64,000 bases of DNA from Gemmata sp. (GTDB lineage Bacteria > Planctomycetota > Planctomycetia > Gemmatales > Gemmataceae): assembly GCA_025055115.1 (NCBI GenBank), contig JANWYJ010000002.1, forward strand, positions 1 through 64,000, given 5' to 3'. Made by a program: the position numbers and the translations under genes. The notes under the pieces are model-generated. The model had not been told where the DNA came from and did not search any database. It was given only the letters and a program-made list of their open reading frames with translations. Numbering within the stretch: the stretch's first letter is position 1; each line of letters opens with the position of its first letter. Shown one piece after another: positions 1 through 64,000 of the stretch.

Positions 1-2
1 AT

Positions 3-782
3 CGGGACACGACCCGCCAGGCCACCACGACGCGCCAGGGGATAGTTACGCTGCGGCGGGTGCTGCGAAAGTTCGTGCGCTTGGGGTTGGTGCTGAACGT
101 CCTGCTGCTCGGTGGTAGAATCATCGGCACGACGGGGGAGCACCCGTTCTTCGTGAAGGGCCAGGGTTGGACGCTGGTTTGTCAGCTCGAGATCGGCGAC
201 GTGCTGGTCGGTCACGACAACCAGACGGTGGTTGTGGCGGGTGTGCGGGATACCGAAACCTACGGGGTGGTGTATAATCTGCGTGTCGCGGAGTACCACA
301 CCTACTTCGTCGGCCGCGACGACTAGGACTTCAGCGCCTGGGCGCATAACTTTTACAAAAAGCCCAATGATCTTGATACAGATGTGGGTAACGGCCATTC
401 ATACCGTGACCACGGTGCCCACATGACGCCATCCAAGCATGAGGCACGTATCCGTTACGGCACCAGGGGGGATGGCTCACCTGGCACCCCTCCCACAAGC
501 GGCAAGTCCAGTTCATTCGCTAGTGACGGTAAGCATTTGCAGGCCGCAAGGATAGCCTTAAAGTTGGCACAAGTATGGGGGCTTGATCCAGCTATCTCAC
601 ACCCGATCTCTGGCGTAAGGTTCTCTTTTACCCTGCGAGAGGTGGGATACATATACTCATTAAATGAGATAGGTACACTCGTCAAGACAGAGGCTAATAA
701 GGTATTTGTTAAATTAGTCCCAGTTCAGACACCGCGTGGAACTTGGCAGTGGCACATTCGTACAATGTATCCCACAGAGTAA
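3..782 (+). pseudogene. Polymorphic toxin C-terminus: Hint domain plus toxin tail, split by an in-frame TAG
   Basis: The frame is open from the left edge and carries the end of a Hint (intein-like autoprocessing) domain, with TTGEHPFFV near 141-167 and YHTYFVGRDD before the break. A TAG at 324-326 interrupts it. The same frame then continues without a stop to TAA at 780-782, through FSAWAHN and a 130-residue tail containing HGAHMTPSKH and SSSFASD and ending in MYPTE. The second copy of the pretoxin at 1412-1467 has TGG at this place, so the TAG is a Trp-to-stop change. The tail resembles BECR-type RNase toxins (HGAH-T near its start, SSF in the middle, TxYP at the end), but this is motif resemblance only. 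The N-terminus lies outside the window. Either the toxin is inactivated or the stop is read through. Confidence 0.7.
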
Positions 783-788
783 GAAAAA

Positions 789-1169
789 ATGAGTGAATAT
801 CAAATTATTGACTCTCTCGGTCCTACAACAAAGTCAATGATCCTTGCGTCTGGACACGAGACACAACTCGCTGAGTTGTTCAGCTACTACCGCAAGCGAA
901 TTGGCGATCGTGAGTTTCAGATTGTTATTCAGCATGTGGAGGAGGTGTTGGACGCAGCCCGCAGAGGAATCGCCTTAGTCTGCTACACGTATGATGATGA
1001 AATGGTTATTCCTAATATCATCTCAAACATTGTAGGCTACTGTAATTATACTATTGTGGAAAGCGATACTGAGGAGACTTACCAATGTGGTCAGACTAAG
1101 ATTATTTTGCGAAATACTGATATTGATGATAATGGTAAATCATGTTCTTCTATTCTTGTAAATCAATAA
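789..1169 (+). CDS. Candidate immunity protein for the preceding toxin
   Basis: The 126-residue soluble, acidic protein starts six bases after the toxin stop, the usual place for the cognate immunity gene of a polymorphic toxin. The purine-rich stretch between the two genes can act as ribosome binding site. No family is recognised. The protein has no signal peptide or membrane segment, which fits a cytoplasmic antidote. Its codons and the 200 bases behind it are clearly richer in A+T than the rest of the window, suggesting recent transfer with the toxin tail. The immunity role is inferred from position only. Confidence 0.6.
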   Translation: MSEYQIIDSLGPTTKSMILASGHETQLAELFSYYRKRIGDREFQIVIQHVEEVLDAARRGIALVCYTYDDEMVIPNIISNIVGYCNYTIVESDTEETYQCGQTKIILRNTDIDDNGKSCSSILVNQ

Positions 1170-1371
1170 TATTAAAGATATATTGTTTTGAATATAGCTT
1201 ATATATTTTGAATAATCTAATCGATGCTTTTCATTAATAATATAGCAATTATGATATGCGTAAATTAATTTAAGAGCGAATCCATACTAATGCTGGTCAT
1301 GAGAACTGCCCATGCCATCCAACTATTATCGAGAGCTTATGGGCGCCGAGATTCCTTGACGCACCAACAAT
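1170..1371. other. AT-rich spacer between toxin cassettes
   Basis: The spacer holds no recognisable gene or RNA. The first 110 bases are strongly A+T-rich, unlike the GC-rich surroundings, and then return to local composition just before the second Hint fragment. This looks like the edge of acquired DNA. Confidence 0.5.
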
Positions 1372-2031
1372 TTGGTTAACCAAAGCGTCTCCAACTTCCA
1401 TATCGCTTACCACCACACCTACTTCGTCGGCCGCGACGACTGGGGCTTCAGCGCCTGGGCGCATAATGTCGGTGAAGGCTGTGGCGGGCGGCTGAGTGCG
1501 GCTGAGAAAGACCATGTCCGGGAGTTAGTAGGCCAGGGCGTGCCGGTGCGAGACGCCGTCCAGCAGGTCCGCTCGGCTCGCCCCGCGACACCGACAACGC
1601 CAACTCCGCCGGCTGACACACCACCGTCAGCGACGGGGGATGGCAGCGGTGCGGCGGGAGTTGTCCCAGGCAGACGTGTGTTCTTAACACCTGAGGAATT
1701 CGCTAACCTACCGAGAACGGGCACCATCGACCCAATGAAGATACGCTTCAGCCAGGACAGCATCAAAGGGAGCTTCAAGGACGGCGGCAACGTGCACCAG
1801 TTGGCCGCCGACCTGATAGCCGGGAAGGTAGACCCGAACTCGATCCCTCCCATTCGCCTCGTCGAGAGGGATGGGAAGATTTACACTCTTGACAACCGCC
1901 GCCTGAAGGCGTTCCAGGAGGCGGGTATCACGATCAGCTACGAGAAGCTCGACACAATCCCCACGAAAGAACTATACAAATTCACCACCATCAACGAAGG
2001 TGTCGATATCGTGGTTCGGGCGCCGAGGTAG
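1372..2031 (+). pseudogene. Orphan toxin cassette: Hint tail fused to a ParB-like domain
   Basis: The reading frame begins without a convincing start (only a TTG) and enters directly at the end of a Hint domain (HHTYFVGRDDWGFSAWAHN, near 1408-1464). About 56 bases here match the pretoxin at 295-350 almost exactly. After a Pro/Thr linker, residues about 115-190 read as a ParB-like domain, with IRFSQDSIK, DPNSIPPIRL, and YTLDNRRLKAFQEAG as the ParB/sulfiredoxin-like signature. This layout is known for spare toxin modules that can recombine onto the main toxin through the shared Hint segment. As it stands it should not be secreted. It is followed two bases later by an immunity gene. Confidence 0.7.
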
Positions 2032-2033
2032 CC

Positions 2034-2318
2034 ATGAGTGATTCAACTAACGACATTGAGGAACAGATTCATGGCCTGCGACAGCGGGCCATCAGCAAGC
2101 AGGATTTCCTCGAACTCCTCTCGTTGCTCCGTGAGGACTTTCGTGTGAACTCCAACCAATGGGAGAACACCACACTGGAATCTTATCTGGAGGCAATGGA
2201 GGCGTGGGCAGCACAGATGGAGCAATACTACGCATCCCGTGGCGTGTCGGTGGACCCGGACAGGCCCGGCTGGCGTGTGTTTGTGGACATCCTTCTGGCG
2301 GCCCGGGTGTACGAGTAG
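2034..2318 (+). CDS. Immunity-like small protein (resembles DUF7660)
   Basis: The 94-residue acidic protein has the pattern WENTTLESYLEAMEAW, then YY, then PGWRVFVDILLAARVYE. This matches my memory of the DUF7660 group, found repeatedly beside polymorphic toxins. Its ATG lies two bases after the stop of the ParB-like cassette, so the two are probably co-transcribed. It has no signal peptide and should be cytoplasmic. The immunity role follows from family and position, and the exact partner toxin is inferred. Confidence 0.65.
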   Translation: MSDSTNDIEEQIHGLRQRAISKQDFLELLSLLREDFRVNSNQWENTTLESYLEAMEAWAAQMEQYYASRGVSVDPDRPGWRVFVDILLAARVYE

Positions 2319-2378
2319 GAAAAGCACCCGGCTTTAGCGTGAAGTGCACCGGGGTGCCTATGGTCCACCAGGGAGCGG

Positions 2379-2933
2379 GTGTGGGCGGAGCGGTGGCATT
2401 GGCGTGCGGGTGGCGAAGGTCGTAGCCTCCGTGCGTTGACGCCGGCCGAGCGTCTCGCCCGCGTCCAACAACTCGCCAACGACGCGGGGCTGGGGGCGGC
2501 ACCATCATCGCCACGCACTGCAGGTTATGGCGTTCTCAAAAGTGAATTGGAAGGCACCGGACTGCAGGCCAACCATCTCAACCAGAACGCTGCGTTCCGA
2601 GGGGTCATCCCCGAGAACGAAGGACTGGCCGTCGCCTTGAGGGGCAATGCTATCACCGACGTCAGCTCGCCGCACTACAACTTCCATCGATCGCTGGAGC
2701 AGTTTTGGGACCAATACCGGCCCGACGGAGCGCTCTTCAATACCAGACCTACCAACGCTCAATACGGTCAGGCGCTTCAACGCGCCTTGGAAGCCGATGG
2801 CTTTTCGCCCGCGCAGGCCGCGGACCTTGCGGCTCAGGCGGCTGGCCAACGTGCAGCCTACGGTTTGAGCGAGACGGGGCTTGTTCCGAGAATACCAGGG
2901 CGGCTCAACCAGAAACCACCGCCATCATCATGA
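2379..2933 (+). pseudogene. Orphan toxin cassette, HNH-nuclease-like
   Basis: The open frame has only a GTG start and no Hint or secretion region, so it looks like another spare C-terminal module. Sequence that reads like real protein starts near 2420 (ALTPAERLARVQQLAND). Key motifs are QANHLNQNAAF, GNAIT, SPHYNFHRSLEQFWDQYR and VPRIPGRLNQ. The spaced His/Asn residues suggest a treble-clef HNH/endonuclease VII-like nuclease, but I cannot assign the family firmly. An immunity-like gene starts nine bases downstream. Frame 1 upstream of 2420 is probably linker debris. Confidence 0.55.
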
Positions 2934-2942
2934 GGTTTGACC

Positions 2943-3434
2943 ATGCATCCACGAACGAAGGCCACACTTGAACAACTTGAAAAGGCGGACTGGTTTGTCA
3001 ATGTTGGCACATACATTGGCGTCGAAGATCGAAGCAAGTTCATCTTGCTATCGTCTTGGCAAGAGGCGATCAAAAGTTGCAGCTCAATTGAGTGGGAGAA
3101 CCTTCTGCTTGAAGCGTCGAACCAATACTGCGAGCGTCTGGTCGAAAGATCGAAGGAGCGGTTCAATCAATGGAACGACATCGCCACCGAACTGAAAGAA
3201 ACGACCATCCCCTTCGTGCGCCGAAAGATCGAAGCAGTGGTTCGGGAGCATAACTTGCCGAAGGTCTTTGAGGACATCGTGCAGTGGGACATTCTCGGTG
3301 TCTGCATGGAGGCCGAGTATGCTGACGTTTATCCGCCCGGCTTTTATGCTAGCCAAGCGTACTGGTACGTCAGGGGGCATTTCCCGTGCGGCTGGGAAGG
3401 GGAGTTTCCGAAGGGCAAACTCATCATCTACTGA
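2943..3434 (+). CDS. Candidate immunity protein for the HNH-like cassette
   Basis: The 163-residue protein begins at ATG 2943, behind a GAGG at 2932-2935; the TTG six bases earlier is less likely. It is charged and soluble. It ends in FYASQAYWYVRGHFPCGWEGEFPKG, a motif (GHFPCGWEG near the C-terminus) that I recognise from small proteins encoded behind toxins in other bacteria, though I cannot name the family. Position directly behind the toxin cassette supports an antidote role, which is inference. Confidence 0.6.
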   Translation: MHPRTKATLEQLEKADWFVNVGTYIGVEDRSKFILLSSWQEAIKSCSSIEWENLLLEASNQYCERLVERSKERFNQWNDIATELKETTIPFVRRKIEAVVREHNLPKVFEDIVQWDILGVCMEAEYADVYPPGFYASQAYWYVRGHFPCGWEGEFPKGKLIIY

Positions 3435-3719
3435 GTTCCAAAGACAAGCGAAGCCTACACGCGATCGGAGGCGTGGCCCAATCGCCTTCCGTTCCCTCGA
3501 TGATAAATGGATGGATGTCTCCAGGAGGCTGAAATCCATGCGGCGAATTGATGTATCAGTCATCGAGCAGGTACCGGAACTCTCTGGCTGCACCCGGACT
3601 CCGGCGGTACTCGATGGGAATGAGGTTGCGATGTAAAAAATCGAGGGGTGAGCCAGTAGAATAAGTGTTGGATGGATCGCGTCAGTCGACCGTCGCATCG
3701 GTGGCATAGGGCAACGATT

Positions 3720-4652
3720 ATGTTTGGCCCCGAACTTCAACCGCCTTCGGGTGTTCTGGAAATTCCGCTGATTCTCGTCGCCGATGACTCGGTTCTCGAG
3801 CAACGTTACGTCGGCAAAATTCTCGAAGAGCATGGGAACTGGCGGGTTCACTTTGTTCGGGATGGTGAAGAGGCTCTGGCTCAGATTCCGAAGCTCAAAC
3901 CAGCCATCTTACTCACGGACTTGCACATGCCCAAAATGGATGGGCTAACACTGGTAGAAAAAGTCCGTGCTGAATATCCCCTGGTGCCAGTGGTGCTGAT
4001 GACCGGCAGTGGTAGCGAACGTATCGCGGTGGCCGCACTCAAGGCCGGAGCCGCCGATTACGTCTCCAAGCAAGCGTTGACCCATGATCTGGGACCGATT
4101 CTGGAACGGGTTCTCTCAGCACGCCAGGCCGAACACCGCCGTTACAAAGTTCTCCAAGGGATGACGCGACGCAGCAGTCAATTCGTCTTGGAGAATGACC
4201 CGACGTTGGTTCCTCCGCTGGTCGCACAGTTGCGTGAAGACCTCATCGAGATTGGATTGTGCGATTGGACGGGTGCCACGCGTGTCGGGATTGCTCTCGA
4301 AGAGGCCCTGCTCAATGCCATCTATCATGGCAACCTCGAAGTCAGTTCCGAGCTGCGCCAAAATGGCGACGAAGCCTTTCATCAGTTAGCGAAAAGCCGC
4401 CGCCAGCAGCTCCCTTACTCGGCCCGGCGCGTGCGTGTCACCGCGCGTATGACACCGCAAGCGGCCAAGATCATGATTGCCGATGAAGGCCCCGGTTTTG
4501 ATGTCAGTCAACTCCCCGATCCGACGCAGCCAGCGTTTCTCGAACGGCCCAGTGGTCGCGGCATATTGCTCATGCGAACATTCATGGATGTTGTCGAATA
4601 CAACTCGACTGGAAACCGCGTCACGATGATCAAACGGCGCGAACGCTGCTGA
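3720..4652 (+). CDS. Response-regulator receiver fused to an RsbW-like HATPase domain
   Basis: The 310-residue protein is cytoplasmic. The receiver domain spans about residues 16-135, with acidic pocket ADD at 21-23, phospho-acceptor D67 (LLTDLHMPKMDG), T95 and K117. The second half is a GHKL ATPase of the anti-sigma-factor type: N-box EEALLNAIYHGN, G1 box DEGPGFD and G2 box SGRGILLMR. There is no His-containing dimerisation domain. It may therefore be a phosphorylation-controlled serine kinase or anti-sigma-like switch rather than a classical histidine kinase. ATG 3720 is preferred; an in-frame ATG at 3672 would add 16 low-complexity residues. The end of the gene, stop codon included, is duplicated just downstream. 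Confidence 0.8.
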   Translation: MFGPELQPPSGVLEIPLILVADDSVLEQRYVGKILEEHGNWRVHFVRDGEEALAQIPKLKPAILLTDLHMPKMDGLTLVEKVRAEYPLVPVVLMTGSGSERIAVAALKAGAADYVSKQALTHDLGPILERVLSARQAEHRRYKVLQGMTRRSSQFVLENDPTLVPPLVAQLREDLIEIGLCDWTGATRVGIALEEALLNAIYHGNLEVSSELRQNGDEAFHQLAKSRRQQLPYSARRVRVTARMTPQAAKIMIADEGPGFDVSQLPDPTQPAFLERPSGRGILLMRTFMDVVEYNSTGNRVTMIKRRERC

Positions 4653-4690
4653 TCCTTGAGGATGATAAAGCGCCGCGAACGCTGCTGATC
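4625..4690. repeat. Imperfect 30-bp tandem duplication over a stop codon
   Basis: Bases 4625-4654, which include the TGA of the receiver-HATPase gene, recur with few changes at 4661-4690 (offset 36). Both copies end in GAACGCTGCTGATC. Confidence 0.85.
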
Positions 4691-4762
4691 GCTCGGGCGG
4701 CATGGTACAATGGGTGCTATTATCGCCCTCCCCTGTCCTCAACACTTTGTGGGAGTCAGCCC

Positions 4763-6268
4763 ATGTCCTCCTCTCTGGATCGCCGGGCATTTCTGCAGAC
4801 CACCGCCGCTGCGGGTGCAGCTACAGCATTCCTTTCCCAAGTGCCCGCCGTGGCTGCCGACGAGGCACGAGTTGACCCGCAACTTGTGCGTCTCCATCCG
4901 GACATCGAACCCTTGGTACGGCTGATCGAAGACACGCCGCGAACCAAATTGTTGGAAGAAATCGGTGCCCGCATCAAGAAAGGGCTATCCTATCGTGAGG
5001 TCCTGACCGCCTTGTTCTTGGCTGGGGTGAGAAACGTCCAACCACGACCGAATGTGGGCTTCAAATTTCATGCTGTTTTGGTGGTTAATTCCGCGCACCA
5101 AGCGGCGTTGGCAGGTCCGGATTCGGAACGGTGGTTGCCACTGTTTTGGGCACTCGATAACTTCAAAGCGGCTCAAGCTACCAATCTGAAGGAAAGCGGT
5201 TGGCGCATGACGCCGGTGGAGGAAGCCAAGGTCCCGACAACTCCCGAGAAAGCCCGCCAAGCCTTCACAGCGGCTATGGACCAATGGGATGTCGAAGCGG
5301 CCGATGCCGCGGTCGCAGGACTGGCACGCACGCACACTCCCGGCTCCCTCTTCGATCTGTTCGCCCACTATGGTGCACGGGACTTCCGCGACATCGGCCA
5401 CAAAATCATCTTCGTGGCCAATGCTTTTCGCGTTCTCGAGGTGATCGGTTGGCGGCATGCTGAACCGATTCTGCGGTCATTGGCCTATGCTCTGTTGAAA
5501 CATGATGGTAAGAATCCCGCCCACGAAGACCTCGACGCCGACCGACCAGGGCGCAGAAACGCCGAACGCATCGCCAAAGCCACTCCAGCTCCTCAACGCC
5601 CCAGCGATATCTCGTCGCGCAGCCTGCTCAGCTCGCTGCGAACCGCCAGTGCCGACGCTATGGCGGCGGAAGTTCACGAATGGCTGCAAGGCGGTATCTC
5701 GCCACGAACCATCTGGGATGGATTGTTCCTCGGTGCCGGTGAATTGCTGATGCGACAACCTGGTATTGTCAGTCTGCACACTCTAACCACCCTCAACGCC
5801 ATCCACTATGCCTACCGAACTTGCGCGGAGGCCAAGTTGCGACACTGGCTGATATTGCAAGCCGCCTCGTTCTTACCCATGTTCCGGGAAACCATGAAGG
5901 CCCGGGGCAAAATGGCTGACAGCAAAATCGACGAACTGCAGCCCCTCGATACACCGACCCCTCCCAGTGTGGATGACATTTACGCCGAGCTTTCGCGTGA
6001 CAAGATGAAGGCGGCCACCATGGCCATGGGATTATTGAAGGCTGATGCCGCCAACGCCAAAGCCCTCACCGATCGAGGTCGTTTCTTGATCTTTCTGAAG
6101 GGAACCGATTCTCATGACTACAAGTTCAGCTCCGCAGTGATGGAAGACGCCGAGTTCATCGCCCCCGCCTGGCGCGATCGGTTCTATGCCGCAAGCCTTT
6201 ATTGGCTCAAAGGCAGCAAAGCGCCCGATTCACCTTTGGTCCAACGCACTCGAGCCGCGCTCGCCTGA
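4763..6268 (+). CDS. Tat-exported conserved planctomycete protein, function unknown
   Basis: The 501-residue protein starts with a twin-arginine signal (LDRRAFLQTTAAAG at residues 5-18, then a hydrophobic stretch and a VAA site near 29-31), so it should be exported folded to the periplasm. The mature part is mostly alpha-helical. It contains KFHAVLVVNSAHQAAL, an HTPGSLFDLFAHYGARDFRDIGHK segment and a repeated Ala-rich helical pattern in the second half. Several conserved-looking His residues could bind a metal or cofactor, consistent with Tat export. I recognise it only as a conserved planctomycete hypothetical protein. It stands alone on the plus strand. Confidence 0.7.
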   Translation: MSSSLDRRAFLQTTAAAGAATAFLSQVPAVAADEARVDPQLVRLHPDIEPLVRLIEDTPRTKLLEEIGARIKKGLSYREVLTALFLAGVRNVQPRPNVGFKFHAVLVVNSAHQAALAGPDSERWLPLFWALDNFKAAQATNLKESGWRMTPVEEAKVPTTPEKARQAFTAAMDQWDVEAADAAVAGLARTHTPGSLFDLFAHYGARDFRDIGHKIIFVANAFRVLEVIGWRHAEPILRSLAYALLKHDGKNPAHEDLDADRPGRRNAERIAKATPAPQRPSDISSRSLLSSLRTASADAMAAEVHEWLQGGISPRTIWDGLFLGAGELLMRQPGIVSLHTLTTLNAIHYAYRTCAEAKLRHWLILQAASFLPMFRETMKARGKMADSKIDELQPLDTPTPPSVDDIYAELSRDKMKAATMAMGLLKADAANAKALTDRGRFLIFLKGTDSHDYKFSSAVMEDAEFIAPAWRDRFYAASLYWLKGSKAPDSPLVQRTRAALA

Positions 6269-6699
6269 CCATCCATCGCTTTGGAAACTCTGGGCCTGGC
6301 CCCCTTCCCAGAAACTCTGAGCCTGGCCCCCTTCCCCACCCGCTCTGTTTTGCGAGTCGTAGGTCCTCCGGGGTGATGGGGTCATCGGGTGGAGGGGCCT
6401 GGCACCCTTCCCCACCCGCTCTGTTTTGCGAGGGGGCCACTCCCACCCAACAATCGCCGAGAATCAACCTGACCCTCGCCAAGAATCGCTGGGTTGATGC
6501 CCTTCCGTTTTCGCCCTATCAATCCTCACGGACCTCCCAGCACCCGACCGCGCATCCAACGCCCGACTGCGCATCCAACAGAGCCAGAGTGTGAGCTAGG
6601 AGGGTGAAGTCGCGTCGCAGGGAGCAAGCCAGAGAATGTCCCTGAAAGCGACAGAAAGGCGGCGCAATGCCAACGTTGTCAGCAGCCACAGAGAGGCAG
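6269..6699. repeat. Intergenic stretch with short direct repeats
   Basis: There is no credible gene here. A 28-base block (CCCTTCCCCACCCGCTC and onward, ending TTTTGCGAG) occurs at 6329-6356 and 6405-6432. The string GAAACTCTGRGCCTGGCCCC occurs twice near 6281-6330. A 19-bp period repeat lies at 6543-6579. Open frames across this GC-rich, low-complexity stretch have no protein-like composition. Confidence 0.7.
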
Positions 6700-6772
6700 T
6701 GCCCCCGGCAGGATTCGAACCTGCGACTCCCGGTTTAGGAAACCGGTACTCTATCCCCTGAGTTACGAGGGC
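6700..6772 (-). tRNA. tRNA-Arg (anticodon CCT)
   Basis: Read on the minus strand, the 73-nt sequence has a 7-bp acceptor stem (GCCCTCG with CGGGGGC, one G-U pair). The anticodon stem CCGGT/ACCGG holds the loop TTCCTAA, and the T arm has GGTTCGAATCC. The anticodon CCT reads AGG (arginine). CCA is not encoded, so it is added after transcription. Confidence 0.95.
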
Positions 6773-6830
6773 TGGGTATGATCGACAGCGAACCTGTTGC
6801 AACGCCACTAAGGCGTACACAACCTCACCA

Positions 6831-6899
6831 ACGACGATAACCACTTCGTACCAACGACGACAACCACTTCGTACCGACGACGACAACCACTTCGTACCA
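6831..6899. repeat. Three tandem copies of a 23-bp unit
   Basis: Units at 6831-6853, 6854-6876 and 6877-6899 share ACGACGAYAACCACTTCGTA and differ at one or two bases. There are no spacers, so this is not a CRISPR array. Confidence 0.9.
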
Positions 6900-7002
6900 A
6901 AGGCGCATCGGTTGCCATCCGATTCAATAATCGCGCACTAGTGGAACCATCGGTGTTGTTGCAAAAGACCCGGTGATGCCGACCCATTTTGCCGATGCCT
7001 GT

Positions 7003-7057
7003 GGGCGTTGCTTCCATTCACCAGTTCTTGGTTCTGTTGGGCGTTGCTTCCGTTCAC
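7003..7057. repeat. 19-bp direct repeat spanning the S1 gene stop
   Basis: GGGCGTTGCTTCCRTTCAC occurs at 7003-7021 and 7039-7057. The second copy contains the complement of the TGA stop (7054-7056) of the S1-domain gene. Confidence 0.85.
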
Positions 7058-8583
7058 GCGTTATTGGTGTTGAACTTGATGTCACCGCCAATACCACCGC
7101 GAAGGTTGGGGTTGATCGGCCGATTGGCCATCGCCTCTTCCGCAGCCCGCAATGCCGCTTCATGTTCTGCTTGCTCGGCAGCTTCCTCCGCTTCTAATTG
7201 CTCTTGCGCGATGCGTTTGAGGCTCAGCGAAATACGACGCGCCGTCGGGTCGACGCTGAGAACTTCGACAACCACCGGTTGCCCTTCCGTGACAATATCA
7301 CGCACACGACGGACCCGCTGCGGGGCCAACTCGGAGATATGAATCAACCCTTCAACACCCGGCTCCAATTCCACGAAGGCTCCGAAGTCTGTCAGACGTG
7401 TGACTTTGCCACTGATGCGTGCCCCGGGCTTGACCCGTTGCGCAAACTCCTCCACGGGGTTGGTTGTCAGTTTCCTCATCGACAAGCTGATTTTTCGCGT
7501 CGCAGGGTCGAGACGATTGATGAGAACCTCGACTTCCTGGCCCACTTGGACAAACTGGCTCAGATCGTTGACGCGCTGCCAAGAAAACTCGGACGCTGGA
7601 ATGAGGCCATCCGCACCCCCCAAATCGACAAAAGCACCAAACGGCTTGACACTCCGGACAATGCCCCGTCGGATTTGCCCCTCCTGGACATTTTGCCAGA
7701 ACTCGTCGGCCTTCTGTTGTTTTTCACGCTCTAACACCGCACGGCGGCTGACGATCAAGTTCCGCTCGGCGGGGTTCACTTCCATGACCATGACCTTCAA
7801 GCGCTGATTGACGAACGAACTGATATCATCGACGCGGTAAAGGTCCAGTTGACTGGCCGGCAGGAAACCTTTGATTCCACTCACTTCGACCGTCAGACCG
7901 GTTTTGTTCTTATTCGTGCCTGTGACACGAGCTTCCACGATCAGTCCCGGTGTGACCTGGGACCAATCTTGCACCGGTTGTGCCGCCCCTTCGCGTGTCA
8001 GAATCAAAAGGCCATTGGCGGCGTCGTAGTGGTCGATCTCGAACTCCACCGATTCGCCGATGGCTGGTTTGCGTCCTTCAAACTGTTGCAGTGGGAGAAC
8101 ACCTTGAGTGCGCCCTCCGGGAACTTCGATGAAGACATCGTGGCCATGAATGCCAACCACCACGCCGACGCGGCGACCACTAGTGGCTTTGAGCGGCTGG
8201 GGTTTCTGAACGGTTTCAGCTTGAGCCACGGTGCTCTCGACGTCGAAGCCGCGCATGGCCTCCGCCAGTTCTGCTTCGATTTGTGCGTCCAGTTCGCGGT
8301 TGTTCGGTTTCATCGCTCCAAAGGTGAGCGAATCGAGTTGCGGTGGAGCGCCGCCGGGGTTATAGGGTTTGTCCCTGCGCTGCGGGCGATCCGAGCGTGG
8401 CAAGCCGCGTGTGGAGCTGCCGAACGTGCGTCCTGGCAAGGGTGGGCGCGGTGGCACCCGAGGTGCCGCTGGTGGCCCTGAGACCGCGGCCGGTCCTTCC
8501 GTGGCAGGCGACGGGGGGGGAGCGGTCTCAGCTGGGACCGTGGGTGGCGAGGTCGGTTCTGCAGCGGGGTTATCGGCGTTCAT
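7054..8583 (-). CDS. S1-domain RNA-binding protein (ribosomal protein S1-like)
   Basis: The 509-residue protein carries four S1 (OB-fold) RNA-binding domains at about residues 137-197, 212-282, 302-371 and 387-457. The third and fourth have the classical VKPFGAFVDL and LTDFGAFVEL signatures. The first 95 residues are Pro/Ala-rich and probably disordered. The C-terminus is an Ala/Glu-rich helix ending in a Gly/Asn tail. Typical bacterial S1 has six domains, and four-domain forms are known; it could be the ribosomal S1 or a separate RNA-binding paralogue acting in translation or mRNA turnover. It is a single-gene unit divergent from the flippase-like gene. A 3' segment containing its TGA is partly duplicated downstream (7003-7021 and 7039-7057). 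Confidence 0.85.
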   Translation of the reverse strand: MNADNPAAEPTSPPTVPAETAPPPSPATEGPAAVSGPPAAPRVPPRPPLPGRTFGSSTRGLPRSDRPQRRDKPYNPGGAPPQLDSLTFGAMKPNNRELDAQIEAELAEAMRGFDVESTVAQAETVQKPQPLKATSGRRVGVVVGIHGHDVFIEVPGGRTQGVLPLQQFEGRKPAIGESVEFEIDHYDAANGLLILTREGAAQPVQDWSQVTPGLIVEARVTGTNKNKTGLTVEVSGIKGFLPASQLDLYRVDDISSFVNQRLKVMVMEVNPAERNLIVSRRAVLEREKQQKADEFWQNVQEGQIRRGIVRSVKPFGAFVDLGGADGLIPASEFSWQRVNDLSQFVQVGQEVEVLINRLDPATRKISLSMRKLTTNPVEEFAQRVKPGARISGKVTRLTDFGAFVELEPGVEGLIHISELAPQRVRRVRDIVTEGQPVVVEVLSVDPTARRISLSLKRIAQEQLEAEEAAEQAEHEAALRAAEEAMANRPINPNLRGGIGGDIKFNTNNA

Positions 8584-8691
8584 GCGTGGAAATCCTCAAT
8601 TCCTTATAGTTGAAGTTACAACATGCGAACTAGCCTGACAACGCGCGTCTTCGTGCTCGCCAACCACCTCAAGAATCGTACAATCCCGTTC

Positions 8692-9699
8692 ATGTCACAC
8701 GGGTCGCGGAAGAAATGGCTATGGGCCGTCGAAATTGTGTTCGCAACGGTGATCGTCGTTGCCGTGGGGTGGAACTTTCGCAACATTCTGAAAGGGCTTG
8801 ATCCGGCCGAATTGCCGTTGCAGGTCCGTTGGGAACTTTTCCTACCAGCTGGTCTGTTGTATTTGCTGGCTCATCTGTGTTGGTCCACATTCTGGGTGCG
8901 CTTGTTGCTTAGCCAAGGCGTGAAGGTCTCGTGGTTTGTGGGATTGCGAACGTACTACATCAGCCAATTTGGGAAATACGTTCCGGGCAAGTTTCTGGTA
9001 CCGCTGATGCGTGTGGGCATGCTCCGACCACACGGAGGGCATCCGATTCCGGTGGCCATCACGGCGGTTTATGAGACGCTCACGAGTATGTCTGCCGGAG
9101 CGCTTCTGGCGGTGCTGTTTCTTCCGGCGTTGGGCGTGTTGCCTGTTGAAATATCCGGCAACGTGGTGATTCTTTTTGCCGTTGCTGCGGTCCCGCTGGG
9201 GTTGGGAGTGTTGAATAAACTGGCGGCACGAATAGCCAAAAAACGCCGACCGCCGGAAGCGCGTCCCCTGCCCTCGCCGTCCATATTTCTCTTGGCGCAA
9301 GGGTTGCTGCATGGAGCTTGTGGCTACGGATTATTAGCTCTCAGCCTGGGAATCACGATCCAAGCGTTGCTACCCAAGCCGCAAGCCTGGAGCGGCGAGG
9401 CGCTGGCGGTGAACCTAGCGGCTGTGGCCCTGTCGTATGTGGCCGGATTTGTGATTGCTGTGGCTCCAGGGGGGCTGGGAGCACGGGAAATGGCGCTCAA
9501 ACTCGCTCTGACTCCGCAATTCACCCCGGCGTTGGGGCCTCAAGCGGCGGCTGTGGCAGTTATAGTGGCACTAACGCTGCGTTTAACCTGGACCATCGCC
9601 GAAGTAATCGTGGGATTGCTGCTGTATGTCAAGAAACCGCTGATTCGCCCCTTGCACCCTGCGCCTCACCCTTGGCATCCTGAGAAGATCCATGCCTGA
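8692..9699 (+). CDS. Flippase-like integral membrane protein (LPG synthase TM / UPF0104 family)
   Basis: The 335-residue protein is polytopic, with about eight hydrophobic segments. It has family marks such as RTYYISQFGKYVPGKFLVPLMRV near residue 85 and AVAPGGLGAREMAL near residue 265, typical of the lysylphosphatidylglycerol-synthase transmembrane family, which includes proteins thought to move lipid-linked intermediates. ATG 8692 is chosen because the 23 residues from an earlier ATG at 8623 look non-native. Its stop overlaps the start of the glycosyltransferase gene by eight bases, so the two are co-translated. The pair probably serves lipid-linked sugar handling in the inner membrane. The substrate is unknown. 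Confidence 0.75.
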   Translation: MSHGSRKKWLWAVEIVFATVIVVAVGWNFRNILKGLDPAELPLQVRWELFLPAGLLYLLAHLCWSTFWVRLLLSQGVKVSWFVGLRTYYISQFGKYVPGKFLVPLMRVGMLRPHGGHPIPVAITAVYETLTSMSAGALLAVLFLPALGVLPVEISGNVVILFAVAAVPLGLGVLNKLAARIAKKRRPPEARPLPSPSIFLLAQGLLHGACGYGLLALSLGITIQALLPKPQAWSGEALAVNLAAVALSYVAGFVIAVAPGGLGAREMALKLALTPQFTPALGPQAAAVAVIVALTLRLTWTIAEVIVGLLLYVKKPLIRPLHPAPHPWHPEKIHA

Positions 9700-10666
9700 T
9701 TCGGTCCCGGATCAATCGCTGTTGTCGCTGGTTATTCCCGTTTACAACGAACGGGAGAGCTTAGCTCCTCTCCATGCGGAAATTGGCGAAGTGGCGAAAC
9801 AGTTGCCGTGGCGAGTCGAAATCCTCTTCATCGATGATGGCAGCCAGGACAACTCGTGGAAGGTGATTCGCGAATTGGCCAGTCACGATGTACGTGTTCG
9901 TGGTATCCGGTTTCGCCGCAACTTTGGTAAAGCCGCTGCGCTGGCGGCGGGATTTGCGGCTGCAGGAGGCCAGGTTGTCATCACCATGGATGCCGACCTA
10001 CAAGACGACCCCCATGAGATTCCGCGTTTCCTTGCGAAGCTCGATGAAGGCTACGATGTCGTCAGTGGGTGGAAGAAAATCCGTTACGATCCTTGGCACA
10101 AAGTTTTCCCCAGCCGGGTTTTCAACACACTGCTCAGCTTCCTGACGGGCGTTCACTTACACGATCATAACTGCGGGATGAAAGCCTACCGCGCTGAGGC
10201 TCTCCGCGAACTGCATCTGTACGGTGAAATGCACCGCTTTGTGCCCGTGTTGGCATTTGCCCGGGGGTTTCGCGTGGGTGAATTGGTGATCCATCACCGG
10301 CCACGGCGGTTCGGCTACTCGAAATATGGTTGGAAGCGCTTCATCAAAGGTGGTCTCGATGTCATCACGGTGCGGCTGTTGACCGGCTTTACCCGCCGTC
10401 CGCAACATTTTCTGGGCGCTTGGGGATTGGGCTTCCTTGCAGTTGGGTTCTTTGGTTTCTTACTGTTGCTGCTGAACCTCATGGTGCGGTTGCTCGACCC
10501 ACAAGCCGGAGCTGGAGTGGCGGCACAACTGGCTGTGCTCATCATCGCGGTCGGTTTGACACTCCTCGGTGCTCAGTGTTTGCTCACCGGACTGATCGCC
10601 GAGATGACGGTGGCCCGCAAATGGTTTGCCAACGAACCGTTCAGTATCGCAGAAACCATCCGCTGA
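9692..10666 (+). CDS. GT2 glycosyltransferase with two C-terminal membrane helices (DPM1/GtrB-like)
   Basis: The 324-residue protein has an N-terminal family-2 glycosyltransferase domain. VIPVYNERESL lies near residue 11, FIDDGSQDNSW near 49 and the metal-binding DAD in ITMDADLQDDP near 105. The FGYSKYGWKRF segment is typical of polyprenyl-phosphate glucosyl/mannosyltransferases. Two transmembrane helices follow at about residues 245-270 and 280-305. The predicted reaction is transfer of a hexose from a nucleotide sugar to undecaprenyl phosphate on the cytoplasmic face. Overlap with the flippase-like gene upstream suggests the product is then flipped and used by the polytopic protein that follows. 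The donor sugar cannot be read from the sequence. Confidence 0.85.
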   Translation: MPDSVPDQSLLSLVIPVYNERESLAPLHAEIGEVAKQLPWRVEILFIDDGSQDNSWKVIRELASHDVRVRGIRFRRNFGKAAALAAGFAAAGGQVVITMDADLQDDPHEIPRFLAKLDEGYDVVSGWKKIRYDPWHKVFPSRVFNTLLSFLTGVHLHDHNCGMKAYRAEALRELHLYGEMHRFVPVLAFARGFRVGELVIHHRPRRFGYSKYGWKRFIKGGLDVITVRLLTGFTRRPQHFLGAWGLGFLAVGFFGFLLLLLNLMVRLLDPQAGAGVAAQLAVLIIAVGLTLLGAQCLLTGLIAEMTVARKWFANEPFSIAETIR

Positions 10667-10748
10667 TGTGGCTTGTGGTCAATCTTGCCGGGTTGCCAGA
10701 CGCTGCCACAAAACGTGTTCGCCCCAGTACCGACAGTTTTGGAACCTC

Positions 10749-12254
10749 ATGGCTGCTGAAGCTTCGGACTTACGCAGTTCGGCGTTCGTTTTGCTCATCG
10801 CCATCGCTGTGGGAATTGCCGCGGCTAAGACCGTGGGCGCAGAGAACGTCTACGAGCCGAGCCGCTACAAACCGCCGGGCCCCAACGGCTACGGCTACGA
10901 AACCCACCGTGAATGGCCGGCGGCTCGCCCCGAACCAACTCCCATGTTCAGCTCGAATGATAAGTCGCGCTGGGCAACAGTTCGCGCTTTGGTTCACCAT
11001 CAAACTTACGTCATCGGGAAACGTACCTATCCTGATCCCAACCAGCGCAAAAAGTATGTCGATGAGGGGATTGTTTGGGAACCCGATTACCGCAGCCTCG
11101 ATATCGTGCTGAACCCCGATACCAATGAGTTCTACTCCAGTAAACCACCACTGCTAGCCACCTTGGTGGCGGGAGAATATTGGTTGCTGCGCAAAGTGTT
11201 CGGATGGGATATTGTCCGCGACCGGTGGTTGGTCATTCCCACCATCATGCTGACGTGGAACGTCCTTCCTTTCGCGGTGTACTTGGTGTTGCTCGCTCGG
11301 CTGATTGATGCGATCGGAAAAACCGATTATGGGAAGTTACTCGCCTTGGCTACGGCGGCAGTTGGGACATTCATCCTGACTTTTGCCCACACTCTCAACA
11401 ATCACTTGCCGGCGGCGTATTGCGTTCTGTTCGCCAGCTACCCGCTCCTGAAGGCGATTCTCGAGAACCGCGACATGCAACCGTGGGAGTACGGTATCTG
11501 TGGCTTTTTTGCGGCATTGGCAGCGACTTTTGAATTACCCGCAACTGCCTTCCTCGCCGCGATCGCACTTCCTTTGTTCGTCGCCCGCATGCGCAATACC
11601 TTGTTGTATTTTCTCCCGGCAGCAGTCATTCCGATCGCGGCACTTTTTGTGTGTAATTACTTTGCCTTAGGTCGGCTTCTGCCGGCTTACAGCGAATTTG
11701 GAGGACCATGGTACAACTTTGAAGGTAGCCACTGGGCCAAGCGCGGCACCCCGGCAGCGCGTGGAATCGATTTCAACGATGAACCAACCTCCGTTTATGC
11801 GTTCCACCTCTCCTTGGGTCATCACGGTTGGTTTAGCTTAACACCAGTGTGGCTGTTGGCATTCGTCGGCTTGATAGCCTGGGGCATTCGCAGTGCCCCG
11901 GCCGTCCGCGGCCTGTTCCGCAAACCGAAAACCAGCGGTTGGACGATCGAAATGTTCTTCGCCATGACGCTGGTAGTTTCGATCACAGTCTTTGTCTTCT
12001 ACCTAACGCGCACGCAAAGCTACAACTACGGTGGCAACACCAGTGGGCCGCGCTGGCTATTCTGGCTAACTCCGCTATGGATCATCGCTATTCCTCCGGT
12101 AGCCGATCGATTGGCGCGTACAGTCACCGGTCGTTTCCTAGGGGCGGTCCTGTTAGGGGCTAGTGTCCTGAGCGTTTTTTACCCCGCGTGGAACCCTTGG
12201 CGGAACCCGTGGATTCTCCAACTGATGGAATTCACCGGCTGGTTACGCTACTAG
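10749..12254 (+). CDS. Polytopic membrane protein, possibly a GT-C-like glycosyltransferase
   Basis: The 501-residue protein starts at ATG 10749 (MAAEASDLRSSAF). Longer in-frame starts back to 10626 run inside the upstream glycosyltransferase gene. It has one N-terminal membrane segment, a periplasmic stretch of about 130 residues (with SKPPLLATLVAGEYW, resembling loop 1 of GT-C enzymes) and about nine more helices. An acidic loop motif of GT-C type is not clear. It follows the flippase-like and GT2 genes on the same strand, and together they could add a lipid-carried sugar to an exported acceptor. The last 12 bases, including the TAG stop, are repeated immediately downstream. Confidence 0.6.
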   Translation: MAAEASDLRSSAFVLLIAIAVGIAAAKTVGAENVYEPSRYKPPGPNGYGYETHREWPAARPEPTPMFSSNDKSRWATVRALVHHQTYVIGKRTYPDPNQRKKYVDEGIVWEPDYRSLDIVLNPDTNEFYSSKPPLLATLVAGEYWLLRKVFGWDIVRDRWLVIPTIMLTWNVLPFAVYLVLLARLIDAIGKTDYGKLLALATAAVGTFILTFAHTLNNHLPAAYCVLFASYPLLKAILENRDMQPWEYGICGFFAALAATFELPATAFLAAIALPLFVARMRNTLLYFLPAAVIPIAALFVCNYFALGRLLPAYSEFGGPWYNFEGSHWAKRGTPAARGIDFNDEPTSVYAFHLSLGHHGWFSLTPVWLLAFVGLIAWGIRSAPAVRGLFRKPKTSGWTIEMFFAMTLVVSITVFVFYLTRTQSYNYGGNTSGPRWLFWLTPLWIIAIPPVADRLARTVTGRFLGAVLLGASVLSVFYPAWNPWRNPWILQLMEFTGWLRY

Positions 12255-12266
12255 TTACGCTACTAG
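12243..12266. repeat. Perfect 12-bp tandem duplication including a stop codon
   Basis: TTACGCTACTAG is present at 12243-12254 and again at 12255-12266. The TAG of the first copy is the stop of the upstream gene. Confidence 0.95.
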
Positions 12267-12314
12267 GTCGTCAGCGCGCAGGGTCGTCAGCGGGGTTGAA
12301 CTGTGATCAGTAGG

Positions 12315-12415
12315 ACGCGACGAGGATTCGATTCCACCCGTCCGTCAGCAGAACGCGACGAGGACTCGATTCCACCCGTCCGTCAGCAGAACGCGACGAG
12401 GATTCGATTCCACCC
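12315..12415. repeat. Three tandem 38-bp units
   Basis: Units start at 12315, 12353 and 12391. Each begins ACGCGACGAGGAYTCGATTC and goes on to CCACCC; the third is truncated. There are no spacers, so this is not a CRISPR array. Confidence 0.9.
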
Positions 12416-12581
12416 ATCAGTACGGGAACAATACAACTGGTGGGTCATTCGCGACGACCCAAGCCCCACAGCGATTCGACGGTGGCAACGGTCGTCGTTG
12501 CCCGTAGCAACGGCTGGGTTGGGAATCGCATTATTGGCTACGAGCACCGCAGCCGAGGGAGCCACGGCGCTTTTGTCGAAA

Positions 12582-12597
12582 TGTTCCACGTGGAACG
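12582..12597. promoter_or_regulatory. parS-like ParB binding site
   Basis: The 16 bases TGTTCCACGTGGAACG contain the 14-bp perfect palindrome GTTCCACGTGGAAC. The bacterial parS consensus is TGTTNCACGTGAAACA and its variants, and the central CACGTG with the GTTCC/GGAAC arms fits it. The site lies in a gene-free region, as expected for a functional site. No parA or parB gene is visible in this window, but ScpB, a subunit of the SMC complex that ParB loads, is encoded 30 kb away. Confidence 0.75.
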
Positions 12598-12765
12598 TCA
12601 GCCAACGTTAGAATGTCGTGCCCAGAAGCCCTTGTTTTTGGAGGAAAATGTCATTTCCGCCCCACTTTGGACATTTTTTGAACACCTGGCGCTAGCTTCA
12701 TAAATAGACAAAATTCGACACACTTACCCAGGCTTATTATACTTTTGTATACATTGCGGCTGACC

Positions 12766-12885
12766 GGTAGGATGATGGCCTGATGCGCTGGTGTCCGACA
12801 ATCGGGCAATAACGGAGCGGACATCAGGATACAAGCAAGGGTAAGGATGATGGGCCTGATGCGCTGGTGTCTGACAATTGGGCAA
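12766..12885. repeat. Two copies of a roughly 45-bp dispersed repeat
   Basis: Bases 12766-12810 and 12840-12885 share GGATGATGG(G)CCTGATGCGC followed by TGGTGTCYGACAATYGGGCAA. The copies are about 74 bases apart. Confidence 0.85.
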
Positions 12886-13000
12886 GGCGATGGCACAATT
12901 CCGCTCAAGTTCAGCGATCTTGTCATCCGATGAAAAGTGATAAGGCGGCAATACAGGCTTGAGGGGAGCCGGGAAGTCGTCTCCGCGACGGGGGGTCGCC

Positions 13001-14446
13001 ATGAGCGATACGCGGAAGCTCTTAGAACGTATCACGGCATTTCGCCGACGCTTGGAAGCCACACCACAGCTGATACCGGAAGCTGTGCCGATCGACTGCA
13101 CGCTCAACTTACCAGCCGAGGTGGAAGCCTTCCGACAATCGCTGCGGAGTTTCGTTGGCTCCAGCGCCTTGGTGGACGAGGGACCTCTTCCCACAGTATT
13201 AACGGATCGCGCCCGCCAACTATTAGGCAGAGCCAAAGAGTTGCTCCATCGGCAGCGGAGTTTGGCTCTCGATCCTCACTTCAGTGGTCAAGCTGCGCCA
13301 GATTCCAGCGATGTATTGGTTCAACACCATCGGGAAACCGTGGCTTTGTTGGAATCGGTTGTTCGGCAAGCGCAAGTGTTTTCCGATTCGCCGAGTGAGC
13401 AGGTCCGTTGGTGCGAAGGGATGGCGACGACGCTGGCAGTTGTGCAAGCCCGACAAGAGGTGCAAGAACGCGCACTCACTCAACGGAAGATCGTGAGCGA
13501 TCGGATCGACCGGTTAGCCCACTTCTTCACCGCGATTCACACGAATATGCCGGCCACGTTACAAAGCGTGGCTCAGCTTGCGGAAGAACTGCTCGAGGAC
13601 GCTCGGCAGGGCCAGCCACTGCGGTTCGCCGAGGTGGATATCACGTCCACTCAGGCTCACCCCAATGCTACGGTTTTCCCAGCGCCGGCACGGTTCATCG
13701 CAGCCCATTGTCTGAACACCGCCCAGGTGGTGGCACGCATTGTTCATCACGACTATGAGTGGGCCGCTCGACCATTGTTGCCGGTCTTCACGGCGCTAGT
13801 GATGGATTGCGGTATGCTGGCTGTCAACGTGGCCGTGTTAGCGAAAACCGAGCCGTTGGCGACGGACGAACGCCGCTTGCTCGAAGCCCATCCCAAATAC
13901 GGGGCGGAGTTGTTATTGTGGCGTTTTCCGAATATCGCGGGGCCGCTGGCGGCCGGTGTGGCCAGCCATCATGAACGGGCCGATGGCACAGGCTATCCCA
14001 ACGGACTGCGCCAAGCCGATATCCCCAGCCTGGGGCGATTGTTACGTGTTTGTGATGTGTACACCGCCCTGCGAGAGAATCGCCCTCATCGGGCGGCCTT
14101 GGACTCGCGCGCCGCACTGACCGAAGTTTTGCTTTTCGCCGAACGTGGTGATATCGACCGCGATTTTGCGGAATACTTGCTGCATCTGACCTTCTACCCA
14201 ATCGGTACGATCGTCGAACTGCTGGATGGGCGCGTCGGCCGAGTCGTAGCCAATCCTGTCCGCCGCCTGGACCCACGGTCACCCTCGCGCCCCGTGGTGG
14301 CTGTACTCACAGATACGGAAGGTCGCTTGTTACCACATCCTGAGCATCTCGACTTGTCGAGTACCGAACGCGGTGGCATACTGCGTGGGCTTTCGGCGGA
14401 ACGGTCCCGTGAACTTTTGGGCAGCCGCTATCCCGATTGGGTTTGA
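13001..14446 (+). CDS. HD-GYP-like signalling protein with a degenerate HD site
   Basis: The 481-residue cytoplasmic protein has a helical N-terminal half without a recognised domain and a C-terminal HD-GYP-like domain from about residue 225. Downstream motifs are intact: H297 (EAHPKYGAELL), the pair HHE at 323-325, GTGYPNG at 329-335 and RVCDVYTALRENRPHR near 349. The eponymous motif, normally HDIGK, reads MDCGM at 268-272, so a metal-binding His and the Lys are lost. True HD-GYP enzymes hydrolyse cyclic-di-GMP; here activity is doubtful and a binding or scaffold role is possible. ATG 13001 is chosen; an earlier GTG/ATG at 12959 adds low-complexity residues. It is a single-gene unit whose stop lies in a 15-bp tandem repeat. 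Confidence 0.75.
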   Translation: MSDTRKLLERITAFRRRLEATPQLIPEAVPIDCTLNLPAEVEAFRQSLRSFVGSSALVDEGPLPTVLTDRARQLLGRAKELLHRQRSLALDPHFSGQAAPDSSDVLVQHHRETVALLESVVRQAQVFSDSPSEQVRWCEGMATTLAVVQARQEVQERALTQRKIVSDRIDRLAHFFTAIHTNMPATLQSVAQLAEELLEDARQGQPLRFAEVDITSTQAHPNATVFPAPARFIAAHCLNTAQVVARIVHHDYEWAARPLLPVFTALVMDCGMLAVNVAVLAKTEPLATDERRLLEAHPKYGAELLLWRFPNIAGPLAAGVASHHERADGTGYPNGLRQADIPSLGRLLRVCDVYTALRENRPHRAALDSRAALTEVLLFAERGDIDRDFAEYLLHLTFYPIGTIVELLDGRVGRVVANPVRRLDPRSPSRPVVAVLTDTEGRLLPHPEHLDLSSTERGGILRGLSAERSRELLGSRYPDWV

Positions 14447-14471
14447 TGCGTCGCCCTTTGATGCTTCGCCC
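14442..14471. repeat. 15-bp tandem duplication including a stop codon
   Basis: TTTGATGCGTCGCCC (14442-14456) is followed by TTTGATGCTTCGCCC (14457-14471). The first contains the TGA stop of the HD-GYP-like gene. Confidence 0.9.
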
Positions 14472-14494
14472 CTTGTTGGCTAGATGCAAGTCGT

Positions 14495-15211
14495 ATGAGT
14501 GTTTACCTGGCATCGACGCGGCACCCGTGGGTCTGTTTTTTGTTCCTTTTACCACTGATTGCCGCCTACGAAGGGGGGGTGTGGTGGCTGGGTGGTGAGC
14601 AAGCGGCTCGGTTGCGCAATGGGGCGGATGCATGGTTCCGCTGGATGTTTGAAGTTTTTGGGGCTAATCACATTTTGGTCGCTCCCGCTGTGATCCTGGG
14701 CATCTTACTGGTCTGGGCGTGGTGGCGGTGGGCCGATCGGCCTGACGACGTGATCACACCGTGGTTCGGGATGGCTTTCGAGAGCGTGGTATTTGCCGTA
14801 ATCCTTTGGCAATTCAGCCGGAACTTCGGACCGATCCTCGATGGTCTCGGCGTGACCCTGCAGATCACGGTGCAAACCACCCCCGCGACACAGATTCTCA
14901 CCTACATCGGGGCAGGGATTTATGAAGAAATGCTTTTCCGGCTCGGTTTGTTTGGTGGGCTGTGGGTGATTTTCCGCATCGTACAATTGCCGGGAATTGT
15001 GGCTGTTGTTCTGGCGGCGGTGGGGGCGGCCCTGGCGTTTGCCGCGGCCCATCACATCGGCCCTTATGGCGAGCCGATGCGAACCGATTACTTCGTCTTT
15101 CGCACGATCGCCGGGTTATACTTCACCGTCCTTTTTGTTGCACGGGGTTTGGGAATCGCCGTTGGAGCGCATGCTGGTTACGATGTTCTTGTGGGCGTAT
15201 CGACAACGTAA
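14495..15211 (+). CDS. CPBP-family intramembrane metalloprotease (CAAX protease-like)
   Basis: The 238-residue protein has six or more membrane segments and the three catalytic motifs of the CPBP (Abi/CAAX prenyl protease) family. They are YEEMLFR with E144, E145 and R149; AAAHH with H186/H187; and GAHAGYD with H226. These residues form the zinc or water-activating site inside the membrane. Bacterial members process peptides or act in stress and bacteriocin self-immunity, and the substrate here is unknown. It ends six bases before the convergent end of the next gene, so the pair shares a terminator region. Confidence 0.85.
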   Translation: MSVYLASTRHPWVCFLFLLPLIAAYEGGVWWLGGEQAARLRNGADAWFRWMFEVFGANHILVAPAVILGILLVWAWWRWADRPDDVITPWFGMAFESVVFAVILWQFSRNFGPILDGLGVTLQITVQTTPATQILTYIGAGIYEEMLFRLGLFGGLWVIFRIVQLPGIVAVVLAAVGAALAFAAAHHIGPYGEPMRTDYFVFRTIAGLYFTVLFVARGLGIAVGAHAGYDVLVGVSTT

Positions 15212-15217
15212 ACCCTT

Positions 15218-16489
15218 TTATGGCTTGGGGTTAGGAACAACTTGCTTGGACTCGAACCATTCTACACCCAAGTGTCCGTCGTGTGTCACCACGATCAACT
15301 CGGAATGGTGTGGGGTGACATTCGGATAATCCGACGATGAGATTTGGAACGACTCCGTTTCCCCGGGTTTGCGCCACGATTCGACGCGCACGTGGTAATT
15401 GGTGGAATTCTTTGAGCGCCGAGTGAACTTCTCCACGATGCGGGCATGGCGTTCCGTGGCTGGTGAGCGGTCCAACCATCCATTGACCAATGCCACCAGG
15501 CCCAAACACCCCGGAGGGAAAAGAAAGATGGAGCCGATCATCAAGCTCGACCAGGCTAGATGCGATCGCGACGTGCCGCTCAATAGCCACGCGGAAATGT
15601 AAGCCAGCAGGGGCCAGCCCACAAGCCCGACAGGCAACGCCCACAGAAGCAATTCCCCCATGCAGGTCGGGGTGTAGGGAATCAGGGCGAAAACCGTCAG
15701 GGCATAGCCAAGCAGCAGTAACCACAACACCGTTTGCCAGAAAACCCGGTGGGAATCGACGCGGATATCGAACTCCGGTTGAGGAGCCGGTAAGTTTCGC
15801 GACAACACCAATAACCGGGCCGCCACTTCTTCTCGCAATTCCGGACGATGATCGACGGCGGGGTTGAAGCCCGTCCATTTTGCGGTCAGTTGTCCCTTTT
15901 CCAGAATGAGTTCGTGGAAGCCCAGGCGGCGCAAATCGAGAATGGCAATCCGCTTGAGCGAATCTTTGAGATAGGCTTCGACAAATGCTGGGGTATCGCT
16001 ACGGATGAAACATTGTTCGTCGAACTCCGCGTCGCCCGTTTCCACCTCAACGGCGATACCGAGCCGCTTGCAGAGTTTGTCGAACCACGTCTCCACCACC
16101 ATGTGAAATTCGTAGGGGCCGTCCATCGGGGTGCTGATGGTGAGCACCGAAGGTCGCGCATTTTTCCCCTGCACGGGTGGGGTATAGTGAACGGTATAAG
16201 GGGTGTTATCCAGTTCATAGGCGACTGGGATGTTGTCGGGATAATCCTTGGTGAAGTCCGTTGTGGGCTGCGCTTCCTCGAGCTGCGGCGGCCTTGTCTT
16301 GGCCGAGCGCAGGAGAAGCGCGGAAGTGATCAGAAGCCCCACACCGATGATGTCGATGGTGATAAAAATGGCCAGAAGAGCACCGCCGTCGCGGTTCAAC
16401 TCAATAATACCAATCGCCGTACCGATTCCTCCGACCGTGCAGAGCAGCACGGCCACCATCATGAGTATCTGGCCCAATCGACGTGTCAT
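15218..16489 (-). CDS. Membrane protein of unknown function
   Basis: The 423-residue protein starts MTRRLGQILMM. Two membrane helices at about residues 8-60 form an N-terminal hairpin. A soluble domain of about 180 residues follows, then four more hydrophobic segments near residues 250-350 and a soluble C-terminus. No catalytic motif is visible and I do not recognise the family. The gene is convergent with the CPBP protease and lies upstream, in its own direction, of nothing on the same strand, so it is probably monocistronic. Confidence 0.6.
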   Translation of the reverse strand: MTRRLGQILMMVAVLLCTVGGIGTAIGIIELNRDGGALLAIFITIDIIGVGLLITSALLLRSAKTRPPQLEEAQPTTDFTKDYPDNIPVAYELDNTPYTVHYTPPVQGKNARPSVLTISTPMDGPYEFHMVVETWFDKLCKRLGIAVEVETGDAEFDEQCFIRSDTPAFVEAYLKDSLKRIAILDLRRLGFHELILEKGQLTAKWTGFNPAVDHRPELREEVAARLLVLSRNLPAPQPEFDIRVDSHRVFWQTVLWLLLLGYALTVFALIPYTPTCMGELLLWALPVGLVGWPLLAYISAWLLSGTSRSHLAWSSLMIGSIFLFPPGCLGLVALVNGWLDRSPATERHARIVEKFTRRSKNSTNYHVRVESWRKPGETESFQISSSDYPNVTPHHSELIVVTHDGHLGVEWFESKQVVPNPKP

Positions 16490-16538
16490 ATCCCACCGCG
16501 GAAGGGTTCAGCCTTCCACCCCCCGACGGAGCAAGAAA

Positions 16539-17993
16539 CTAGCTGCGTAACACCATCGAAACGTACTTCGTTTCGAGGTAGGCCTCCAGGCCTTCATGAG
16601 CTAATTCGCGTCCCAAACCGGATTCTTTCATACCGCCAAAGGGGCATTGCGGTGTCGCGGGGACCGGATCGTTGAGGCCGATGATACCCGCTTCCAAACC
16701 TTCGGCCATACGCCATGCGATGCTCAGATCGTTAGTGAAAACGTAGGCGGCTAACCCGTAGCGAGTGTTGTTGGCTTGGGCGATCACCTCGTCGAGTTTG
16801 CTGAAATCGAGTACCGGCATGACTGGTGCAAAGGGTTCTTCGGTGAGAATTTTCGCATCCGGGGGCAGTCCTTTGAGTACGGTCGGCTCGAAGAAGTAGC
16901 CGCGGGCGAATTGGGGGGATTTCCGGCCCCCGGTCAGAAGGGTGGCACCTTTGGCCGTGGCATCGGCGACCAAGGCACTGGTCGCTTCCAACCGCTTAGC
17001 CTCGATCATGGGTCCAAGAACGACTCCCTCCTCCAATCCATTGCCCATTTTCAGGGATTTGGCTTCGGCCACAGCCACTTCGGTGAATTTCTTCTCAATA
17101 TCTTTGTGAACGTAGAAACGACTTGGGCTGATACAGACCTGACCGTTATTGCGAAACTTGCCGATGACCGCGGCTTTGGCAACCACCTCCGGGTCGGCGT
17201 CGGGGAAAACGATGAAAGGCGCATGCCCGCCCAGCTCCAAGGACAGGCGCTTCACCTGATCAGCCGCCTGCTTCATGAGCAGTTTGCCCACGCGCGTGGA
17301 GCCGGTGAAGCTGACCTTGCGAACGGCGGGGTTTTCCATGAACTCTGCCCCGATCGCGTCGCCTGGTCCCAGAACCATATTGACCACGCCGGGAGGTAGA
17401 CCCGAATCGTGGAGGCATTCGAATAAACCAATCCCGCACAGGGGCGTCAGTTCCGAGGGTTTCGCGACCACCGTACAACCGGCCGCCAAGGCCGGCGCGA
17501 TTTTACGACACAAAAGCGTGATGGGAAAATTCCACGGGGCGATGGCCCCAACCACGCCGACGGGGTGTTTGATCGTCAGGTGCCGCTTTGTGGGCAGCGT
17601 GGGGGGGATCACTTGCCCGTAGGCGCGTTTGCCTTCCTCCGCGAACCACTCGAAGGTATCCGCGGAATGCAGCACCTCGCCTTTGGCCTCCGCCAAGGGT
17701 TTCCCTTGTTCCATGGTCATGGTACGGGCGAGAACCTCGAGACGTTCGCGCATCAGTTCTGCGGTTTTTTTGAGGAATTTGGCCCGATCGTAGGCGGTCA
17801 GTTTCATCCACGCGGGTAACGCCTGCGCTGCGGCCGCAATAGCCTGTGCCGCATCGGCCCGGTGACCAAAGCTGACGTCGGCCAATGGCTCTTCGGTCGC
17901 AGGGTTGACCACGGTGATACGCTGCCCGGTCGAAGCGTCGCACCACTGACCGTTGATATAGAGTTGGCGATGTTGCACAGGCACGCTCGACAT
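16539..17993 (-). CDS. NAD(P)-dependent succinate-semialdehyde/aldehyde dehydrogenase
   Basis: The 484-residue protein has the full length and all motifs of the aldehyde dehydrogenase superfamily, closest to GabD-type succinate-semialdehyde dehydrogenases. The oxyanion Asn is in APWNFP (N155), the catalytic base E253 in SLELGGHAPF, and the nucleophile C287 in NNGQVCISPSRF. VSFTGSTRVGKLL is the coenzyme loop. It oxidises an aldehyde to the acid in the cytoplasm. The NNGQVCISP context, rather than NAGQTC, is shared with some diverged members, so the substrate is uncertain. The ATG at 17993 is preferred to a start nine bases earlier. The gene stands alone on the minus strand. Confidence 0.85.
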   Translation of the reverse strand: MSSVPVQHRQLYINGQWCDASTGQRITVVNPATEEPLADVSFGHRADAAQAIAAAAQALPAWMKLTAYDRAKFLKKTAELMRERLEVLARTMTMEQGKPLAEAKGEVLHSADTFEWFAEEGKRAYGQVIPPTLPTKRHLTIKHPVGVVGAIAPWNFPITLLCRKIAPALAAGCTVVAKPSELTPLCGIGLFECLHDSGLPPGVVNMVLGPGDAIGAEFMENPAVRKVSFTGSTRVGKLLMKQAADQVKRLSLELGGHAPFIVFPDADPEVVAKAAVIGKFRNNGQVCISPSRFYVHKDIEKKFTEVAVAEAKSLKMGNGLEEGVVLGPMIEAKRLEATSALVADATAKGATLLTGGRKSPQFARGYFFEPTVLKGLPPDAKILTEEPFAPVMPVLDFSKLDEVIAQANNTRYGLAAYVFTNDLSIAWRMAEGLEAGIIGLNDPVPATPQCPFGGMKESGLGRELAHEGLEAYLETKYVSMVLRS

Positions 17994-18181
17994 TGCTCTC
18001 ATCCTCAGATTGATTCATCCTGGGGAGCTTGTTCAACATGTCACAAACGTTGATGGCCGTTCTAGCAAAACGCAAAAGTAATTGAACCAACAGCACCCAA
18101 TGGTGCAGGGATAGTGAGTGACAATCACCCTGGGCCGCAGAGCTACTGACCATCACCGGCGGCGCAGAACCGGTGGCGAGG

Positions 18182-19987
18182 TTAGCGGGCGAAAACCCGG
18201 TTGGGACGATAACCCTCCTCCGACTGATACTCCCAAACGATTTCCCCAGTAGGGGTCACTTCCAAGACGCGGTTTTGATTCTGCAGCGCGATAAGGGTAT
18301 TTCCGTTGGGCAGCCGCTGACAGGAACTGGGGGTATTAACATCATACTTCCACAGCTCTTTGGCTTTTTCCTCATCGCCACTGATGTCGTACTCGGCGAC
18401 ACGATTCAGTTCACAGACCAAGATGGTGTTGTTGCCTGTGGCATCCATCGAGTGAAGGGTTTGAGTACGGCCACCGAGGGACTTCGGTTTGCCCACTTCC
18501 TTGCCATCTTTGGCCGCCAAACGGAAACAGTTCGCCCCTTGGGGTGTGCTGGTTAGGAACACCACGTCCCCATTGGGCAGGCGGCGACCGGTCATAATGT
18601 CGTATTGATTGCGATTGTGAATCCATTGTTGTTTGTGATCTTTGTCGTACTGGATGATCTGATGCCGGCAGACGACCGTTATGCCACCCTCGGGCGTGAT
18701 ATCCACGCCGAGCGGTTGCGGCACGGTGATCGTGTGGAGAATCTTTCCATGGCTGTCGCGTTCGGTTACACGATTGTTGTTGATCTCGGCAAGGATGTAG
18801 TTCCCTTTGGAGTTTTTCTTTATTTCGGTCACATTGCTGAGTAATCCCGCCCCAGAGCGTTCGCCGCCGAAGCGGATTTTCTCTTTCATATCTGGACCGA
18901 AAATGATGATTCGCGAATTGCCAAAGCGATAGTCGTACTCGACCACGTCGAGATAACCTGCGATCCGCGATGTGAGATTCCCTTGGGTGAGGTCGATTTT
19001 GTCGCTGTGGGTTTTCCACCAATTCTGCCACGCCTCGCGGGCTTTGTTGAGGGACTCGGGGGTTTTGCCGATCCGCACATCCGGTTTGCTGGCACCGGCG
19101 ATTTGGGTCAGGATATCCTCCACCTGCCAGATGCGCCCACGCGGCAGTTGCGGGATCAGATCGAGAAGGTCGGGAATGAATTCTTTCTCACGGGTGACCA
19201 ACACGAGCGTCCAGAGGCCATGGAACTTCGCGGCGATGTCCGCTTCCTGACGAATGGCCTCTTTGACGCGGGGAAACGTTTGCGGGATACGAATACGTTC
19301 CTTCGGGTTGCCACCTTCGATAAGGGCCGTGTAGGCCGCCATGCGTCGAACCACCGATTTATCGGTCAGGGCCGCCACGATCGCTGGATCGGGTTGACCC
19401 TTAAGCAAAACCAGCTCGGTCAGGGCTTGGCGAATCACGTCGGCCACCTCTTCGGAATCGGCCATCGGGAGGAAAGCCATCAACGCCGCTGCCGCTTCGG
19501 TCGATTGCAATTTCACCAGCGTTCGCGTCACGGCGGCGGCCAGTTGCGTGTGTGGCACTTTTTCCATCTTGCGGAGGGTCAGCCAGGCTCGGTAGGCAAC
19601 CTCGGGGTCGGGATCGCGTTCGGCCGATTTGAGCGGTCCGATCGCGGCCGGACCAAATTTTTGGATGTCCTCCATGGCCTGAAGCCGTTCCTCAAAATTG
19701 TCAGCCCCGAAGCGTTTGATCAGTTCACCAATGGTGTTTTGATCAACATCATTGAGCGTACGGGATTTGAGGTAGTCCAGGAGTGGTTTGGCATCGTCGG
19801 TGGGTAAGCCAACTTTTTTGAGAGCTTCGTCGTCGCTCAGGGTACTGATCGGTGTCGTTTTACCCTTCGTGGGTTGTTGCGCTTTCTTTTTAGCGATGAT
19901 ATCATCGTGTACTGTCTCATCCGCACTAGCCGCTACACAAGCTACGCTCAGGAGGACGAAAGCCCAGAACAGAATAGACCGGCGCAT
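18182..19987 (-). CDS. Exported protein with HEAT repeats and a beta-propeller-like C-terminus
   Basis: The 601-residue protein has a Sec signal peptide (residues 1-22, cut near ASA-DE). The first half is helical HEAT-like repeats: FEERLQAMEDIQKFGPAAIGPLKSAERDPDPEVAYRAWLTL is a clear unit. The second half has regular WD/PQQ-like blades with NGNTLIA, NGDVVFL and KGNYILAE strands, often ending in an E-Y/W pattern, similar to planctomycete propeller proteins of arylsulfotransferase-like type. Its role is probably as a periplasmic protein-interaction or ligand-sensing scaffold. No catalytic residues are evident. Divergent from the lipoprotein gene on the plus strand. Confidence 0.65.
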   Translation of the reverse strand: MRRSILFWAFVLLSVACVAASADETVHDDIIAKKKAQQPTKGKTTPISTLSDDEALKKVGLPTDDAKPLLDYLKSRTLNDVDQNTIGELIKRFGADNFEERLQAMEDIQKFGPAAIGPLKSAERDPDPEVAYRAWLTLRKMEKVPHTQLAAAVTRTLVKLQSTEAAAALMAFLPMADSEEVADVIRQALTELVLLKGQPDPAIVAALTDKSVVRRMAAYTALIEGGNPKERIRIPQTFPRVKEAIRQEADIAAKFHGLWTLVLVTREKEFIPDLLDLIPQLPRGRIWQVEDILTQIAGASKPDVRIGKTPESLNKAREAWQNWWKTHSDKIDLTQGNLTSRIAGYLDVVEYDYRFGNSRIIIFGPDMKEKIRFGGERSGAGLLSNVTEIKKNSKGNYILAEINNNRVTERDSHGKILHTITVPQPLGVDITPEGGITVVCRHQIIQYDKDHKQQWIHNRNQYDIMTGRRLPNGDVVFLTSTPQGANCFRLAAKDGKEVGKPKSLGGRTQTLHSMDATGNNTILVCELNRVAEYDISGDEEKAKELWKYDVNTPSSCQRLPNGNTLIALQNQNRVLEVTPTGEIVWEYQSEEGYRPNRVFAR

Positions 19988-20142
19988 AAGAAACTCCGCT
20001 GGGAATCGCGGTTCATTCGATCTTTGTGTAATTTACGCAGTTCACCAAGCAAGGGGAATGAACATTTCGTAACGGCTTGACGGCTCGCGTCGGAGTTGGC
20101 ATAGCAGCAACAAGGGAACACGAGCAAACGAGGACGGTCGGC

Positions 20143-20766
20143 ATGTTCATGCCCTGCCGAACGACGCGTCGGTGCTGGGGTTGGCTGGTGGGTTGTTGGC
20201 TGACGTGGACCGCCACCGGCTGCCTCTCGACTCCGCCCACAGACAATCCCCTGTTTGTTCGCGGGTCGTCGGAGGGCATCGAGAATCCGGTGCTGGTTTC
20301 GCCCGGTCAACCCACTGGACAGTCGTACCGCGAGGTGTTCGAGCGGTGTGTCGATGTTCTCGACGATTACTTTGAACTGGAAATCCCCAACCCCTACGAG
20401 GGACGCATCACGACCAAGCCGCGGATCGCCCCAGGCTATGAGCAGTTTTGGAAGCCGGGCAACCCCGATCCGCGGCAGCGGCTGCTCGCCACGTTCCAGA
20501 GTGTGCGCCAGATCGCCACCATTGAAATTCGTACCGGAGAACGGGGCGGTTACTGGGTATATGTGGTCGTTGAGCGAGAATTGGAAGACGTGCCGCGGCC
20601 TTCCCAAACGACGGCTGGCAACGCTGTCTTCCAAGAACTGCCGACCGTGGCCCGCGAAGTGGAGGTTGTGCCCGCAGGGGCCACCGGTGATATGACATGG
20701 TTCAAAATCGGCCGCGATTTTGCCTTCGAGCAGGAAATTCTCCGCCGCATCCGCAGGTGCCGCTAA
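20143..20766 (+). CDS. Lipoprotein of unknown function, upstream of the MlaD-like gene
   Basis: The 207-residue protein starts at ATG 20143 or 20149. A hydrophobic signal ends in a lipobox (TATGC, Cys27 when counted from 20143), so the product is probably a lipid-anchored envelope protein. The mature part is soluble with mixed alpha/beta composition and contains YREVFERCVDVLDDYFELEI. The family is not recognised. It is separated by only 24 bases from the MlaD-like gene on the same strand, so the two are likely co-transcribed and may act together in outer-membrane lipid handling (inference). Confidence 0.65.
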   Translation: MFMPCRTTRRCWGWLVGCWLTWTATGCLSTPPTDNPLFVRGSSEGIENPVLVSPGQPTGQSYREVFERCVDVLDDYFELEIPNPYEGRITTKPRIAPGYEQFWKPGNPDPRQRLLATFQSVRQIATIEIRTGERGGYWVYVVVERELEDVPRPSQTTAGNAVFQELPTVAREVEVVPAGATGDMTWFKIGRDFAFEQEILRRIRRCR

Positions 20767-20790
20767 GCGACGGCCTTATCGGTCAAACCC

Positions 20791-22317
20791 ATGGTTGATC
20801 GGGCCTTACGACTACGACTCGGCTTATTCATGGGCGGATCGCTGATCGCGCTGGTGGGGTTGATTGTGTTGTTTGGCGGCACGCCGCAAGTCTTTACCAA
20901 TAAAGCCCGTTACGCCGTTTTGTTCCCCGAGGCCCCAGGCATTGGTCCGGGTACTCCCATCCGCAAATCCGGCGTTCGCATCGGCGAGGTGATCGGTTTG
21001 GACCTCGACCCCGACAGTGGCCAAGTTCGCGTCCGCATTGCAGTGGAACGCAAGTACTTGCCACGCAAAAGTGAAGAAGCAACCATCACCCGGGGGTTGC
21101 TCAGTGGCGATACCGCGATCGACTTCCTCCCGCGACTGACCCCCGAAGGCCTGCCCGTGCCCCGGGAAGAGGAATGGCCGCCCGGCAGCGACATTCCCGG
21201 GGTACCGCCCATCACCCCCCGCAGTTTGCTCAGCCCCGCTTCCACCGCTATGGCCAACGCCCAGCAATCACTCGACCGCATTACGAAAACCTTTGAGAAA
21301 TTCGAACGGGTCGCCCCCAAATTGGAACAAACCGCAGAAGAAGCCACCAATCTCTTCAAAGATATTCGCGGCTTCATCCCAGAACTGCGCAAAACCAATG
21401 AACGTATCCAAAACCTCATCGGAGCCTTCCCAGCCACCGATCCATCGCCACGCTTGGGGCCGGTAGTACCCGCCTCCGGGCTGCTGCTGACCGCTGCTCT
21501 TCAACCCCCCAACGCTGGCGATGCCAACCTCCGCACCCTCATTCGCGATGCCCAAGAGGCTCTCCGCACCATCCGACCAGCGATCGAGGATTTCCGCACC
21601 GCGCTACGCCGCCTGGAGCCGGAGGTCGCGGGAGCCGTCAAGGATGCCCGCCAAGCCATTGCCGGCGTCAATGACGTACTGTCGCCGGAAAATCGCAAGG
21701 AAATCGCCGAATTGATCAAAAATATCAACACGGTTTCGACCAACATTGTCAAATTCGTCGGGACTTTGGGAAATGTCCTCGATCAAGCGGAAAAAACGTT
21801 GAAGAATATCGATACGCAAGTCAGTGCCGTGGGTTTGGTCATTGGGGATGTCCGGGCGGTGACAAAACCTCTCGCTACCCGTGCTGAAAGTCTAGTCACA
21901 GCAGTCGCTGATTCTGCCCAAGATTTGAGCAAAGTGATCGCGGAGATTCGCACCGTAGTGATGCAATTGGCCAAAGAGGACGGAGCTGTCCAAAAATTGA
22001 TCTCCGATCCAACGCTATCACGGAATCTCGATGATGCTGTGGCTTCGGTGGCCCGAATCACCGCTCGGGCCGAGAAGATCACCCGCGATCTGGAGGTGTT
22101 CGCCGACAAGGTCGCTCGTCGCCCCGAATTGATCGGTTTGGGCGGGGTTGTCCGCCCCAGTTCGGGCCTGAAGGATTTGCCCAGCGCGCCAGTTTACCGA
22201 CCCGATTGGCCGCCGTCGGCCTCGGCGCGGCCTTCCAGCGGTCCATCGTGGTTACCGCCGCCGGCCCACGAACCCATGTGGGGACCACCTCCGCCCATTC
22301 AAGGTTACAAACCCTAA
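20791..22317 (+). CDS. MlaD/MCE-domain lipid-transport protein
   Basis: The 508-residue protein has an N-terminal membrane anchor (about residues 10-30, GLFMGGSLIALVGLIVLFGG) followed by one MCE domain at about residues 37-115 (YAVLFPEAPGIGPGTPIRKSGVRIGEVIGL, then a beta-rich core). A long helical, coiled-coil-prone region follows (residues 145-440), and the C-terminus is Pro-rich and disordered. MCE proteins of Mla systems form periplasmic hexamers that shuttle phospholipids between the membranes. Typical MlaD is about 180 residues, so the long coiled coil resembles tube-like PqiB/YebT-type architecture. The matching ATPase is encoded separately at 47.4 kb, and no MlaE permease is seen in the window. 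Confidence 0.8.
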   Translation: MVDRALRLRLGLFMGGSLIALVGLIVLFGGTPQVFTNKARYAVLFPEAPGIGPGTPIRKSGVRIGEVIGLDLDPDSGQVRVRIAVERKYLPRKSEEATITRGLLSGDTAIDFLPRLTPEGLPVPREEEWPPGSDIPGVPPITPRSLLSPASTAMANAQQSLDRITKTFEKFERVAPKLEQTAEEATNLFKDIRGFIPELRKTNERIQNLIGAFPATDPSPRLGPVVPASGLLLTAALQPPNAGDANLRTLIRDAQEALRTIRPAIEDFRTALRRLEPEVAGAVKDARQAIAGVNDVLSPENRKEIAELIKNINTVSTNIVKFVGTLGNVLDQAEKTLKNIDTQVSAVGLVIGDVRAVTKPLATRAESLVTAVADSAQDLSKVIAEIRTVVMQLAKEDGAVQKLISDPTLSRNLDDAVASVARITARAEKITRDLEVFADKVARRPELIGLGGVVRPSSGLKDLPSAPVYRPDWPPSASARPSSGPSWLPPPAHEPMWGPPPPIQGYKP

Positions 22318-23152
22318 AGGGGCATGCCGTTTTTGCTCCTACGTCTCCCAACACCGCTTCAACCAATCCTTCCCGAAGTTTCCGTCGTTGCTAGCTCATT
22401 GCCAGTTTGACGGTATTTCCCAGCACTGCGCCCAACAGTCAGTCCCGAAGGGGTACGACGTCATTAGGCGATGGCGCTGAGGGGTTGGGGCGAATGCTTT
22501 CCAAGAGGAGTGCTGGGGGTCGAATGCTTTCCAAGAGGGGACTGGAGGCTGGGTCGAATGCTTTCCGAGAGGCAGCCAGCGCGAATCGAAGGGTGTCTAC
22601 CCTGGATGTCTAGGAACCAGAGCCACCGTCGAATCCCACGCTGCTCAGGAATGCCGGGCTTGACGAAACCCAGTGGCTGAAGTTGCCGGTCGTTGGATTC
22701 ATCCTCGGTTTGGACTGGCGCTGTCGCGTTGCCCGCGCTGCCTGATTCCACCGACCTATCTTTGTTCCATGCTTCTCGACGCTATGGGATCAGCCAGTGC
22801 AACTATCGGATCAGCCAGTGTATTCGATCGACCAGTGTATTGGTTCGGCCAGTGTATTGGTTCGGCCAGTGTTCGGGGGGGAGCGGCGTTCACGTTGTCC
22901 GCAAAAGTGGCCAGAAGCGGCCGAGAGGGGCCATTTGCGAGGAGGTGCGGCAGACCTTCAACCATCGGGGTTCGGATCACAAGCATGAACGCCACTGTGG
23001 CCCCATTGCCAAGCGCTTGTGGGTGGTGCCGCGGACCTTTCATTCGTCGGTTCGGATCAGGGAGGATCATTTTGTGCAGTACAGATGAAGCGAGGACCGC
23101 TTATCTATACTGCACAGTGGATATTCTCTGTGGGCTGAACGCTTACCGGACT
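22318..23152. repeat. Gene-free, repeat-rich gap of about 830 bases
   Basis: The motif CGAATGCTTTCCRAGAGG occurs at about 22491, 22521 and 22555. From 22790 to 22876, variants of the core TCGGCCAGTGT, embedded in an 18-bp repeat (ATTGGTTCGGCCAGTGT), occur four or five times. Open frames across the gap have low-complexity translations and I do not accept them as genes. Confidence 0.7.
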
Positions 23153-24673
23153 CTAACCGGCCCGGCGTTGCCGCTCTTCCTCATACTTATGGAGCTTGTT
23201 GTAGAGCGTTTTCAGGCTGATCCCCAGTTCATCACTGGTTTTTTGTTTATTCATGCCGTTTTTCGCGTAGACGTGCAGGATGTACTCCATTTCCACATCG
23301 GCCAGCGATTTCGTCGGCGCCTGAGGGTCAATGGTGCTTGGCGGCAGCCCCCCTAAGTGGGGGAAGGGGATGGTCGGTGCTGCGGGAGCGTAACCTGTTG
23401 GCGGTAGCGTTGCCGCCGGGGGGAGAGTGCTTGGGCTTGTGGGATAGCCCACGGGGATTGATACAGATGGTTTGGGTGAGGTCATATCCCGCGGCAGGTG
23501 ATCGGGTGTGATGGGTTGGCCGCCAGAAATGATCCAGGCGTACTCCATCGCATTCGACAACTCGCGAACGTTACCGGTATAGTTGTGGTGCATGAGGACT
23601 TGCAAGGCCTCGGCGGTTAATAGGTGGGCGACCGCGTCCATCGGTCGTTTGGCGTGGCGGGCCAGCAGGTGTACCGCCAAAGCGGGGATGTCTTCGCGGC
23701 GTTCGCGGAGGGGTGGCAGGTGGATGTGGAACATATTGAGCCGATGGAGCAAGTCTTCGCGAAACTGGCCATCGGCGATCATTTGCCGTAAGTCTTTGTT
23801 GGTAGCACTGATAATGCGTACATCGACGGTGATAGGCTGGCTTTCGCCCAAGCGTTGGATTTCGCCGGATTCGAGAAAGCGCAGCAATTTCACCTGAAGG
23901 TTTTTATCCAGATCGCCGAGTTCATCGAGGAAGACGGTACCGCCGTTGGCGACTTCGAAGAAGCCTTTGTGGTCCCGATCGGCCCCGGTGAAGGCCCCTT
24001 TCTTGTGGCCAAACAATTGGCTTTCCGCGAGGGTTTGTGTCAGAGCGCCACAATTGACGGGGACAAATGGCATGTCGGACCGTTTGCTTTTCGCGTAGAG
24101 TGCCCGAGCCACCACTTCCTTGCCGGTGCCCGTTTCGCCGGTGATGAGGACACGGCCATCTGTCGGCCCCACGCGCTCGATGAACTGAATCACTGGCTGC
24201 ATGGCGGCACTCTGCCCGATCAAACCGGGCGGTCCTTCGGCGTTGAGAACCCGGCTTTCGAGGGCCGCGGTTTTGTTTTTGAGTTTGCGTTTCTCTTGGA
24301 TTCGCAGAAGCAGTGCTTCGATATCAGCGAGTTTGCAAGGTTTGGTGAGATAATCGAAGGCCCCCAGCCGCAGAGCCTCGACGGCGGTTTCCGCACTGCT
24401 GTAGCCGGTCATGATGACCGCCTCAGTATCCGGCGATGTTTGCTTGAGCGTGGCGAGAACTTGCAGCCCGGCTTTGTCGTGTTCCATGCGGAGATCGAGA
24501 ATAGCCGCGTCGAAGGTGGCTTTGCGGGCCATCTCGATACCGCTGCGGCTATCGGGGCAAACGGTCACTTCGTGACCCAAGCGTGGAAGCTCGGCCTTCA
24601 TGAATTCACGCAGGTGAGCTTCGTCGTCCACGAACAAGATTCGCAGCTTATTGTGTGCGGGTGTGGTAGCCAC
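23153..24673 (-). CDS. NtrC-family sigma-54-dependent response regulator
   Basis: The 506-residue protein has a receiver domain at residues 8-125 (phospho-acceptor D60 in AAILDLRM, conserved K111). A sigma-54-interacting AAA+ domain follows, with Walker A GETGTGKE and the sigma-54 contact loop GAFTGA. The C-terminus is a Fis-type helix-turn-helix (ELGISLKTLYNKLHKYE). It activates sigma-54 promoters after phosphorylation by its kinase. The GTG at 24673 is chosen because AGGGAG sits seven bases upstream; the TTG at 24691 has no such signal. The histidine kinase gene lies 139 bases upstream on the same strand, so they form a two-component pair. The target genes cannot be told from the sequence. 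Confidence 0.9.
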   Translation of the reverse strand: MATTPAHNKLRILFVDDEAHLREFMKAELPRLGHEVTVCPDSRSGIEMARKATFDAAILDLRMEHDKAGLQVLATLKQTSPDTEAVIMTGYSSAETAVEALRLGAFDYLTKPCKLADIEALLLRIQEKRKLKNKTAALESRVLNAEGPPGLIGQSAAMQPVIQFIERVGPTDGRVLITGETGTGKEVVARALYAKSKRSDMPFVPVNCGALTQTLAESQLFGHKKGAFTGADRDHKGFFEVANGGTVFLDELGDLDKNLQVKLLRFLESGEIQRLGESQPITVDVRIISATNKDLRQMIADGQFREDLLHRLNMFHIHLPPLRERREDIPALAVHLLARHAKRPMDAVAHLLTAEALQVLMHHNYTGNVRELSNAMEYAWIISGGQPITPDHLPRDMTSPKPSVSIPVGYPTSPSTLPPAATLPPTGYAPAAPTIPFPHLGGLPPSTIDPQAPTKSLADVEMEYILHVYAKNGMNKQKTSDELGISLKTLYNKLHKYEEERQRRAG

Positions 24674-24812
24674 GCGCGTTCTCCCTAACAATCAACCGAT
24701 TTCGGGGCGGCGGAGTTTAAACGCCGTTGCAGGAATTACAAGCCCGATTCGATCCGTGAATCCTTTCACCGGTCGTGGTAGTTGCTCATTCAGCCCGGAA
24801 CTGGTACCTCCT

Positions 24813-26450
24813 TTAGGCCGCTTCCCGTCGGCCACGGGGGAACGCTAGCACCTGCGGATTGTCGCTATCGCTGTCGGTTGTCGGTGTGGTTTCCCCTTGG
24901 GGTAGTTGCAAGGGAATGCGAACCGTAAAGGTACTGCCCTGCCCCGGTCCGGGACTGGTAGCTGTGATCGTTCCGCCGTGTTGATCGACAATCTGATGGC
25001 TGATGAACAAACCCAGCCCCGTGCCTTTGCCGGTGCGGTTTTTCGTGAAAAATGGCTCGAAGATGTTTTGCAGCACCTCGGGTGTCATGCCGCAGCCGGT
25101 GTCGGTGAAGATCATCTCGGCGTAGCCAGCGGTCGTGCCCAGGCGGATGGTCAGTTTGCCGCCATCGTCCATGCTGTCCAGGGCGTTGACCACCAGATTC
25201 AGAATGACGCTCTTGAGGTCTTGGGCATTGACCGGGGCGACGATGTAGCCTGTGGGTTCAAAGACCACCGACTTGCCTCGACTGGCCGGCAGGTGCCGGG
25301 CCACTTCCAGAACCCCGCGGATCAGCCCGGTCAGATCGGTCGGTTCCTTGCGGCGGTCGCTGGTGCGGCTGAAATCGAGCAATTTTTGCGTAATGTCTTT
25401 GCAGCGCAGGGCTTCCTGCTGAATCATCTTCAAGTAACGGGCGAGCACTTCGGCTTCTGCCGCCAACAGATTCCCCGAAGCCGCAGCTCCGGTGGTGGCG
25501 ATGGCGCTGAGGACTTCTTGCCAACGCCGTTCCAGGGCTTCGGCACAGAACAGGATACTGGCCAGGGGATTATTGATCTCATGAGCAACGCCCGCGGCCA
25601 GAAACCCTACGGAAACCATCCGCTCGCTACGCACCAACTGCCGGCTTCGCTCGTTCACTTGCCGGGCCAAATCGGCATACACCGCATGGAGCCGGGCGAC
25701 CATTGCGTTGAATTCGTCGGCCAACTCTTGCAGTTCGTCATGAGAATGCAGTTGGATCGGCTGAGTGAAGTTTCCGGCATGGACACGTTGCACCCCCGCT
25801 TGCAGTTCACGGATAGGGGCAAACATCCAGGCCCGGAAGTAGTACAACATCGTGCCAACAAGCAAAATGGCCCATACCAAAGCAAACCCCACCAACCAGA
25901 TGCTCTGCCGAATGGTACTGCTCGAGGAACGCCCGTTGCGTTGAATATCGGTGATGAGGGCCAGGCGCAAGTGCTCCGCAGTGCGGCGGACCCGCTCTTG
26001 GGCCACGCGGACCTTCTCGTAGTTATTAGCATCCTGCGTCGTGCTGGCCCCACCGACGGGTTTTTGCAACCAATGCAACTCGGTCTCCAGAAAATCCAAC
26101 TGCTGATGGAGAAGGTCCATCAGATGCCGTTCTTCCTCACCACCGTCGGGATCGTAGCCCGTGGCGACGGTATAAGCGTGAACGTCGCGATAGGCGGCCA
26201 GTTGGCTCCGGATACCCAGAATGTGAAACTGATAGGTTTGTGGATCGGTCGGTTCGATCAGTTCCAAACTATTGATGGCTTCAATGATATTGTTGGCAGA
26301 CGTCAGTTCGACGAGTTTTTTGTCGGTGGTCTTGACGCTCATGTAGTAGGCGTAAAGTCCGTAGCAGGTGCCGCCGGCCAAAAGCAGAATGCTGCCCGCC
26401 ACAAGTGCCATCCCCAGCATCAGCTTGTGGCGTAAACCCCGGCGAGCCAC
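24813..26450 (-). CDS. Membrane-bound sensor histidine kinase, partner of the NtrC-type regulator
   Basis: The 545-residue protein has transmembrane helices at about residues 10-36 and 184-205 enclosing a helical periplasmic sensor domain. A HAMP linker follows, then a HisKA domain with H290 (GFLAAGVAHEINNPLAS) and a HATPase domain with NLVVNALDSMDDGG, DTGCGM and KGTGLGL boxes. The GTG at 26450 is chosen because GGAGGT lies six bases upstream; the ATG at 26498 adds residues unlike a membrane-protein start. It autophosphorylates on H290 and passes the phosphate to the regulator encoded next. The C-terminal tail is Thr/Asp-rich and probably disordered. Confidence 0.9.
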   Translation of the reverse strand: MARRGLRHKLMLGMALVAGSILLLAGGTCYGLYAYYMSVKTTDKKLVELTSANNIIEAINSLELIEPTDPQTYQFHILGIRSQLAAYRDVHAYTVATGYDPDGGEEERHLMDLLHQQLDFLETELHWLQKPVGGASTTQDANNYEKVRVAQERVRRTAEHLRLALITDIQRNGRSSSSTIRQSIWLVGFALVWAILLVGTMLYYFRAWMFAPIRELQAGVQRVHAGNFTQPIQLHSHDELQELADEFNAMVARLHAVYADLARQVNERSRQLVRSERMVSVGFLAAGVAHEINNPLASILFCAEALERRWQEVLSAIATTGAAASGNLLAAEAEVLARYLKMIQQEALRCKDITQKLLDFSRTSDRRKEPTDLTGLIRGVLEVARHLPASRGKSVVFEPTGYIVAPVNAQDLKSVILNLVVNALDSMDDGGKLTIRLGTTAGYAEMIFTDTGCGMTPEVLQNIFEPFFTKNRTGKGTGLGLFISHQIVDQHGGTITATSPGPGQGSTFTVRIPLQLPQGETTPTTDSDSDNPQVLAFPRGRREAA

Positions 26451-26709
26451 CGTATTACCTCCCTGTTTCGTTCGCTCATCCCCAAGCGAACGCTCCACTG
26501 CCGCGGAGGGAATTTACCAACTGCCTTCGGACAAAACGAGAGCAAAATTTTCCGCATCGGTCAAGGTCCAGTGCGGATCGGTGGCCATCGTGTGTTAACA
26601 ACGCCATGGGAAGCCGTCAGCGCCAGGTTCATCGGGGTGAACTTGCATTTTCGGCCACTCTGAAGTATGGGGCTGGAACGTCAAAACTCTCCTCCAGGGA
26701 TTCATCACG

Positions 26710-27744
26710 ATGACGCTGCGTGTCGACCCATTGGCCATGGCCCGGCGCGTACTGCGGGCGGAAGCCGCTTCCCTGGACGTGGTCGCGGGGCGGCTGGACG
26801 ATGGCTTTACCGATGTTGCCGAGGCGATTTTTGCCTGTTCGGGTCGGGTCGCGGTAACCGGTGTGGGCAAATCGGCCGACATTGGCCAGAAAATCGTCGG
26901 TACGTTCAATTCCACCGGCACCCGGGCTTATCTTCTCGACGCCACCCGCGCCGTTCATGGCGATTTGGGCAGCGTTCATCCCGACGATGTCGTGTTGCTG
27001 TTGTCGCATAGTGGCGAATCGGAAGAACTGTTGCGGCTGTTGGCCCCCTTGAAGAAGTTCGCTTCCCGGCTGTTGGCGATCACCAGCCACGCGAGCAGTT
27101 CGTTAGCCCAAGCCGCCGATGCGGCGATTATCTATGGCCCAATCCAAGAAGCCTGCCCGCTGGCGCTGGCTCCCAGCACCAGTACCACGGTCATGTTGGC
27201 CTTGGGCGATGCTCTGGCCTTCACACTCCTGGAAAAGCGGCAATTCACCGCCGAAAACTTCGCCCAATTCCACCCTGCGGGCACCCTGGGGCGGAAATTG
27301 GCGATCGTGGCCGATTGGATGCGTCGCGGCGCAGAGCTACGGATTGCTCCCGCCACCGACACCGTTCGCGAAGTTTTTGCACGCGTTCGACATACCGGCC
27401 GACGCACCGGCGCGATTATGCTCGTGGATGAGCGCGGCCGCCTGGCCGGGCTTTTTACCGACAGCGACTTAGCCCGGCTCTTCGAAAACCGCCAGGATGC
27501 GGCTTTGGATCGGCCGATTGCCGAAGTGATGACACGCACCCCCGCCGTCACTTCGCCGACAACGCGTGTGGCCGCGGCCGTCGAAGTGATGAAAACCCGG
27601 AAATTCAGTGAGCTGCCGGTGGTCGATGAAGACGGTCACCCCATCGGTATGCTCGATATTACCGATGTGATCGGTCTGGATCCGATCCTGGCTGTGACGG
27701 AATCCCGACCATCGCTCCGCCTGCACGACCGCAAGAGCGCGTAA
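26710..27744 (+). CDS. kdsD: Arabinose-5-phosphate isomerase (KdsD/KpsF type)
   Basis: The 344-residue protein has a SIS sugar-isomerase domain at about residues 30-180 (VTGVGKSADIGQKIVGTFNSTGT and LLSHSGESEELL). Two CBS domains follow at about 205-265 and 275-335. This is the standard build of enzymes converting ribulose-5-phosphate to arabinose-5-phosphate, the first step of Kdo synthesis. The region ALAPSTSTTVMLALGDALA contains the active-site helix. It is followed after one base by KdsC and then the LptC/LptA-like gene, the same order as the E. coli kdsD-kdsC-lptC-lptA cluster. This supports a Kdo-bearing LPS in the outer membrane. Confidence 0.9.
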   Translation: MTLRVDPLAMARRVLRAEAASLDVVAGRLDDGFTDVAEAIFACSGRVAVTGVGKSADIGQKIVGTFNSTGTRAYLLDATRAVHGDLGSVHPDDVVLLLSHSGESEELLRLLAPLKKFASRLLAITSHASSSLAQAADAAIIYGPIQEACPLALAPSTSTTVMLALGDALAFTLLEKRQFTAENFAQFHPAGTLGRKLAIVADWMRRGAELRIAPATDTVREVFARVRHTGRRTGAIMLVDERGRLAGLFTDSDLARLFENRQDAALDRPIAEVMTRTPAVTSPTTRVAAAVEVMKTRKFSELPVVDEDGHPIGMLDITDVIGLDPILAVTESRPSLRLHDRKSA

Positions 27745-27745
27745 A

Positions 27746-28303
27746 GTGAAACAACCCACCATCACGGAACGTGTCCAAGCTGTTGCACTGTTGGTCCTCG
27801 ATGTGGACGGCGTTCTGACCGACGGCAGCATTGTGTATCTCGACGATGGCCGGGAAATGAAGCGTTTTCACGTTCGCGATGGCTCGGGCCTGAAGCTGTG
27901 GCACACTGCCGGCAAACAAACGGCCGTGATCTCCGGGCGGCATTCACCCGCCGTGAGCCGGCGGGCGGAAGAACTGGGCATTCAAAGAGTGATCCAAGGT
28001 TGCGACGACAAACGCGCTGGCTTGGCTGAAATTCTCAGCGCCTTACGACTGACGCCGCAGCAGGTCGCCGTGATCGGCGACGATCTTGCGGATGTGCCGC
28101 TGTTCCGAGATTGCGGTGTGGCCATCGCGGTAGCCGATGCCTGCCCCGAAGCCCGCGCGAGCGCCGATTACGTCACCCTGACGCGCGGCGGGCAAGGAGC
28201 TGTGCGGGAAGCCATCGAGTGGCTGCTGCAGCAGCAAGGACTCTGGGATCAACTGATCGCTCGTTACACACAGACCGCTCACGGAGAACCGAACCGGTGC
28301 TGA
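27746..28303 (+). CDS. kdsC: 3-deoxy-D-manno-octulosonate-8-phosphate phosphatase (KdsC)
   Basis: The 185-residue HAD-superfamily phosphatase is C0-type: short and without a cap domain. The catalytic motif is LDVDGVLTDG (D19 nucleophile, D21 acid/base), motif II is ISGR, motif III includes the Lys in DDKRAGL, and motif IV is IGDDLAD. It dephosphorylates Kdo-8-P to Kdo and acts as a tetramer in the cytoplasm. A GTG start at 27746 follows the kdsD stop by one base, so translation is coupled. Its last bases overlap the GTG of the next gene (28297). Confidence 0.9.
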   Translation: MKQPTITERVQAVALLVLDVDGVLTDGSIVYLDDGREMKRFHVRDGSGLKLWHTAGKQTAVISGRHSPAVSRRAEELGIQRVIQGCDDKRAGLAEILSALRLTPQQVAVIGDDLADVPLFRDCGVAIAVADACPEARASADYVTLTRGGQGAVREAIEWLLQQQGLWDQLIARYTQTAHGEPNRC

Positions 28304-31300
28304 CACCGCGGCGAACCCTGATGATGCTCGCCGGCTTTGTCCTCTTCGGCACGGCGTATTGGAGCTATTTCCAACTGCTCGGCTGGATCGACGGCCTGCC
28401 GCAATTGCCCGAGGAGATGAAGCAATGCGGTGATGGGACCTTCCGCCCCCCGGTACGCTCCACATCCCCGACCCAGCAGAAGTTGCTCGAGGCCTTTGGC
28501 GCCAATGCCCTCGAAACCGAGTATTCCCACTACCCGAACCAGTTCTCCTTTGTTTATGGCGATTCTTTGATCGTTGTGGCCGCCGGTCCCCTGCCGGCCA
28601 ACCCCAACTCCACCCGGGTACCTGTTGCTCCCTTCAGTGTCGCCATCTTCGGCAAACCCAAACCACTGCATCTGATGCAACCGGGGGAAGTCCCGGAAAT
28701 TAGCACCGTGCACTCGGATAAAGCCATTCTCGAGTTTGATCGGGAAATCAAAAGCCCCAATGATATGCGCACCGCCCGGCTGGTGCGGATGGAATTAGTC
28801 AGCGATGCCGAAATCGCCGGGCGTGACCCACGGGCCGGCCTGGTGCATATCACCAATAACCAACGTTCGCATGATCCCGACAATCGGCTCGTATTGCGGA
28901 CTCCCGGCCCCGTCTTCTACCGCGATGCCAACCTCGTGGCGGGAACCCCAGCGGCAGAAGGCCCCGATTTCTGGACCGATGCTCCGGTGGAAATCGTCGA
29001 TCAGCAGAATGTGCCCCGTCCGTTCGGTTCCACCGCGCCGACCACGGCACCGGCGAAAGGAACCGATCTGCGTGACCCGCAAGCGGTAGCGGATATTCTG
29101 GGCGGTCGCCGGGCTGCTCCCCCCACCGTCAGCGCCGTCGGTTTGCGGCTCTATCTGGTCACGGCGGCGAAATCGTCCCATCCGGCCTCGCCGCGCGGTC
29201 CCACCCGGGCCATTCACGGCGTTCGTCGTATTGAGTTTTTGGAAAAAGTCCTCGTGAACCTGTGGATCGATGGCCGGTCATCATGGGTTGGCCAGACGCC
29301 GCCAACGTCGCCGAACACCTCGAAAAACGCCCTGGTTTGCACACCTCCACCGGCGGCCTTGGCCGTCTTTGGCCCACGTGGACCAGCCGCCTATATGGTG
29401 CGACTCCACAACCGGGCCTTGCTGCAAATCGAGACGCGCGGCCCCTTCGCGTATGATGCGGAAAAAGCCATCGCGCGTTTCGATGTCGTCCCAGAATCCG
29501 ATCCGAATATTCCCAACGATGTCCAAGTTACACGGGTAACACCCCAGGAGCCGCCAAGTCATTTGTTCAGCCAAGTCTTAGAACTCGAATTCGATCACCA
29601 CCTCCCTCGCAACGGTCGGAGTGTGAGTCTGCCTACAATCAAGAAACTCCACGCCTGGACCTACACACCCGGACGCTTGCTCACGGTGACCTCCCACAGC
29701 GATAACATGCAAGCCTACGGTCACGATCTGGTCCACGATCGTGCCACACAGCGGACCATTCTCACCGGCGCACCACTGTATGTCCTACGCGATCAGAACG
29801 TCCTCACCGCCGGTCATCCGCAGCGGCCTGCGACCTTAACCACACAGCCTGGTCCCAAGCCCGGAGATCGCCTCCGCGTTACGGTTGAAGGTCCGGGTCG
29901 CGTTGAATTGTTCGACAAAGCCAGCAACACCAACACCCTAGCCGCCCGTTGGCAGACATCACTCGTGCAGACGAAAGATATTCTCGATGGTTTTGAGCAG
30001 GATTTGTTTATTTTCACCGACGCGGCCCAGTTTGAAGATGTGAAAGCCGACTATTGGCTGAAAGGAAACGTCCTGAAACTGTGGTTGCAGCCGACAGCAC
30101 GCCGCACTGACACTGACCCCGCTGTGGCTTTCGCAGCTCCGGTCGGTGGCTCGGCCAAGCCCTCCAAGGTGCAGGCGATGGGCAACGTCTCCAGCCATTC
30201 GGCCGATTTCGACATTGAACAAGCCGATCAACTCCATGTGTTCTTTTCCGATGCCCAACCGGGGCCGACGGAAGCCCTCCCACCACCGGACATCCCAAGA
30301 AAACCAATGCCCGACGGGCCCCCCACCCTCCCACCGAGCCAACCCGCTCCGGGGGGAGCAGCCGCGCCAGAACCCAAGCCCCCCGCCAAACCACCCATTA
30401 AGATTCGTGCCAAAGACATTCAAACATGGGTTCAGCGGATTGCCCGAGAACCCGACCCGAACCCCCCGGCGCCAGCACGGGCCGCCACGGTCAAATATCA
30501 ACTCGAACGCGCTCGCTGTGAAGACAACGTCAGCATCCATCAAGACGCAGCCGATGCCACCAAATCGCGGGGGATCGATATTCTGGCGCGGTTGTTGCTG
30601 ATCGATGGCGCAGCCGAAGGCCATATCCTGACCGTTTTTGGCTGGCCTGGTCGCCCGGCGGAAGTCCACCATGAAGAAATGTCGCTGATTGGTCCTGAAA
30701 TCAAGCTTGACCAGGTGCATAATGCCGCATCGGTGAAAGGTCGCGGGGCCTTGCGCATGCCCACCACCAGTGACCTGTCCGGCAGTCAGTTGAAAGAATC
30801 AGAAATTGTCGTGATTCATTGGCGCGACAGCATGGACTTCAAGGGGGCCTTGCGCTGTGCGGAATTCGAGGGCAAGGTCTCAGCCACCCAGGGGCATTCG
30901 TGGGTATTGTGCCACACCATGCACATCACCTTCGACCAACCGATCTATTTCAATACCACACAACGCCAAGCGGCCGAAAAGGGTGCGAAACCCAAAATCG
31001 AGACCGTCCGCTGCTACCCCGCCCCCGGCGATGCGATCGACGATCGACAGGAACTGCGTGTCAGTTACCGTCAGGTTGAAGTCGATGAGACAGGCAAAAT
31101 TCTCAAAACGCAACAACTCGATGCTGTGGAACTGCGGGTTGAAGCCCAGGTGCAAGACGGCGACGGGAAGGGGAAATACCGCCGCGTCACCGCTTTTGGC
31201 CCTGGAGAAGTCCGTATCTGGCAACCCGGCGACAAGAACCTCGCCGGACCACTGCCCCCACCAGCCCCAGCTGCAACCACCACACCCCCGGTCCGCGAAG

Positions 31301-31776
31301 TCGAAATGCAACTGACGATTGTCACCTTCAATCGAACAATGGTCGCAATCGACAAGGGGAAAATTTTCCAACAAGCCACCTTCACCGACACCGTCACCGC
31401 GTTTCACGTCCCAGCGCCCACGGACAACGTGACGGTTTCACGACAGAACCTCCCCCGAGGCGGTATTCTGTTGACGTGCAACAAAGAATTGGTCGTCTGG
31501 AGCCAAAAGAAGGCGAATGAACCAACCGTGCAGCGCCTGGATGCCGTGGGTAACGCTTATTTACGATCCGATGATTACGAGGGTTGGGGCGAAAAAATCA
31601 GTAACGACGGCCATCTGGTGCGCTTGGAAGGCCACAAATCGACCCCGGCACGGATCATGAACCGCTTCCATCGCGGCAACGATCAGCTCGGTGAAATCAT
31701 CACCTACGATCGCGCTACGGGTGCCTTCAAGGTCGTGAAAAGTTACGGGGGCACGCTCAGCACGGCCCCACGCTGA
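28297..31776 (+). CDS. Very large LptC/LptA-like envelope protein
   Basis: The 1159-residue product begins at GTG 28297, with a GGAG about ten bases upstream. The longer open frame back to 28111 lies inside kdsC. One membrane anchor follows (LMMLAGFVLFGTAYWSYFQ). Nearly all the rest is beta-strand-rich, with repeats of the type seen in OstA/LptA domains, for example VQRLDAVGNAYLRSDDYEG, LVRLEGHKS and VRCAEFEGKVSAT, and Pro-rich linkers near residues 670-720. Its place behind kdsD-kdsC equals that of lptC-lptA in E. coli, so a role in moving LPS across the periplasm is likely. Typical LptC and LptA have about 190 residues, so this would be a fused, expanded bridge. No lptB follows here. Confidence 0.7.
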   Translation: MLTPRRTLMMLAGFVLFGTAYWSYFQLLGWIDGLPQLPEEMKQCGDGTFRPPVRSTSPTQQKLLEAFGANALETEYSHYPNQFSFVYGDSLIVVAAGPLPANPNSTRVPVAPFSVAIFGKPKPLHLMQPGEVPEISTVHSDKAILEFDREIKSPNDMRTARLVRMELVSDAEIAGRDPRAGLVHITNNQRSHDPDNRLVLRTPGPVFYRDANLVAGTPAAEGPDFWTDAPVEIVDQQNVPRPFGSTAPTTAPAKGTDLRDPQAVADILGGRRAAPPTVSAVGLRLYLVTAAKSSHPASPRGPTRAIHGVRRIEFLEKVLVNLWIDGRSSWVGQTPPTSPNTSKNALVCTPPPAALAVFGPRGPAAYMVRLHNRALLQIETRGPFAYDAEKAIARFDVVPESDPNIPNDVQVTRVTPQEPPSHLFSQVLELEFDHHLPRNGRSVSLPTIKKLHAWTYTPGRLLTVTSHSDNMQAYGHDLVHDRATQRTILTGAPLYVLRDQNVLTAGHPQRPATLTTQPGPKPGDRLRVTVEGPGRVELFDKASNTNTLAARWQTSLVQTKDILDGFEQDLFIFTDAAQFEDVKADYWLKGNVLKLWLQPTARRTDTDPAVAFAAPVGGSAKPSKVQAMGNVSSHSADFDIEQADQLHVFFSDAQPGPTEALPPPDIPRKPMPDGPPTLPPSQPAPGGAAAPEPKPPAKPPIKIRAKDIQTWVQRIAREPDPNPPAPARAATVKYQLERARCEDNVSIHQDAADATKSRGIDILARLLLIDGAAEGHILTVFGWPGRPAEVHHEEMSLIGPEIKLDQVHNAASVKGRGALRMPTTSDLSGSQLKESEIVVIHWRDSMDFKGALRCAEFEGKVSATQGHSWVLCHTMHITFDQPIYFNTTQRQAAEKGAKPKIETVRCYPAPGDAIDDRQELRVSYRQVEVDETGKILKTQQLDAVELRVEAQVQDGDGKGKYRRVTAFGPGEVRIWQPGDKNLAGPLPPPAPAATTTPPVREVEMQLTIVTFNRTMVAIDKGKIFQQATFTDTVTAFHVPAPTDNVTVSRQNLPRGGILLTCNKELVVWSQKKANEPTVQRLDAVGNAYLRSDDYEGWGEKISNDGHLVRLEGHKSTPARIMNRFHRGNDQLGEIITYDRATGAFKVVKSYGGTLSTAPR

Positions 31777-31789
31777 GCTGCGACGCAGT

Positions 31790-32101
31790 TCACCTGACAT
31801 CCGCCGGCCGAGTTGGTTGGCTCGCACCCAAGCCCACAACAGTGGTCCATTCGCGCACTGTCCATTTTTTCACAAGTCCGTTAACGACATACGGATCACC
31901 AGCAACAAACTCATAAACCGGTTGCGGCGAATCGCAGGCAAACAGCAGCACTGCCCCATCAACAGGATGGGCGAAAGCCCCACCTAGCACCAGCACTCCC
32001 CGCTCCACTGCCGCCCACGCATGCGCCAAGTGGGCCGCCCGGTAGGGTTGCCGCCGCTGTTCATAATCCGCCACAGTTTCGTAAAAGAGCAGGTAATGCA
32101 T
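31790..32101 (-). CDS. YCII-domain protein
   Basis: The 103-residue protein begins at ATG 32101, because MHYLLFYETVADYEQRRQPYRAAHL is the typical YCII start; upstream residues in the open frame do not look native. The YCII fold is a ferredoxin-like alpha/beta barrel with an active-site His-Asp pair. Here H at residue 17 or 20 and DPYVVNGLV, similar to DPF...G, fit. Members act in diverse catabolic or stress pathways and the substrate is unknown. It is convergent with the LptC/LptA-like gene and divergent from the small lipoprotein. Confidence 0.7.
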   Translation of the reverse strand: MHYLLFYETVADYEQRRQPYRAAHLAHAWAAVERGVLVLGGAFAHPVDGAVLLFACDSPQPVYEFVAGDPYVVNGLVKKWTVREWTTVVGLGASQPTRPADVR

Positions 32102-32274
32102 CACCACAAACTCGGCAAAGATGGAACAATCCGTATCGAACGTGGCTCCGCTGGCACCGATCGAGAAGTTCCTTTGGGCCGTAAGGCCAAGGGGCGTCGA
32201 TGGTGTTTTTTGCATTGGTTGGATGCCATGCCAGGTCACGACGATCTGGAGTTTCTTGTCACGGAAGGAATCCC

Positions 32275-32382
32275 ATGCGCAAGGTGTTCATGGCTTTGGT
32301 TGTTGTCGCCGTCACACTTGGTGGTATCAGTGGTTGCAAGTCGAACGGCGGTGCAACCAGCGGTTGCTCATGCGGCCGTTAG
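32275..32382 (+). CDS. Small lipoprotein of 35 residues
   Basis: The reading frame MRKVFMALVVVAVTLGG-ISGC has a typical lipobox (ISGC, Cys at residue 20). Behind it are only 15 residues, rich in Ser, Gly and Cys, and one TAG stop. AAGGAA ends four bases before the ATG at 32275. A strong intrinsic terminator follows 20 bases after the stop, so it is a self-contained transcription unit. Such very short lipoproteins exist in planctomycetes without known function. The in-frame ATG at 32200 would add residues unlike a signal peptide and is rejected. Confidence 0.7.
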   Translation: MRKVFMALVVVAVTLGGISGCKSNGGATSGCSCGR

Positions 32383-32401
32383 ACCATTGCCGCCCGCAAC
32401 G

Positions 32402-32439
32402 GCGGGAGTGAGAGGAAGCGCTCACTCCCGCGATTTTTT
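32402..32439 (+). terminator. Intrinsic terminator of the small lipoprotein gene
   Basis: An 11-bp perfect stem (GCGGGAGTGAG with CTCACTCCCGC) closes an 8-base loop and is followed by CGA and six T. The T run lies on the plus strand, so it works for the small lipoprotein gene and not for the minus-strand SDR gene. Confidence 0.9.
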
Positions 32440-32498
32440 AGCACAATTTTTCTCAAAGCGATTTGCTTTCCGAGCCACGATAGCGCATAATTGTACAG

Positions 32499-33257
32499 CT
32501 AGTAAGTCGCCCGTCCGCCGCTGATGTCAAAACAAAAGCCGGTGGTGAAGCTGCATTCGGAACTTGCCAAAAAGTGCACAAGTGCCGCGACTTCCTCGGG
32601 TTTGCCGGTTCGGCCGAGGGGAATTTTCGATAGCATCATGTTGATTTGCGCCTGATCGAGTTGATCGAGAATCGGCGTCTGGATAACCGCGGGAGAAACG
32701 CTGTTCACACAGATATCTCCCTTGCCCACCAACTCTTTGGACAGCGATTTTGTCAGGGCGATCACTGCGGCCTTACTGGCCGAGTAGGGCGCCATCTTCG
32801 GGTTGCCCTCTTTGCCCGCAATACTGGCGATATTCACAATCCGTCCGTACTTGCGCTCAATCATGGAGGGCAGCACGGCTTTGCAGCAGAGGACCACACC
32901 GATGACGTTGATATTGAAGACGTATTCCCAATCTTCGCGAACACTTTCCCAAACGGGCACATCGCGACCTTTGCGGCTCGCGACCCCAGCGTTATTGACG
33001 AGGATATCGACGGGGCCAGCTTGGCTGACAATTTCCCGGAAAACCCGGTCCACATCGGTTTCCTTGGTCAGGTCGCCCACCAGGGGTATTCCGGCGATCT
33101 CCCGAGCCACACGCTGGGCGTTTTCGCCGTTGATGTCGAAGACACCCACCTTGGCTCCCGCGGCCGCTAAGCGACGGCAGATCGCTTCGCCGATGCCTTG
33201 CCCCCCTCCAGTCACCACTGCGACTTTCCCATCGAGCCGGAAAAAGTTCGTCGACAC
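32499..33257 (-). CDS. SDR-family NAD(P)-dependent oxidoreductase
   Basis: The roughly 252-residue classical short-chain dehydrogenase has the cofactor motif TGGGQGIGEA, the NNAGVA strand motif, the catalytic Ser in SIAGKEGNPK, and Y-x3-K in YSASKAAV, with FLASSECSFTTGFCFDISGG at the C-terminus. It is similar to FabG and to 3-ketoacyl/3-hydroxy-type reductases of catabolic pathways. Its substrate cannot be named. The GTG at 33257 has AGGTG five bases upstream; the in-frame ATG at 33269 is an alternative that adds four residues. It is monocistronic on the minus strand and divergent from the NYN/OST-HTH gene. Confidence 0.8.
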   Translation of the reverse strand: MSTNFFRLDGKVAVVTGGGQGIGEAICRRLAAAGAKVGVFDINGENAQRVAREIAGIPLVGDLTKETDVDRVFREIVSQAGPVDILVNNAGVASRKGRDVPVWESVREDWEYVFNINVIGVVLCCKAVLPSMIERKYGRIVNIASIAGKEGNPKMAPYSASKAAVIALTKSLSKELVGKGDICVNSVSPAVIQTPILDQLDQAQINMMLSKIPLGRTGKPEEVAALVHFLASSECSFTTGFCFDISGGRATY

Positions 33258-33405
33258 GTTGCACCTCATCAGGGAATCAACAGCACGGTTGGTGAATTCG
33301 TTGTAGCTTCTTTGGCTCGGCTTGGCCTTCCCCTCGGTGCGATGGTTTCGCACAATACTTATGGTGTCGATTGGCCATCCCTCTAGCCGCTAGAGTAGTC
33401 AGGGT

Positions 33406-34740
33406 ATGAAATCGCATCGTGCCAGCGACGGAGAACGGTCGCTCGCCGTGTTTATCGACTTTGAAAATCTCGGAATGGGCTTCAACAATCGCCGCGATCG
33501 CTTCGACATCAATAAGGTTCTCGAACGATTGGTGGAAAAGGGTAAGATTGTCACCAAAAAAGCCTACGCCGATTGGAGCCGCTTTGCCAGCTACACCAGT
33601 GCGCTGCATGAAGCCGCGATTGATCTGATCGAGATTCCGCGCCGCGGTGTCAGCGGCAAAAACTCGGCCGACATTCGCCTGGTGGTAGATGCTATCGACC
33701 TCGCTTACTCGAAAGACCATATCGATACGTTCGTTATCGTGTCTGGAGATAGTGATTTCTCCCCCTTGGTATCGAAATTGAAGGAGCTGGGCAAACATGT
33801 GATCGGTGTTGGCTTGGCAGACGCCACCTCCGACCTGCTTCGCGACAATTGCGATGAATTCATCTACTACGAAGACCTCGACCGGGCACCCATCATCCCC
33901 GTTGCGGTCAACGATTCCATACCCGAGAAAAAGCGTAAGGTCTTCGCTTTGTTGCTCGATTCTCTGCTAGCCCTGCGTCGAGAAAACAAAGAAATTATCT
34001 ATTCCTCGATGTTGAAAGATACTATCAAACGCAAGAAGCCCTCATTCAATGAAGGTTATTATGGTTATAGAACTTTTAGCGAGCTTCTCGAAGACGCTCA
34101 GCGTGAAGGTCTGTTGGAATTAGAGAAGCACAAAGCCAGCGGTATGTATATTGTGACGCGTTTTGGATTAGAAATGCAATCCGCAGCTGCGCCGGGACCA
34201 TCGTCCCGGAATGGCGGTGAGCCAAAGAAAGTTGCCGAGCTGCCCAAACCTGTGACCATTGCCGAGAAACGACTGTTGGCCGGGTTGCCTCCAGCAGTCT
34301 CCAGACCGCAAACCCCGCCACTTCCGACGGCGGAAACCGAAACGCCCAATCCCCCCACGGATCGACCATTAGGCCGAGCTTTGGTGGAAGATTTTGAAGT
34401 CCTGGACGATGAAGACCCCGACGTTGTCCCCAGCTATGGAGCCACCCCACAAGCAGATCGCCCAACGTCAACTACGCGATCGTCTCCCCGCAACCGCAGC
34501 TCACAATCGACCACGAGTGAAACCACTAGTGGAACACCGAAGGCGGGCACAACAAAATCCCGATCCTCAACGAAACCATCCTCGAGCCGCGGTACTCGGG
34601 GCCAACGCAATCGCCCCTCCACCAAGCCCGAATCGGAGTTGTCATCGCCACCACCAGCCCCGCCCGCCCCTAGCCCACTGATAATCCCACCTCCGGCTCC
34701 CGATCACGATGAAGACGATTTTGGCGCCGGACTCGATTGA
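33406..34740 (+). CDS. NYN-domain ribonuclease-like protein with OST-HTH domain
   Basis: The 444-residue protein has an N-terminal NYN (LabA/DUF88, PIN-like) domain, residues 10-155, with acidic metal-site candidates D18 (FIDFEN), D89 (NSADIRL), D115 and D117 (SGDSDFSPL). An OST-HTH/LOTUS RNA-binding domain follows at about 167-250 (KDTIKRKKPSFNEGYYGYRTFSELLE). The C-terminal 180 residues are Pro/Ser/Thr-rich and disordered, ending acidic. NYN-OST-HTH proteins are thought to be RNA-directed nucleases or RNA-binding regulators in the cytoplasm. The length of the disordered tail is unusual. It is monocistronic. Confidence 0.8.
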   Translation: MKSHRASDGERSLAVFIDFENLGMGFNNRRDRFDINKVLERLVEKGKIVTKKAYADWSRFASYTSALHEAAIDLIEIPRRGVSGKNSADIRLVVDAIDLAYSKDHIDTFVIVSGDSDFSPLVSKLKELGKHVIGVGLADATSDLLRDNCDEFIYYEDLDRAPIIPVAVNDSIPEKKRKVFALLLDSLLALRRENKEIIYSSMLKDTIKRKKPSFNEGYYGYRTFSELLEDAQREGLLELEKHKASGMYIVTRFGLEMQSAAAPGPSSRNGGEPKKVAELPKPVTIAEKRLLAGLPPAVSRPQTPPLPTAETETPNPPTDRPLGRALVEDFEVLDDEDPDVVPSYGATPQADRPTSTTRSSPRNRSSQSTTSETTSGTPKAGTTKSRSSTKPSSSRGTRGQRNRPSTKPESELSSPPPAPPAPSPLIIPPPAPDHDEDDFGAGLD

Positions 34741-34824
34741 CAAAAAGCGATTTGACCCTCGACATACCCCCTCGATGGCTGATCGGTTATACTAATTTCG
34801 TCCATTTTGGGAGGCCCTCCACCA

Positions 34825-37404
34825 ATGATGCACCAAGGCCATTTCGTAACGATGATCGCAGCGCTCATCATCACGGCTGCTTTTTCCATCACGCCACTGG
34901 CGGCCCAACAACCAGCCAAACCATCGGCGGAACCCCCTGCGACCGATCCGGCCACTATGAAAGTGGCCAAAGGCTTCAAGGTAGAACTGCTCTACTCCGT
35001 TCCCAAAGAGCAGATGGGATCGTGGGTGTGTATGTGTGTGGACCCCAAGGGGCGGTTGATTGTTTCTGATCAGTATGGCCCTCTCTATCGAGTCACGGTT
35101 CCCCCCGTTGGAACTGCAGGGACTGTCCAGGTCGAACCAATTCCGGCACCAATTGGTTCAGCCCAGGGGCTGTTGTGGGCCTTCGACGCTCTCTATGTGA
35201 TGGTGAACAGTTCCGGCAAAGGAAAGAATAGCGCCTCGGGTTTGTATCGAGTTACCTCATCGAAAAATGACGATACCTTGGATCGAGTCGAGCTGTTGCG
35301 GACTTTGGAAGGTGGTGGCGGCGAACACGGACCGCATGCACTGCTGCTACACCCTGACGGAAAACGAATCACCGTCGTTTGCGGCAATCAGACCAAACTG
35401 ACAAAGTATGATACCACACTCGTTCCACCCGTTTGGGGCGAAGATCATCTTCTACCACGACTGCCCGACGGCAATGGTTTCATGAAAGGGGTTTTAGGCC
35501 CCGGCGGCGCCATCTACAACGTCACACCGGATGGCCAAAAATGGGAACTCTTCAGTGTGGGTTTCCGCAACCAGTATGATGCGGCCTACAATCGTCAAGG
35601 CGATCTGTTTACCTACGATGCCGATATGGAATGGGACTTCAACACCCCGTGGTATCGGCCAACACGTGTCTGTTTCGTCACACCCGGTAGTGAGTTTGGT
35701 TGGCGGAATGGAGCAGGCAAACGACCGGAATACTATATCGACAATGTCCCGCCGGTGTTGAACGTGGGTCCTGGTTCGCCCACCGGTGTTTGTTTTGGTT
35801 ATGGTGCGAAATTCCCAGCTAAATATCAAGAGGCCTTCTACATATGCGACTGGAGTTATGGTAAACTTTATGCTGTTCATCTCACACCTTATGGCAGTAC
35901 CTACAAAGGCGAATTAGAAGAATTTATCACCGGTACACCACTTCCTCTCACGGATATTGTTATCAATCCTCATGATGGTGCTATGTATTTCACTATCGGT
36001 GGCCGACGAACAAAAAGTGGTCTCTACCGAGTAACGTATATCGGCAATGAATCCACGGCCCCGTCCTCGGTGACGGTCAAGAACCCATTACCACAAGAAA
36101 AACTCGCTTTTGACACCATTCGGACACTCGGACAAAAAGAAGGCGACATCGACTACGCAAAAATTCTCGAATTACTTCCTAAGGCCGGGCGCATGGGAGA
36201 AATGGAGGCACGCCGGATTCTGGAATTACATCCTAACGGTGCCTGGCGGCGGATGGCCTTCACGACCACCGATCCGACCACCGCAGCGCATGCCTTGCTC
36301 GCCCATATCCGTGTCAATACCCATTGTCCACAACACAAGCCCAATGCGCCCGCGGTGTCTGAAGCGTTCGTTGAGGAGATTCTTCAAGCCCTGGCCAAAT
36401 TCGATTTCGAGAAACTCACCGATCAACAAAAGCTCGACATCATTCGTGTGTACCATGTCCTTTTCAACCGTTGCGGTGCGCCGACATCTGCGCAACGCCA
36501 GGCGTGGCTCAAAAAGTATCGTCCACATTTCCCCGATCGTAACCGCTTCGTAAACGGTGAAATGCTGCAGGTTTTCGTGTACTTGCAAGATGAAACCATC
36601 GCCCCTAAAGCGATGCAACTCCTTCGGGAAGCACCAACGCAAGAAGAGCAACTGGAATACGTTCGCGCTCTGCGAATGCTCAAAGCCGGATGGACGCCCG
36701 AGCTTCGCAAAGAATACTTCACATGGTTTATCAAGGCGGCCAACTACAAAGGGGGCAGTAGCTTCCAAGGCTTTCTACGCCTGATTAAAGCCGATGCCCT
36801 GGCCACTCTCACGGAGGAAGAAAAGATCGCGTTGAAGGACATCATCAACGCCAACCCGGCCAGCGTGAAATTACCTGATGAACCGACCCGACCCTTTGTC
36901 AAGGCCTACAAGATGGATGATCTTGTGCCGCTTTTGGAGAAAGGGTTGCAATCCGGGCGGGATTTTGACCGCGGGCGGAAAATCTTTGCTGCCGCGAAAT
37001 GCTTCGCGTGTCACCGCTATGACAACGAAGGCGGGAGTAATGGACCAGACCTCACCGGAGTCGCCGGCCGTTTCAGCCCTCGTGACTTATTGGAGTCGAT
37101 CATCGACCCCAGTAAAGAAATCAGTGATCAGTACGCCGCGGTTGAGATTCGCACGGTGGATGAACGCGTCATTACCGGACGCATTGTGAATCTCAATTCC
37201 GATGATGTGATGGTCAATACTGATATGCTCAATCCTGGAGGAACTGTGCGTGTCAATCGCAGGCAGATCGAATCCATTCGTCCCTCGAAGATTTCGATGA
37301 TGCCTGCCGGATTGCTCGATACTTTCAAGGAAGATGAAATTCTCGATCTACTAGCCTATATGCTTTCACGCGGCGATCGTCATCATACGATGTTTAAGAA
37401 GTGA
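34825..37404 (+). CDS. PVC-type cytochrome: beta-propeller, HEAT-like helices and C-terminal c-haem domain
   Basis: The 859-residue protein starts at ATG 34825, with GGGAGG ten bases upstream and a signal peptide ending in PLAAQQ. The N-terminal half is a glucose-dehydrogenase-like propeller (GFKVELLYSVPKEQMGSWVCM, LLWAFDALYVMVN, LFTYDADMEWDFN, WRNGAGKRPEYYIDN). The middle is helical. The C-terminus has one c-type haem site, CFACH near residue 730, with a following GRFSPRDLLESIIDPSKEISDQYA segment typical of the PVC haem-binding domain. It is a periplasmic, probably sugar- or polymer-oxidising or electron-accepting protein; the substrate is unknown. A TATACT element at 34788-34793 may be a -10 box. 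Confidence 0.85.
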   Translation: MMHQGHFVTMIAALIITAAFSITPLAAQQPAKPSAEPPATDPATMKVAKGFKVELLYSVPKEQMGSWVCMCVDPKGRLIVSDQYGPLYRVTVPPVGTAGTVQVEPIPAPIGSAQGLLWAFDALYVMVNSSGKGKNSASGLYRVTSSKNDDTLDRVELLRTLEGGGGEHGPHALLLHPDGKRITVVCGNQTKLTKYDTTLVPPVWGEDHLLPRLPDGNGFMKGVLGPGGAIYNVTPDGQKWELFSVGFRNQYDAAYNRQGDLFTYDADMEWDFNTPWYRPTRVCFVTPGSEFGWRNGAGKRPEYYIDNVPPVLNVGPGSPTGVCFGYGAKFPAKYQEAFYICDWSYGKLYAVHLTPYGSTYKGELEEFITGTPLPLTDIVINPHDGAMYFTIGGRRTKSGLYRVTYIGNESTAPSSVTVKNPLPQEKLAFDTIRTLGQKEGDIDYAKILELLPKAGRMGEMEARRILELHPNGAWRRMAFTTTDPTTAAHALLAHIRVNTHCPQHKPNAPAVSEAFVEEILQALAKFDFEKLTDQQKLDIIRVYHVLFNRCGAPTSAQRQAWLKKYRPHFPDRNRFVNGEMLQVFVYLQDETIAPKAMQLLREAPTQEEQLEYVRALRMLKAGWTPELRKEYFTWFIKAANYKGGSSFQGFLRLIKADALATLTEEEKIALKDIINANPASVKLPDEPTRPFVKAYKMDDLVPLLEKGLQSGRDFDRGRKIFAAAKCFACHRYDNEGGSNGPDLTGVAGRFSPRDLLESIIDPSKEISDQYAAVEIRTVDERVITGRIVNLNSDDVMVNTDMLNPGGTVRVNRRQIESIRPSKISMMPAGLLDTFKEDEILDLLAYMLSRGDRHHTMFKK

Positions 37405-37518
37405 TAAGCCTTCAGTCGCAGATGTCTTTCCAGCCTGATCGCAATCATCACGGGGGGCTATCACAATGATATGCCCCTCACGAATCTCCGTTAGACAAAG
37501 TATGAAATAGAATCCAGA

Positions 37519-38763
37519 CTAATCTTGGAGCGTCTCGACTAGAGCATTGATTGACCAAATTCCAATCCAAATTAACGGAATGCTCACAGCAGCCACCACG
37601 TTCAGTAAAGAACCGAGATTTTCGGGCGCAGCCACGAGAGATTTCCAGAACCCCTCAGGGTTAGCGAGCGCGGGTGCTATACCCGCCAAACCTTTGACAG
37701 TGACGGCAGCTCCCAACGTCGCGGCCAAAGTCCATTGCCCCTTGAGAGTTGGTCGAATAAGTAGGACCAGTTCACCTTGCTGGGGGCCATCTGACGTGGT
37801 CACGGCATAATGCAAAACACTGGTGGTCGACCATTTTGAATTACTCACCAGTTGTAGGAGAAACTCCCAAGTACCATCGCGAACTGGTAAACGCTCCACT
37901 TCCGCGACACCACGATGCGACAAAAAGTGAACGTCTTCGACATGCGGATGATGCGGGCGAATCACCAGACGGTACTTCTGCCCTGTTGTCACAATGAAAG
38001 CGCCTCGATAAAAGGGCACCAATGTGGCATTTTCATTGATGGAACGAAGTTCGATGTCCGCATCGCTCAACTTACGCGGTTCAAGAAAGCGGTAGGGGGC
38101 CGTCGTGGCCGCGGATGAAATGGTTTGAACAGGTAGGCGCCATGTCACAGGGCCAGTCATTTGCGATCCCGCCGAGGCCTCGGCTGTGAGGGCTAATTCT
38201 TCGGCATCAACAACCACAGTGAATCGAAGAACCTCACCCGGCTTGAATTCAGGACGTTTCTGCTCGACATAGCCAGACCGGATTTTCTCCCGTGGGCCTA
38301 GCCTCAGATGGAAGTCTGTGAGCCGGTGCGTGCCGATATGTTCCACGTGAACATCGAGCTTGGTTCCAACGTGTTCGTAAGTGCATATTGGCTCGATGGT
38401 CACGCGGAGTTCCCGATTCAGGGAGGGAACTACGGTAATATCAGGCGTCGGAAAATCAATGATGCGATCGTGGGGGTCACGACCTGCATTGAGAGCAAAA
38501 TGCGGCGCGGGGAAAGTACCTTCACGGAGGAAGCGGACGGCGACATCACAGTGATATTCCTCACCCGGACCCAGGATGATGTCCCTCTCGAACAATTCGG
38601 ATTCAATTTGAGCTACTTGAGGTTTGCGTGATTCCAGGGACCGTAACTCCGTGGAGCGTCCGTGTGAGGCATTGCGTATCGTTACGCGAACTATAATCCG
38701 TTCCCCACTGCAGACGCGGTCCGGGAAATCGCCAATATCGATAGATAGAGTTTCGTCATACAC
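37519..38763 (-). CDS. Membrane-anchored beta-rich protein of the three-gene module
   Basis: The 414-residue protein has no signal peptide. Residues 1-320 are predicted beta-rich, with at least two Ig-like-fold segments (for example SGERIIVRVTIRNASHG and LGPGEEYHCDVAVRFL). Two hydrophobic segments follow near residues 340-360 (LAATLGAAVTVKGLAGIAPALA) and 385-405 (NVVAAVSIPLIWIGIWSI). The lack of a signal peptide and C-terminal hydrophobic helices suggest a tail-anchored inner-membrane protein with the beta domains in the cytoplasm. The family is not recognised. It follows the P-loop ATPase gene by 23 bases on the same strand, so it is probably the last gene of this operon. Confidence 0.6.
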   Translation of the reverse strand: MYDETLSIDIGDFPDRVCSGERIIVRVTIRNASHGRSTELRSLESRKPQVAQIESELFERDIILGPGEEYHCDVAVRFLREGTFPAPHFALNAGRDPHDRIIDFPTPDITVVPSLNRELRVTIEPICTYEHVGTKLDVHVEHIGTHRLTDFHLRLGPREKIRSGYVEQKRPEFKPGEVLRFTVVVDAEELALTAEASAGSQMTGPVTWRLPVQTISSAATTAPYRFLEPRKLSDADIELRSINENATLVPFYRGAFIVTTGQKYRLVIRPHHPHVEDVHFLSHRGVAEVERLPVRDGTWEFLLQLVSNSKWSTTSVLHYAVTTSDGPQQGELVLLIRPTLKGQWTLAATLGAAVTVKGLAGIAPALANPEGFWKSLVAAPENLGSLLNVVAAVSIPLIWIGIWSINALVETLQD

Positions 38764-38786
38764 GGCTTACTCCCTTAGCTATGTGT

Positions 38787-40793
38787 TCACTGGGCTGTTT
38801 GGGTAGCGACATTATTCAAATCACTTTCGTGGTAAGGTTTACCCTGCATGCGTGTCGCAATATCCTTGAGCATTTCATTGATATACAATCCTTCGATTTC
38901 GCGCTGGATGATACGCCATGCTTCAGCCCAATTCCCTTGGGCAAGATAGTCTGAACGTTTTTGGAGCAAGTGGTTGATCGCGCGGAGACGAATTTCTGTT
39001 TCTGTTGATAACAGCCTTATAAACATTTGTTCTGGTCGCGGCAAACGATCGGATTCGATGGCCATGGGCCGCAGAATCCAGGCGAAGTTGCGATCCAGAT
39101 GCTTGCCGCGGAGAAGTCCATCGACAGTATTGAGGGCCTCGTTGTATCTTCGACCGATCCGGGATAAAAAGACCCGCACCCACCGGCCGGAACTATCATT
39201 GATCGGTTCAAACGTCAGGCGCAGCGCGTTTGTTAGCTCTGGCTCTTCTTCCATATCACTCAGACGAAGGCCATAGACGTTTTCCAATTCGTTCTGCAGC
39301 CCTTGGAACAACTGCCGGATGGTGGTGATATGATCGGCCGTGTAGTCCCAAGTCGATTGATTCTGAGCCTTTTGTGTTTCTTCACTACAGATAAATTGAA
39401 AGTCGTAGTTTGGTTCAATGACCAGTTCGCGGAGACGCTCTTTGAACGCTCGGTCGAGGTTTTCGAGAATCTCGCGAATGGATGCGGTACCGGCAATTTG
39501 CACCACGGCTTCGGCGTCAAAGGGCAGGTATTGTTCGGTCACTGGCAACTGTGTATAGCGGGACTGGATTTCGCTGTCGTCGGCCAACCAGTGTCTTAGC
39601 CGAGCTCGGTAGAGAGCGCGGATTTGTTCGGGTTCAGGCTGCAGAAGAACAAAACGTTCATCTTGTCGGATGCGATCGCGGAATTGCCGTTCCATCCGGT
39701 TGTGGAGTTCTTGCCGGAGATGGAGTGTCATGGTGAAGATGATGAGCAGGTTGGGCAGGGAGTTGTAGAGTTCGCTGAGGTAGGCGAAGAACCGATTCCA
39801 ATCCTCGATGTTATTGAAGAGTTCGTTGCGACCTTCGGCTTGATCGAAAACCAGGAGAAATAAGCGGGGTTCATGTCGTTCGCGTTCCGTGGAGAGTTGC
39901 GCTGAAAGTTCGGGGCTGAACAGGTGGAGAAGAAGTTTGATGGCATCGGCGATGGTGAAGCGGCGGTCCAAATTTTCATCCACGCCGAAGCGGCGCAGCC
40001 AGTAGCCATCATCAGGTCGCCGCCGGAACCAATGAATGACCCGTTCGTGGACCCCCAGGCCCGTCAGGGTCCGATCCGGGAAAATATAACTGAGCAATAC
40101 CCGCAGGGCATAGCGTTGCACAGGATTACTCGAATCGGCCAGAAATCGTACGGCTACTTCATCGGCGAATGTGTTGAAATCTAAGTAGTTGAAGACTTTG
40201 GGATCGCGGGCTTGGGTGAGCTGCTGGATCGTATCGTGTGTGGCCAAACGGGTGCCGAACAACCAACGAAAGCGTGACCGCTTGGCGCAGCACTGGTGAA
40301 GAGTCCGTTTGTTCGTGAGCAATTGGTCAATGGCGCGAAACCCGATAGCACGAATTCGCTTGAGAAGCAAATGATCTTGTGTAGTATGCTCACGATGGGT
40401 CAAAGCCGTAATAATCCAGTCTAACACACAGGGAAGAAATTCATCGATCTTCCAGCTGTTAGAGCCAGAGACAAAAATATATTGATTCTCTTCAGCAATT
40501 TCCGGACGTGCGAAATAACGCAATAGGTGAGTTTTCCCGGCCCCGGCGCGACCCGCTAACAATACGATCTGTGAGCGCCGCTGTTGCTGAACCGCATGGA
40601 TTTGATCGAGGATACTTTGTCGGACGGAGGCATGAATTTCACTCACGTCCACATCTTTGGTGTCTTCGCGATACGTGGCCACACGTTCGGCAAAAGGCGA
40701 TAAATTCTCACCGCCAGGCCGTAACATGCGGATTTTGAATTCCCGTAGTAACTCCCACTGTTGCAAGGGCGTGCTGACGAGCGAATCTGACAT
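38787..40793 (-). CDS. P-loop ATPase (STAND/KAP-like), middle gene of the module
   Basis: The 668-residue protein carries Walker A AGRAGAGKTHLL with K87 and T88, and a Walker B near 311-320 (LFLLVFDQAEGRNE), in which Asp is followed by a Gln/Ala/Glu rather than the usual acidic pair. The C-terminal 300 residues are helical and full of Arg/Glu; QRRSQIVLLAGRAGAGKT and the length fit the STAND/KAP or BrxC-like NTPase world, without a clear family match. The start ATG 40793 has GGAG eight bases upstream, in a duplicated segment. An ATPase of this kind usually drives a conflict or defence complex; the function here is unknown. Confidence 0.6.
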   Translation of the reverse strand: MSDSLVSTPLQQWELLREFKIRMLRPGGENLSPFAERVATYREDTKDVDVSEIHASVRQSILDQIHAVQQQRRSQIVLLAGRAGAGKTHLLRYFARPEIAEENQYIFVSGSNSWKIDEFLPCVLDWIITALTHREHTTQDHLLLKRIRAIGFRAIDQLLTNKRTLHQCCAKRSRFRWLFGTRLATHDTIQQLTQARDPKVFNYLDFNTFADEVAVRFLADSSNPVQRYALRVLLSYIFPDRTLTGLGVHERVIHWFRRRPDDGYWLRRFGVDENLDRRFTIADAIKLLLHLFSPELSAQLSTERERHEPRLFLLVFDQAEGRNELFNNIEDWNRFFAYLSELYNSLPNLLIIFTMTLHLRQELHNRMERQFRDRIRQDERFVLLQPEPEQIRALYRARLRHWLADDSEIQSRYTQLPVTEQYLPFDAEAVVQIAGTASIREILENLDRAFKERLRELVIEPNYDFQFICSEETQKAQNQSTWDYTADHITTIRQLFQGLQNELENVYGLRLSDMEEEPELTNALRLTFEPINDSSGRWVRVFLSRIGRRYNEALNTVDGLLRGKHLDRNFAWILRPMAIESDRLPRPEQMFIRLLSTETEIRLRAINHLLQKRSDYLAQGNWAEAWRIIQREIEGLYINEMLKDIATRMQGKPYHESDLNNVATQTAQ

Positions 40794-40834
40794 GTTGATC
40801 TCCAGTTGACGTATGTTTATCTCCAGATGACGTA
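40793..40834. repeat. 21-bp tandem duplication between the winged-helix and ATPase genes
   Basis: On the minus strand, TACGTCATCTGGAGATAAAC(A) (40834-40814) is followed by TACGTCAACTGGAGATCAAC(A) (40813-40793). The first copy contains the stop TAA of the upstream gene, and the second supplies the GGAG and leads into the ATG of the ATPase. Confidence 0.85.
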
Positions 40835-41806
40835 ATAGAGCAATCGATCGTTCCGTCGGATCGCCAACTCTGGTTCCTTGGCTCGTTGGACTTCATTGAG
40901 ATCGTGGAGTTCGATGATCCGTTGCTTTTCCAATTGCAACAAGGCCTGATGGAAATCCGCGAGGGCCACGGCAGGTTGCTTCCGTTGTAGGCGGCGGTAA
41001 AGTCGTCGAATCTCGACAAGGCGATCCCGAAAGTCAGGATCAAGACAAAGTTCCTCATACGCCTCTTTTATTGAAGCATGCAAAGAATCTGAAGTCAAAG
41101 TCGGGGGGGGCGAAACAACAACGGTTGAAGCCGTTGTCGCGGGCGGCACATGGCGGGCCGCTGAGGAGGATGACTGGGGAATCGTTGGACCAACAGCCAC
41201 CGGACGAGCGGTGGGTTGACCGGCTAATGCCGCTTGAAGACGTTCGAGCAATTCCGCCACGCTGACTTCTGGCCATTTGGTAAGCAACTTCTGTGCCGCG
41301 CCGATCAATTTGCTCAACTCTGTCTTACCCGGCGGAACTTCTAACGGATGGGGAGGGATAGGCTTGTGACGACCATAGGGAGCCGATTTCTGGGGGCCTT
41401 GCTTGTGCAATAGCCCGTCCGCGATCAGTTTCTGAGCTTCGGCTTCGACAAACTTTTTGTCGGCTTGGGTTTCGCCAATGGCGATTTTCACTAACTGCGC
41501 TAAGGTTTTTGGAGGGTCGGCCGCGTGCAACAAGGCGTTGCGGACTTTTTCGGGATCGTTACGCAACGGAGGTCGGTCGCGACCATATCGGGGTGAAGCA
41601 CCCGTGGAGTGAGGGTGCAGTTCACCGGTTGTGATCATCTGCTCCACGACGATCTCCGCGGCTTTGGCGTGGAGTTTGGTCGTTGCGGCTTTCGCCGCTT
41701 TTTTCAGCAGTGTCAGGGTTTGAGGCGTGGCGGCTGCTTGCAGAATTGCAGCCCGAACAGCGTCATGATTCATCGGTTCGGGAGGGGAGGATATCGTCCG
41801 CTTCAT
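40817..41806 (-). CDS. Winged-helix-like DNA-binding protein, first gene of the module
   Basis: The 329-residue protein starts at ATG 41806, with GGAG upstream. It has two tandem helical units of about 65 residues at about 11-70 and 82-145, each ending in YGR-x-P-x-PP, and a C-terminal unit at about 245-329 (LADFHQALLQLEKQRIIELHDLNEVQRAKEPELAIRR). These look like repeated winged-helix domains. A Pro/Ser/Thr linker separates them. It should be cytoplasmic and bind nucleic acid or act as an adaptor for the ATPase encoded next, with which it is probably co-transcribed. The family is not recognised. Confidence 0.6.
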   Translation of the reverse strand: MKRTISSPPEPMNHDAVRAAILQAAATPQTLTLLKKAAKAATTKLHAKAAEIVVEQMITTGELHPHSTGASPRYGRDRPPLRNDPEKVRNALLHAADPPKTLAQLVKIAIGETQADKKFVEAEAQKLIADGLLHKQGPQKSAPYGRHKPIPPHPLEVPPGKTELSKLIGAAQKLLTKWPEVSVAELLERLQAALAGQPTARPVAVGPTIPQSSSSAARHVPPATTASTVVVSPPPTLTSDSLHASIKEAYEELCLDPDFRDRLVEIRRLYRRLQRKQPAVALADFHQALLQLEKQRIIELHDLNEVQRAKEPELAIRRNDRLLYYVIWR

Positions 41807-42184
41807 CAATCAACTCCGACCCAAAGGAATCGCAGCATCACTCTCAAGATCGCTTCCCGGCACGATGTCCGGATGATGTAGGTCTTTTAGAATCCATCTA
41901 TAGTGGATGGCAAGATTTCTTGCAACCTTTGACAATCAAAGAAACGAGAGGATGCTGAAACAGTCCGGGAATGCTCAGCAAAGCGGTTGTGCTGGGAGCT
42001 ATGTTGTGCTGGGAGCTATATCGTTTGGGCCAAAACGGCAATTAACGGGTGGTGACGAACAGTCACGCCGCTATGAGGATTGCTACCACCGCCAGGGCCG
42101 ACGCCCTTGGCGTCATCCGTGTTGGGTAACGAACGGTCACGCCGCCATGAGGATTGCTACGGGGATGAACTGCGGGGGAATCAC
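41807..42184. repeat. Repeat-bearing gap between the three-gene module and tRNA-Leu
   Basis: A perfect 17-bp tandem repeat (GTTGTGCTGGGAGCTAT) lies at 41986-42019. An imperfect repeat of about 33 bp containing TCACGCCGCYATGAGGATTG lies at 42054-42086 and 42127-42160. A GC-rich imperfect hairpin (CGCCAGGGC with GCCCTTGGCG) falls between them at about 42090-42112. No gene is seen. Confidence 0.75.
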
Positions 42185-42269
42185 TGGGTGAGGCGGGATT
42201 CGAACCCGCAAGCCCCTTGCGGAGCGGGGGATTTTAAGTCCCCTGTGTCTGCCATTCCACCACTCACCC
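42185..42269 (-). tRNA. tRNA-Leu (anticodon TAA)
   Basis: Read on the minus strand, the 85-nt sequence has a perfect 7-bp acceptor stem (GGGTGAG/CTCACCC) and a D arm of leucine type (TGGTGGAATGGCAGACAC). The anticodon loop CTTAAAA reads TAA, a long variable arm (CCGCTCCGCAAGGGGC) marks class II, and the T arm is GGGTTCGAATCCC. CCA is not encoded. Confidence 0.95.
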
Positions 42270-42434
42270 GGTGGGGAAATCATGGCAGACCCAACGCCCA
42301 ACGGCAAGATGGGATCGGTCAGAAGCCTGCCTCAAGGTCTCTGCTCGTGATAACCCGAGTCGCGTCATTCTCTTGGACTGTGCGAGAAGTCGGCCACAAA
42401 AGGTAAGCCTCGCAAAGCAGGTAAGCCCCACAAA

Positions 42435-42755
42435 TTATGAGAAAACCCCGGCCATATCGACCAGTTGTCGGACCTTCTCCACGCCGAGGCGATTGACCAG
42501 CCCACAAACGATTTCGAGATCAGAGAATTGCGGAGTCCCCTTACGACCGCGTTTGCTCACCGTGGGTTTGCCGCTCTCCCGTTTAATGATCGACTTATAG
42601 TTGGAAATCACATTCGGCGCCAATTCGGTATCGAATTGTTCGCGAATATACTCCTGCAACTCCGCATTCTTGGCATCCCAACCCTTCGTCTCCAAGGCAG
42701 CTTGAACCATCTTTTTTTGTGATAATTTTTCTTCACTGACCTTGGCTTTTGCCAT
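42435..42755 (-). CDS. Small basic protein conserved in planctomycetes
   Basis: The 106-residue protein starts at ATG 42755 (MAKAKVSEEKLSQKK); an earlier TTG/ATG at 42776 is unlikely. The N-terminus is Lys-rich. A helical segment (MVQAALETKGWDAKNAELQEYIREQF) and the signature ELAPNVISNYKSIIKRE follow, then a basic patch (SKRGRKGT) with AT-hook-like RGRK, and a C-terminal helical DLEIVCGLVNRLGVEKVRQLVDMAGVF segment. I recognise it as a recurring planctomycete protein without a known role. The basic patch suggests nucleic-acid binding. It is monocistronic beside tRNA-Leu. Confidence 0.65.
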   Translation of the reverse strand: MAKAKVSEEKLSQKKMVQAALETKGWDAKNAELQEYIREQFDTELAPNVISNYKSIIKRESGKPTVSKRGRKGTPQFSDLEIVCGLVNRLGVEKVRQLVDMAGVFS

Positions 42756-43014
42756 CGATGCCCCCCCCAAGAGCAATGGTTATACTAGTTCATAAAGCCA
42801 ACTGTTGTTGCTTATGAAACCAATATATGCTCGGAATCTGCATATCGTCAAGGATTTTCATTGACGCAGAATGATCGATGGAGGGTGATACATTCCCCGG
42901 TGACAGTCACGCATCAACCATCCAGCACTCGCTGGGTGCTATACCCTGACCTGAGAAGTCCCAAGTGTGTGATCTTGATCGTGTGTCGTCAAAGACGTGC
43001 TTGAGATACCAGTA

Positions 43015-43584
43015 TTATCGAGGTTGGCGTAAGGATTCTACTTGGGGGAGATCGTCCAGCGTATTTAAGGCGAAGACTTGCAAGAAACGCTTGGTGGTAC
43101 CATACAGTTGGGGTCGGCCGAGGGATTCATGACGGCCGACGATCCGCACGAGGCCCTTTTCCATCAACTGCCGAACCAATTCCGCACTCGATACGCCCCG
43201 AATGGCCTCGATTTCAGCCCGCATGATCGGTTGCTTGTAGGCAATGATCGCCAGTGTCTCCATCATCGCCGCGCCGAGCTTCAATTCGTGCCCGGTGCGT
43301 TTGAGTCGTATCAGCCATGGATGAAATTGTGGCCGTGTTAATAGCTGATACCCGCCGGCGATTTCCTCCACTTGGAACGCGCTGGCATCGCGGTCATACA
43401 TCTGCTGTAAGCGTTCGATGTAGAAGCGGGCCTCGCCAGCGTCCTTGAGACCGGCCACCTCGGCCATTCTTCGAGCCGCGATAGGTTCGTCCGCCATCAG
43501 CAGCACCGCTTCGACCCGGGCGAGTTTTCCATCGCGTGCCAACTCTGAACGACTTCCTAACCGACTTCCGGGTCGTTCTCCCAT
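43015..43584 (-). CDS. scpB: Chromosome segregation protein ScpB
   Basis: The 189-residue protein has two winged-helix domains typical of ScpB, the kleisin-associated KITE subunit of bacterial SMC condensin: VEAVLLMADEPIAARRMAEVAGL near the start and ETLAIIAYKQPIMRAEIEAIRGV-SSAELVRQLMEKGLVRIVG in the middle, ending LGRPQLYGTTKRFLQVFALNTLDDLP. The ATG at 43584 is chosen; upstream residues in the open frame are basic and not conserved-looking. Partner genes scpA and smc are not seen nearby. ScpB works with SMC loaded by ParB at parS, which links it loosely to the parS-like site at 12.58 kb. Divergent from nuoH. Confidence 0.9.
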   Translation of the reverse strand: MGERPGSRLGSRSELARDGKLARVEAVLLMADEPIAARRMAEVAGLKDAGEARFYIERLQQMYDRDASAFQVEEIAGGYQLLTRPQFHPWLIRLKRTGHELKLGAAMMETLAIIAYKQPIMRAEIEAIRGVSSAELVRQLMEKGLVRIVGRHESLGRPQLYGTTKRFLQVFALNTLDDLPQVESLRQPR

Positions 43585-43784
43585 GTCGCGCAGCCGGCGT
43601 AGCGCCCAGGGCCGGGGGCAATTCCCTCGTCGCTGCGACGAACTGGTGGCGGTTGCGGGACCATAACGCGGCCGGAGAAGATGCATCCAGGACACTGCTA
43701 ACACCTTCCATCTTGTTCCGATATCCCTGGCAGAATACAGTATCGACCGTGCCGGGTCACGATGAACCAGCCGAGGTACTGACC

Positions 43785-45020
43785 GTGCCGGAATTTTGGT
43801 CGAACTACTTGCCCTATCCGTGGAATCTGATAGCTGCCGGCGCCTTAGCGGCGGCTCTGATCTTTGCGATGGTTGGCATCACGGCATTTTTCGGGATTTG
43901 GGCGGAGCGGAAGGTTTCAGCCCGGATTCAAGATCGTCTTGGGCCCAGTCGCGTCGGTCCGGCTGGATTACTTCAATCCCTCGCCGATGGCATCAAGCTG
44001 ATCGTGAAAGAAGATGTAGCTCCGGCGGGGGCCGATCGCGTGTTATTCCGCCTGGCTCCCTATTTGGCGTTCTGTGCCAGTTTCTGCGGTTATCTGGCGT
44101 TACCATTTGGTTATCACCTGGCGGCCAGTGCCAATCTGGAACAACCCTTAACCATTGGTGTTTTCTTCATGTTAGCAGTGTTATCGAGCGAAGTTTTCGG
44201 CATTGTGATAGCTGGTTATGCTTCGGCCAGCAAATGGTCACTCTTTGGGGGTGTTCGCGAAGCAGCCCAAGTCGTTAGCTATGAAGTACCGCGGGCGATT
44301 TGTGTCGTGATCGCGATTTGTGTGGCTGGTACTCTCAACCTGCATACGATCGGAACACAACAGGCAGGCTGGTTCTGGAATTGGCATTGGTTTCATGATC
44401 CATTCACCTATATTGCCTTCTTTTTGTTCTTTATAACTGCTACGGCCAGTTGTAAGCGTGCCCCTTTCGATTTGGCGGAAGCGGAAAGTGAATTGGTCGC
44501 CGGGTTTCACACCGAGTATAGTGGCATTCGCTGGTCGTACTTTTTCCTGGCGGAATATGGAAGTATGTTTGCGGTCAGCGGTTTGGCCACTTTGTTGTTT
44601 CTGGGGGGCTGGCATAGCGGGCTATTGCCATTTGAACCGAGCCAACGGTGGGGGTTTTGGCTCGGTAATGTGGTCAACTTCATCGTCTTCACGGGGAAAT
44701 GTGCCCTACTCATTCTCATCATGATTTGGATGCGCTGGAGTTTGCCGCGGCTGCGGATTGATCAGGTCATGATGACCTGCTTGAAGTACTTCTTACCCAT
44801 CAGTTGTATCCTTTTGGTGGGCGTTTGTTTGTGGCAACTATTGGTTCCGGCAAGTGTTGCCGAGGTTGTCAGCGCCCTTTTGGCGGGGGGTACCGCTGGA
44901 GGTGTGTTGCTGGTGATTCTGAGCCTGTTCCGCACGCCACCGGCAGCGGCGACCAGTCGGAAAATGCTCCCGGGGGCGTGGGAAGGTCGCCCCACTCCTT
45001 TGACGGTTGAGTCGAAGTGA
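43785..45020 (+). CDS. nuoH: NADH-quinone oxidoreductase subunit H (isolated)
   Basis: The 411-residue protein has about nine membrane segments and the hallmark NuoH loops GIWAERKVSARIQDRLGPSRVGP, LADGIKLIVKEDVAP and RAPFDLAEAESELVAGFHTEYSG, with conserved acidic residues of the quinone-site region. In complex I this membrane subunit holds part of the quinone chamber. GTG 43785, behind a GAGG, is chosen among several possible starts. No other nuo gene is adjacent, in contrast to the usual nuoA-N operon. The diaphorase-like genes at 51-56 kb are a separate unit. The TGA overlaps the ATG of the YfhO-type gene, so the two are translationally coupled. Confidence 0.85.
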   Translation: MPEFWSNYLPYPWNLIAAGALAAALIFAMVGITAFFGIWAERKVSARIQDRLGPSRVGPAGLLQSLADGIKLIVKEDVAPAGADRVLFRLAPYLAFCASFCGYLALPFGYHLAASANLEQPLTIGVFFMLAVLSSEVFGIVIAGYASASKWSLFGGVREAAQVVSYEVPRAICVVIAICVAGTLNLHTIGTQQAGWFWNWHWFHDPFTYIAFFLFFITATASCKRAPFDLAEAESELVAGFHTEYSGIRWSYFFLAEYGSMFAVSGLATLLFLGGWHSGLLPFEPSQRWGFWLGNVVNFIVFTGKCALLILIMIWMRWSLPRLRIDQVMMTCLKYFLPISCILLVGVCLWQLLVPASVAEVVSALLAGGTAGGVLLVILSLFRTPPAAATSRKMLPGAWEGRPTPLTVESK

Positions 45021-47359
45021 TGCGAGGGGCACCTGTCGCGGCGGTGGTGATCATCGGGGCTGCGTATCTGCACCCCTTGATCTTCCAACCCACATCGACC
45101 TTTGCCAGCGACTATTCGGATTTTGTCGCCGAACACCTACCGGCCCGGATTTTTCTCCACCGCGAATGGTCCCGGACTGGGGAATTGCCGCGCTGGAACC
45201 CCTACCACTTTTGCGGCTCACCGTTCATCCACGATATCCAAGTCGGTATCTTCTACCCGCCATATGCCGTTTCGTTTTTGCTACCGGAGCACCAGTTAGG
45301 CGCGGCCTTCAGCTGGATGATCGCCTTTCATCTTCTGGTGGCGGGACTGGGGGCATATTGGTATGCCCGATCACACGACGGTGGTGAATGGGCCAGTGTG
45401 GTCACAGCGGTCGGGTTTATGCTGTCCGCGAAGTGGATGACCCATTTGTTGGTGGCTGGCCACACGATCACGGTCGGTTTGGCCTGGCTACCATGGCTGT
45501 TATTAGCTGGAGAAGCCGGTATTCTACGGCGCAATGGACTGGCCGTTGGGGCGGCTGGAGCTGTGTTGGCGCTACTGGTTTTGGGAACCCATCCCCAATG
45601 GGCCTTCTACGCGGTCATTTTTGCCATCGCGTGGACTTTTCCGCCCCGGCGGGTCGAACGGGCACGCTGGATTGGCACCTGGGCCGGTGCCGGGATGATT
45701 GCCTTCGCTCTCACCGCGGTGCAACTTCTGCCCACGTGGGAGGCCGGACAATGGTCGGCCCGCCGCGGCGGCCTCGATGCCGCAAGTTCATGGCTGATCG
45801 GTTGGCATACCTGGCTTCGCCTGGTCGGCCCCCCCCGCAGCGATGGTTTTCCTCAGGCTTGGGAAGTTCAGGGTTGGATGGGCCTGTTTTGGCTTGGGGC
45901 AGCGTTCTCCGCGCCCCTTGTGAGCCGGGGCCGAACAATGTGGCATTTCACCATCTTTTGTGGATTATTGATCTTTTCGTGTGGTGGGGCGGCTCTCATC
46001 GACTGGTTGCCAGGTTTCCATCTGTTCCGTGTTCCCAGCCGGATGTTGTTGATTGCGACATTTCCCCTGGCGTTTCTCGCTGGGCGAACGACTCAGGCTC
46101 TCGTGTTGTCAGCCTGGTCCCCCTTCAGTTTGCAGCAACTGGCACGGGGGTTCCGCCGTGCGCTGATCGGCGCGGGTTTGCCGACCCTGATCGGCCTGAG
46201 CCTTCTTCAGGATGGTTGGTGGATGCCGTTTGTCATCTATGGCGTTGTGGTGTTGGTTTCGTTGTTACTGTTCGTCCGCATTCTCCGACTCGTTGGGCCG
46301 ACGCCTGCTTGGCGAACGCGGCTCTGGTATGCCATCCTGGCTATGGATTTGCTCGCTCCCACCGTTGTCTTCCCAACGGTGCGCCCGCAATCGGAGCTGT
46401 ATCCCAGCTCCGCCATTCTCGATTCCCTCGCCCAGGCCCAGCCCGCTACCACGCGGGTTTTCGATTGGGATTGTGGTGACAGCCACACGCGGGCATCGGT
46501 ACTGGGCATCGGCGCCCCCCAAGCTCTGGTGCGACAACTACCTACTCCGCGGGGTTATAATCCCCTCGATGTTCGCCATTATCGGGAATTGATGGCTATG
46601 ATTGTGGGTGATAACCGGCCCGTCCGCGGCAATAGCCCCTATACGCAACAAGTGCTTCCCAACTTTGCAGTGGGCCATGAGCCGCTTTTTCGCTTGCTGT
46701 GTGTCACCCACTATATCGGCCCTGTGGATACCCCCCCTCCTCCCGGGGTTTGGCAGAAACGAACCGTCGATCCGGCACCACCCGCGACACCACCGCTTTT
46801 ACCTCACTCGCCGCGCATTTTGCCACCCCATCAATTGTGGGAAGCGGTTGATCCACAACCGCGGGCGTGGATTGTTCCCCACGCCGTGGTTGTACCGAAG
46901 GGACAAGAATTCGCGTACTTTCAAGAATACGACTTCAACTACACCGTGCTCCTTTCCGAGGACTCCTGGCCCGACCACCCACCCGGCCGCCAACCGGGTC
47001 GCGCCCGCATCCAGGACTATCAACCCCACCGTCTCACGGTGGAACTCGATGGAACACCCGGATGGCTCGTGCTGTCGGAAGTGTGGTTCCCCGGTTGGCA
47101 AGCCACGGTGGATGGTGAAGATGTTCCTGTGTACCGCGGCGATCATGCTTTCCGCGCTGTGCCCGTGAAAGCAGGTTCGCGGATGGTGGTGATGGAGTTT
47201 CGGCCACCATCGTATTTTTGGGGTTGGTGGATCAGTCGGGGGGCACTCGTCGGTTGGCTGGGCGGCATGATTCTCGCCCTCCTGATCCGCCTTGTTTCCA
47301 AGCTTCAGGGGAAAATCCGAACGGTAATCCCCCAAGTGGAGACTCCAGCCAGCGAATAA
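45020..47359 (+). CDS. YfhO-family polytopic membrane protein
   Basis: The 779-residue protein has about 12 membrane segments in its first 430 residues, with GT-C-like features near residue 30 (YSDFVAEHLPARIFLHREW and LPRWNPYHFCGSPFI) and a periplasmic soluble C-terminus with a beta-sandwich (LTVELDGTPGWLVLSEVWFPGWQATVDGE). The last motif is typical of the YfhO family, which is implicated in glycosylation of cell-wall polymers. The start ATG at 45020 overlaps the stop of nuoH. Coupling to a respiratory subunit is odd and probably chance neighbourhood. The sugar donor is not known. Confidence 0.8.
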   Translation: MRGAPVAAVVIIGAAYLHPLIFQPTSTFASDYSDFVAEHLPARIFLHREWSRTGELPRWNPYHFCGSPFIHDIQVGIFYPPYAVSFLLPEHQLGAAFSWMIAFHLLVAGLGAYWYARSHDGGEWASVVTAVGFMLSAKWMTHLLVAGHTITVGLAWLPWLLLAGEAGILRRNGLAVGAAGAVLALLVLGTHPQWAFYAVIFAIAWTFPPRRVERARWIGTWAGAGMIAFALTAVQLLPTWEAGQWSARRGGLDAASSWLIGWHTWLRLVGPPRSDGFPQAWEVQGWMGLFWLGAAFSAPLVSRGRTMWHFTIFCGLLIFSCGGAALIDWLPGFHLFRVPSRMLLIATFPLAFLAGRTTQALVLSAWSPFSLQQLARGFRRALIGAGLPTLIGLSLLQDGWWMPFVIYGVVVLVSLLLFVRILRLVGPTPAWRTRLWYAILAMDLLAPTVVFPTVRPQSELYPSSAILDSLAQAQPATTRVFDWDCGDSHTRASVLGIGAPQALVRQLPTPRGYNPLDVRHYRELMAMIVGDNRPVRGNSPYTQQVLPNFAVGHEPLFRLLCVTHYIGPVDTPPPPGVWQKRTVDPAPPATPPLLPHSPRILPPHQLWEAVDPQPRAWIVPHAVVVPKGQEFAYFQEYDFNYTVLLSEDSWPDHPPGRQPGRARIQDYQPHRLTVELDGTPGWLVLSEVWFPGWQATVDGEDVPVYRGDHAFRAVPVKAGSRMVVMEFRPPSYFWGWWISRGALVGWLGGMILALLIRLVSKLQGKIRTVIPQVETPASE

Positions 47360-47434
47360 TCAGACTGTGTACAACTGGGGTCTTGCTCCAACGCGCGAAT
47401 CACCCCACCATGAACCATCATCCCGACCTCCGCC

Positions 47435-48247
47435 ATGATTGTCGAAGCTGTGCCGTCACCGCTCATTCAGCTACGCAACATCACCATGCGTTTTGGCTCA
47501 CAAACGGTCCTGGAGGAAGTCACACTGAACATCTTCCCCCAGGATACGCTGTGTGTTGTGGGCGAGAGCGGTTGCGGGAAAACGGTGCTGCTGAAGCTGA
47601 TTGTTGGTCTGCTACAACCGACGCGCGGCGAAGTGGTGTTTGAAGGCCGACCATTGCACACACTGTCAGAAAGTGCTCTGACCCAACTCCGCTTGCGCGT
47701 CGGGTTCTTGTTTCAACAGGCGGCCTTGTTCGATAGTTTGAATGTCTTCGACAACATCGCGTTTGGTTTGCGGGCCAAAGGCGGAATCAGCGAGGATGCC
47801 ATCGCCGCGACGGTTCGCGAACGGCTGTTGGAAGTGGGGCTGCCTATCGCGGTGCAATCCAAAATGCCCGCCGAACTCTCGGGAGGCATGCGCAAACGTG
47901 TCGGCTTGGCCCGAGCGTTGGCCTTAGACCCCGATGTGATGCTTTACGACGAACCCACCACCGGCTTGGACCCCATCATGACTGATGTCATCAATGAACT
48001 GATACTGCAAACCCGCCTGCGTCGCCCGGTCACCAGCGTCATCGTCACCCATGAACTGCGAACGGTGCAAAAATGTGCCAGCCGGGTGGTGATGCTCTAT
48101 CCGCGCTCCCGTTTGCTGGGCAATGAGTCGCAGATTCTCTACGATGGTCCACCCAACGGCTTGGCCACCGCCGACGATCCCCGCGTGCGGCAATTTGTCG
48201 AAGGGGAGGCCCGCGAGCGCCTGCGAGAGATGCGGGAATCGGAGTGA
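47435..48247 (+). CDS. MlaF-like ABC transporter ATPase (lipid transport)
   Basis: The 270-residue protein has Walker A GESGCGKT, the signature LSGGMRKRVGLARALALDP, Walker B VMLYDEPTTGLDP and the H-loop in VTHEL. SGGM-R-KR plus TTGLDPI is typical of MlaF-type ATPases, which power phospholipid movement together with the MlaE permease and an MCE protein such as MlaD. It is cytoplasmic. The MCE protein is at 20.8 kb, and no MlaE-type permease is adjacent, so the transporter is split between loci. The C-terminus (EARERLREMRESE) is helical and charged. It is co-directional with the YfhO-type gene, 75 bases downstream. Confidence 0.85.
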   Translation: MIVEAVPSPLIQLRNITMRFGSQTVLEEVTLNIFPQDTLCVVGESGCGKTVLLKLIVGLLQPTRGEVVFEGRPLHTLSESALTQLRLRVGFLFQQAALFDSLNVFDNIAFGLRAKGGISEDAIAATVRERLLEVGLPIAVQSKMPAELSGGMRKRVGLARALALDPDVMLYDEPTTGLDPIMTDVINELILQTRLRRPVTSVIVTHELRTVQKCASRVVMLYPRSRLLGNESQILYDGPPNGLATADDPRVRQFVEGEARERLREMRESE

Positions 48248-48327
48248 TCCGGGCCCAGCCTCGTTCCGTGCCAACCGATGCAGGCAGGCTGTTACGGGCT
48301 GATTCCCCATACCCCCCTAAAAAATCG

Positions 48328-49098
48328 TCAATCCAGTTTCCAGGTCCACTTTTTCATCGGTTCCAACTTCGCATGATCGGTCAGGTCAAACTGGAGGGGT
48401 GTTACGGTGATGTAGCCTTCGGCTAGGGCGGTCACGTCGGTATCCGGATGGGGGTCGGGGCAATTGAAATCGGGGCTGGTCCAGAAATAGGTGCGTCCCC
48501 GGGGGTTGACGCGGCGATCGAACTTTTCAGTATATGGAGAAATGTTCTGCGGCAGCACTTTGACGCCGCGGATCGGCCCTCGTTCCAACACGGGAATATT
48601 GACGTTAAAAAGACTGCCCGGGGGTGGCCGATGATTGAGGATTTGCTCAATCACCTGCCGGGCATAGTGGGCTGCACGGGGGAAATCGTAGATTTTTTTG
48701 TCGTATTCGAGGGAAACGGCGATCGCGGTTTGCCGGTAGAAGGCTCCTTCGATCGCCGCGGCCACAGTTCCCGAGTACAGTACGTTTATGCCTGCGTTAC
48801 TGCCCGCATTCAGCCCACTGATGATGACATCGGGGGGATCGGGCAGTAATTCCAGTAATGCGAGTTTCACGCAATCCGCGGGGCGACCTTCCACAGCCCA
48901 CCCAACAAAGGTTTTCCCGTCGTCATCGAAAACTTCATTGACCAATAGCGGCGTCAACAGCGTTACCGAATGGCCGGCGGCACTCTGTTCCGTAGCCGGA
49001 GCAACGACCGTCACCTCCCCGAGCTTGCGTAACTCACTGCGCAACGCTCGCAAGCCGGGGGCATAGATGCCATCGTCGTTGGTCAGCAATATCCGCAT
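48328..49098 (-). CDS. surE: 5'/3'-nucleotidase SurE
   Basis: The 256-residue protein has the canonical start MRILLTNDDGIYAPG (metal ligands D8 and D9). AAGHSVTL follows, and SGLNAGSNAG contains the conserved Asn of the active site; YSGTVAAAIEG is the next signature. SurE removes phosphate from nucleoside monophosphates and, in some bacteria, from polyphosphate, and is linked to stress survival. The length is normal. It is convergent with the MlaF-like gene and divergent from the next membrane protein. Confidence 0.95.
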   Translation of the reverse strand: MRILLTNDDGIYAPGLRALRSELRKLGEVTVVAPATEQSAAGHSVTLLTPLLVNEVFDDDGKTFVGWAVEGRPADCVKLALLELLPDPPDVIISGLNAGSNAGINVLYSGTVAAAIEGAFYRQTAIAVSLEYDKKIYDFPRAAHYARQVIEQILNHRPPPGSLFNVNIPVLERGPIRGVKVLPQNISPYTEKFDRRVNPRGRTYFWTSPDFNCPDPHPDTDVTALAEGYITVTPLQFDLTDHAKLEPMKKWTWKLD

Positions 49099-49387
49099 GG
49101 GTGTTGATCCTGAAAGAGTCGCTGATCATCCTGATTGAGGAATTGTATCAGTCAGCAGAATGACCGCTGAAACGGTGTGTGGCGAATGTGCGTGTTCTAG
49201 GAGCCGTAGCGGATGAGGAAGACCAGCAGATTCTCATCAACGTCTCAGAATGCTTGACGACGGCATCGATTCCTTTTATGCCATAAGCCATAGGATTGAA
49301 GACCATAGGTTTCCGCTGGGCCACTCGAAGTCCAGTGTTGGGATTTCGGTCAATGCCACAAGGGCTTTCCACCACGGGAGGCGAGCC

Positions 49388-50761
49388 GTGGAAACCTCGA
49401 TTTTCCTCGACTTTCTGCTGCCCAACGCGGCATCGTGGTTTTACTTCTCGCTCTTATTGACCATTGCCCTGTTTTTCCAGTTCACCCGCCCTCTGTCGAT
49501 CCGCAATCTTGACTTGTTGATGCTATTTGCCCTGGTGCCGGGTTTCTTGTTGTTGCAGGAAGCGGCCCAACTGGCGGCCGAGGCCAACGCGCTGACAGGA
49601 GCTGGTGCCGCGCGGCTGAAATCTCGGGCCACCCACGAACGTACCTTCGGTTATGGCTGGTTGTTGGCAGCCTCGCTGTACTGGTTTATGCGCATGCTCC
49701 TCGACATGGCCTTGATCCGCCGGCCTCTCATGAATACCAACTTGAATCTTTACGGTTTGAGTTGGCTCGGAATCGCTCTGTTGATTTGCTTAACGGCGGT
49801 GGCGGTCCGGCGAACACCAGACCAACTCGAGAAAGGGATTGTCGGCAAACAACCGGCATCGATTGAACATGTTCAGGAAACTGCAACGGTGGTCGTGCAT
49901 ACGGCCCAGCGAAGCCAAGGAACTGACGCCCCACCAGCCGCGGCACGCTTCCTCGCCGAACGCGGACTGGCGATGGTGTGCCATACCGCCGTTATTTTCG
50001 GCTTGGTGATGATCGGCTGGTGGCACTTTGGCGACCTCACCACCGGTGTTGGAACAGCCACACTGTATACGCTTCTGCCCTTCACCGCCTACAACGTCGG
50101 CCAAGTTCACCATATCTGGCCGACAGCGTTTGTTGTGTGGGCGATCTTCGCGTACCGGCGCGCGGCCGTTTCGGGGTGGTTGTTGGGAATTGCGGCGGGA
50201 ACTTCGGTCTTCCCGGTGCTGCTTTTCCCCGTGTGGTTTGGCTTTTATAGCGGTCGGGGGGCGAGTCGATTCGGTTTAGCATTTCTGACGGCCGCGGCTC
50301 TGAGTGTGGGGCTGACGGCCATGGTGTTGTGGATTGATGCCCCAGCTGGCTGGAATCTCGTCTCCGCACTCCATCTCTCGGAATGGAAACCGTGGAAAGC
50401 GCCGGACCCGACGACCGAAAGCATCTGGACGGGCGCCCATTGGGCGTACCGCGTACCGGTGTTCGTGCTATTTGTGGGTTTTCTGGTCAGTGGGGTGGTT
50501 TGGCCAGCCCGGAAGAACCTTTCCCACCTGATCGCTTTATCCGCAGCGGTACTCATTGGAGTGCAGTTCTGGCATATCGACCGTGGCGGCCAATATGTGT
50601 TGTGGTATCTGCCTTTCGTCTTGATGGTGATTTTCCGACCGACACTGACCGCTGCCGAACCGCCGCCGGTGGTCCCCGGTAGCCTCTTGGCACGCTGGGC
50701 CGGGGCCGCATGGCGCATGGTCCGCCCGGCCCGCGAACCGCAAAAACCCCTCGCAGTGTAA
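49388..50761 (+). CDS. Polytopic membrane protein, function unknown
   Basis: The 457-residue protein has about ten hydrophobic segments. GTG 49388 is chosen because GGGAGG lies just upstream and the product begins METSIFLDFLLPNAASWFYF; upstream residues in the longer frame are polar. Features include LFFQFTRPLSIRNLDLLMLF near the N-terminus, TAYNVGQVHHIWPTAFVVWAIF in the middle and DRGGQYVLWYLPF near the C-terminus. The layout is GT-C-like, but no catalytic signature is visible. It is monocistronic, followed by a repeat-rich gap. Confidence 0.6.
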   Translation: METSIFLDFLLPNAASWFYFSLLLTIALFFQFTRPLSIRNLDLLMLFALVPGFLLLQEAAQLAAEANALTGAGAARLKSRATHERTFGYGWLLAASLYWFMRMLLDMALIRRPLMNTNLNLYGLSWLGIALLICLTAVAVRRTPDQLEKGIVGKQPASIEHVQETATVVVHTAQRSQGTDAPPAAARFLAERGLAMVCHTAVIFGLVMIGWWHFGDLTTGVGTATLYTLLPFTAYNVGQVHHIWPTAFVVWAIFAYRRAAVSGWLLGIAAGTSVFPVLLFPVWFGFYSGRGASRFGLAFLTAAALSVGLTAMVLWIDAPAGWNLVSALHLSEWKPWKAPDPTTESIWTGAHWAYRVPVFVLFVGFLVSGVVWPARKNLSHLIALSAAVLIGVQFWHIDRGGQYVLWYLPFVLMVIFRPTLTAAEPPPVVPGSLLARWAGAAWRMVRPAREPQKPLAV

Positions 50762-51255
50762 ACCTCTGGGCCACCACGCAACAAATAGCGCATATAGCGC
50801 GTGAAGCGCATATAACGCGTGAAATAGCGCATTCAGGCCGGAGAAGAAAATTCACTTCCTAGTGGAAAACCCCAAGCGGATAACGCCCCGCGGATAACGC
50901 CCCGCGGATAACTCCAAGGGAAAAACCCTGCGCCCCTGCACGGTCTCCCGTGGCTGCTTTCGCCTCACCTGGAGCCACCGATTCGGTCACTTAGCGCTCG
51001 ACTCTGGTGGCTCTCGCCTCGAAGTGTGTTCCTTCGAACGAAGTGTGTTCCTTCTTGAATATCGTGGCTGGGTTGATGAGGTCCTCCCGGAATGCCCGTG
51101 GCCCCCGCGTGGGAGTCTGTTCCTTGGCTCGGCGACGGAGTGGCCGCCGGGCTATTCCGATAGGGACAAAGGAGCTAGCCTGGGAAGTCTGTTGCTTCGC
51201 TTGGCGACTGTTCCCGCGCCCGTCAATAGCCCTGGATGCGAGCAGCCCCAGCGGC
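50762..51255. repeat. Gene-free gap with short tandem repeats
   Basis: ATAGCGCATATA/AAGCGCATATAACGCG variants occur between 50786 and 50832. A 15-bp unit with CGCGGATAACGCCCC is repeated 2.5 times at about 50877-50912. CGAAGTGTGTTCCTTC occurs twice at about 51020-51053. Open frames here (for example 51007-51645) overlap the iron-sulfur gene on the other strand and have no protein-like pattern. Confidence 0.7.
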
Positions 51256-54009
51256 TTAGCGTTGTTGATTGAGCCGTGCCAGCACTTCGTCCATCAGTTC
51301 GGGACCCGACATCCGAAAAGCCGCCTCGTGGGGGCAGGCTTCCACGCAGAACGGTTCTTCGCCCCTGCACAGGTCGCAGTTGACGGCCCGCCGAGCTGCC
51401 ATCAAGTGCGGATGGCCATGGTCGTATGCGGTCGCCGCGGGGTTGGGGATTGCCCGCGGCACCATGTGAATAGCCCCGTAGGGGCAATTCCGCTCGCACA
51501 GCCCGCAGCCGATGCAATGATTCTCGATGATCACTTCCAGATGGTTGCCATGCCGGTGAATGGCATCAACAGGGCAACCCTCCATACAGTACGGGTTGTG
51601 ACAGGAGCGGCAGGAGGTCGCCACGAGGAAATCGCCAAAGCGTAAGCCTTCCCGCAGCAGTCGGGCGTTGCCGTCGTGGGACTCGGCACAAGCCCGGGTA
51701 CACTCATCGCAGCGGGTGCAGCTTGTTAAGTCGAGAACCAACAAACGCTGGCCCTGATAGAGACCCTGACGAACATATTCGCGCAGCAACCCGGGCGGTG
51801 GCTGGCCCTGAACCCCAGGCACCGCCACGCGTGGGGTCGAGCGTAGGTTTTCCCGCAGTTTGGGGAAGGCATCGCACAATCGCCGAAAGACAGGCCCTGG
51901 TACGCGAACGATCTCGACGGGGTCCAAGGCCGCTACGGAGGCAGTGCGGACGCCGGGCCGATCCGACAGCAACGCGGTTTCGCCAAAGTAATCCCCAGCC
52001 GACAGCAAACGGTAAACCTGCTCGCCTCCCCCCGCTTGCGTGAAAACTTTCACCGTGCCCAGGCGGATGATGTAAAACGCGGCGGCGGTGTCGCCCTCGG
52101 CGACGATGATTTCCCCCGCGGCAACGCGGCGAAACTCCGCCCCCTTGCCGTCGACACGCTCGCTGAGCAGGAACGTAACCGCTTGCTCTCGTTCAGCGGC
52201 ATCAAGTAATGCAAAGATACGACCACTGCGGACACATGTTTGAATGGCCCGGAACGAGTACATCTCCTCAATATCACTGCGCGCGGATTCGGCCCGCTGC
52301 ATCATATCTAACAAGTTGCGTGTCACTTCATAAACGATGACAGGTCCGCGACGGTTGGGATGGCGAACAGCCAGCGGCCGACCATGTTCATCCAAGGCCA
52401 GTTCCAACTGGGGGTTGTCGGGTTCGGCGACACCGATGACGGTGGCCGTGCGGGGCCGCTGGGTCAGGCAGGTCATTTCCCCCAGAACCAATTCGGTACC
52501 GGTGGCCACACGCAACAGTTGTCCGTAGTCGGTGGTGGTTGCCGTTTCTGTGCGACCCAAGAGGCGTTCGAAGAAACCTTTTTTCCGCGGCGGCGTGGAA
52601 CCGCGGGAGTAGAGTTCAAATTGACCGGTGCCTTGGAGCAGAAAAGCCGTATTGCCATATTCACCTTCCCGGCAGAGCACTTTGCGTTCGCCCGGTGGAA
52701 TGACCCAACGGCGCACCGAACCTTCGTTCCACTTCAAATACGAGTATGGTATCGAACGAAAGGGAAAAATGACTCGGGGGCCCCGTGTGGGGCTGTCGTA
52801 GGCCAACCAGATGTCGCGCATTTCATCGGCGGTGAGGAAATCCGAGCCGGAGGGGAACGACGTATTGGGATTGACGGGAATTTGCTCGGGCGAGTCGGGC
52901 CAGGCCCGGGGTTGCACCCGTCGTCGCAGTGACAACGCCCCCGTGGGACAACTGTTCATGCATTCGCCACATTGAACACAACTCGATTGCCCCATCAACT
53001 CATCGAGATCGAAGCTGATGCGAGTACCATAGCCTTTGCCGGTGTGACCGATCACCTTAAACGGCTTCACCTCGGCACAGGCGCGCACACATCGGTCGCA
53101 CAAAATGCAGCGGTCGTGATCGACGACAACTGTTCGCGACGAATAGGGGTAGGCGTGGTCGATCTGCCGGTTCCACTCAACCCAAGCCGTATAGGCCGCG
53201 GCCCGTTGTTCTGGCTCGATGGGTGTCTGAACAATCTCCAACGGGAAGCGGCGCGACTTGGGATGCACCGCGGCCGGATTATTCCGACTGGGCGAATCCG
53301 GCGTGCGGCGCACGCACGCCCGAACAGTCTCCGGGCGGACTCCCACGGACTGGGCGACGGCAAGCAATTCGTCGTCGTAGCGTTTGGCGCTGCCTATCGG
53401 TGGGTAATAATGATCGGCCAGAAGCAATTCCGCCAGCATCCGCACCGCGTTATTCACTTCGTCGGCGGCCCGTTCGACCACGCGGAAATCGGCCTTGTCG
53501 CGGGTCTGCGGGTTGTAACCATCAACGCCGGCTCGGGTGGTGACAACCATGTTCGTTTCCACGCGGTGCTGACAGGCTGGCACCAACTTCCGTCCGGGGG
53601 TGAGTTTGCCGCGTTTCATGGTCGAGACGTGCACCGAGCACATCCGGCAGACCGCCACAGGGGAAACGTGGCGCTGATGGCACAGGATGGGAATCCGGCT
53701 CCGCAAGTCGTCTTCGGTCCAAAGGCCTTGTTCCACCAATCGGACGGCGGCATCGTGGATGGTGGTTGTGCGGGGAATGAGCTGGCCTTTAGCATCCCGC
53801 AGGGGATTGCCTTGAGCATCGGTTTTGGGAACAGCCCGTGGCACCCGGATGCTATAGCCGTCAATCACAATGTCCACAAACTGTTCAAAACGCTGCAGCG
53901 TTTCTTTTTCCCGACGAATGAGAACGTCGTTCTCATCGCGGGCAAAGAGAGACTCTTCCTCACGCCCAAGAAGGTCCAGATCAATATCGGGATTGGTGAA
54001 TGCCGGCAT
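51256..54009 (-). CDS. HoxU/NuoG-like iron-sulfur protein fused to two cNMP-binding-like domains and a four-cluster ferredoxin
   Basis: The 917-residue protein starts at ATG 54009. An N-terminal 2Fe-2S domain (four Cys from ILCHQRH to CRMC and PACQH, about residues 112-150) resembles NuoG/HoxU. The following His-Cys cluster region has no Cys ligands (LLLADHYYPP). A two-cluster ferredoxin module follows at about 310-370 (CILCDRCVRAC and CVQCGECMNSCP). Two cyclic-nucleotide-binding-like folds come next, the second with GETALLSDRPGVRTASV (about residues 640-740). The C-terminal 180 residues are a DmsB/HybA-like module with about 16 Cys. Cytoplasmic. It lies 50 bases downstream of the NuoEF-like gene, so it probably receives electrons from it. 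Whether cNMP binds is unknown. Confidence 0.8.
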   Translation of the reverse strand: MPAFTNPDIDLDLLGREEESLFARDENDVLIRREKETLQRFEQFVDIVIDGYSIRVPRAVPKTDAQGNPLRDAKGQLIPRTTTIHDAAVRLVEQGLWTEDDLRSRIPILCHQRHVSPVAVCRMCSVHVSTMKRGKLTPGRKLVPACQHRVETNMVVTTRAGVDGYNPQTRDKADFRVVERAADEVNNAVRMLAELLLADHYYPPIGSAKRYDDELLAVAQSVGVRPETVRACVRRTPDSPSRNNPAAVHPKSRRFPLEIVQTPIEPEQRAAAYTAWVEWNRQIDHAYPYSSRTVVVDHDRCILCDRCVRACAEVKPFKVIGHTGKGYGTRISFDLDELMGQSSCVQCGECMNSCPTGALSLRRRVQPRAWPDSPEQIPVNPNTSFPSGSDFLTADEMRDIWLAYDSPTRGPRVIFPFRSIPYSYLKWNEGSVRRWVIPPGERKVLCREGEYGNTAFLLQGTGQFELYSRGSTPPRKKGFFERLLGRTETATTTDYGQLLRVATGTELVLGEMTCLTQRPRTATVIGVAEPDNPQLELALDEHGRPLAVRHPNRRGPVIVYEVTRNLLDMMQRAESARSDIEEMYSFRAIQTCVRSGRIFALLDAAEREQAVTFLLSERVDGKGAEFRRVAAGEIIVAEGDTAAAFYIIRLGTVKVFTQAGGGEQVYRLLSAGDYFGETALLSDRPGVRTASVAALDPVEIVRVPGPVFRRLCDAFPKLRENLRSTPRVAVPGVQGQPPPGLLREYVRQGLYQGQRLLVLDLTSCTRCDECTRACAESHDGNARLLREGLRFGDFLVATSCRSCHNPYCMEGCPVDAIHRHGNHLEVIIENHCIGCGLCERNCPYGAIHMVPRAIPNPAATAYDHGHPHLMAARRAVNCDLCRGEEPFCVEACPHEAAFRMSGPELMDEVLARLNQQR

Positions 54010-54059
54010 AACGCCCCCATGGTGCCCCAATAAGCGGTCGTGGAATGGCCACGACCGTT

Positions 54060-56156
54060 TCAACTCCGGCTAACTTCTGCTTCGCCTGTGGGCGGGCGGA
54101 GCAAATCGTCGGGGAAGTACGTCAGTGCAGTGGCCAAGGGGATTGGGGCGACGTAGCCCAATCCACAGATGGACGTCAGTTGTAATGTGCGGTACAGGTC
54201 CCGAACATCGTTCGCCAACCGTTCGGCCTCTGCCCCGGTTCGAGGTTGACCCGCATTGCGGCGTTGCAGCAACTCCGTGCCGATTTGCACCAGTTTTTGC
54301 GAGCCGATCCGGCATGGCACACACTTGCCGCACGATTCGTTGCGGAAAAATTCCGTGAAGTTGACCGCTTGCTCGAGAATATCCACCTGGCCCGCGTAAA
54401 CAATTATGGCAGCACCGAGCATCGGTTCTACCGGCAAGCGGAAGGCGCTATTCATATTGCGGAAAAAAACCAGATCGAGGGGCAGTTCGAGCACATCCAG
54501 CTCTTTGGCTCCCACCGGTAGGTGGGTGCGGAGAAACCAGTCCAAGAACGCGGCATCGGCAGCCGAGCGTTCGGCGATTTTGCCGATGGCTTCGGCCCGT
54601 TTGCGTTCATCGAACTTCGGATCTACGGGCAGTTTGGCCGGCAACAGCCCCCCCGAGGGACCGGAGGTGGCCACCGCGCGCAGCGGGCCGTTGATGATTC
54701 CGCCACAGTAACGGGCATCGGTCAGCAGTTCGCGCAAAGGTAGACCAATGGGTACCTCGTAGACGCCCGGACGGGCAACATCGCCACTGACGGAAAAGAG
54801 TCGACGCCCCCCCCAGCGGGCCGTAGCTGGCGGTGGCGGCCGCCAGCCGCCACTTTCGTATTTATCCCCCCCAAAAAGCACAATCGCGGGGGTCCATGCG
54901 AGCGTTTCAACATTGTTGACGACGGTGGGTTTGTCTCGAAAACCGTTGGTGGTCAATTCGGGGGGGCGGTTTCGCGGTTGCCCCCGGCGATCTTCCATCG
55001 CTTCAATCAGGGCCGACTGTTCTCCGCAGATATACCCGCCTGGGCTTTCAAAAACCTCCACGGGAAAGTTGCGGTGCGAGTCGAAGATGTTGTCGCCACA
55101 GGCTCCCAGTCGCTCAGCACGCCGGATTTCTTGACGGACGGCCTCAATTTGCTCGTGATATTCATGCCGGATGAAAATATAGCCGGCCGTTGCACCGGTC
55201 ATCAAGCCGGCGAGGATCACCCCCTCCACGACCAAATGGGGCATGCGTAGCAGCAATTCGCGATCTTTGAAGGTCCCCGGTTCGCTTTCATCGCCGTTAC
55301 ACACAATGTATTTTTCGCTGACTTCCAGGCGTGCGTCGGTATCGCCCGAGCTGGCCCGCCAAACATCCAACCATTTCTGATAGGCCAAGGCCCCGGCCCC
55401 TCCCATGCCTAACAGGTTCGCTTTTTTCAACTCGACGAGCATGGGATGCCACTTCTGGATGTAGTTTTCTAATTCCTGGCCGGTCAGTTCGCGTGGCGGC
55501 GGCAGCAGGGGTCGGCCGAGGTTCTTCAAATAGTCCGTGAAGCGACGCACAGCGCGATAATCGCGGGGCCACTTCTGGCGACCGTAAATGTCCAGGGACC
55601 AGCCGGCGGCTTCTAAGACCGGTTCATCTCCCGGACCGACCACCGGCTGGCTGTAACCGCGGTTGAGATTAGTGTGGGGGAGGTAGCCCGCATCGGTATC
55701 CGGTGCGGGGGGGTCTTCATCCGCGGCTAATCGGCGCAAAACTCCTTCCAAGAACGGCTGATCGCGCTGGCAATAAACCCATGCGTGTTCCCCGGGCGGC
55801 ATCGGTCGCTTTTCCACCCACACCGCGGGGGCACGATCACAGCGGCCCAAGCACGATACCCCCTCGACACAGATTGTCTGCCCCGTCTGTTGAGTCAGTT
55901 GTTGCGCGACAACTGGAAGGCCGTGGCGGTTGTCCAACAATTGAGCCGCGCCGCGCAAGTGGCAGGTCGCATCCCGACACACCCGCAGAACGATCTTCGC
56001 GGGGTTGGTGCGTTCGAGAATGAAGGCGGGGAAATAACTGCTGACTTCCTCAATGCGATGGAGGGGCACGCCGCTTTCATCGGCCAGCTTTTTCAGCTCG
56101 GCATCAGGGAGAAAGCCGTAACGATTCTGAATTTCACGCAAACGTTGGACAATCAT
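54060..56156 (-). CDS. NAD(P)H dehydrogenase subunit: fused NuoE-NuoF (HoxF-like)
   Basis: The 698-residue protein starts at ATG 56156; upstream residues of the open frame belong to the decahaem gene in another frame. The first 150 residues are NuoE-like with four Cys for a 2Fe-2S centre (CRDATC and CLGRC). NuoF-like sequence follows, with the FMN/NADH sites LLGMGGAGALAYQKW, GDESEPGTFKDRELL and GGYICGEQSALIEAMEDRRGQPRNRPP, and the 4Fe-4S site ESCGKCVPCRIGS with ICGLG. The enzyme would take hydride from NAD(P)H and send electrons through Fe-S clusters to the partner encoded downstream. It is the cytoplasmic entry point of the cluster. Confidence 0.9.
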   Translation of the reverse strand: MIVQRLREIQNRYGFLPDAELKKLADESGVPLHRIEEVSSYFPAFILERTNPAKIVLRVCRDATCHLRGAAQLLDNRHGLPVVAQQLTQQTGQTICVEGVSCLGRCDRAPAVWVEKRPMPPGEHAWVYCQRDQPFLEGVLRRLAADEDPPAPDTDAGYLPHTNLNRGYSQPVVGPGDEPVLEAAGWSLDIYGRQKWPRDYRAVRRFTDYLKNLGRPLLPPPRELTGQELENYIQKWHPMLVELKKANLLGMGGAGALAYQKWLDVWRASSGDTDARLEVSEKYIVCNGDESEPGTFKDRELLLRMPHLVVEGVILAGLMTGATAGYIFIRHEYHEQIEAVRQEIRRAERLGACGDNIFDSHRNFPVEVFESPGGYICGEQSALIEAMEDRRGQPRNRPPELTTNGFRDKPTVVNNVETLAWTPAIVLFGGDKYESGGWRPPPPATARWGGRRLFSVSGDVARPGVYEVPIGLPLRELLTDARYCGGIINGPLRAVATSGPSGGLLPAKLPVDPKFDERKRAEAIGKIAERSAADAAFLDWFLRTHLPVGAKELDVLELPLDLVFFRNMNSAFRLPVEPMLGAAIIVYAGQVDILEQAVNFTEFFRNESCGKCVPCRIGSQKLVQIGTELLQRRNAGQPRTGAEAERLANDVRDLYRTLQLTSICGLGYVAPIPLATALTYFPDDLLRPPTGEAEVSRS

Positions 56157-56177
56157 AGCCGTTTTCTTTCCGTTCGC

Positions 56178-56223
56178 CCTTGACCCCCAACGCCTTCGGG
56201 GGGAACGCTTCCGGGGGCCAAGG
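56178..56223 (-). other. Intercistronic RNA hairpin
   Basis: Minus-strand CCTTGGCCCCC pairs with GGGGGTCAAGG (11 bp, one G-U) around a 24-base loop with a small inner stem. It sits in the 80-base gap between the decahaem and NuoEF-like genes. No T run follows, so it is not a strong terminator; it could tune downstream expression or stabilise mRNA. Confidence 0.5.
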
Positions 56224-56236
56224 ATGTTGGCGGGCG

Positions 56237-57883
56237 TTACATACCGCGGAGCCAATCGGCGATGTCCCGCGGATTTTTCGGGAATCGCAGGGGCGAACCG
56301 CGACCTTGTAGGGGAAAATCGCCGTGGTGGTAGTTGTGGCAATCGGTGCAATTGTGCCGGACCCCACCGCCCGGAATGGTGGACCCATCCGGCAGTTGCA
56401 CACGTGTTTGGGCGGGGGAATGGCAACTGCGGCACGAGTCGATCCCCAATATGGCCACTGGCTCGGGCTGATTGGCTTCCATCGGCGTGATTTCCCGCCC
56501 TTGGGTGCCCGGATGACACGCAGCACAGCTTGCCCCCCGATGCGCTGCGTGATTGAACTTGGCATGAACCAACCAGACCGTGCGATCCGGCACCGGAACA
56601 ATCCGGTATTCTGACGGGTGGCTAGGGTCGCCGATGGTTTTGTGGCACTTTGTGCAACCGTTTGCACCACGCAGGAGCAGCCCTTCCGCTCGTTGCGCCA
56701 GTTCGTTGGCCAGAGCCTCCAGTGACGCGGCTGAGGAAGGGGGGCGCGCTGAGTCCAGCCGGCCGCCGGGTTCCAGAGGTTCTTTCAACGCCGGATGGCC
56801 ACCTTCAATCAGCTCTTTCACATAGCCCGCCTTGAGAAGGGAGCGCAGTTGCCCGGGTTGGACCCGGTGCGGTACATCGAAGCGTGGCACGATGAACTTC
56901 TGGTCGCCGCTTGTGACCTGACCTTCCATCGCAGTGGTGGGGTGGCAGGCTCGGCAGTGAAGGTCATAATTGATGGGCAAAAAGTAGGCTCCAGCCGCCC
57001 GCGCAGGCAGTAGCGAACGGGTTGGTGCCCCCATGGACTCGAGGGTCGTTTTGGCTTTCTCAAATTCCTTGGTGCCAATGCCTGAATCCAATTGGTGACA
57101 CGAAGCACAATCCAGTTGCACCAGATCGGTATCGCTTTGGCCAGGCTTGCGGTAGCGTGCGGCGATTTCAGGACCGTTCCACTGCTGGAGCCGGGCGAGG
57201 GTCATGGCTTCTTTGCCGTTTGGAGTGTAGGTTTGCCCGGGATTCATGTGAACCGCGTGGCTGAAGGTGAGGGTTCGGGGTTTCGTCGCAATGTTCAGGG
57301 ACCGGAATTCGGGATGATCGTTGACAAAGTGGGTCACGGAATTCTCATATGGCGGCTGCGCCCGCGATTTCGCCGGATCGAACCATCGGGCCAAATCCTT
57401 ATGACAGCGGGTACAATCGGCATCGGGTAAGCGGACCAACGAGTGCAGCCGCCCACGATGGTCGTGATGGCAGTTCGAGCAGCGGTTGTGGATGGCCTGA
57501 GCCGCATCGGTCGCGGAATCGTGATGTCCGAATGGCGGATGGTCCGCCCCTGCGTGGCATTTGCTGCAAGTAAAATCGTGCCAGCGATCGCGGACATTGA
57601 GAATGTTGCCGCTCCAGGCATCTTTCCAGGAAAAACTGGTATGACAGGCCGCACAATTGTCGTCGAAGGCCGCGTGGGGATTGGTCAGGGGGCCGTGCGT
57701 GTGAGCGTAAGCGGCTTGGCTCGACCGTGTGACATCCACGGCGGCCCAGGCGCCCGCGGCAACCAAGGCCATGACAGCGAGGGTGTATTTTCCGCGGCGC
57801 AGGCGATCTGGGTTGCGGAAGTAGCCGCGTCGTCCCGTATAGCGATCCGATAAGTCTCGACTTGGTGACCGGGGCATACCCAT
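56237..57883 (-). CDS. Decahaem cytochrome c with N-terminal membrane anchor
   Basis: The 548-residue protein has ten CXXCH sites: CAACH, CSKCH, CSNCH, CTRCH, CASCH, CRACH, CTKCH, CAACH, CRSCH and CTDCH. A single hydrophobic helix near residues 35-55 (YTLAVMALVAAGAWAAVDV) acts as signal anchor, so the haems face the periplasm. ATG 57883 or 57877 is chosen (MGMPRSP); the longer frame overlaps the cytochrome b gene. Extra His residues (HHDHRG, HAVHMN, FNHAAHRG) can serve as distal ligands, as in NrfH/NapC-like carriers and Mtr-type conduits. It lies 83 bases downstream of the cytochrome b gene, so it likely receives electrons from it or returns them to it. Confidence 0.85.
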   Translation of the reverse strand: MGMPRSPSRDLSDRYTGRRGYFRNPDRLRRGKYTLAVMALVAAGAWAAVDVTRSSQAAYAHTHGPLTNPHAAFDDNCAACHTSFSWKDAWSGNILNVRDRWHDFTCSKCHAGADHPPFGHHDSATDAAQAIHNRCSNCHHDHRGRLHSLVRLPDADCTRCHKDLARWFDPAKSRAQPPYENSVTHFVNDHPEFRSLNIATKPRTLTFSHAVHMNPGQTYTPNGKEAMTLARLQQWNGPEIAARYRKPGQSDTDLVQLDCASCHQLDSGIGTKEFEKAKTTLESMGAPTRSLLPARAAGAYFLPINYDLHCRACHPTTAMEGQVTSGDQKFIVPRFDVPHRVQPGQLRSLLKAGYVKELIEGGHPALKEPLEPGGRLDSARPPSSAASLEALANELAQRAEGLLLRGANGCTKCHKTIGDPSHPSEYRIVPVPDRTVWLVHAKFNHAAHRGASCAACHPGTQGREITPMEANQPEPVAILGIDSCRSCHSPAQTRVQLPDGSTIPGGGVRHNCTDCHNYHHGDFPLQGRGSPLRFPKNPRDIADWLRGM

Positions 57884-57953
57884 TCCCCACGCAAGTACAA
57901 TTTCCCCACGCAAGTATAATCCGTCACAACTTCCGAATCCGTCACAACTTCCG
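57883..57953. repeat. Two pairs of tandem repeats in front of the decahaem gene
   Basis: TTCCCCACGCAAGTA occurs at 57883-57897 and 57902-57916 (period 19). AATCCGTCACAACTTCCG occurs at 57918-57935 and 57936-57953 (period 18). They occupy the gap between the cytochrome b and decahaem genes. Confidence 0.9.
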
Positions 57954-57966
57954 CGCAAAATAAAGG

Positions 57967-58929
57967 TTACCAGAACTTCAACGCCCGGTAGGCGTGCAGC
58001 AGCATCAAGCCGGTCATCGTGACCGACAGTGGCAGATGCAGCAATAACCAATTATGTAACCAGAAATGCAACCGTTCTTGCTCATCCCACCGGCGGCGCA
58101 ATTCCGCTAATTCTTGCAACCGGTCGAGGACTGGACGAGCCGCCGGTGGCACGGCTTCGCGCAGTCGGCCAAACCGTTGTTGGGCGTCGGAAGGGATTGC
58201 CAGCAACGACCGCGACGAGATTCCAGACTCCAGGTAGGGAACCAATTCCCGATCGCGAAAAGCCACCAGTTCGGCCGCCAGCGGCCCGACCACAACCGGT
58301 TCAGAAGTTTCGGCTTCTGGTGGCACTGTCACCAATGTGGCAATCAACCGTCCGGCCTCTTCCGCATGGTATTGACCCAAACGGCTGATTTGGGAAGCGA
58401 TCGATTCGCCCGGTATGTCGTGCAGGATTTTCTCCGGAAGCCATTGTTGCATAATGAGGCCCCAAATCCCGCTGGCGGTGACCAACAGAAAGAGCATCAT
58501 CACCGTGGCTGGCAAAGGGCCGCCCCAACCGAATCCGGCATGCAACAAGATCACCGGCAAAGCGAGCAATCCCATCCACACATGCCAGCGCATCCAAACC
58601 CGCGTGCTACCTAACCGCCTGCTACGCAACCACTTACGCGGCAAGATGAGCATCTCAAAAACGACGATTGCCCCCCCCAGAACGCCACAGGCGACACCGA
58701 AGCCACTGCTGGGCTGGGGTGGCCACTCCCACAAGCCCGCCGCCGCCCCTGCCGCGGCCACGAGGATCACCCCGAAAGTGATGCCCACAGTCGAGAAGAC
58801 GATGGCCAGTACACGGTCGCGCACCGATTTCGTCTTGCCCCAAAGCACAGGCCACTCCGCCGGGAAAAGAAAGTGGATGAAGAAGTCTTGTGCGGGATAG
58901 TAACTCACTATTACGAACTGGTCAATCAA
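57967..58929 (-). CDS. Cytochrome b-like membrane protein
   Basis: The 320-residue protein has about five membrane segments. Two helices have paired His spaced HX13H: WHVWMGLLALPVILLHAGF near residue 115 and HLPLSVTMTGLMLLHAYRAL near residue 300, a pattern fitting b-haem ligation. The loop of about 120 residues between the last helices is charged and soluble. The ATG at 58929 is used; a GTG seven codons later is an alternative. The gene is first in a minus-strand operon with the decahaem, NuoEF-like and iron-sulfur genes. It could move electrons between quinone or cytoplasmic carriers and the periplasmic haems. Confidence 0.75.
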   Translation of the reverse strand: MIDQFVIVSYYPAQDFFIHFLFPAEWPVLWGKTKSVRDRVLAIVFSTVGITFGVILVAAAGAAAGLWEWPPQPSSGFGVACGVLGGAIVVFEMLILPRKWLRSRRLGSTRVWMRWHVWMGLLALPVILLHAGFGWGGPLPATVMMLFLLVTASGIWGLIMQQWLPEKILHDIPGESIASQISRLGQYHAEEAGRLIATLVTVPPEAETSEPVVVGPLAAELVAFRDRELVPYLESGISSRSLLAIPSDAQQRFGRLREAVPPAARPVLDRLQELAELRRRWDEQERLHFWLHNWLLLHLPLSVTMTGLMLLHAYRALKFW

Positions 58930-59262
58930 TCAGCCCCGCTCCAGTGCGGGAATTTCGCGCCAAAAATGATGGATGATCTCAGTCAGACCCATAGAGTCGT
59001 CCATCAGGTTGTCGGTACCATCGGTGAAATCATCGCAAAAATCATCCTCACAAGTTGAAGAACTTCAACTTGGCTGGAACGTTGACGGTGCCATCGGTGA
59101 AATCATCGCAAAAATCATCCTCACGGCCTAGAAACGCTTGCATTCACTGACAAAAAGCTCGAACATAAGGTACGATTTTCCATACTCCAGCAAAGAACGG
59201 CTTGTCGGGAAGAGAACCTGGCGCTTTCCACCGTGGCCGCTGGGGTCCAGCATGTTCGCTTT
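58930..59262. promoter_or_regulatory. Divergent intergenic region with repeats and a palindrome
   Basis: The gap separates the divergent cytochrome b operon and the pentahaem operon, so it must carry both promoters. A perfect 34-bp repeat (CCATCGGTGAAATCATCGCA and onward to CCTCAC) lies at 59018-59051 and 59091-59124. Between them, 59052-59071 form a 9-2-9 inverted repeat (AAGTTGAAG/CTTCAACTT). Such symmetry between divergent operons may be an operator for a shared regulator. This is inference. Confidence 0.5.
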
Positions 59263-60717
59263 ATGAACCCAATCGGCAAGATCATCCTGTTGGCCTTGAT
59301 GGGCTTCTTCGCAACCGGTTTGTTCCTCTCTCTTTATGGAAAATCACAACCGGTCACTGTGGTCTTGCCAGCAGCAAAGTCACTCCGAGATGCGCCGGTA
59401 GGGCCTATGCCCCATCAGCCAGTGGGGATGGCCGGGTGCCTGGGCGCAGCCTGCCATGGTGGGCCAGCCGAGCGAACGTTGGCCCGCCAATTCGACGAGC
59501 ACACGTGGCAAAGCTCGGGCAGTTGCTGGGCCGCAGCCGACCCTCACAGTACCGCCTACAGCCTTCTGACCGATCAGCCCCTGCGGCCGGTTCGTGTCAC
59601 GGCTCAGCAGATTATGGAACGCTACGCACCCGGGAAAAAAGCGACGGAGGAAGTGCGCTGTTTAGCCTGCCACACGAACCCGACTCTGGCACGGCCCGAG
59701 TTCCTTCGCGATGCCCAGGCCGACCTATTCCGACGAGAGGGGGTCGGTTGTGAAGCCTGTCACGGCAATGCGAGTGGTTGGATCAACAGCCATACCACTT
59801 GGAACGGCGATCGGTCACAAGTTTATGCCCAAACCGGTATGACACCCCTTTTCGATCTTGGCGAAAGGGCCATGACATGCTTGGGTTGTCATGTCGGTGC
59901 CCCCGCGGAAGCGGACCGGGGGCTGCCGGTGCGCGACATGAACCACGATATGATTGCTGCCGGGCATCCGCGCTTGAATTTCGACTTTGCGGAGTATCTG
60001 CGCCGCTTACCGCGGCATTGGCACGAGAAGGATCGCCCCACCAATGCCCCCCGAATACTGAATCCGGCCAAAGTGTGGTATGTGGGCCGTTATGCTCATG
60101 CCGAAGCCGCTTGCCGGTTGTTGGCCGATCGTGCGCAACGTTCCGCGGACGACCCACAAACCCCATGGCCGGAGTTTGCCGAATTCGACTGCGCGTCGTG
60201 TCATCACCATCTGCATATTTCGGATCGTACCGAACGCTCTTCCGATTGGCGGAAATCGGAGCAGTACCTCGCGGGCCGCCGATTGGGAGCACCCCGCTGG
60301 CAGCTTCTCTGGCCCGTTGGCACGGCTCCGGGCTTGGCCCTGCCGCAGCCAGGGGAGTCCCCGTTAGCCGCGGTTGCTCAAATCATGGAAACCGCCCCCC
60401 GACCGCGTGCCAGTGTGGTTCACCCCATGGCGATACAGGCGGCGCAATTATTACGCAACCGACGGATCGCGCTGGTTGCAACCCCTGACACCGATGTGCA
60501 GCGCACAGTGCAACCATACCTGGCTTCAGGCGGGAAACTTCTGCCAGACTGGGATAGCGCCCAGCAACTGTATTATGGGTTAGCGGCCTTCGACCGCGCA
60601 GAAGGCGATTATTCTGAGCAACTGTTGAAAACCTACCAATCGGCACTTGCTGCGTTCCGGAACAACGATTGGAATGAAGTGGAAAAGGCCCTGGAGGCGA
60701 TACGAAAAAGCAAGTGA
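59263..60717 (+). CDS. Pentahaem cytochrome c (c554-like), first of three paralogues
   Basis: The 484-residue protein starts at ATG 59263 (MNPIGKIILLALMGFFATG), with a signal anchor at about residues 5-25. Five c-haem sites are visible. The first is CLGAACH, a CX4CH spacing, and the others are CLACH, CEACH, CLGCH and CASCH. The motif DMIAAGHPRLNFDF after the fourth haem is shared with its neighbours. It is a periplasmic electron carrier or oxidoreductase, similar in pattern to cytochrome c554-type proteins of planctomycetes. Its stop TGA overlaps the next start by four bases (GTGA), so translation is coupled. Confidence 0.85.
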   Translation: MNPIGKIILLALMGFFATGLFLSLYGKSQPVTVVLPAAKSLRDAPVGPMPHQPVGMAGCLGAACHGGPAERTLARQFDEHTWQSSGSCWAAADPHSTAYSLLTDQPLRPVRVTAQQIMERYAPGKKATEEVRCLACHTNPTLARPEFLRDAQADLFRREGVGCEACHGNASGWINSHTTWNGDRSQVYAQTGMTPLFDLGERAMTCLGCHVGAPAEADRGLPVRDMNHDMIAAGHPRLNFDFAEYLRRLPRHWHEKDRPTNAPRILNPAKVWYVGRYAHAEAACRLLADRAQRSADDPQTPWPEFAEFDCASCHHHLHISDRTERSSDWRKSEQYLAGRRLGAPRWQLLWPVGTAPGLALPQPGESPLAAVAQIMETAPRPRASVVHPMAIQAAQLLRNRRIALVATPDTDVQRTVQPYLASGGKLLPDWDSAQQLYYGLAAFDRAEGDYSEQLLKTYQSALAAFRNNDWNEVEKALEAIRKSK

Positions 60718-62297
60718 GGGTCGATTCCCGCAGGGATGTGTTTTCCCCAACACCGCGAGATGGCACCGTGCGCACTCTTCTGCTCGTAGCGGTTATTGTG
60801 GGTAGTTGCACCGTCGCGGGGGTATTCAACCCGGCCCGTTCACAACCGGGGGATGGATCATCCCCTCGCTTGACTCAGAGTGTTCCATCTTCGTCTCCTG
60901 TTCTCTACGGCTTGGGGGAGAGTCCTTTCGCGCCGCGTCCGTCCACATCCTGTGCAGCCGCATCATGTCATGGCGGCGGCCAGGTGGGCAAGGTCGGTAG
61001 TGAACATTCGTCGTGGGCAGCCGAGGTCTTCCCCTCGGGGCCAAGCGACCCCCACAGCCGAGCGTACCAGGTGCTTTTCAACCCCGTTTCCGTGGAAATG
61101 GCAAAAAAGCTGAACCTGGGCGAAGCCCACCGGGCGGAACGGTGTCTCAAATGCCATGCGGTGCTGACCCATGAAGAACCCGACGTGCGCGCAGCCATTC
61201 TGGCCGAAGGAGTCGGTTGTAGTGCCTGTCATGGTCCGGCGGAAAAATGGCTCAGCGTACACTATCTGCCAGAATGGCAGACGCTATCCTCGCGCGATAA
61301 GTGGCTGAAGTACGGCTTCATTCCCACTAAGAACCTGGTCGCTCGGACGCTGAATTGTGCAAGCTGCCACATGGGTGACTCCAGCCGGGATGTCAACCAC
61401 GACCTCTACGCGGCGGGGCATCCGCGGATCACTTTTGAAGCAGCCCGGCTTCACTATCATCCCGACTATCGCCACCATTGGACCGAGAAAACGCCACAGC
61501 CGGATTTCGAGATTCGCTTGTGGATTGTGGGTCAAGCGGCCGCCCTGCGTGCCGCCACCGATCTGCTGCGTGCACGTGCCGAGCGGGCATTGGCCCACAC
61601 GCCGGAGTCAGCATGGCCCGAGTTTGCCGGATATAGTTGTTATGCCTGCCATCAGCGGGTGGGCGAAGGGGCGGTTCGCAACAGCGTCTCGGCTATGCCC
61701 CGGCCGTTGGGAGTTGCTGGTTGGGAAGTGTTGGCGAATACTGGGGTGGCAATCGCCGCACAGTATTGCAGCACGGCGTACCCCGGTCTCACTCCACCGA
61801 CTTTGACGGAAGTTCAGAGATTACGGAAATTGATGGACGGTCCACGCCCCCCTTCGCCGGCCACAGTGCGACAGCAAGCCACGAAAGCTCTAGGGGAATT
61901 GGATGCATGGCTGGCAGAGCTTCAAACCGCTGAAGACGGCAAACGGCAACCGGTGCCCTCGGGAACCACCGAGCAATTGCTCCATGCCCTGGCCAATAAC
62001 GCTCTGACGCGCAGCGCGGGAGGTGAAACCCTCCTGGCCGATCACGATTGGGACGCCCTGACCGCCAACTATCTGGGCTGCGCTGCGATGTATCATGCCC
62101 GCGGAGGGAGAATGCCATCGTGGCAGAAACCTTTGGATTCTCTCCGCGAACAACTGCGATTCCCCGCTCTGACGAGCGGGCAATGGAATAGCCCCGCGGA
62201 TTTCACCGTCCAAAAACTGAACACTCTTCGCGAGAACTTCATTCTTCTGCGGAACATGTCCGCGCCCTCCGCCACGCCGGAAGGGGGAAAGAAATGA
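60714..62297 (+). CDS. Pentahaem cytochrome c (c554-like), second paralogue
   Basis: The roughly 527-residue protein starts at GTG 60714, overlapping the previous stop. A GTG at 60768 (MRTLLLVAVIVGSC) directly before the signal peptide is a plausible alternative. The haem sites are CAAASCH (again CX4CH), CLKCH, CSACH, CASCH and CYACH. The conserved NHDLYAAGHPRITFEA follows haem four. The WPEFAGYSCYACH segment matches WPEFAEFDCASCH of the first paralogue, so the two are duplicates. It is a periplasmic electron-transfer protein. Its TGA overlaps the ATG of the third gene (ATGA). Confidence 0.85.
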   Translation: MRVDSRRDVFSPTPRDGTVRTLLLVAVIVGSCTVAGVFNPARSQPGDGSSPRLTQSVPSSSPVLYGLGESPFAPRPSTSCAAASCHGGGQVGKVGSEHSSWAAEVFPSGPSDPHSRAYQVLFNPVSVEMAKKLNLGEAHRAERCLKCHAVLTHEEPDVRAAILAEGVGCSACHGPAEKWLSVHYLPEWQTLSSRDKWLKYGFIPTKNLVARTLNCASCHMGDSSRDVNHDLYAAGHPRITFEAARLHYHPDYRHHWTEKTPQPDFEIRLWIVGQAAALRAATDLLRARAERALAHTPESAWPEFAGYSCYACHQRVGEGAVRNSVSAMPRPLGVAGWEVLANTGVAIAAQYCSTAYPGLTPPTLTEVQRLRKLMDGPRPPSPATVRQQATKALGELDAWLAELQTAEDGKRQPVPSGTTEQLLHALANNALTRSAGGETLLADHDWDALTANYLGCAAMYHARGGRMPSWQKPLDSLREQLRFPALTSGQWNSPADFTVQKLNTLRENFILLRNMSAPSATPEGGKK

Positions 62298-64000
62298 CCA
62301 GCCAATCCATTCGATCTCTGCGCCGATTCACCCTTCTGGTGATCATCTTCGGAGCCAGCGTGTTGGCTCTGTGGTCGGAATCCTACCGACCCCATGTGTG
62401 TGCCGCAGCCCAAGCATCGAAGGAGAAAGCCTACCCCCTACCCACCGCGGAGGAGGTGAAAAGTCTGCAACTGATCGGCGCGGCCGAGTGCAAAGTGTGT
62501 CATAGCGAAGCCGAACCGAATAAGGTCGATCTCTACAAGGAAACGCTCGGCTACGAGTTCATCCGGCTGTGGGAAAACAAAGTTTGGGCCGTTCATGATC
62601 TCCATTCGACCGCCTACAAGAACCTGCTGACCCAGCGCACCGCCAATCCGGCCAAAAACGAGGTTCCCAACAAAACTGCCCAGCGCATGGAAGACAATCT
62701 CCGCCGCTACAAAGGAGAGAACTACACGGTCGCCACCGATGTGGGTTGTTTGGCGTGCCACGCCAGTGTTCTGCGACCCATCCCTCAAGTTCCCCCCGAC
62801 CAATGGACGGTGAAATCCTTCATCACCAGCGATGGTGTCGGCTGCGAAATGTGCCACGGCCATGGCTCACTGTACAAAACACGACACCGCGACTCCCGGA
62901 TCGACCCCGACAACGCCCCCGAGGGAGCCATTCGCATGGTCGATTGGCGCGAGGCCGATCCGAAGATCAAATCCGCGTGGGGTTTAGTGAATCTTCGCGA
63001 CCACAGCACAGCCGTGGCCCAGTGTGCCTCGTGTCATATTGGGAATCTCAAAGAAGGTCGCTTTGTCACGCACGAATGGTATGCCGCAGGCCATCCCCCC
63101 TTGCCTCCCTTCGATCTGGTCGCTTTCACGCGCGAGCAACCCCGCCACTGGGGGCTGCCAGCCGAGTTACCGTACTTCCAAAAGTTGTTGAAAAAAGACC
63201 CCAAGAAAGCGGAAGCCATCTTCCACATCCGCGCCGAGGAATCGCATGGGGCGCGGCGATTCGCGGAAGCAACCCTGGCCACCTTGCGGGAAGCGGTGAA
63301 CCTGGCCTATCAACTGGCCGAAAAAGGCCACGACGAAGGGCTGGATTTCGCCGCCTTCGATTGTGCGTCGTGCCACCACGACTTGAAATACCCCAGCGAT
63401 CGCCAAATGCGGGGGTATGTCGGGAAGCCGGGACGACCGCTGTTCCGCCCCGCAGCCTTTGCCCTCGCCAAGATGGTCGTCGAACACGCCGCGCAAATGA
63501 AGGGTGCGCCGGATGCCTTGAAAAATGCCCCCCAGCAACTGTCCGCAGCCGAACGGCAGATGCTCGAGGCTTTCGCCACCAAATCACTTGGCGACCCCGC
63601 CAAAATCATGGCCGCCGCCGAGAACCTCCGGAAGTGGTGCAATGAAACGATTACGCAACTGGCGAGTGTACGCTACACACCCGATGAAACGAAAAAGCTT
63701 CTGGCCAAAGTGATTGACGCCACCCAACAACCCCTCGCCGACCCAGAAATCGCTCAACTGTACACCTGGTCTTTCGAAACCCTCGTCTTCGATCAGACTC
63801 CACCCCGCCAAGATGCGCAAGGCCAACTCATTCCTCCCCCCAGTGTGACGGCGATTCGTAGCAAACTCCAGAACATCGTCGTCACGCGGCTGCGACCAGA
63901 TTCAAAGTTCGACTATGAAGTTCCCGGTTCGATGACGACGCCGGAAAGTCTGCAACCCGTCGATGCCCGTCTTGGCACCCGCATGCAGATTTTCAATGCC
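62294..64000 (+). CDS. Pentahaem cytochrome c, third paralogue, cut by the window end
   Basis: The frame from ATG 62294 is open to the right edge, giving at least 569 residues. A signal anchor (LLVIIFGASVLALW) lies near residues 15-30. The haem sites are CKVCH, CLACH, CEMCH, CASCH and CASCH, all with CX2CH spacing, so the CX4CH found in its neighbours is replaced. The YAAGHPPLPPFD motif and LDFAAFDCASCHHDL show the same family. It is longer than the other two, with an extra helical C-terminal part. It completes the coupled three-gene cytochrome array. Confidence 0.85.
   Translation, partial: MTSQSIRSLRRFTLLVIIFGASVLALWSESYRPHVCAAAQASKEKAYPLPTAEEVKSLQLIGAAECKVCHSEAEPNKVDLYKETLGYEFIRLWENKVWAVHDLHSTAYKNLLTQRTANPAKNEVPNKTAQRMEDNLRRYKGENYTVATDVGCLACHASVLRPIPQVPPDQWTVKSFITSDGVGCEMCHGHGSLYKTRHRDSRIDPDNAPEGAIRMVDWREADPKIKSAWGLVNLRDHSTAVAQCASCHIGNLKEGRFVTHEWYAAGHPPLPPFDLVAFTREQPRHWGLPAELPYFQKLLKKDPKKAEAIFHIRAEESHGARRFAEATLATLREAVNLAYQLAEKGHDEGLDFAAFDCASCHHDLKYPSDRQMRGYVGKPGRPLFRPAAFALAKMVVEHAAQMKGAPDALKNAPQQLSAAERQMLEAFATKSLGDPAKIMAAAENLRKWCNETITQLASVRYTPDETKKLLAKVIDATQQPLADPEIAQLYTWSFETLVFDQTPPRQDAQGQLIPPPSVTAIRSKLQNIVVTRLRPDSKFDYEVPGSMTTPESLQPVDARLGTRMQIFNA

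Follow-up and report, generated by a model that had tools for sequence, protein, structure and literature searches.

Gene content and organization of the locus

The window (the whole stretch of DNA analysed, 64,000 nt) carries, at 51256–58929, four genes on the minus strand, encoding in order a membrane cytochrome b, a decahaem c-type cytochrome, a NuoE-NuoF fusion and an iron-sulphur (Fe-S) protein (Table 1). All four are real and stand in the order given by an earlier sequence-only reading, and the regulatory domains it had noticed in the Fe-S protein are identified here as two CNB domains. The real starts of three genes make them shorter than the mechanical ORFs, and lie at an ATG at 57883 or 57877 (decahaem), 56156 (NuoEF) and 54009 (Fe-S protein); cytochrome b probably starts near 58848, which would also shorten its ORF. 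With the corrected starts the four genes are separated by gaps of 83, 80 and 50 bp, a spacing that is operon-like.

The sequence-only reading omitted the divergent multihaem genes (59233–64057) and the decahaem/LVIVD gene beyond them, and both the c554-like genes and the LVIVD gene belong to the system. The LVIVD decahaem has a mean column identity of 63% (5 sequences from two phyla), with many invariant residues that are not haem-binding. Between the two divergent groups, the candidate operator contains a 44-bp direct repeat (59008–59051 and 59081–59124), the copies of which flank a perfect 10-bp inverted repeat (59051–59072).

Table 1. Features of the locus, in contig order.
Feature	Position	Strand	Remarks
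Fe-S protein (putative electron wire and switch)	51256..54009	-	NuoG-like [2Fe-2S] + 2x[4Fe-4S], two CNB, 4x[4Fe-4S] DmsB/HydN-like module
Four [4Fe-4S] motifs, putative C-terminal output module	51334..51720	-	cluster Cys in 56/56 homologues
CNB domain 2	51844..52221	-	Pfam cNMP_binding 8.3e-24; phosphate-binding cassette GETALLSDRPGVR at 51946-51984
CNB domain 1	52294..52776	-	phosphate-binding cassette GEMTCLTQRPR at 52450-52482
Two [4Fe-4S] motifs, HoxU/[FeFe]-hydrogenase-like	52948..53109	-	
NuoG-like [2Fe-2S] cysteines C128, C139, C142, C164	53560..53682	-	invariant in alignment A2
NuoE-NuoF fusion (diaphorase)	54060..56156	-	Pfam/NCBIfam: NuoE [2Fe-2S], FMN/NAD(P)H domain, SLBB, one [4Fe-4S]
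NuoEF Cys and FMN motifs	55962-55979, 55839-55856, 55392-55409, 55275-55298, 54312-54338	-	motif positions
Decahaem c-type cytochrome, N-terminal TM anchor	56237..57883	-	10 CXXCH; Pfam Cytochrome_C7, Mtr II/IV domain
Membrane cytochrome b	57967..58929	-	5 predicted TM helices, 320 aa
Cytochrome b H298/H312 pair (HX13H)	57994-58038	-	predicted bis-His b-haem site
Cytochrome b H116/H130 pair (HX13H)	58540-58584	-	predicted bis-His b-haem site
Divergent intergenic region	58930..59232	.	candidate operator
Pentahaem c554-like cytochrome a	59233..60717	+	Pfam Cytochrome_C554; one CX4CH + four CXXCH; divergent, conserved neighbour
Pentahaem c554-like cytochrome b	60714..62297	+	one CX4CH + four CXXCH; conserved neighbour
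Pentahaem c554-like cytochrome c	62294..64000	+	continues past window to contig position 64057; conserved neighbour
Decahaem beta-propeller (LVIVD) protein, 1,400 aa	64144-68343		same contig, just beyond window

Cytochrome b and decahaem

The histidines of both pairs in the cytochrome b are invariant in 28 sequences. A helical domain of about 120 aa lies between TM4 and TM5; since the TM2-TM3 loop carries five K/R and the TM1-2 and TM3-4 loops carry none, this domain is predicted to be cytoplasmic by the positive-inside rule. Homology to the NADPH oxidase/ferric reductase (NOX/FRD) superfamily is not established, the Pfam matches (DUF4405 and Ferric_reduct, the latter in 7 of 28 members with a best E of 0.013) being weak. 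The AF2 model (pLDDT 86.6) gave no significant match to known folds in Foldseek (best E 0.4), and a Z of 7.4 with STEAP1 (VIA rows) is inside the noise for helical bundles, so no fold family is claimed from structure. No FAD/NAD(P)H dehydrogenase domain is present in the 320 aa of the chain. The decahaem has ten CXXCH motifs, as does every full-length homologue, and its N-terminus, MPRSPSRDLSDR, is conserved among relatives; comparison with PDB sequences returned no match.

Fe-S protein and its CNB domains

The two CNB domains are placed between the NuoG-like half and the C-terminal half of the Fe-S protein. The cassette Glu and Arg are kept in 56/56 homologues for domain 1, and each in 54/56 for domain 2, which matches PKG/PKA (phmmer). 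Foldseek aligns the tandem pair with the PKA regulatory subunit in its cAMP-bound form across about 310 columns (E 1.1e-14), in an AF2 model of the whole protein with a mean pLDDT of 67.8 that is weak in the cluster regions. By sequence and model, both domains have the fold that marks CNB proteins and the cassette Glu/Arg by which cyclic nucleotides are held. They are probably of the kind that binds cAMP or cGMP, and are probably the most unusual part of the system, one for which the sequence-only reading proposed no mechanism.

NuoEF fusion

The NuoF part of the fusion has one [4Fe-4S] binding region (aa 718–806), and the protein ends at residue 819. Its nucleotide pocket departs from that of complex I, as residues that hold NADH there are missing, and carries a Glu-to-Gln change. 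NuoF variants of E. coli able to use NADPH were reportedly engineered by Morina et al. in 2011; the change itself was downgraded from proof of NADPH use to a lead, because HydB of 8a6t aligns Ser at this position. The PDB chains nearest in sequence to the fusion are those of bifurcating HydB. A separate NuoE/NuoF pair occurs elsewhere in the same genome (G000 C50).

Distribution and linkage to cyclases

The operon is conserved, rearranged versions included, in Gemmataceae, Chthoniobacterales and Riflebacteria. The gene set recurs in order at loci of three phyla, far beyond chance. Among named strains, the genes are present in Gemmata sp. IIL30, Zavarzinella formosa DSM 19928 and Limnoglobus roseus PX52, and the system is therefore testable. 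Other planctomycetes have a core of CNB-Fe-S protein, cytochrome b and decahaem without NuoEF, which indicates that the diaphorase is an added, optional NAD(P)H input; on the tree, NuoEF was acquired near-singly. Where NuoEF and the Fe-S gene stand alone (L116, L117, L118, L119), a cytochrome b is found elsewhere in all four genomes, with a decahaem beside it in three (not called in L118). Cloacimonadota loci (L045–L047) were rejected as relatives, as they match in the shared NuoF/NuoG parts only and no cytochrome b or decahaem was found.

Among 292 planctomycete genomes, the Fe-S protein is present in all 21 that have a strong cytochrome b match. By statistics that partly ignore shared ancestry, it occurs together with the LVIVD decahaem in 23 of these 292 genomes (3.0 expected). 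Statistics with the same limitation give 10 class III cyclases beside the Fe-S gene against 0.45 expected (Poisson 6.5e-11; 1e-4 when the linkage is counted as five lineages). At L085 the Fe-S gene is preceded on its own strand, at a distance of a few tens of bp, by the end of a cyclase-FHA gene, and at L099 the core is adjoined by an NDH-2-like protein that itself carries a CNB domain. None of the named Gemmataceae loci, that in the window among them, has a cyclase near the operon, and the only two class III cyclase matches of this genome are both away from the operon.

Proposed electron path and its alternatives

Anatomy, conserved ligands, gene order and co-occurrence together give good support to the path from NAD(P)H to periplasmic haems envisaged by the sequence-only reading. 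On balance, and by a modest margin of confidence, we favour a quinone-independent conduit that is gated by cyclic nucleotides and leads from NAD(P)H to haems in the periplasm or at the surface, and for which we infer the electron direction, the gating and the final acceptor. Judging by the conserved FMN and Fe-S motifs, NAD(P)H would reduce the FMN of the NuoEF protein, and electrons would then cross the [2Fe-2S] and [4Fe-4S] clusters of the NuoG-like half to reach the C-terminal 4x[4Fe-4S] half. Binding of cAMP or cGMP to the CNB domains may move these halves into or out of electrical contact. The C-terminal half would dock on the cytoplasmic helical domain of cytochrome b, two putative b haems of which, with conserved ligands and in the predicted topology, would carry electrons across the membrane. 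From there the anchored decahaem, the pentahaem c554 proteins and the LVIVD decahaem, possibly in that order, would relay them to a periplasmic or surface acceptor. An extracellular destination, as was also suggested, is possible, but the genome (98% complete) has no PF11854 match and so no MtrB/PioB porin; a porin of another type is possible. The conduit does not serve as the host's main respiratory chain, given that complex I and two haem-copper oxidases are present as well.

As in NADPH oxidases, electrons that move outward run down the membrane potential. An ungated wire would therefore be costly, which gives a reason for a gate. The fuller proposal, that cAMP or cGMP directly opens or closes a transmembrane respiratory wire by moving the Fe-S halves, and that an old core in Planctomycetota, Verrucomicrobiota and Riflebacteria had NuoEF added to it, is put forward tentatively, at a little short of an even chance.

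The best surviving alternative differs from the gated conduit at the output end and is compatible with gating: the LVIVD decahaem or the c554 proteins may be a dedicated reductase of one periplasmic compound, with the operon as NAD(P)H supply. The identity of the LVIVD decahaem is very high for a mere wire, but every haem motif detected belongs to the usual binding type and the search gave no match to a known reductase family, and we regard this as rather unlikely. Still less likely is the same conduit without gating, in which the CNB domains have a structural role or take up some other ligand, and substrate and transcription control the flow. The named Gemmataceae loci, where no cyclase adjoins the operon, would fit, as would the kinetoplastid PKA-R homologues, which are described as cAMP-independent and were solved with guanosine or inosine (PDB titles); against it, the cassette Glu/Arg is kept in 54–56 of 56 homologues in both CNB domains, and several other lineages do show linked cyclases.

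Inward flow, with a low-potential periplasmic or surface donor reducing NAD(P)+, is improbable. NuoF-type diaphorases are reversible, multihaem chains run both ways, and the Glu-to-Gln change would fit NADP(H); such flow would, however, have to overcome the membrane potential, the potential of c-type haems usually lies above that of NAD(P)H, and the cultured carriers are, as far as is known, heterotrophs. Flavin-based electron bifurcation in a Bfu-like complex, raised in the sequence-only reading and consistent with the nearness of the fusion to HydB, is highly improbable, since BfuB is defined by five Fe-S clusters including a C-terminal ferredoxin domain (PMC9304861) while the NuoF part has a single [4Fe-4S] and neither that domain nor clusters B2–B5, and Bfu membership is refuted on cluster content. 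A complex I fragment or assembly remnant was rejected, given the conservation of the operon across phyla and the presence of a separate NuoE/NuoF in the genome.

No description of the system was found in the open-access literature searched. Substrates, redox state and gene expression are generally regarded as the controls on respiratory electron flow, and we know of no description of cAMP or cGMP exerting direct allosteric control over a bacterial transmembrane electron pathway. Gating, if true, would give cells a novel means of switching respiration on and off, with discharge of NAD(P)H to the outside controllable within seconds. It would also assign a function to the multihaem cytochromes of soil and freshwater bacteria that pass for plain aerobic heterotrophs, and to the cyclases and CNB proteins of these phyla.

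Comparison with known systems

With the complex I N-module (NuoEFG) and HoxFU, the operon has in common NuoE, NuoF, the N-terminal NuoG domains, and the FMN and cluster motifs, but in it two CNB domains and a 4x[4Fe-4S] module are fused to the NuoG-like part, and the pocket is altered. Only NuoE/F and the N-terminal part of NuoG are represented; the operon and its neighbours contain none of NuoB-D/H-N (quinone-reducing NuoB/D, proton-pumping arm). Nor is there a hydrogenase, including the NiFe type (HoxEFUYH), among their annotated proteins, and the set of recurring, conserved neighbours contains none either. BfuABC (HydABC, StnABC) has the same NuoE/NuoF/NuoG-type modules, and differs in the BfuB clusters discussed above.

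NADPH oxidases and ferric reductases likewise have HX13H-type pairs on two parallel TM helices and pass electrons from inside to outside; the cytochrome b differs in having no FAD/NAD domain of its own, a role that NuoEF and the Fe-S protein would fill. Porin-cytochrome (Mtr/Pcc) conduits also combine a periplasmic decahaem with further multihaem proteins, whereas the operon would be fed from NAD(P)H via a cytoplasmic Fe-S chain with CNB domains. The PKA regulatory subunit and PKG have two tandem CNB domains with intact Glu/Arg, as here, but the pair in the Fe-S protein, rather than acting on a kinase, is inserted in what appears to be an iron-sulphur electron wire.

Operon structure and conservation

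The host belongs to the Gemmataceae (Planctomycetota). Four co-directional genes on the minus strand encode a five-helix membrane protein (the cytochrome b), a decahaem c-type cytochrome, a NuoE-NuoF fusion (NuoEF) and an Fe-S protein of 935 aa. Homologue comparison moved all starts inward from the ORFs (Table), leaving intergenic gaps of 83, 80 and 50 bp. A short tandem repeat, TACTTGCGTGGGGA, lies just upstream of the decahaem start. Three pentahaem c554-like genes diverge from the operon on the plus strand, and in two of their products CX4CH replaces CXXCH at the first haem site (CLGAACH, CAAASCH). The space between the divergent operons holds two copies of a 44-bp direct repeat flanking a perfect 10-bp inverted repeat, a candidate operator.

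Table. Positions of operon genes and associated features
Feature	Location	Strand	Remarks
Cytochrome b	window, start ~58848	minus	
Decahaem	window, start 57883 (or 57877)	minus	
NuoEF	window, start 56156	minus	
Fe-S protein	window, start 54009	minus	
Tandem repeat	window 57885-57920 region		
Candidate operator	window 58930-59232		
c554-like genes	window 59233-62297 (the two with CX4CH)	plus	
LVIVD decahaem	G000 C42:64144-68343 (host contig) = L115:4144-8343 (stretch reaching past window edge)	minus	1,400 aa; ten haem motifs, C-terminal LVIVD beta-propeller repeats; just past window edge
Split Fe-S protein	L102:8018-11259 (planctomycete locus)		matches at 7973 and 10600
NDH-2-like fusion	L099:11010-12653		adjoins core without NuoEF

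The four operon genes recur in Gemmataceae, Chthoniobacterales (Verrucomicrobiota) and one Riflebacteria genome, mostly in unchanged order with divergent c554 genes; two loci (L038, L027) retain the full set rearranged. In four Verrucomicrobiota genomes NuoEF and the Fe-S protein stand alone and the cytochrome b is encoded elsewhere, adjoined by the decahaem in three (L116, L117, L119) and with no decahaem called in L118. The L102 gene for the Fe-S protein runs over two frames, through either a split or a frameshift.

A smaller core, comprising the cytochrome b, the decahaem and an Fe-S protein that has cyclic-nucleotide-binding domains but no NuoG-like part, occurs without NuoEF in other Planctomycetota, some Verrucomicrobiota and Riflebacteria, often accompanied by c554 and LVIVD decahaem genes. 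In a tree built from the C-terminal region that all these Fe-S proteins share, NuoEF-bearing proteins form nearly one group (four changes), one exception being a truncated contig and another a second copy. The simpler reading is that NuoEF may be a later addition to the core, although a midpoint-rooted tree falls short of proof. Of 292 planctomycete genomes, 21 have a strong cytochrome b match, and every one of these also carries the Fe-S protein. So do 23 of the 27 with the LVIVD decahaem (about 3 expected). The co-occurrence p-values are inflated by shared ancestry.

The LVIVD decahaem shares ~50% identity across 1,200 aa with homologues from other phyla, and mean column identity is 63% in an alignment of five sequences. 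The number of residues that are invariant outside the haem sites suggests that it is an enzyme. Homologues in three loci (L094-L096) have lipoprotein-like N-termini.

Predicted redox centres

All cofactor motifs are intact: the NuoE [2Fe-2S], FMN motif and NuoF [4Fe-4S] of NuoEF, and the NuoG-like [2Fe-2S], two [4Fe-4S] and four C-terminal [4Fe-4S] motifs of the Fe-S protein. Cytochrome b retains two HX13H pairs, and all full-length decahaem homologues have ten CXXCH motifs. From one predicted model and the positive-inside rule we infer a cytoplasmic TM2-TM3 loop in cytochrome b. H116 and H298 would then lie towards the cytoplasmic side of the membrane and H130 and H312 towards the periplasmic side, while the long helical domain that separates TM4 from TM5 would project into the cytoplasm and be a likely docking site.

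The NuoF part keeps the FMN-binding residues, but its family has GMGGAG[A/I/..] where GRGGAGFP is expected, Gln for Glu in YICGE[E] and a KPPFP motif lacking Phe. HydB shows comparable departures, so NADH may still be used; NADPH is also a possible substrate.

Cyclic-nucleotide-binding domains

Two cyclic-nucleotide-binding (CNB) domains sit between the NuoG-like and C-terminal cluster halves of the Fe-S protein. All 56 homologues keep the ligand-holding Glu and Arg of the phosphate-binding cassette in the first domain, and 54 of the 56 keep them in the second, whose sequence matches cGMP- and cAMP-dependent kinases. The AF2 model (mean pLDDT 67.8; CNB parts mostly 75-90, loops weaker) matches in fold the tandem CNB domains of PKA regulatory subunits with cAMP bound (Foldseek E 1.1e-14).

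At 10 loci, against 0.45 expected, genes for class III nucleotide cyclases occur close to the Fe-S gene; merging close relatives leaves five (p still ~1e-4). In Verrucomicrobiota these are CHASE2 cyclases and cyclase-TPR proteins. Several planctomycetes have them too (L089, L021, a cyclase-kinase in L102 and, directly upstream on the same strand, a cyclase-FHA in L085). In L028, L030, L037, L040 and L044 a conserved cassette of FecR protein, unknown protein and CHASE2 cyclase follows the Fe-S gene directly. No cyclase adjoins the operon in Gemmataceae loci. In L099, a pyridine nucleotide oxidoreductase of NDH-2-like type that carries a CNB domain of its own is encoded beside the core, a predicted second CNB-linked NAD(P)H enzyme.

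Proposed function and comparison with known systems

The operon probably encodes a conduit from NAD(P)H to multihaem cytochromes with a cyclic-nucleotide-controlled contact. Electrons would pass from NAD(P)H to the FMN of NuoEF, over Fe-S clusters and across a contact controlled by cAMP or cGMP, to the C-terminal clusters of the Fe-S protein, then via the two b haems to the decahaem, and on through c554/LVIVD cytochromes to a further acceptor. No MtrB/PioB outer-membrane porin was found in the host genome. A gate would be valuable because electrons that move outward with no proton pumping to match would draw down the membrane potential. Since the host also encodes complex I and haem-copper oxidases, an overflow or special-purpose role seems likely for the conduit.

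Every module is already known; the combination matched no family model and no PDB entry, and no description of it was found in open-access papers. Feature tests on the operon rejected membership in complex I, the bifurcating BfuABC family (including HydABC) or HoxEFUYH hydrogenases. The proposed working resembles that of NADPH oxidase, but here the dehydrogenase is on separate proteins, a messenger-controlled switch is proposed, and the cytochrome b is a putative relative of that superfamily.
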